From: a virus
DNA: 20,855 bases
Direction: 5' to 3' (one strand)
Virus record (IMG/VR): IMGVR_UViG_3300033571_005072
Location: 1 to 20,855 of that record
Shown: positions 1-20,855 of the stretch, piece after piece
Layout: every line of letters begins with the position of its first letter
How positions within the stretch are numbered: position 1 is the stretch's first letter
Position numbers and translations under genes: made by a program
The notes under the pieces: generated by a model
Told to the model about the DNA's origin: nothing
Database searches by the model: none
The model's input: the letters and a program-made list of their open reading frames with translations, nothing else

Positions 1-222
1 CCCAAGAATCCCGATGTCGAGATTCTGGCTGACTCCATCGGCTTCAAGGCCCCCAAGGAGACGAGGGAGAGACTGACTTGGTTGAGGAAGTGCCTTAACT
101 ATTCCGCTAACCGCATCGTGATCGAGGCCGTGGATGCCGTCTATAACATGATCCAAGTAGGCCACACCCACACCCCCGACATTGTTCTTCGTGGTCGGGA
201 CTTGAAGAAATACGTGCAATGA
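1..222 (+). CDS. Unrecognised protein, C-terminal part (5' end outside window)
   Basis: An open frame enters at base 1 and runs 73 codons to a TGA at 220-222. The visible part is soluble-looking and mixed in charge, with a middle segment reading ETRERLTWLRKCLNYSANRI and a tail ending in RGRDLKKYVQ. I see no signal peptide, membrane segment or motif that places it in a family. Its stop overlaps the integrase start as ATGA (219-222), so the two genes are probably translationally coupled and in one operon. By position it could be a recombination accessory or simply the last gene of an early operon; nothing in the residues decides this. Confidence 0.7.
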   Translation, partial: PKNPDVEILADSIGFKAPKETRERLTWLRKCLNYSANRIVIEAVDAVYNMIQVGHTHTPDIVLRGRDLKKYVQ

Positions 223-1361
223 TTTCAGGCAAGGCCATTAGGAGGGGGAACTGGTGGCACATCGGATGGTACGAAGGGGGCCGATGGATGCAGAAATCCA
301 CCCATATGAGGGCCGAGGGAAACAATCCCCCGCCGGAGGTTAATCGGCTCCTCGCCGATATTCAGGAGAAGCTCAAATGCTTTAAGACGGGGGAAGAATA
401 TATCCCGAAGCTCTTGGTTTCTGAGGCTTTCTTAGAATGGAGCAAGGAGGATGCAAAGATTTCCAAGGAGGGAACTTGGAAGTATAGGCAGGCCTTTGTT
501 CCCCGTACCCTTGGGGAGGAGTTTTTCAAGAAGATGGTGGCCCATGTCAACGAGGGCGACATCCTTAGCGTGATCGGGAGGCTCAATCAGCATGGCATGG
601 CCTACCAAACCAAACTCACGGTCTTTGCCTCTTGCGCCTCCTTCTGGGATTTTTGCGTCAAGAAGGGCTATTCCAAGACCCAGTTCTTCCATAAGTTCAA
701 CAAGAAGAAGATTAAGGGCGACATGGAGCCACGCCTTGAGAGGCGGGCTCTTTCCTATGAGGAGCAGGATCGGATCTTCTCCCTACTCAAGTCCTATAAG
801 AAGAAGTGGCCCCTTACCTGTGCCATGATCGGGGTGTGGACGGGGGCTAGAATCTCGGAAGCCATACAAGTCAGGAAGGACAATCTCTTCTTCGATGAGA
901 AGGAGTTCAACGGGAAGGTAGTTCCACATATCAGGATCAAAGACATTAAGCGGGGCGGGGTGATCATGGAAAAAGTGATGAGCCCGATCCTTGCCGAGTA
1001 CCTGAAGGATCTGCCGGAGGATGCCTTTCCAAACGACAGGGTGAACAAACAGAAGCTTGCCTATTATTTCCAAGCCGCCGCCAAGGAGGCGGGGGTTCCC
1101 AACGCCACCTTCCATTGGCTTAGGCACACCTTGGCCTCACGGCTCTACGACATGGGCGTGGAGGAGCGTCTTGCCTCTGCGATCATTGGTCATTCACAAG
1201 CTGTTCACAAGGAGTATGCCCATGCTTCCAAGTCGAAGCTCTTGGACAAATTGACCCAAGTTGGGAATGTCGAGGTTTTGTCGAGTTTTGGGGTCAAAAA
1301 CGACAAAATTATGACACAACAAGCAACACTTATTACTGACAAGGAGGCCTCTTCTCTCTGA
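219..1361 (+). CDS. Tyrosine recombinase (phage integrase), 380 aa
   Basis: Site-specific recombinase expected to integrate and excise the phage chromosome between attP and a host attB. The catalytic domain is complete: Arg211 in TGARISEA, Lys candidates at 241/244, His299 and Arg302 in FHWLRHT, His325 in GHS, and the nucleophile Tyr333 in KEYAHAS. The N-terminus (about 1-35, with GNWWHIGWYEGGRW) looks like a small arm-type DNA-binding domain, followed by a SAM-like core-binding domain at about 65-160. Length is normal for the family. A 47-residue tail follows Tyr333. The ATG overlaps the previous stop (ATGA) and has only a weak Shine-Dalgarno, so coupling probably drives translation. The 3' end contains one TGTC-N7-TGTC repeat and an imperfect inverted repeat, so part of the att region may lie inside the gene. 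Confidence 0.95.
   Translation: MISGKAIRRGNWWHIGWYEGGRWMQKSTHMRAEGNNPPPEVNRLLADIQEKLKCFKTGEEYIPKLLVSEAFLEWSKEDAKISKEGTWKYRQAFVPRTLGEEFFKKMVAHVNEGDILSVIGRLNQHGMAYQTKLTVFASCASFWDFCVKKGYSKTQFFHKFNKKKIKGDMEPRLERRALSYEEQDRIFSLLKSYKKKWPLTCAMIGVWTGARISEAIQVRKDNLFFDEKEFNGKVVPHIRIKDIKRGGVIMEKVMSPILAEYLKDLPEDAFPNDRVNKQKLAYYFQAAAKEAGVPNATFHWLRHTLASRLYDMGVEERLASAIIGHSQAVHKEYAHASKSKLLDKLTQVGNVEVLSSFGVKNDKIMTQQATLITDKEASSL
1268..1282 (+). repeat. TGTC-N7-TGTC motif, copy 1
   Basis: TGTCGAGGTTTTGTC, inside the integrase 3' end. Two TGTC boxes start 11 bp apart, about one helical turn. The consensus over four copies is TGTC-KAGKWWW-TGTC. Candidate binding site for the integrase or an accessory factor (inference). 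Confidence 0.6.
1276..1308. repeat. Imperfect inverted repeat in the integrase 3' end
   Basis: TTTTGTCG (1276-1283) is matched by CGACAAAA (1301-1308). Inside it, TTTTG (1286-1290) pairs with CAAAA (1295-1299) around a GGGT loop. This gives 13 base pairs broken by a small internal loop. No T-run follows on either strand, so it is a poor intrinsic terminator. It overlaps TGTC motif copy 1. Confidence 0.6.
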
Positions 1362-1371
1362 CCAAGTTCGT

Positions 1372-1389
1372 CTAATAAGCACTTACAAG
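1372..1389 (+). repeat. CTAATAAGC-type repeat, copy 1
   Basis: CTAATAAGC followed by ACTTACAAG. Copy 2 at 1928-1945 has CTAATAAGC followed by CTTCACAAG. It lies 15 bp upstream of the first 44-bp repeat. Confidence 0.5.
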
Positions 1390-1403
1390 CTTTTCGCAAA
1401 GTC

Positions 1404-1447
1404 CTCCTAGATAATGACTTACACCGAAAAACCAACAAGTTGCAAAA
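1404..1447 (+). repeat. 44-bp direct repeat, copy 1
   Basis: Forty-two of 44 bases match 2096-2139; the differences are at 1410/2102 and 1442/2134. The 31 bp from 1411 to 1441 are identical. Three bases after each copy a CTGTCKAG sequence begins, so the repeat unit extends into the TGTC motif. The two copies flank the ribbon-helix-helix gene in the same orientation. Confidence 0.95.
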
Positions 1448-1451
1448 GCTC

Positions 1452-1466
1452 TGTCGAGGAAATGTA
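1452..1466 (+). repeat. TGTC-N7-TGTC motif, copy 2
   Basis: TGTCGAGGAAATGTA: the second box ends in A instead of C. It lies just downstream of 44-bp repeat copy 1 and shares TGTCGAGG with copy 1 of the motif. Confidence 0.55.
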
Positions 1467-1493
1467 TTTATTAAGTTGGGAATAGTTGCGCCA

Positions 1494-1502
1494 CTAAAAG
1501 CC
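1494..1502 (+). repeat. CTAAAAGCC repeat, copy 1
   Basis: CTAAAAGCC occurs at 1494-1502, 1920-1928 and 2030-2038, always on the + strand and always in the non-coding parts of this region. Confidence 0.5.
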
Positions 1503-1636
1503 CTATCATTACCGTCCCTACTCTCTCCAATGGATGCCTTAGATTAAGAAACCCCACTGACCTGTACCAAAAAATTAAGACCCGCCTATTTTTTTAAAAA
1601 CGGCTTTATGAAACCTCCGTAAACGGATCGCTTTTA

Positions 1637-1891
1637 TCAGTTCGACTTTTTAGTTCTTAAAACCGCAACAATATTGGGAACACGAGCAATATCCTTTCCA
1701 ACCGACATTTCATGAATTCCATCAACACATTCAATAAGACAACGAGTGACGGAGTATCCAGTAATCTTGGCCATTGCGACTAGCCTTTTGCGAGTTTCCA
1801 ACGGAGCTCTTATACCCTTTGTATCTTCTTGCAAACTAGGATGAATGCTTGGCTTTTTACGCTTATACCTATCTGATTCAAATTCATTCAT
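1637..1891 (-). CDS. Small ribbon-helix-helix DNA-binding protein, 84 aa
   Basis: A short basic protein, probably a transcriptional regulator or recombination directionality factor. After a charged N-terminus (RYKRKKP at 8-14) comes a ribbon-helix-helix pattern: a strand around 26-31 (GIRAPL), helix A about 32-44 (ETRKRLVAMAKIT), Gly45 turn, and helix B about 46-60. This matches the Arc/CopG layout in which a strand pair reads the operator. The only AAAGGAG-like Shine-Dalgarno (about 1907-1914) is 16 nt from the ATG, longer than usual, and an in-frame TAG rules out an earlier start. The gene sits between two copies of a 44-bp repeat on the strand opposite to int. Local TGTC repeats or the palindrome at 2075-2084 are plausible operators. 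Excisionase, autoregulator or antitoxin roles are possible; no toxin gene is adjacent. Confidence 0.65.
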   Translation of the reverse strand: MNEFESDRYKRKKPSIHPSLQEDTKGIRAPLETRKRLVAMAKITGYSVTRCLIECVDGIHEMSVGKDIARVPNIVAVLRTKKSN

Positions 1892-1919
1892 AGGTAAAAA
1901 CTAATTACTCCTTTTTAAA

Positions 1920-1928
1920 CTAAAAGCC
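1920..1928 (+). repeat. CTAAAAGCC repeat, copy 2
   Basis: Identical to 1494-1502. It runs directly into CTAATAAGC copy 2, sharing one base. Confidence 0.5.
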
Positions 1929-1945
1929 TAATAAGCCTTCACAAG
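1928..1945 (+). repeat. CTAATAAGC-type repeat, copy 2
   Basis: CTAATAAGC followed by CTTCACAAG, the partner of 1372-1389. It lies 17 bp upstream of TGTC motif copy 3 and covers the region where a promoter for the small regulator would be expected. Confidence 0.5.
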
Positions 1946-1962
1946 AGCCTTAAAAATGGCGT

Positions 1963-1977
1963 TGTCTAGGAAATGTC
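1963..1977 (+). repeat. TGTC-N7-TGTC motif, copy 3
   Basis: TGTCTAGGAAATGTC followed by GGG, as after copy 4. The 11-bp box spacing is kept. Confidence 0.6.
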
Positions 1978-2029
1978 GGGTAATTGCTCTATTTTTTTGA
2001 TTTTTGTCAGTTCTAGTTACAGATACCCG

Positions 2030-2038
2030 CTAAAAGCC
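2030..2038 (+). repeat. CTAAAAGCC repeat, copy 3
   Basis: Identical to copies at 1494 and 1920; preceded by G rather than A. Confidence 0.5.
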
Positions 2039-2043
2039 CCATT

Positions 2044-2060
2044 TTTTCCTGAGAGGAAAA
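2044..2060. repeat. 7-bp hairpin with 3-nt loop
   Basis: TTTTCCT (2044-2050), GAG, AGGAAAA (2054-2060). It lies about 100 bp beyond the end of the late operon on its downstream side. Neither strand shows a proper T-run after the stem, so it is only a weak candidate for ending late transcription. Confidence 0.4.
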
Positions 2061-2074
2061 CGACTAACAGGCTC

Positions 2075-2084
2075 TAACTAGTTA
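2075..2084. promoter_or_regulatory. Perfect 10-bp palindrome, possible operator
   Basis: TAACTAGTTA is self-complementary. It lies between CTAAAAGCC copy 3 and 44-bp repeat copy 2. CTAGTTA occurs again at 2013-2019. An operator for the neighbouring ribbon-helix-helix protein is possible, but palindromes this short arise by chance in AT-rich DNA. Confidence 0.3.
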
Positions 2085-2095
2085 ACGATACCTTG

Positions 2096-2139
2096 CTCCT
2101 AAATAATGACTTACACCGAAAAACCAACAAGTTACAAAA
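2096..2139 (+). repeat. 44-bp direct repeat, copy 2
   Basis: Second copy of 1404-1447, with two mismatches. The copies start 692 bp apart. TGTC motif copy 4 starts four bases after it ends, as motif copy 2 does after repeat copy 1. Confidence 0.95.
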
Positions 2140-2143
2140 CTGC

Positions 2144-2158
2144 TGTCTAGTTTTTGTC
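2144..2158 (+). repeat. TGTC-N7-TGTC motif, copy 4
   Basis: TGTCTAGTTTTTGTC followed by GGG. It ends just before the lysozyme stop codon, marking the edge of the repeat region. Confidence 0.6.
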
Positions 2159-2162
2159 GGGC

Positions 2163-2921
2163 TTAACTTGCGAACAATTCGGCCTCTTCCACCCTGCGCT
2201 TCTGAACTCCCTTTAGCGGGCTGTGCTGGGCCATTGCCTTAATCAATCCGGCTACTGGCCTCACATTGCCCCTAGAAAGATTTTCGTGGATGGCCTGCAT
2301 CTCCTCCCGCTTCTTGCCCTTTAGGGCCGTTCCTCGGTTAAATACCAAGCTGACCAAGGCCGTCTTCTGGCGGGCATTGAGGTTGTCGAAATTGGGAAAG
2401 GTTTGGTAGGCCTTCATAATCCAACGGGGGAGTGTAACCTTCATAAACTGCTTGAAGGCCACCTCGTAGGGGATCACCACTCCAACCACATCCCGATGAG
2501 CCTGCTTCGCCGTCCAGCCCCGAAGCCCGCTCACCTTGCAAAGCTTCTGGATGTCCTCGCCTGAGATGAACCCCTGCCAGTCGTTTTTGATCTCGTCTGG
2601 CGTATAGTAACCAAGGTCGTAACCAACCCCGATGGTTAGGCCCGAAGCCTCGTTCAGGGGCTCTAGAGGGGTTGTCAGGTATCGGTTGTAGTAGCGGATT
2701 GAGCCCACCTCAAAATTGACGATCTTGCTTACAAGCTCCTCCGGCGGGAGCCAGCCGTGATAGGTGGTGTAGTTGGGCTTCTCCTTGGCTGGCTTGGCCT
2801 CGGCCTTTGGCTCATCCGGCTTGGACTCCTGCTTCTTGGGCTCCTCCACAAGCGTTTGCCCAACCACGCTCTTGAACCAATTTAGTCCCCTTGCCAGTCC
2901 TTCACTTACTCCTCGGCTCAT
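2163..2921 (-). CDS. GH24-like phage lysozyme (muramidase), 252 aa
   Basis: Peptidoglycan hydrolase expected to cleave the MurNAc-GlcNAc bond for lysis or genome entry. The catalytic domain begins near residue 60. Glu71 in NFEVGS fits the GH24 catalytic glutamate, followed by GLTIGVGYDLGYYT (94-107), a LVSLVFNRGTAL segment like the conserved ALVSFVFN of lambdoid lysozymes, and a C-terminal RRVEEAELF like the RRRAEEALLF end of P22/P1-type enzymes. An Asp at the T4 Asp20 position is not obvious. Residues 1-60 form an extension: a possible amphipathic helix (about 8-25), then a Pro/Lys/Glu linker. There is no signal peptide or SAR helix. The start at 2921 overlaps the previous stop as ATGA and has GGAGGA five bases upstream, far better than an upstream frame start at 2981. 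It is the last gene of the late operon. Confidence 0.85.
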   Translation of the reverse strand: MSRGVSEGLARGLNWFKSVVGQTLVEEPKKQESKPDEPKAEAKPAKEKPNYTTYHGWLPPEELVSKIVNFEVGSIRYYNRYLTTPLEPLNEASGLTIGVGYDLGYYTPDEIKNDWQGFISGEDIQKLCKVSGLRGWTAKQAHRDVVGVVIPYEVAFKQFMKVTLPRWIMKAYQTFPNFDNLNARQKTALVSLVFNRGTALKGKKREEMQAIHENLSRGNVRPVAGLIKAMAQHSPLKGVQKRRVEEAELFAS

Positions 2922-3574
2922 ACCAGTCCTCCGTTGTTTGGGCCTGTCGGCCAGAATACCAAGCTGTACCGAGTACCCCACCAGACGGGTGAGGCCATGT
3001 GTTTAAGATAACACGGGAACATGGTTGCGGAGCCTTGCTCCTTTACCCGATCCCATCCGTTCCATTTATGACAACGGATCTTAAGCCTTCCGCCAACATA
3101 GGACTTTGGCGATGAGAGATTGACCGAGATGGCAATCTTTCGCCTATCCCCGCCTGCGGCGTTGTCGAAGTGCCATCCGTAGAACTGGGGCTTCAGCGGA
3201 CTGCCTTTATAGATCGTGAACTGAAATCTGTTGGATGGGCAGAGGGCGAACCCATATACCCTTGCGGCGTAAGCCAGCAGATTCTCAAGACGCTGGAAGA
3301 TCCAGTCCGTTTGATCATGCCTGCCCACCCAACTTAAATTGCAACGCCTCCCATTGTCCTTCTTGAACTTGCCGTCATCGCTCATTCCAAGGCCTGATAA
3401 AACCTCATTCGCCAAGCCTATCTCGATGATCCGCTCGCATTCATCCGGCGTGAATGAATTGGGGAGCGTGAAGGCATCGCAGACTTTCGTGTATTTGAGG
3501 TGTTCGGGCTCCACCTGTTCGGCCTGATAACCAGTCACCAGCGTCCCGCTTCCCACGCTCATCGTCATGCTCAT
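2918..3574 (-). CDS. 2OG-Fe(II) dioxygenase, prolyl-4-hydroxylase-like, 218 aa
   Basis: Non-haem iron oxygenase that would use 2-oxoglutarate and O2 to hydroxylate a substrate, probably in the host cytoplasm. The double-stranded beta-helix motifs are present: His135 and Asp137 in GWHFDN (HxD), a strand reading KIAISVNLSS then SYVGGRLKI (158-166, like the YxGGEL segment of P4H and PKHD enzymes), distal His192, and Arg202 ten residues later in TRYSLVFW as the 2OG-carboxylate ligand. Length fits the PKHD/PiuC-like group. Such oxygenases are known in marine phage genomes with unsettled substrates. It overlaps the neighbouring genes by ATGA on both sides, so it is embedded in the late operon. Several Met codons near the start (1, 3, 5) leave the exact start open. 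Possible substrates here include the proline-rich virion-type protein at 9930-10889 (inference). Confidence 0.85.
   Translation of the reverse strand: MSMTMSVGSGTLVTGYQAEQVEPEHLKYTKVCDAFTLPNSFTPDECERIIEIGLANEVLSGLGMSDDGKFKKDNGRRCNLSWVGRHDQTDWIFQRLENLLAYAARVYGFALCPSNRFQFTIYKGSPLKPQFYGWHFDNAAGGDRRKIAISVNLSSPKSYVGGRLKIRCHKWNGWDRVKEQGSATMFPCYLKHMASPVWWGTRYSLVFWPTGPNNGGLV
2927..2932 (-). promoter_or_regulatory. Ribosome binding site deciding the lysozyme start
   Basis: GGAGGA on the - strand, five bases before the ATG at 2921. This favours the 252-aa start over one 20 codons earlier that overlaps the oxygenase gene. Confidence 0.8.
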
Positions 3575-3948
3575 AGGTCAGCCAGAATCCTCCAGCTTGA
3601 GCCCGTTTTGATGGGACGCTTGGAGTTTCTCTTTTTGCATTCCTTGGCCTTTGCGATCCAAAAGAGATCCTCGTCCATACCCCAAAGGACAAACGCATCC
3701 ACACCTGATTTATAGGCCCGCTTCTTTGTGCATCCCTTGGAAGTCATAAACCCGTATCTGTTCCGCTTCGGATCACGCTTCTCCGAGGTTTTGACTTGGA
3801 TGCGGATAAATTTTCCGCCCTTTTCGGCAACGAGGTCATAGCCTGCAAAATCCTCCAGCGGAGCCAGCACCGAATAACCCAACCGAAGCAGGGCGGAAGC
3901 CACCCTCGACACACCCACGGCCCCGATTTGACGATTGCTTAGTTTCAA
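3571..3948 (-). CDS. PD-(D/E)XK nuclease-like protein, 125 aa (PDDEXK_5 type), one acidic position altered
   Basis: A small predicted nuclease-fold protein. An N-terminal helix (about 8-24, ending RLGY) is followed by GYDLVAEKGGKFIRIQVKTS (36-55), giving Asp38, Gln51 and Lys53, the D-x12-Q-x-K pattern of the PDDEXK_5 group that includes the intron nuclease I-Ssp6803I. In that group a helix glutamate sits about 25 residues before the Asp, typically in GE; here that place reads GV (Val13), so activity may be lost or changed. The rest is basic. The only in-frame start is TTG at 3948, because a TAA lies 12 codons upstream and no ATG or GTG intervenes. The stop overlaps the oxygenase start (ATGA). 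It could be a homing-type, repair or inactive DNA-binding protein. Confidence 0.75.
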   Translation of the reverse strand: MKLSNRQIGAVGVSRVASALLRLGYSVLAPLEDFAGYDLVAEKGGKFIRIQVKTSEKRDPKRNRYGFMTSKGCTKKRAYKSGVDAFVLWGMDEDLFWIAKAKECKKRNSKRPIKTGSSWRILADL

Positions 3949-3965
3949 GCTGGATGGGTTCCATT

Positions 3966-3981
3966 GGCTACTTGTGTAGCC
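3966..3981. repeat. Perfect 6-bp hairpin between the giant gene and the TTG-started nuclease gene
   Basis: GGCTACTTGTGTAGCC on the + strand: six-base arms with a four-base loop. On the transcript it lies right after AAGAAGG (3980-3986) and before the TTG start at 3948. There is no T-run, so it is not a standard terminator. It may modulate translation of the downstream genes. Confidence 0.6.
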
Positions 3982-3984
3982 TTC

Positions 3985-6900
3985 TTACATCTTATCGTCA
4001 ATCGAAGAGTTATATCTTTCCAATGTCTTAATCATCAGGGCTTTCTGTCTCTCCCTGTTGGCATCCAGCCTCTTCTGAATGGCCGGATTGGTTCTGTTCT
4101 TATCCATCTCCTGAAGCTTTCGTTTCTGGGTTCTTAGCTCCTTCAAGTCCTGCTCCGTGGCCCTGACCATGTTGACCAAGCGAAGTTCCGGCTTTGCATC
4201 CCGCAGGATCTCCCTGACCTTCTCGGTGTCCCCCTCTTGTTTTGCCAGCTTGAGTTCCTTGTCAATCGTCAGGATCTCTTTCCTCACATCCTGATATCGC
4301 TTCACATCCACAAAACTCGGAACGCTCCCAGTAACCTTGCGAACCATCGGAATGTCTCCGATAAGGTCAACGGCATCCTCCTGACCCGCCGCAACCTTCG
4401 CCGCCCTGATTGGGGCCATCATCACCCGCTCTCCAAACTTTCCAACCGCTCCGGCAAGAAACTCGTATCCATAGTCAAGGGTTTCGGGGCTGACATCAAT
4501 CGCTCCAGCCCTAGCCTTTGATCCTCCAGTAAGCTCATTCAGCTTCTCCGTCACCCACTTACTTACCGGATTCACATTATTCCAATAACGCTGGGAATCG
4601 GGCGGAGGCACGGGATCAAAGGGATTTGGGGTCGGCATGATCGGCCTTCCGGAGAAATCCTGATTGAGGGCCAAGTCAACGAGAGGAGTGGTGATGGTCG
4701 GTGAGATGGCCTGCAGGAGAGAATAAGAGCCCCCGATGGGGTTGAAGTTGTCGATGGCCGCTAAAGCAAGGCTAGTTGCGGCCTGCATCGGGCTTTTGCC
4801 TCCCCCGTAGATTTCCCTTGGCATGACATCGCCCACAAGCTGTCCCGCAAAGTCAAAAACGGAGTAGCCGTAGGGCATCGGAAACTTGAAGTATTGAATC
4901 CCCATCTCTTCGGCCAAGGGATTCATAATGATGAAATTCTGCCTGCGCTGGTATTCGGGGATCTTGTCGTAAAGGGGCATCCCAGTCTCGTCCTCACCCC
5001 CGATGATGCGGTTGAGAATATCCCTGAAGAATCCGGCCACCATCACCGCAAGGACAAGCTTCTGGGCCTTCTTGCTTGTGGCGAGGGCTTGGATGATTCG
5101 GGCCGAGCCTTGGATGTTGGCGTTGAAGAAGAGATAAACGGCGTTGAGGAGCGGGCCTGCCGTCCCCTTGCGGGTGAAATTGACCGTGATGTTGCGAGCC
5201 GCATAAGCGGCCTGCTGGTCGGTGTAGCCTCGCTCCTTTAGGGTGGCAAAGGTGGCAAGACGGGTTGCGTTTTCAACTGCGCCGTTGAGTTGCCCCACCC
5301 TGTCCAAGGCCAGCCTGAACACCCTTGTTGCGGCATTGCTCCCGCCTCCGGCCAGCTTGGACTGGATCTGCTTCTGGAGGGTCTGGAAATCCTTAAGCCC
5401 GAAGAAAGTCATCCTGCCACCAGCGGCCTTGAACTGGCGGTAGAACACATCCATCCGGCTTCCTTGGTCGGGCTTGCCAAGCTCCGCCCGATAGGTGGCC
5501 TTGAGGGCGGGCCGGATGTTCTTGAGCAAGTCCCTCGCAAGGCCTTGGGCTTGGTCGGAGTTGATGTTAACCAAGGCGGTCTGAAGATCCCTTGCGAAGT
5601 TGGAGATGACAAACTCCGGCGAGGCCTGCGTGTTGATGAAGGCAAAGTAGCGGTTGGCCGAGGCCAGCGTTCCAATGAATGAGCCAAGCACGGGGCTGGC
5701 CCTGTTCTTCATCACATCGGCCAGCCTTGGGTCATTGATGCGGAGGTATTTGGTTTCGCCGTTGTCCTTGAAGGCAATGATATCGGGGGCCTGCGGGTTG
5801 CCAGTCTCGCCCTTGGGGAGAACTTCAATCACTCCATTTTCAGGATAAGAGATGGCAAACTGCTCGGCGGTCTGCATTACCCTGTTCTTCTCCGAGCGGA
5901 TAATTGAATCCATGTATTTCTGGAAGGAATAGGCAAGGATGTCGGTAGCCCTTGTGTTCCTGCCCTCCGCAAGAATGATGTCGTTTCCCCTGACATCGAA
6001 GCCAGCCCCAGTCCCGATTGTTTTTGTCCTTTCCCCCGTTACATCCTCGGAGAGCCCCGTGTCGGCCCCCATCAGCGGAACATAGTTTTGATACCTTTCC
6101 GTGAGCAGGTCATAGGTTTCCCTGTTGATCAGGCCACCCTCATAGAGGTTGAGGATTCCACGCCGATTGACCTCAAGGAGCCTTTGCCGGATCGGCTCGA
6201 ACCTTGCCTGCCATTCGTAGTCAATCCCCCCGTCCACCAGAAGGCTGTCGGCCTCATCATTGGTCAGTCCGCTTCCACCATCCTGCTTGTTGGGATCATT
6301 CGGGAATCGCTGGGCAATGACGGCATTGCGCTCCTTGGCGTGTTTGGCCATCGCATACAGGTCAAAGATATCCTTGTTCGGCACAAACTTCCTAGGCTTC
6401 CCATTCGCATCCACCAGCCCGTCAAAATACTTCTTCTTGATCTCGGCAACCCAAGGAATCCTCTCATTCAGGTTAAGGCCAGCAACCTCCTCGGTGATCG
6501 GCTTTGCAAAATTCTCGTCAAACTCGGTCAGTCTTTCGCCAACCCTGCCGTGATAAAGTTCCTCGGCCTGTTTGATGTTGGCAAAGTCCCTGATCTCAAT
6601 GCCACCGCCCACCCGTTTCTGGAGATTTTCGACATCCACGAACTTATCTTGGAAGGTGCGCCGGAAGTCATCCAAGCCCGTCTTCAGCGTTTGTCTAATT
6701 CCGACCTGAGCCTGTCTGGCTTCCGGCTGTCTGGGTGAGGCCGATTTCCTGTTATTCCTAACCTGAACACCACGAATCGGCTCCCCGCCTCGGAAGGCCC
6801 TGTCGGCAAAGATAAAGGCATCGGGCTTGACCACACGCCTGCCGAATCTTTGCCCTCCGTCAATCACAAGGCCGGATGTTTCCCTATCGGTTCCAACAAC

Positions 6901-9051
6901 CCTAAAGTCCACATTCCCACGCCGGATGATATCGCCAGCCGAAAGATTGGAGGCCTGATAGGAAATGTCGCCAGCTTTGGGGCGGAACAGGGATGAACGG
7001 AAGGCCTGCCTCTGGGTTTCTGTCTGGCGAAGGCCCTTGTTGTAATCTCTGGTTTTCCTTCTGGATTCGATTGCCTTTGTCACGGCATTCCAAAGCCCGC
7101 CGGAGGTTCCATCCCCAATTCCGAGATTCTCAAATGCGGACTGGGCCATCTTATCCACAGATGTGGTTCCGCTCATCAGCTTGAGGTATGGGCCGTCCAG
7201 CTTGGGCATTCCGTCATATTCGGCTGGCTTGGTTGTCTCCGTTGTTCTTTTGAGCGAAGGCCCGCCCTTTTTCCCATAGAGGCCGATATTCTTTTGTTCC
7301 ATCGCCTTACGCATTGAAAGCATCCCGCCCTCTTCCTGAATGAAATCTATGATGTCATAGCCAGTCTCGTCCGGCTGAAGGATCTCTTCGGCGAGAGCCT
7401 TTGTCGGTCTTTCGGCCCTGCGGAGAATGTTTTCCCGCTCGCTCACAACCTGATTCAGCCGCTCGTCATAATAGGGAGCCTGATCAGGATCGTTCTCCTT
7501 CAGCCGACCAAGATCCTTTTCAATCGTGTCCAGCCTCGTAAGCCTTGCCTTCTCGCCAGCCGAAAGAACCACATCCTCCCTCTTTGGGACTGGCAATGGC
7601 TCTGGCCTTACCTCTTCCGCTGGCTGAACCTGAGCCTCCTGAGCCTGCGTCTCCGGCTGAACTTCGGCCTGTTCCGGCCTTTGAAATTCTGAGAAAGGCT
7701 GAAGACTTTGGGGCTCCTGAGCCTGTGGCTCGTTTGTAGCCACACCCGCATTCTGCTCATTCTGATTGCGCCTTGCCTGACTCAGGCCAAACCCTCCAAT
7801 CACCCCTGATGCAATCGTGCCAACTGTTCCGCCCACCAAAGCCGCCTTGCCTGCCCCCTCAAACACATCCTGCTCCGGCTTATATTGGCCCTTGGCGATC
7901 AGGTTTCCCATCACCTGCTGGAAGCCCTCCTGCAAGGCCTCGGTTCCGCCCTCAATTCCCATATCAATAAAATACCTTCTTACATCCCTAGAAAACTTCC
8001 CAGCCGTGGCCCTGTCTATCTTCTCGATCCATCTCTCAGTCGGGAAGATTTCGCTCAAGCCCGTGGCTCCGCTAAGGAATCCGCTGGTCAGAACCTCCTC
8101 CGGCTTGGCTCCGGCTTGGCTTGCCCTCTGGGCTCCCTCCCCAGCCCCCAGCACAACTCCAGCACCAGCCGCCGCCGCCCTTGGAACCATTCTTGCCGGA
8201 ACTCCTAGGGCTCTGGCCGCTGGGCCAGCAAGCGGAAGCGTGGAGACTTGTCCAAGCCCGCCAGCCACCTCTGGAATAAAAGAGCCTTGGGCCTCTGGGA
8301 TTGTGGGATAAAGCCTTTCTCCTGCCTGCTCTATGCCCTGAGCAATTCTGGCTCCTGCCGTTGCCTCGAACGGGTATGGCTCTCCTTTTATTGGGATTCC
8401 CAAGGCAGACTCGGCAAGGCCATAGGTTCTGGCCAAGGCCGCTGGGCCTGTGACGAGGGCTCCCTTGGCAAACCTGCCAAGGCTTTCTCTGGCTACGGCT
8501 GATTCGCTTGGGGAGATTCTCTGATCTGGAGCAATGTCTGGGAGTGATGGGGTCTGTTTCTTTTCCTCTTCCAATATCTGCTGATAGATACTCTGTCTTG
8601 GCTCTTTTTCCACCCTGACCACCTTCCCGTCCTTATCCCTCCCCACGGCAAACCCAACGCCCTTCTCCTGATCATAGCCGGAGGAAACTGTATCTACGCC
8701 CTCTTCGAGGGCTTTCTTCACGGCAGGCTCGGCCCTCTTCTCGATCAGGCCTTTGGCTAGGGCTTCCTCGGTTGGAAGTGTCGGGCCAGCGATGGAGCCG
8801 TCTTCTCGCTTTAACGGAGGTTCGGCCATTAGGGCTTCCGGCCCCTGCTCTACAAGAATCTTCGCCCGCTCTGGGCTATAAACATCTTCTGGTTTTCCGC
8901 CCTGCTCCACATACTCCCGCTTGGTATTGGATGCCTCAATAAGCGAGGCCTCCTCATCGAGGATTGCCTGATACGGACTAACCTTCTTTGCTGGCTTCTC
9001 TTTTTCGAGAAGTCGCTTCTCTTCCCCTAGGATTTGATCGTAGATTGACAC
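3985..9051 (-). CDS. Giant polyvalent protein with LPD38-type domain, 1688 aa, probable ejected internal virion protein
   Basis: The largest gene of the window. By family it is a phage polyvalent protein thought to be packaged and delivered with the genome; by order it occupies the place of T7 gp16. N-terminus: three short repeats, IYDQILGEE (3-11), PYQAILDEE (26-34) and IYQQILEEE (155-163). Then an Ala/Gly-rich region (about 260-425) with a hydrophobic stretch near 400-425, a Pro/Gln/Glu linker (about 430-495), and a long helical middle. A region of about 1130-1360 contains PEFVISNFARDLQ, NFTRKGTAGPLLNAVYLFFN and a hydrophobic LVLAVMVAGFF segment, which I recognise as LPD38-like. The C-terminus (about 1575-1685) is a charged coiled coil. 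I see no lysozyme or transglycosylase motif. The start is GTG, bounded by an in-frame TGA just upstream; its GAGG box is very close. Translation may be coupled to the gene at 9062. Confidence 0.85.
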   Translation of the reverse strand: MSIYDQILGEEKRLLEKEKPAKKVSPYQAILDEEASLIEASNTKREYVEQGGKPEDVYSPERAKILVEQGPEALMAEPPLKREDGSIAGPTLPTEEALAKGLIEKRAEPAVKKALEEGVDTVSSGYDQEKGVGFAVGRDKDGKVVRVEKEPRQSIYQQILEEEKKQTPSLPDIAPDQRISPSESAVARESLGRFAKGALVTGPAALARTYGLAESALGIPIKGEPYPFEATAGARIAQGIEQAGERLYPTIPEAQGSFIPEVAGGLGQVSTLPLAGPAARALGVPARMVPRAAAAGAGVVLGAGEGAQRASQAGAKPEEVLTSGFLSGATGLSEIFPTERWIEKIDRATAGKFSRDVRRYFIDMGIEGGTEALQEGFQQVMGNLIAKGQYKPEQDVFEGAGKAALVGGTVGTIASGVIGGFGLSQARRNQNEQNAGVATNEPQAQEPQSLQPFSEFQRPEQAEVQPETQAQEAQVQPAEEVRPEPLPVPKREDVVLSAGEKARLTRLDTIEKDLGRLKENDPDQAPYYDERLNQVVSERENILRRAERPTKALAEEILQPDETGYDIIDFIQEEGGMLSMRKAMEQKNIGLYGKKGGPSLKRTTETTKPAEYDGMPKLDGPYLKLMSGTTSVDKMAQSAFENLGIGDGTSGGLWNAVTKAIESRRKTRDYNKGLRQTETQRQAFRSSLFRPKAGDISYQASNLSAGDIIRRGNVDFRVVGTDRETSGLVIDGGQRFGRRVVKPDAFIFADRAFRGGEPIRGVQVRNNRKSASPRQPEARQAQVGIRQTLKTGLDDFRRTFQDKFVDVENLQKRVGGGIEIRDFANIKQAEELYHGRVGERLTEFDENFAKPITEEVAGLNLNERIPWVAEIKKKYFDGLVDANGKPRKFVPNKDIFDLYAMAKHAKERNAVIAQRFPNDPNKQDGGSGLTNDEADSLLVDGGIDYEWQARFEPIRQRLLEVNRRGILNLYEGGLINRETYDLLTERYQNYVPLMGADTGLSEDVTGERTKTIGTGAGFDVRGNDIILAEGRNTRATDILAYSFQKYMDSIIRSEKNRVMQTAEQFAISYPENGVIEVLPKGETGNPQAPDIIAFKDNGETKYLRINDPRLADVMKNRASPVLGSFIGTLASANRYFAFINTQASPEFVISNFARDLQTALVNINSDQAQGLARDLLKNIRPALKATYRAELGKPDQGSRMDVFYRQFKAAGGRMTFFGLKDFQTLQKQIQSKLAGGGSNAATRVFRLALDRVGQLNGAVENATRLATFATLKERGYTDQQAAYAARNITVNFTRKGTAGPLLNAVYLFFNANIQGSARIIQALATSKKAQKLVLAVMVAGFFRDILNRIIGGEDETGMPLYDKIPEYQRRQNFIIMNPLAEEMGIQYFKFPMPYGYSVFDFAGQLVGDVMPREIYGGGKSPMQAATSLALAAIDNFNPIGGSYSLLQAISPTITTPLVDLALNQDFSGRPIMPTPNPFDPVPPPDSQRYWNNVNPVSKWVTEKLNELTGGSKARAGAIDVSPETLDYGYEFLAGAVGKFGERVMMAPIRAAKVAAGQEDAVDLIGDIPMVRKVTGSVPSFVDVKRYQDVRKEILTIDKELKLAKQEGDTEKVREILRDAKPELRLVNMVRATEQDLKELRTQKRKLQEMDKNRTNPAIQKRLDANRERQKALMIKTLERYNSSIDDKM

Positions 9052-9061
9052 GCCTCAAACA

Positions 9062-9919
9062 TCAGGGGATTTGAATGCCCCTAGCGGCGGCGGCTTGCTT
9101 AATTTTCTGCTTTGCCTCTGGAGTTCTGGCTGAATTAAAAGCGTTTAGGGCTTCCGTTTTTTCATCCGATGATTGCGAAATGGATGTCGGGTCAACCTCG
9201 GTGGCTCCAGCGACATCGGCCTCATCGGTGATTCCGCCTTGGTTGCGAACTGGCTTATAGGAAAACTCAGGTGTTACGGCCTCTGGGTCTGCATCAAATC
9301 CGCTTGGAGTATAGCCAAGAAGATTGGTTGCCGTTGGAGGTGCTACAAATTCATCTTCCTCCATTTGTGGAGAGTAGGCATTGCCTCCACCAAAGGCCGA
9401 GGCTGGCCCCTTCTGGATAACCTCGGTCTCGGTTCCGGCGGCCTCATCCTTGGTCTTTGTCTTTCGCTCCTCCTGAATCTGGTCGTAGGGGTCTTTCTTT
9501 GGATCAAAAATCTTGTCGAACATTGGCTTGGAGCTCTGGGCCACCGTCTTGTCCAGAGATCCGTCCATGTGGCCCTTCTCCATTGTAAGCACCCTGTATT
9601 TGCTTCTTTGCATCTCAAGATTGGCTTGGGCATTTGCAAACCCATCCCGATAAAGCTGGTTCTGCTCTGGGCTTAACTGCCCCTTCTGCCTTGCCTCAAA
9701 CCATTGTTTCTGGGTTCTCTGCACATCCATGTCGGCGGCTTCGATGTCTTTGGCCGTCTGGTTGAGATTATCCCGAAGAGCCATTGCCTTGCCCTCTTGA
9801 ACGGCGGCGGCGTTCTGGCTCCTGCGATAGGACTCCATCTTTACTTCCGTGAACTGGCGATCCAGTTCCCGTTGTTTTTGCTGATCCATATAGTTAAGAA
9901 GCTGAAATAAAGCGGCCAT
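9062..9919 (-). CDS. Virion-type protein with the Y-x-x-I-x-x-E-E motif, 285 aa, function unknown
   Basis: Not recognised by family. The first 110 residues are Gln/Arg/Glu-rich and helical (for example QKQRELDRQF), suggesting a coiled coil. The second half is acidic, low in complexity and rich in Pro/Thr/Ser, as in many ejected or internal virion proteins. Residues 144-151 read PYDQIQEE, matching the short motif found three times in the adjacent giant protein, so the two may bind the same partner. A strong AAGGAGA sits six bases before the ATG. Position between the nozzle group and the giant gene parallels T7 gp14/gp15, so an internal virion (ejection) role is likely, but by context only. Confidence 0.75.
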   Translation of the reverse strand: MAALFQLLNYMDQQKQRELDRQFTEVKMESYRRSQNAAAVQEGKAMALRDNLNQTAKDIEAADMDVQRTQKQWFEARQKGQLSPEQNQLYRDGFANAQANLEMQRSKYRVLTMEKGHMDGSLDKTVAQSSKPMFDKIFDPKKDPYDQIQEERKTKTKDEAAGTETEVIQKGPASAFGGGNAYSPQMEEDEFVAPPTATNLLGYTPSGFDADPEAVTPEFSYKPVRNQGGITDEADVAGATEVDPTSISQSSDEKTEALNAFNSARTPEAKQKIKQAAAARGIQIP

Positions 9920-9929
9920 AATACTCTCC

Positions 9930-10889
9930 TTAGATCAGCCCGCCGAGGGCCGAGATATAGCTTACTGCCGTGGGTCTGGATGCGGCGTAGCTCATTTGGG
10001 ATGAATAGGTGGAAGCATTGTAATCCAATAGGGCGTTATATTGGCTTGTTTGATTCCCATAAACGCCAAGGGCAAAGTTGGTTCCGATCTGCCCAGCCGA
10101 AGGATTTATGTTCACACCCTGCGGGATCGGGGTCGGGTTATAGGGAGCCGCCCCCTGCTGAAGGGCCGACAATCCTCCCGCCTGCTGAACAATCGGGTTC
10201 AGGCCTAGGTAGGACTGAACATTGGCCATTCTCTGCTGTTGGCGTTGGACTCCGGCCCCATAACGGGCAATGGCTTCTTGGGCAATCGGAGCCCCTCCGT
10301 AGATGTTACCACGGGCCACTTGCGCCCCTCGAACCGATTGTGTTACCTGACGCTCCTCATCGGGAGTCAGGCCAGTTCCGGCGGAAAGCTCTGTGGCTAG
10401 GCTTTTGCCAAGCTGTTCACGCAGGGCAACTCCCTCTGGGTCTAATTCACGAAGCTGGCGTTTGGCCTCCGAGGTATATTCAGAGGCATACTTCTTATTT
10501 AGGTCTAGCTGGGTGCGGGCATTAAGATCAGCCTCTTCCCGCTGAAACTTGGCGAACTCCCTTGCGATATCGACATCCGACTTCCCACGGAAGTCAACAT
10601 CCACCGCATCATAGCCAGTAAGGGTTCCGTCCTTGCTATATTTGGGAACCTGAACCGTGCCAGCCCCGCCCAGCTTGGCGAGGTTCTCCACCTGCTTGCG
10701 GGCAGGGAGTGAGCGAATGTCCGCCTCAACTGCCGCCGCATTAGCCGCCGCATAATTGGGGGGTTCGGGTGGAGGCGGGGGCGGAGGCGGGGAAGGCGGA
10801 GATCCGCCGTATCTGACGTTAGAAATCCAAAATAAGCCCGTAAAACTATGGGCCTGCTTGGGGTTAGAAAGTCTCTGCTCTAGGAACAT
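9930..10889 (-). CDS. Virion-type protein with octa-proline tract, 319 aa
   Basis: A structural-type phage protein. Residues 31-44 are almost all proline, with eight in a row (34-41), followed by NYAAANAAAVEADIRSLPAR, a segment typical of a family found in aquatic podovirus-like genomes next to internal virion proteins. The middle (about 100-180) is helical and charged. The C-terminal third is rich in Gln, Ala, Gly, Ser and Tyr, with many aromatic residues near the end (QYNALLDYNASTYSSQMSY). GGGAGGA lies seven bases before the ATG, and the start overlaps the previous gene by 10 nt, so the N-terminus is well supported. The proline run would slow ribosomes unless the host supplies EF-P. A role in the ejection apparatus or tail is inferred from position. 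Confidence 0.8.
   Translation of the reverse strand: MFLEQRLSNPKQAHSFTGLFWISNVRYGGSPPSPPPPPPPPEPPNYAAANAAAVEADIRSLPARKQVENLAKLGGAGTVQVPKYSKDGTLTGYDAVDVDFRGKSDVDIAREFAKFQREEADLNARTQLDLNKKYASEYTSEAKRQLRELDPEGVALREQLGKSLATELSAGTGLTPDEERQVTQSVRGAQVARGNIYGGAPIAQEAIARYGAGVQRQQQRMANVQSYLGLNPIVQQAGGLSALQQGAAPYNPTPIPQGVNINPSAGQIGTNFALGVYGNQTSQYNALLDYNASTYSSQMSYAASRPTAVSYISALGGLI
10758..10792 (+). other. G-quadruplex-capable tract opposite the poly-proline codons
   Basis: G-runs of 6, 3, 5 and 4 separated by loops of 3, 7 and 7 bases on the + strand, which is the template for the late transcript. It is the complement of the CCN codons for the poly-proline tract. The fold is predicted from base pattern only. 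Confidence 0.5.
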
Positions 10890-11317
10890 TGCTTAGTCCT
10901 CCCATGTAATTCCATCTTGCCCTCTGACAAGACATTCATCTTCTCAAACATTTTGACAGGATAAGTCCTTATCCTGCCGTTCTTTAGCCCTCTCTGATAG
11001 GCCACATAAGGCCGCTTGCCATACCTATCCCAAAGGAGCCGAAAGAGACTGGCCACGGCCCCGCCAGCCTCCGACACAACAAGCTCAACCCAAGTGATCT
11101 GCCCCTCTGGGTCGTGCTTATATGGCTCTAGCCCATCTTCGGTCTGCTTTAGAAATCTTACGCAAGCCACCCCCCTGATCTCTCCATCTTCAGTCGCAAT
11201 CCCACAAAGCTTATTATTCATATACCATTGCAGGACATTGGTGGTATGGGTGATGTCCTCCCATCCCTTCATGCGGGGGGCAATCCATTCAGCGGCTTGG
11301 GAGGCGGTGATGGTCAT
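10880..11317 (-). CDS. GNAT-like protein at the T7 gp13 position, 145 aa
   Basis: A small protein with a GNAT-like layout: an N-terminal helix pair (SQAAEWIAPRMKGWED), strands reading LCGIATEDGEIRGVACVRFL (about 37-56) and ITWVELVVS (about 74-82), a helix (EAGGAVASLFRLLWDRYG), then a strand and loop with AYQRGLKNGRIRTYP (about 105-119). The pyrophosphate-binding R/Q-x-x-G-x-G/A signature is not clear, so catalysis is unproven. T7 gp13 is of similar size and GNAT-like internal virion proteins are annotated in autographiviruses, which fits its place right after the nozzle gene. The ATG overlaps the nozzle stop as ATGA. It could act in virion assembly rather than acetylation. Confidence 0.6.
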   Translation of the reverse strand: MTITASQAAEWIAPRMKGWEDITHTTNVLQWYMNNKLCGIATEDGEIRGVACVRFLKQTEDGLEPYKHDPEGQITWVELVVSEAGGAVASLFRLLWDRYGKRPYVAYQRGLKNGRIRTYPVKMFEKMNVLSEGKMELHGRTKQCS

Positions 11318-12897
11318 AGCACCTGCGGCTTATAGGATTCGAGGAACGAGGAAAGGACGATGGATCGGATGGCCAGCTTGCCAGACGAGGAGGTTAGCTT
11401 CACCTGCACTCCCCTCACCGGAGTCCTTCCGCTCAAGTCCCTGCCCCTGCGCTTGGTTCCGCCCGAACCAAGGATGGCGGCGGCGTTAAGGACAAACGGG
11501 AGAACAAGCTGGTTGCCGATGGTGGAGATGTTATTTAGTACGGTTTCGGGCGATCCGCCGTCAGAGATGATCTGAACGGTGCAGTTGGCCAATGACTCGT
11601 AAAATTCAAGCTCGATCCCGTAGAGGCTCTTTAGGCTCACCACATCCCTGAAGGAAAACTCCCTTGTGACGATGGTGGTGGCGATGTCCGATCCGTCATC
11701 CCTGTAATCGGCCTCGGCCTCGTTGGCCTCGCTGACATTCCCCTTCCACCTCAAAACCCTCCCATTGCTTGTGCCTAAGCACATATCGTCATTGGGTGAT
11801 CTTGTGTATCTGGCAAAGCAGGTTCCAGCAAAGCCAGTCCATTTTCCGCTCCAAGTTTTGAAGTCCGTGTTAAAGACAATGGAGATGTCTGGGCTTTGGG
11901 AGAGTCCGGTGGGAATGGAAAGGACGTAGCGGTTAAGGTAGTAGAAGCCAGCCGACTTCTGCACATAGGAGAGATTGATGTCCTGAACAATGGAATCAAT
12001 CGGCTTGGAGAGGGGCTCGCTGATCTCCTGCTCCGTGCCTGCCAAGGTTCTGCGGAGGCTTCTTACTCCATCCAAGGCCAGCCAATAAACATCGGCCCCC
12101 ACTTGGGCCAAGGATCTTGGGGCGATGCAACCCACGCTCTTGTCAATCGTCTGGATCTCCCAATTTGCGATGGTGGCCGTAGGATCGGCGTTGATGACAT
12201 AAGTGGCCGTTCGCTTGAAGGCCAGAAGGCGGAACCCCGTCCAAGGATAAATGGCCGTAATGGGATCGCCGTCTCCCCCAATCCGAATGGATTGGATCAC
12301 ACTCCAGCTTGAGGAGCCCTCCGCATCCAATAGATCCGAGACATAGATCGCATCCGGTTCCCCGCTCGGAACCACGAAAAGCCTGTTCGTGTGGGAGGCA
12401 ATCAGCTTTGGGGCGGCGGGAGCCCCAGAGCTTGCATGAATGGATTTTACCGATACCCCGTCAAAATACTTCAGGCTTGATGTTCCGTCCGTGAAAAACA
12501 GCTTGTCCTCCAGTTGGGCGAAATGAACCTCATCGGATACGGTGCTTGTTAAATAGGAGGAGCCCTCCTGAGTCCAAGCCCCCGCCCCAGCGGTGGATGA
12601 GAAATGGAAAATCTTGCGGTTTTTGGCCACAACCATCTGGTCGTAGGTCTGGGTGTTGAAGAAGGCCATGCCCTGCACATAGGCAGTACCCTCCGGCAGA
12701 GCGGTGGAGGAAAGTGAGGCCGTTCCCTTCCTTGTGATGGCCGTTCCCGTCCGGTCAATATCGACATTGATAAGTTCGGAGGAGGCAAACTCGGAGAGAA
12801 GACGTGGGGCGGAAATGGAATCCATCCCGCCGCTGAATGAGCCAGTCGCATCAAACAGCAGAGGGTCATCCAGACTCTCCACATTCAGGACTGGCAT
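11314..12897 (-). CDS. Beta-propeller tail nozzle protein, T7 gp12-like, 527 aa
   Basis: Likely forms the distal tube of a short tail. The N-terminal part has the pattern GGMDSISAPRLLSEFASSEL, followed by NVDIDRTGTAITRKG (about 44-58), typical of this phage family. The body is a series of beta blades with repeated short phrases, such as VVAKNRKIFHF, KLFFTDGTSSLKYFDG, RLFVVPSGEPDAIYVSD, FKRTATYVI and VYWLALDGVRSL. The C-terminal part is a beta-rich domain ending SIVLSSFLESYKPQVL. At 527 aa it is shorter than T7 gp12 (about 790 aa). It follows the adaptor gene directly, the same order as T7 11-12. I assign it from the propeller pattern and context; another propeller-type tail protein cannot be excluded. 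Confidence 0.75.
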   Translation of the reverse strand: MPVLNVESLDDPLLFDATGSFSGGMDSISAPRLLSEFASSELINVDIDRTGTAITRKGTASLSSTALPEGTAYVQGMAFFNTQTYDQMVVAKNRKIFHFSSTAGAGAWTQEGSSYLTSTVSDEVHFAQLEDKLFFTDGTSSLKYFDGVSVKSIHASSGAPAAPKLIASHTNRLFVVPSGEPDAIYVSDLLDAEGSSSWSVIQSIRIGGDGDPITAIYPWTGFRLLAFKRTATYVINADPTATIANWEIQTIDKSVGCIAPRSLAQVGADVYWLALDGVRSLRRTLAGTEQEISEPLSKPIDSIVQDINLSYVQKSAGFYYLNRYVLSIPTGLSQSPDISIVFNTDFKTWSGKWTGFAGTCFARYTRSPNDDMCLGTSNGRVLRWKGNVSEANEAEADYRDDGSDIATTIVTREFSFRDVVSLKSLYGIELEFYESLANCTVQIISDGGSPETVLNNISTIGNQLVLPFVLNAAAILGSGGTKRRGRDLSGRTPVRGVQVKLTSSSGKLAIRSIVLSSFLESYKPQVL

Positions 12898-12901
12898 AAA
12901 C

Positions 12902-13633
12902 TTATCCCAAGCCTAAAAAGCTTGGCCTATATCCATCCCCAACGGCGGTATCCCAGTCATCCCTACTCCATTCGCCAGAATCCACCACATTTAGCTGAAG
13001 GTTGTTTGCGGCCTGAGATTGCTCCACATTGGTCGCCACCTTCACCTGAGCCACCCCGTCCTGCATCATTAGCTGGGATTTGGCGTATTGGCGGTCACGG
13101 GCCAGCATATCGGCCTCCCCAAACGAAATAAGCGCATTGTCTATGTTGTAGATGGCTGGCTGATCCCCGTCCTGCGTCAGGTTGCGGGTCTGGAATTGCG
13201 AGGAAGAGTCGATCACGCGAAGTTTGAGTTTCCCCAATACAGTCAGGGTCTTCGTCTCCTTGGGCTTCTGGACGAGCCTGATTCGGCATACGCCAGCCGT
13301 GGTTTTTGGCAGAGTGATGAAGGCCATGGGCGTACCAGAGTTGTCGAAAAGAGTGGGGTCAATCGCAAAGACCGCTTCGTGAGCCACGGGGCCGAGAGTT
13401 GTGTCGCTCCATCTTACGGCAACGATCTGATCAATAGTGGTGTCGCTGAGAGTAACATCTTGGGTGTCGGCAGGAACGCTCTGGGAGGCCGTGGTGAGCG
13501 TGTCCCTCCAGAGTTGACTCGACCAGATAAGCTCGTAGCGGCGGGCGATAAACTCCTTGCACTTGGCAAGCGAGTCGGAGTCGGTCTTCCCGACCTTCCC
13601 GCAGATGAAAGATGCCATGTCGGCCAGCGTCAC
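12902..13633 (-). CDS. Head-to-tail adaptor, T7 gp11-like, 243 aa
   Basis: Probable ring protein that joins the portal to the nozzle. The N-terminus has the adaptor helix pattern: LADMASFICGKVG, then LAKCKEFIARRYELIWSSQLWRDTL (about 22-46; compare the AYxxIWxxxxW phrase of this family). A beta-rich middle (about 55-150) and a C-terminal helical part with EADMLARDRQYAKSQLMMQDG (about 173-193) follow. The start is GTG at 13633, immediately after the previous TAA, with GAGG about five bases upstream; an ATG five codons later is the alternative. Its position before the nozzle gene supports the assignment. Confidence 0.75.
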   Translation of the reverse strand: MTLADMASFICGKVGKTDSDSLAKCKEFIARRYELIWSSQLWRDTLTTASQSVPADTQDVTLSDTTIDQIVAVRWSDTTLGPVAHEAVFAIDPTLFDNSGTPMAFITLPKTTAGVCRIRLVQKPKETKTLTVLGKLKLRVIDSSSQFQTRNLTQDGDQPAIYNIDNALISFGEADMLARDRQYAKSQLMMQDGVAQVKVATNVEQSQAANNLQLNVVDSGEWSRDDWDTAVGDGYRPSFLGLG

Positions 13634-13816
13634 TTAACCCTCGCTCGGCTCATCAGCCTTTGGCTGACCGCTTTCGCTATCCGCAGGAAGCGGCTCGTTC
13701 CCCTCGGCCAGCCATTTCAGATAGGCTTGGTAGTCCGCGTTGGCTGGGTCGAATGGGATGATTTTGTTTTTACCAACTTCCTCTACCTGATTATCTGCTT
13801 TTGTGAGTTTATACAT
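13634..13816 (-). CDS. Small conserved phage protein, 60 aa, fibre-associated
   Basis: Begins MYKLTKADNQVEEVGKNKII and continues with PFDPANADYQAYLKWLAEGN, a phrase I recognise from many small phage proteins beside fibre genes; the molecular role is unknown. The end is acidic and Pro/Ser-rich. I choose the ATG at 13816 because GGAG stands seven bases upstream and because the longer frame from 13906 would add 30 residues read out of frame through the fibre gene. The ATG sits just after the fibre stop (TAGT-ATG). Confidence 0.8.
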   Translation of the reverse strand: MYKLTKADNQVEEVGKNKIIPFDPANADYQAYLKWLAEGNEPLPADSESGQPKADEPSEG

Positions 13817-13817
13817 A

Positions 13818-14846
13818 CTACAACTCCGAATTTGCAGTCCAATGAACAAGCGACCACCATGCCCCAGATCCAGCTTGTCCAGATCCTCCCGCATCATTGA
13901 ATCCAAAGCCAGATGCAGATGCAGTTAGTGAAAACGATCCAGATGCAATATTGTCAGTCCTTGTGTTTGATGAATTATGCGAAGATTCCCTTGAGGCATT
14001 TCCAACATAATCCCAATACGACATTGTTGGGGTTGCTCTCATTTCAACAGGAAACCTATGGCTTGATCTTGAGTTGGCCGTGCCTCCAGCAAGACCTCCG
14101 TTTGTTGCGTACCCCTCTACACTACTTGTGGCGGGAGCAACTGAAATTGCATAGCTTTTGCAATAATACCTCTGACACAACGCCAACTCCGTTCCAATCG
14201 GCCTGCGCTCGAAAGACGTGGCGGAAGATCCAGCCTCAAGCTGAACATTGTCAATCGTCCAAGTTCCGCTGGTTTGCGCCCCAACGGTGAAGACAATTTC
14301 AAGTCCAGTCGTGGCGGCGGAAGGTATGGAGATTTGCGTGCTGTAAGTGGTGAGCGTGGAATTAACCGTGAAGGTTCCAGTCGCAATCTGGGTGCGGGTC
14401 GGGCTGGCCAGAGTTCCGAATGCGTCAGCGGTATTGGCGTAGAAGGCCGTCCAAGTTACGGTGGTAAGGAGGCTGTTGGCAAGCTGGACTGAAAGGGTGG
14501 CCGTGGAGCCAGCAAGATCCCGAGTATTTGTGGCCTCAAGCCTTGTGCCGAATCCAATGGCAGTAACCGAAGAGGCTCCTGTAAAACGATAGGCAAACTC
14601 GTTTGGAGCGGTTGCAGTAACCCGCTGTCCAGTAACATTTGCTCCCGTGCAGTAACCATAAAAGCGATCCACCGAGTAGGCCAACGCCGCTCCAGCCGTG
14701 AAGGTCTGGCTCGCCCCTGCGTTCCTCTGGTCGATCCGCATATCTCCATTGATGATGCGATTTCTAAATCCAACCGCAGGGCGGGTGTTCTGGGTGCTTC
14801 CGTCTGGAAAGGTGATGCCGTTTGTGCCTGAGATTGAAAAGCTCAT
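13818..14846 (-). CDS. Tail fibre / receptor-binding protein, 342 aa
   Basis: The N-terminus ISGTNGITFPDGSTQ is the short beta repeat that starts many phage fibres. It is followed by VGFRNRIINGDMRIDQRNAG (25-44), a hallmark of fibre proteins with a carbohydrate-binding-like beta-sandwich. That sandwich spans about 45-225 and ends in TWTIDNVQLEAGSSATSFE and a CQRYYCKSY segment. The C-terminal 110 residues, rich in Ser, Gly, Asn and Trp, are likely the receptor-contacting tip. GAGGGG is six bases before the ATG. It is the last of the fibre cluster and sits next to the adaptor gene. Confidence 0.85.
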   Translation of the reverse strand: MSFSISGTNGITFPDGSTQNTRPAVGFRNRIINGDMRIDQRNAGASQTFTAGAALAYSVDRFYGYCTGANVTGQRVTATAPNEFAYRFTGASSVTAIGFGTRLEATNTRDLAGSTATLSVQLANSLLTTVTWTAFYANTADAFGTLASPTRTQIATGTFTVNSTLTTYSTQISIPSAATTGLEIVFTVGAQTSGTWTIDNVQLEAGSSATSFERRPIGTELALCQRYYCKSYAISVAPATSSVEGYATNGGLAGGTANSRSSHRFPVEMRATPTMSYWDYVGNASRESSHNSSNTRTDNIASGSFSLTASASGFGFNDAGGSGQAGSGAWWSLVHWTANSEL

Positions 14847-14849
14847 ATT

Positions 14850-15575
14850 TTACCCCTCGTACATGATGTTGACGGAGCCTGCGTCAAAGGTGTCGGTTCC
14901 GACTATGCTGGTTATCCTAACGCGATCTAATACGCCACCAAGTGACGCAGCAGATATTGAACCACATCCAAGTGAAACAACCGTTGTATCGCTTGCCCCT
15001 CCCAAAACTGAATACATCCAATTATTTCCGCTTATATTTAATAGTGTGCAAATAGCGTGCCTTACTCTTGACGCAGATTCGCTCACATCTTCCAAGTTGA
15101 ATCCAGTTGAAAAATTATTTGGAGATACACCGGATACCTGTGCGTCCGAAGCTCCAAGATAAGATCCTGCTCCAGTAACAAAACCGCTTGATGTGCCAAC
15201 CCTCAATGTTAGCCCAGAAGTCCCGTTTGTGCTTACACCTTGGAGCATTACCGTAATTCGTTTTGCCCAACTCGGAATACCAGTAAAATCAATCGCCGTT
15301 CCGCTAGTTGACGCAACAGCAGTCCCAGACGTAATTGACCCACCATTTATCGTGGAGGATGTAATACTTGCTCCGGTAATCGTTGGGCTTGAAATCGTAG
15401 CCCCCGTAATCGCCCCGCTTCCATTGACGCTAAAGATATCCGCAGTCGTGGCTCCGCTATTGCCCCTCGCCAGCTTGATTGTGCCATCGGGTGAGGATGG
15501 GACGGAGATGGTGAAGTTCTGCGTGGCCGTGGAGGATTGGCCGATTTGGATGGAGTTGGATTTGATTAGGCTCAT
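14850..15575 (-). CDS. Tail fibre-like protein with Ile-Thr-Gly repeats, 241 aa
   Basis: Begins MSLIKSNSIQIGQSSTATQN, a common phage-fibre leader. A repetitive segment (about 56-85, including ITGATISSPTITGASITSST) alternates Ile and Thr/Ser every few residues, as in beta-helical or triple-stranded fibre shafts. The C-terminal domain (about 90-241) carries FTGIPSWAKRITVMLQGVST, a jelly-roll-like phrase found in other fibre tips. The ATG at 15575 overlaps the preceding stop as ATGA; this start is preferred to a frame nine codons longer that runs into the chaperone-like gene. Confidence 0.8.
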   Translation of the reverse strand: MSLIKSNSIQIGQSSTATQNFTISVPSSPDGTIKLARGNSGATTADIFSVNGSGAITGATISSPTITGASITSSTINGGSITSGTAVASTSGTAIDFTGIPSWAKRITVMLQGVSTNGTSGLTLRVGTSSGFVTGAGSYLGASDAQVSGVSPNNFSTGFNLEDVSESASRVRHAICTLLNISGNNWMYSVLGGASDTTVVSLGCGSISAASLGGVLDRVRITSIVGTDTFDAGSVNIMYEG

Positions 15576-15823
15576 GGTTTTTCTCCAAGCACTTGCGGCC
15601 ACACGGACTTGATTTCATCGGGCGAGTTGCCAGAAATCTCGGTCTGGGTCACATCCCGCAAGGCCTGTTTCTGGGAGGCAATCTCGGCCTGCTTGGCGGA
15701 ATCGCCGGCCTCAACAGCTTTCATAAATTCGATGTCGAGCGAGGCAAGGATGGGCTTACGAGCCTCCCGCCACCTGTCCTTCCAGATGGCCTTGGCCTTG
15801 TTAGAGCTGACGATAATGCTCAT
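15572..15823 (-). CDS. Tail fibre assembly chaperone-like protein, 83 aa
   Basis: A small helical, charged protein with the layout of phage tail assembly chaperones: IWKDRWREARKPILASLDIE (13-32), FMKAVEAGD, QKQALRDVTQTEI (51-63) and a C-terminal IKSVWPQVLG. Chaperones of this kind bind fibre proteins during folding and attachment. It is sandwiched by ATGA overlaps between a small protein and a fibre gene. The start at 15823 is preferred over 15838 because of the ATGA junction. Confidence 0.65.
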   Translation of the reverse strand: MSIIVSSNKAKAIWKDRWREARKPILASLDIEFMKAVEAGDSAKQAEIASQKQALRDVTQTEISGNSPDEIKSVWPQVLGEKP

Positions 15824-16008
15824 TCGGCGTACTCCCAAGCGTTGCGGAAGGTTCTGTCGGAAGGAACTTCGGAGGCATCCACAATCTTGTACGGACGACC
15901 AGCGGGAACGTCCTTGGCGGATAGTTCCTCTATGGTTCCGCTCCAGTTGGGGGATGGAACAATGACGGCCACGCCGCCTTCGATGGTTTGATAGATGATT
16001 CGCTTCAT
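15820..16008 (-). CDS. Small conserved fibre-cluster protein, 62 aa
   Basis: Begins MKRIIYQTIEGGVAVIVPSP and contains AGRPYKIVDASEVPSDRTFR, phrases seen in many small phage proteins beside tail-fibre assembly genes; the function is not established. The ATG at 16008 follows the fibre stop by one base, and the longer frame from 16032 would overlap the fibre gene. No clear Shine-Dalgarno, so it is probably translated by coupling. Paired by ATGA with the chaperone-like gene. Confidence 0.75.
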   Translation of the reverse strand: MKRIIYQTIEGGVAVIVPSPNWSGTIEELSAKDVPAGRPYKIVDASEVPSDRTFRNAWEYAE

Positions 16009-16009
16009 T

Positions 16010-16525
16010 TTATGCGCCAAAAGCAACTGCAAAATTCAAAACTGAATCTGTTGTATTGCCAGCAGGATTTGAGTTTTTCATAGAAAAACTTCCTGTGGTA
16101 ATTCCGTATGGGCAATTAACATCTAGTGTGCTTGTATTGTTGTCCGCAGGCTTATTTGACATCACAACGCTGTAGTTTGCATCTGACATTGCTGTTGAGA
16201 AATTTACTGCATAATCTCCTGTTCCTTTATCCGTAATTGAGCTAACATTAAAATCATCACGAATTGCAACTGTTCCAGTTCCATTAAAATTCACCCAAGC
16301 TTTAGCCGTGCGCTTGGCCACATTATCGGCTTCGGTTGCGCTTGTGGAAAGCTTTCCATAGGTAATAGATCCGTCTGAAATTCCAGACGAACCAACCGCC
16401 CCAGAGGCCAGCTTTGCAGATGTTACCGCACCAGAGGCAATGTCATCTGCCGTAATACACGCATCAGGCAATCCCCCAGCGGAGATTCCTGTGATCGTTC
16501 CGGTTCCGTTGATTGAGATGGGCAT
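16010..16525 (-). CDS. Tail fibre-like protein, 171 aa
   Basis: Starts MPISINGTGTITGISAGGLP, a very common short fibre leader. Repeats of the type SGAVTSAKLA / DGSITYGKLS (about 31-62) follow. The tip domain runs from AKAWVNFNGTGTVAIRDDFN (75-94) to the end, with DKGTGDYAVNFSTAMSDANY, a phrase I recognise in many phage fibre proteins. It lacks a carbohydrate-active motif. The start lies one base after the previous stop (TAACATG) with a weak Shine-Dalgarno. Confidence 0.85.
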   Translation of the reverse strand: MPISINGTGTITGISAGGLPDACITADDIASGAVTSAKLASGAVGSSGISDGSITYGKLSTSATEADNVAKRTAKAWVNFNGTGTVAIRDDFNVSSITDKGTGDYAVNFSTAMSDANYSVVMSNKPADNNTSTLDVNCPYGITTGSFSMKNSNPAGNTTDSVLNFAVAFGA

Positions 16526-16526
16526 G

Positions 16527-17078
16527 TTAGACTACCGTATAGGTTGCGCCTGACGGGACGGTGAGCGTGATCCCGCTGTTGATCGTGATGGGGCCAGCCG
16601 TCATGGCATTCTTGTTGGATGTCAAAGTGTAGTTGGTTGTCATGGTCTGATCGTTTTCCCAGAAAAGCTTGTCTGTACCGCCGCCCACGGCCCCAGCAAT
16701 AGCGGCGGAGGTGGAGGCGGAAGTCACCTGCCCCTTGGAATTGACAATGATTGTCGGGATGGCAGTAGCCCCGCCGTAGGTTCCCTCTGGGCTGGGAGAA
16801 AGGGCGGCAATCTTGGCCGAGGTGATGGAGCCATCGGAAAGCTTGGCTGTGGAAAGAGATCCGTCCTCAACCAAGTTGGATAGCTTCACCTTGCGGAGGC
16901 CCGTGGCCGAGTTGTCATAGACGAGAGCCAGATCAGCATTCCCATCTACGGTCAGAAGTTCGGAGCGGTTAGTGATGATTTCCGCCCCAACGGATGCGTT
17001 AGCCACAATGTTATTCAGCTTTGCGGCTGTTACTGTGTCGCCATCGGCAAAGCTCTGGGTAGTGGTGATTTCAGCCAT
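16527..17078 (-). CDS. Tail fibre-like protein, 183 aa
   Basis: The N-terminus contains FADGDTVTAAKLNNIV, a recurrent fibre phrase. A middle with DGSLSTAKLSDGSITSAKIA repeats resembles the next gene. The C-terminal 45 residues (LFWENDQTMTTNYTLTSNKN then AMTAGPITINSGITLTVPSG) form a module known from many phage fibre and structural proteins. AGGAG lies seven bases before the ATG. Related repeat architecture in the neighbouring 171-aa protein suggests a shared origin or partnership. Confidence 0.85.
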   Translation of the reverse strand: MAEITTTQSFADGDTVTAAKLNNIVANASVGAEIITNRSELLTVDGNADLALVYDNSATGLRKVKLSNLVEDGSLSTAKLSDGSITSAKIAALSPSPEGTYGGATAIPTIIVNSKGQVTSASTSAAIAGAVGGGTDKLFWENDQTMTTNYTLTSNKNAMTAGPITINSGITLTVPSGATYTVV

Positions 17079-17091
17079 AAATTAACTCCTG

Positions 17092-17352
17092 TTACGATGT
17101 AATTCTGTTTTTGATCCAATCAAATAAAAACGAAAATATAACTCCGATGATGGAAGCCGCTCCCAGAATCTTCGCCCAGATATGCTCTAACGCATTGACC
17201 CGCAGAGATATCCTCTCCACCCATTCCCCAAGCTCGGAAGATTGCTTTTCGAGAATGCCCATGATGTAGGACTGCCTCTCAACAATGTTTTTGAGCATCT
17301 CCTCCGTCCTTGCGAGGCGTTCCCGCAAGTCCGCTATGGAAGGATCTCCCAT
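17092..17352 (-). CDS. XhlA-like coiled-coil plus membrane-anchor protein, 86 aa (holin accessory or holin candidate)
   Basis: Residues 5-55 form a charged helix with heptad spacing of Leu/Ile/Val (LRERLARTEEML then KNIVERQSYIMGILEKQ). A single membrane segment (about 59-80, KILGAASIIGVIFSFLFDWI) and a short basic tail follow. This is the layout of XhlA-type haemolysin/holin-associated proteins, which sit in the inner membrane and help release the endolysin. It lies directly after another small membrane protein and inside the fibre cluster, about 14 kb from the lysozyme gene. A fibre anchor or spanin-like role is possible. Confidence 0.55.
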   Translation of the reverse strand: MGDPSIADLRERLARTEEMLKNIVERQSYIMGILEKQSSELGEWVERISLRVNALEHIWAKILGAASIIGVIFSFLFDWIKNRITS

Positions 17353-17354
17353 GA

Positions 17355-17630
17355 TCAGAAAAGCCTCTCGGAATCCTTCTTGGATTCTAAATACGCAATG
17401 GCAACTGCTAGGTGGATGATGGCCCCAGTAAGTCCTTGCGGGTCGCCAAGCTCTTTCCTGACTCTCGCATAGGAGACGAGGTGCTTTGTTCTTGGGTCAT
17501 AGCCAAGCTCGGAGGAGATTTGATTCTCCTTCTTCGCTATTGCTATTGCACGCTCAAGGATTTCCCAATCCAGTCGGCCAAGGAAAAGCCTCCCCCAAGC
17601 CCAGAAAAGAAAGCCAGTAAACCAGTTCAT
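17355..17630 (-). CDS. Small membrane protein, 91 aa, possible holin
   Basis: The N-terminus MNWFTGFLFWAWGRLFLG is a strongly hydrophobic aromatic helix. A charged middle (about 20-62) and a second hydrophobic stretch (about 65-81, QGLTGAIIHLAVAIAYLE) follow. Two hydrophobic helices with a charged tail fit small holins, but no family is recognised. The ATG at 17630 overlaps the previous stop as ATGA, which is preferred to the in-frame start four codons earlier. Followed after two bases by the XhlA-like gene, so the two may act together. Confidence 0.6.
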   Translation of the reverse strand: MNWFTGFLFWAWGRLFLGRLDWEILERAIAIAKKENQISSELGYDPRTKHLVSYARVRKELGDPQGLTGAIIHLAVAIAYLESKKDSERLF

Positions 17631-17806
17631 TGCTTCCACCAATCCGCCGAATCCTTTTCGCCAACGGCCTTAATTGCCCTCTGGGCCTCTTTCAGGTCGG
17701 TAGCCAAGAATATTGCAGGCTCCCCATCCCGATAGCCCAAAACAATAAACCCCTCTCGATAGAGGTAGTCTATGGCTTTGAGGGCTTCGGCTTCGGGGAT
17801 TTTCAC
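17627..17806 (-). CDS. Small GTG-started protein, 59 aa, unknown
   Basis: A short gene easily missed because it begins with GTG and has only 59 residues. It reads KIPEAEALKAIDYLYREGFI, then VLGYRDGEPAIFLATDLKEA, ending DSADWWKQ: an acidic alpha/beta-looking protein without membrane segments. Support is positional. Its GTG overlaps the previous stop as GTGA (17803-17806), GGAG stands five bases upstream, and its TGA overlaps the next ATG as ATGA. It fills the otherwise empty space between two genes. No family recognised. Confidence 0.8.
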   Translation of the reverse strand: MKIPEAEALKAIDYLYREGFIVLGYRDGEPAIFLATDLKEAQRAIKAVGEKDSADWWKQ

Positions 17807-18123
17807 AAATTCTCCGGCACGGGCGGGGCGACAAACTGGACGGTGTCGGCCTCATCGTTTGTCTGTGCGGCGAGGATCAGAGCCTTGCATCGCAGATATT
17901 CGTTTCGGCAGGCGGAGATGTAGGACTTAATGGCCTCGCAACGCTCTGGCGGGTAGATGCCGAGGGCGGCGTTTTGTTGGGTGGCTTGATCAATTCCAAC
18001 TGAATAAAGATGTTTTGTGCAATCCTCTTTTGCGTATCCGATGCGCTGATTTTGTGCATCGTAAAGAGTCCTATTGTCGATTATCTGAACAGTTCCATCT
18101 AGGTGTTTAATGATTTTTTTCAT
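17803..18123 (-). CDS. Small fibre-cluster protein, 106 aa, unknown
   Basis: Begins MKKIIKHLDGTVQIIDNRTL and ends in a proline-containing tail (VAPPVPENL). It has four cysteines (residues 35, 62, 71 and 78) in an otherwise soluble, helical-looking chain including KSYISACRNEYLRCKALILA. No family recognised. The opening resembles other short accessory proteins downstream of fibres (compare MKRIIYQTIEGGVAVI at 15820-16008), so it may be a second fibre accessory. The start at 18123 shares one base with the fibre stop (TAATG); a frame 19 codons longer is read through the fibre gene and rejected. No Shine-Dalgarno visible, suggesting coupling. Confidence 0.7.
   Translation of the reverse strand: MKKIIKHLDGTVQIIDNRTLYDAQNQRIGYAKEDCTKHLYSVGIDQATQQNAALGIYPPERCEAIKSYISACRNEYLRCKALILAAQTNDEADTVQFVAPPVPENL
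17812..17815 (-). promoter_or_regulatory. Ribosome binding site of the 59-aa GTG gene
   Basis: GGAG on the - strand five bases before the GTG at 17806, inside the 3' end of the preceding gene. It decides the start. Confidence 0.7.
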
Positions 18124-18869
18124 TAGTAAGTTACAATAAGAGTTGGCGTTGGATTGGCCCCCGAAGAAGAAAGCTGACAATCCAAATCGCTGGAAGCTAA
18201 TGTTGCTGGCAACACATTTGAAGAAATTGAAGAATTTTTAATAAAAAATCTTTTTCTTGGAACAGAATTTATATTATCAGATCCAGTTATCATTTGAACA
18301 AATGGATTGCTTGAGTCTGTTCCATGCCCCTTGATTGCCGCATTTGTTGTTGATGTATTATACACGCAAAGCCAATAAAACCCTTTTACAGCCGCACTTA
18401 TCGCCGTTGCGACAACAGTTCCAGCCGCCGTGCTTCCAAGGTTTATTGATGTTGCTTGCGCTATTTTTGTAAGAGGCCAACCTGTTGCTATGTCTGACTG
18501 ATAAACTCCAAGAACAAGAGTTGTGTTGGCATTTGCTGTATGGTTAACAAAAACTATGTTTGATATTGTTGCGCTCCCATAAATCAGTTGGGGGCATAAA
18601 ATAGCTCCTGCAGTATTTATGAAACCTCCGCTGTCCGTTACTTCTGGTCTTCCGCAGAAAGGCGGGAAATAATACTGACTTGTTGATTGGGTAAAAACCT
18701 TAACGGATGGCGCATAAAAATACTTTTTGAAAGCGGCGTCACCAAAAAGAACTGCATCTTGATCCCCAGCCGCCGGAGCGGGAACCAAGCCCGCCGTGCC
18801 TGCGGCTGAGCTGGTCGCCCCGACCATGTTTGCGGGAGCCGCCCCGCCTCCGCCGCCGAAGAAGCCCAT
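18123..18869 (-). CDS. Tail fibre-like protein with glycine-rich N-terminus, 248 aa
   Basis: The leader MGFFGGGGGAAPANMVGATS followed by SAAGTAGLVPAPAAGDQDAV and LFGDAAFKKYFYAP is a recognisable start shared by many phage fibre proteins. The rest (about 55-248) is a Ser/Thr/Asn-rich beta domain, with SATISNIVFVNHTANANTTL and VKGFYWLCVYNTSTTNAAIK, likely a jelly-roll tip. Its codon use is more AT-rich than neighbouring structural genes (visible at 18180-18760), a hint of separate acquisition. No clear Shine-Dalgarno before the ATG, which follows the previous TAG by two bases. Confidence 0.8.
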   Translation of the reverse strand: MGFFGGGGGAAPANMVGATSSAAGTAGLVPAPAAGDQDAVLFGDAAFKKYFYAPSVKVFTQSTSQYYFPPFCGRPEVTDSGGFINTAGAILCPQLIYGSATISNIVFVNHTANANTTLVLGVYQSDIATGWPLTKIAQATSINLGSTAAGTVVATAISAAVKGFYWLCVYNTSTTNAAIKGHGTDSSNPFVQMITGSDNINSVPRKRFFIKNSSISSNVLPATLASSDLDCQLSSSGANPTPTLIVTY

Positions 18870-18871
18870 GG

Positions 18872-19738
18872 CTATGCGCTTAGGATGAAGTATTTCTTAC
18901 TGGCCGCAGAGCAGATGACATTGACGGCATCTGTCGGCACATAGCCAGTTTCAAACACTATCCCGCTCCCGTTCTTAGCTATGAAAAGGTTGTCGGTGGT
19001 GGCTGTCGCCCCGAAATTAAAATACATATCCGTGTCGGAAATGTTTTGAATCAATAGGTATCTGCGGTTGGTATCTGAGGCCAACGCCTGTGCGCTTGTG
19101 TTCGGGGTTGCCGATGTTGATCCTGTGGTTCTTGTGATTGCCCCGTTGCGTGGGCGTGCATTTACGTTTGCAACCCCTCCAGAATCCACGGAAATCGCCC
19201 GAAGGTTTGTTCCGTCCGTTCCTCCGTATAGGTTTGCCGTGGTTGGGGCGGTTGAGCCATTTGTTCCAGCGGAGGCAAGCGCGACTGGAATGCGCCCAGA
19301 TGACTGATCGGGGAGTTTTGTTCCAAGGATACGCTTGACCAACGAGATTAGCGAGAATGTTCCCGTATCGGATGAGGCAGAAGCATCGGCCTGTGCGCCC
19401 AAGTCTGTGTCGATATTGGATAGACTTGTGTTAGCGGTTGTTTGATTGGCGGAAGTGGCGGCTCCAGATGGGAGCGGAAGGGATGCGGCCGAGACTGCAA
19501 ATGTTCCAGTCCCAGCGTTGGCCGTTACGGTTCCGTCAACGGTGAGAGAGCCAGAGTTGTCCGTGACTGCTACTGGCTGATTGATGGTGACTCCGTTGGC
19601 GAGATCAGCCTTGATCAGCGCAACATCGGCCTGTTGCGTGGAGGCCAACGCTTCCAGCCCATCCACGTTCAGATTGATGGAATCTGCGTTAAGCTCCACC
19701 TCCCCGATTGAATTATAGATTTCTTTGATGCTAGGCAT
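18872..19738 (-). CDS. Tail fibre-like protein, 288 aa
   Basis: The N-terminal part (about 1-50) is helical with SINLNVDGLEALASTQQADV, suggesting a trimeric coiled coil. A beta shaft follows with QPVAVTDNSGSLTVDGTVTA repeats (about 53-80). A Gly/Ser/Thr-rich middle includes LVKRILGTKLPDQSSGRIPV. The C-terminal 90 residues (SAQALASDTNRRYLLIQNIS then DTDMYFNFG, ending AASKKYFILSA) form a small beta module that I recognise from other phage structural proteins. It is the first fibre gene after the capsid genes and may be the fibre that docks on the virion. Confidence 0.8.
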   Translation of the reverse strand: MPSIKEIYNSIGEVELNADSINLNVDGLEALASTQQADVALIKADLANGVTINQPVAVTDNSGSLTVDGTVTANAGTGTFAVSAASLPLPSGAATSANQTTANTSLSNIDTDLGAQADASASSDTGTFSLISLVKRILGTKLPDQSSGRIPVALASAGTNGSTAPTTANLYGGTDGTNLRAISVDSGGVANVNARPRNGAITRTTGSTSATPNTSAQALASDTNRRYLLIQNISDTDMYFNFGATATTDNLFIAKNGSGIVFETGYVPTDAVNVICSAASKKYFILSA

Positions 19739-19741
19739 AAA

Positions 19742-19987
19742 TCACCATCCCCAGATTTGCTTGATCTTGTTCTTGGAGTATTTCTTGGACTTGAGTTTCC
19801 CCTTTTCCTCGGCCTGCCTGTAAAAGAGCCTTGCGCCTTCTTCGGCTGAGTCTGGGTTAGCCGTCCCCCTGCTGATGAAAGGGGCGGAAGGAATGCGCTT
19901 TAGGCCCTTCATTCCGTCCCTTTGATCAACAGGAAGAATGTACGAAACAACCTCCCCGTCCCTGTTTTCATATTGATAAATAGGCAC
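19742..19987 (-). CDS. FmdB-like small protein lacking zinc-ribbon cysteines, 81 aa
   Basis: The start MPIYQYENRDGEVVS resembles FmdB zinc ribbons, which normally read MPxYxYxCxxCG, but there is no cysteine anywhere in the protein, so it cannot form the usual zinc site. The rest is basic (KGKLKSKKYSKNKIKQIWGW at the C-terminus), suggesting nucleic-acid or virion contact. The start is GTG, 14 nt after the previous gene, with AAGGGA about 11 bases upstream and a palindrome in between. Similar small proteins lie near capsid genes in some phages; the role is unknown. Confidence 0.65.
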   Translation of the reverse strand: MPIYQYENRDGEVVSYILPVDQRDGMKGLKRIPSAPFISRGTANPDSAEEGARLFYRQAEEKGKLKSKKYSKNKIKQIWGW

Positions 19988-19988
19988 G

Positions 19989-20001
19989 GGGAACTGTTCC
20001 C
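19989..20001. promoter_or_regulatory. 13-bp palindrome GGGAAC-T-GTTCCC before a GTG start
   Basis: It fills the gap between the TAA at 20002-20004 and the GTG at 19987 and includes the only purine-rich Shine-Dalgarno-like bases. A stem of four to five pairs could reduce initiation, or it may be a protein-binding site. Small enough to be chance. Confidence 0.35.
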
Positions 20002-20301
20002 TTAATCCAGATCGGCTTCCTCGGCCTTGGAGCGGAGTTTTTCCTCGTCCATTTCGCCCTCTTCTTCCGAAGGCATGAACTCGGCTTCCTCCACATTCAC
20101 AATGGCCTTGTCACCCTCTATGGAAGAAAGAATTCCTTTCATAGAGACACGATCCCCCGCAACGGAGCCTTCCGGTAATTCCGAGGCTGGGATCTCCAGA
20201 CGCAGACCCGAAGACTTCTCTTCGGGCTTGGGAGAGGGGCCTGTTTCCAAGCCCCCCTCCTTCGCCTCTGGACTCATCAGGATAACGAGTCCTTTAGCCA
20301 T
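20002..20301 (-). CDS. Small acidic protein after the capsid gene, 99 aa, unknown
   Basis: Begins MAKGLVILMSPEAKEGGLET, continues through a Pro/Lys/Glu linker to a beta-looking core (about 34-72, GDRVSMKGILSSIEGDKAIV), and ends in a very acidic tail (SEEEGEMDEEKLRSKAEEAD). The core could be a small beta barrel. It directly follows the major capsid gene by two bases, with no Shine-Dalgarno in the gap, so it is probably coupled to capsid translation. Capsid decoration or assembly is plausible from position and acidity, but no family is recognised. Confidence 0.7.
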   Translation of the reverse strand: MAKGLVILMSPEAKEGGLETGPSPKPEEKSSGLRLEIPASELPEGSVAGDRVSMKGILSSIEGDKAIVNVEEAEFMPSEEEGEMDEEKLRSKAEEADLD

Positions 20302-20303
20302 TT

Positions 20304-20855
20304 TTAGGCAAAACGGCTCTTGCTCTTGATGACAACGGCCCGCTTTGCGTTGAGCAACTTGGCCGCATAGAACGCCTTATAACCAGCCGTGATGGTCTGG
20401 TTCAAGGGGTCGCTCTTGTCGGCGTTTTGCAGAACGATCATGCGGGGGCTCATCGGAGAGTCGCCAGCGATCTTGACCACGCCAAACGCATTGGCTCCCA
20501 GCACCACCGTTGAATAGATGGAGCCAGCGGAGTTGTACGTTCCGGCAGTCGTTCCTTCGATGAAGGGGTTGGTATGTTCCACGATGCGAACACCATAGAA
20601 CGAACCGAGGGTTCCCTTCGGAAGCGAACCGACTTTGGTTTCAGGATTGCGATAGACCGTGTTCAGGAAGTCGGTGTCACGCAACAGGTCACGAGAAACC
20701 TGCGGGGGAACCAACGCCGTGAACTGGCCGTTGAGGGGGTTAGCTTTGTTCGCCTTCAGGGCCGTGACGGAATCGAGTAGATCCTCGGCATCCAGATAGG
20801 CGGAAGCCGCCGCAGTCGAGGACAGGGTTGCGAAGGACGCAATGCCCTGACCATA
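20304..20855 (-). CDS. Major capsid protein, N4-gp56 family-like, C-terminal 183 aa (5' end outside window)
   Basis: The frame is open to the right edge, beginning YGQGIASFATLSSTAAASAY. Typical features of the family's C-terminal half are visible: LVPPQVSRDLLRDTDF, KGTLGSFYGVRIVEHTNPFI, a beta segment SIYSTVVLGANAFGVVKI, and the end SDPLNQTITAGYKAFYAAKL followed by LNAKRAVVIKSKSRFA. The phrase DPLNQ, followed by an aromatic helix and a basic strand, is how N4-gp56 coat proteins (HK97 fold) end. It would form the icosahedral shell. It heads the visible late operon. The internal TTG at 20714 is not the start, because the frame and the homologous pattern continue upstream. Confidence 0.8.
   Translation of the reverse strand, partial: YGQGIASFATLSSTAAASAYLDAEDLLDSVTALKANKANPLNGQFTALVPPQVSRDLLRDTDFLNTVYRNPETKVGSLPKGTLGSFYGVRIVEHTNPFIEGTTAGTYNSAGSIYSTVVLGANAFGVVKIAGDSPMSPRMIVLQNADKSDPLNQTITAGYKAFYAAKLLNAKRAVVIKSKSRFA

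Follow-up and report, generated by a model that had tools for sequence, protein, structure and literature searches.

IMEX elements, such as the CTX phage, possess an attP without a recombinase of their own and use the host XerCD recombinase at dif. Phage morons are small, AT-rich extra genes that lie between phage genes and are absent from relatives. CIMEs (cis-mobilizable elements) likewise contain no recombinase gene, and their att sites match those of a partner element, with which they can accrete in tandem at a shared site and be co-excised (PMC5704250). In helper-embedded PICIs (HE-PICIs), attP is flanked on either side by a co-oriented doubled motif, for which the arm domains of the integrase or another protein have been suggested as the binding partner (PMC10111431), and directionality factors frequently use sites that are direct repeats spaced by one helix turn (PMC7498355). 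Here we describe an attachment locus that resembles these systems in a 20,855-nucleotide stretch of DNA, hereafter the window, which is the IMG/VR record IMGVR_UViG_3300033571_005072 of an uncultured phage. The favoured reading, to which we assign a probability of about 0.72, is that a 692-bp unit at this locus is a miniature integrase-less CIME-like element, with its own attP and one ribbon-helix-helix (RHH)-like gene, which was joined to the phage by integrase (Int)-mediated recombination.

The repeat pair and its setting

The unit is associated with two copies of a 44-bp block, at 1404-1447 (+) and 2096-2139 (+). Recounting gave the 42 of 44 identities reported in the preliminary description, with mismatches at 1410 and 1442; the perfect 31-bp block at 1411-1441 is the longest exact match between the copies, and their likeness is far above chance. 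Weaker similarity extends the alignment to 92 nt at 76% identity, longer than the repeat unit of ~60 bp initially proposed. In the 48 nt past the 44-bp block 28 of 48 positions match; the highest count among 40,166 alternative placements within the window was 27. A TGTC motif starts four bases past each copy, at 1452 and 2144, rather than three as first stated. The locus was correctly described as an AT-rich stretch on which two transcription units converge: GC content is 38.7% in the repeat/cassette stretch compared with 52.7% for the window, and the gene for a tyrosine integrase of 380 aa (219-1361 (+); Pfam PF00589, 9e-15) and a lysozyme-like gene (2163-2921 (-), in a reading frame open to 2981) run towards each other into the stretch between the repeats. 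No sigma-70-like promoters or terminators were recognised in 1200-2300. A tRNA or tmRNA was considered as the source of the repeat and dropped, as ARAGORN returned no match in the window.

The empty site in related phages

The window was compared with seven records from uncultured phages. The closest relative, L003, is a 39.9-kb contig found by a scan with the window integrase, to which its own integrase is 95% identical. Six further contigs, at ~60% identity, were retrieved with the large virion-associated protein as query, and an eighth, at 28%, was left out. BLASTN aligned the window with L003 as two collinear pieces, window 1-1447 and 2096 onward, both of which overlap in L003 on one copy of the 44-bp block (L003 7185-7228) that is identical to the right-hand copy of the window. 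No second copy of the block was found elsewhere in the entire L003 contig. The preliminary description had proposed a search for such a single-copy version, and this one has window-like flanks on both sides, the left flank at its left and the right flank at its right, with the 692-bp unit absent. The stops of the integrase and lysozyme genes are 801 bp apart in the window, 108 bp apart in L003 and ~180-190 bp apart in L010-L014, and the ~60% relatives also lack the unit. Since the unit is missing both from L003 and from the more distant relatives, its absence is the ancestral state, and the window lineage gained the unit by insertion. The early suggestion of a 0.7-kb inserted cassette carrying a regulator gene is thus borne out by L003; in addition, the cassette appears to have brought its own attP (see below). 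Exact identity between the two copies never exceeds 31 bp, so an assembler working with k above 31 would not be expected to join them falsely.

Gene order is kept in the ~60% relatives, which display a PDDEXK gene, a 2OG-oxygenase gene and the lysozyme-like gene, followed by the integrase gene and the small gene. The 2OG-Fe(II) oxygenase and PD-(D/E)XK endonuclease genes, located at 2918-3948 in the window, adjoin the lysozyme-like gene in all relatives, and the latter borders attP in all of them. In the 39.7-kb contig IMGVR_UViG_3300032334_000676 (L015/L022) the two ends overlap by ~116 bp inside attP; from this overlap, the assembly appears to be circular, with attP intact.

Searches of IMG/VR with 31-mers and 18-mers identified only the L003 contig as another carrier of the core. 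No second carrier of the cassette was found, and it is a single instance. The attP DNA had no match among annotated phages, and the 46-nt core gave chance-level matches only against phages. In genome_contigs, an exact 22-mer search revealed no host attB, and an integrase profile search no lysogens or integrated relatives. These two negative results, like the existence of a single instance, weigh against the favoured reading.

Anatomy of the attachment site

In every relative the stop regions of the integrase and lysozyme genes face each other over a short AT-rich stretch. Both sides of attP carry, throughout the family, a co-oriented doubled motif, TGTCGGG-N4-TGTCGGG with variants, that has an 11-bp period. 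The strict pattern TGTCKRG-N4-TGTCGRG occurs three times in the window, all at the attP locus, and in none of 100 shuffles; in eight records it is found solely at the attP locus, and the reversed control gave zero matches. The P-arm doublet of the phage (TGTCGAG-N4-TGTCGAG) lies at 1268-1285 (+) and its P'-arm doublet (TGTCTAG-N4-TGTCGGG) at 2144-2161 (+). Judged by sequence, this is the layout of a lambda-type attP, with arm-type motifs on either side of the core. One of the two readings offered in the preliminary description took the repeats as paired arm-type sites of an attP. The attP is upheld, but the 44-bp copies are best taken as the core identity blocks, and it is the adjoining TGTC doublets that are arm-like.

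The TGTC doublets are probably the arm-type sites of the integrase, a reading based on the doubled motif of HE-PICIs and on the structural model of the enzyme. The AF2 model displays a three-stranded sheet and a helix at residues 5-57 (pLDDT ~76-85; the overall pTM of 0.43 is modest), and its best Foldseek match is full-length lambda Int (1z1b). The N-terminus gave no Pfam arm-domain hit; as modelled, it resembles an arm-binding domain. By analogy, the doublets could instead be binding sites of a directionality factor. No strict doublet is present upstream of RHH-A, the RHH-like gene of the phage itself, which speaks against an operator for an RHH autoregulator. Inverted symmetry of the core revealed no convincing centre for the crossover point, and this counts against the favoured reading.

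In L010-L014, GGCTACAC and GTGTGTA elements around CTTAAAATTATRTAG are conserved between the integrase-side and lysozyme-side arms. This conservation is a property of the ~60% relatives and not of the window, and the attP core of L010-L014 may reside at these elements.

The 692-bp cassette

The cassette body (1448-2095), which is absent from the relatives, amounts to 692 bp together with one core copy. From left to right the locus consists of phage P (1268), core (1404), cassette P' (1452), the small gene RHH-B, cassette P (1963), core (2096) and phage P' (2144). The insertion lies at the core and, as repeat comparison and BLASTN against L003 demonstrate, both junctions are hybrid, the left core copy joining phage P to cassette P' and the right one cassette P to phage P'. 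The P-arm doublet of the cassette (TGTCTAG-N4-TGTCGGG) is located at 1963-1980 (+). Its P'-arm doublet at 1452-1469 (+) is degenerate in the second half (TGTCGAG-N4-TGTATTT, 10 of 14 informative positions), a feature counted against the favoured reading. When the cassette is circularised, P and P' are at core distances matching those of the phage attP, and the circle aligns in register with the phage attPs, its P and P' being 181 bp apart versus 184 bp. When the insert was shuffled 20,000 times, the P motif never fell at its expected position, and an equally good P' match arose in 0.5% of cases.

Beyond the P' arm of the cassette, homology runs up to the lysozyme stop codon, with a stub at 1471-1494 (-) that resembles the final codons of the phage's lysozyme gene (VAQLFPT-stop versus EAELFAS-stop). 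Between its own P arm and the core, the cassette bears no clear likeness to the phage. The gene content of the 692 bp is one 84-aa open reading frame of note, and a search of the cassette for an integrase remnant gave no similarity above shuffles. As a sequence, the 692-bp circle contains a complete attP and one gene but no integrase. This attP appears to derive from the same phage family and to be well diverged outside the core; a core that is nearly unchanged while the rest has diverged is expected if the core must match the same target. The sequence GGGCTTTTAGYGG is present at window 1491-1503 (-) and 2027-2039 (-), solely within the cassette and, in the circularised form, with one occurrence to either side of the core; this pattern, picked after the fact, could reflect binding sites for RHH-B, or chance.

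The small genes RHH-A and RHH-B

RHH-A (1-222 (+)), the 5' end of which is cut by the window edge, overlaps the integrase start with its stop codon (ATGA). The overlap recurs in L003, L010-L012 and L014, and L013 and the L015 contig likewise have a homologue at this position. In L003 the small RHH-like gene occupies 5726-6004 and the integrase gene 6001-7143; the corresponding locus of L010 is at 12264-13534, and the overlap is 4 bp or 1 bp.

RHH-B (1637-1891 (-), 84 aa) is a homologue of RHH-A, with 32% identity over 65 aa (pairwise E 1e-10), and its identity to the integrase-overlapping small gene of the family is 28-35%. None of the seven related records contains a second copy of the small gene, and searches of phages, plasmids and IMG/VR revealed no relatives of RHH-B beyond the RHH-A of this family. 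RHH-B had no Pfam or NCBIfam hit, and some of its homologues gave weak PHROG regulator or Arc-like hits. Its structural model comprises two helices after an extended stretch (pLDDT ~85), and Foldseek found no significant structure match. A small DNA-binding RHH gene had been placed between the repeats at the outset; the gene is indeed there, and an RHH identity is plausible given the sequence pattern, the two-helix model and the PHROG hits.

A directionality factor tilts Int towards excision by binding attP. The RHH-A homologue at the integrase start is a better candidate for such a factor in the phage than RHH-B. More broadly, this small gene is a candidate integrase regulator or a directionality factor of a new type; a literature search turned up no directionality factor of the RHH type. 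RHH-B, for its part, may regulate Int or excision. Its orientation relative to P is opposite to that of RHH-A, which counts against the favoured reading; being reversed, it also shows a layout not accounted for by a simple deletion inside a tandem prophage.

Origin of the cassette

The cassette has the appearance of a miniature hitchhiker, one that the phage integrase could insert and remove. It has its attachment core in common with the phage, and presumably its attB as well; the joining itself would have been a site-specific recombination carried out by Int inside the core, in the 31-bp block where both copies agree. Two routes seem most likely: phage and cassette would lie in tandem at a common attB, or a circular cassette would recombine with attR (or attP). 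Excision over the outermost att sites would then free a phage genome of the form P-core-P'c-[cassette]-Pc-core-P', and the element may be mobile at present. Joining that is independent of the integrase may provide an alternative route. The source contig may represent either a circular phage with the cassette or a phage-cassette-phage array in a chromosome, as it fits both. A bolder proposal, which we consider doubtful, is that sub-kilobase circles comprising a complete attP and one gene for a regulator of the helper integrase are moved in trans by the helper Int and spread in helper capsids; if true, these would be minimal phage hitchhikers, smaller than described satellites and without a recombinase of their own.

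It is quite possible, though somewhat short of an even chance, that the cassette is a decay remnant of two related phages in tandem at one attB, the inner of which was reduced almost entirely to its att ends and one gene and is inert, with no transfer history of its own. This account overlaps the favoured reading, of which it is the inert version. It is consistent with the lysozyme-stop stub past the P' arm, with the common family of RHH-A and RHH-B and with the view that CIMEs come from decay (PMC5704250), but an integrase remnant is not detectable in the cassette, and the RHH-B reading frame is intact, well diverged and in reverse orientation. The locus is unlikely to be a native control module of the phage, in which attP is tandem and RHH-B acts as directionality factor. 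No such module is present in relatives that share the integrase type, and the literature offered no RHH-type precedent, even though the homologue overlaps the integrase start across the family and the TGTC doublets resemble directionality-factor sites in being direct repeats one helix turn apart (PMC7498355).

Host chromosome lying between two prophages at neighbouring attB sites would generate similar-looking hybrid junctions and would accord with the GC contrast described above. Arm motifs of P and P' type on both sides, spaced as in an attP, and the lysozyme stub are, however, unexpected for attB, and RHH-B is a homologue from the phage family, making this origin highly improbable. Hardly credible at all is the reverse history, in which the two-copy arrangement is ancestral and L003 lost the middle through recombination between the repeats: the 44-bp direct repeat would allow deletion of the interior, but the unit is also missing outside the window-L003 pair, and its absence is hence ancestral.

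Under the favoured CIME-like reading, the locus provides a detailed case, complete with an almost identical empty counterpart, of a phage whose genome has grown by apparent site-specific accretion at the attP of the phage itself. Small genes, this case suggests, can enter temperate phages through attP, and integrase-less elements can be carried along in phage genomes provided that they retain an attP. For an uncultured phage family, the conserved TGTC doublets directly indicate where the integrase arm sites are likely to lie, and the RHH-A/RHH-B pair points to a possible new type of directionality factor.

Comparison with known systems

Like a CIME, the cassette has no integrase gene in its 692 bp and is bounded by att sites that appear compatible with those of its partner, as indicated by the 42/44 cores and the hybrid P/P' junctions. 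CIMEs, however, have been described for ICEs and IMEs in chromosomes (PMC5704250), whereas the cassette is phage-borne and contains one gene. CIMEs are also defined by ICE or IME ancestry, with loss of the genes for integration and transfer, while the lysozyme stub and the RHH homologue suggest that the cassette originated from a related phage. As the structure is that of a CIME but the origin appears not to be an ICE, the label CIME-like is used. The locus shares with HE-PICIs an element inside a phage genome and an attP with a doubled motif on both sides; HE-PICIs, in contrast, encode their own integrase and sit in the late genes of the helper (PMC10111431), whereas the cassette is without an integrase and lies within attP itself. 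Its identity as a PICI or other phage satellite was rejected, since it has one gene and neither its own integrase nor the satellite gene set. The cassette and IMEX elements both have an attP without their own recombinase, but IMEX elements use the host Xer system, whereas the candidate recombinase of the cassette is the phage integrase. As a small AT-rich extra gene the cassette is moron-like, differing in that its ends are attP cores and that it includes a full att site. The initial view of the locus as a possibly undescribed compact control module therefore needs qualification: integrase-less, att-flanked elements are known in the form of CIMEs, and what sets the present cassette apart is that it is tiny and borne by a phage.
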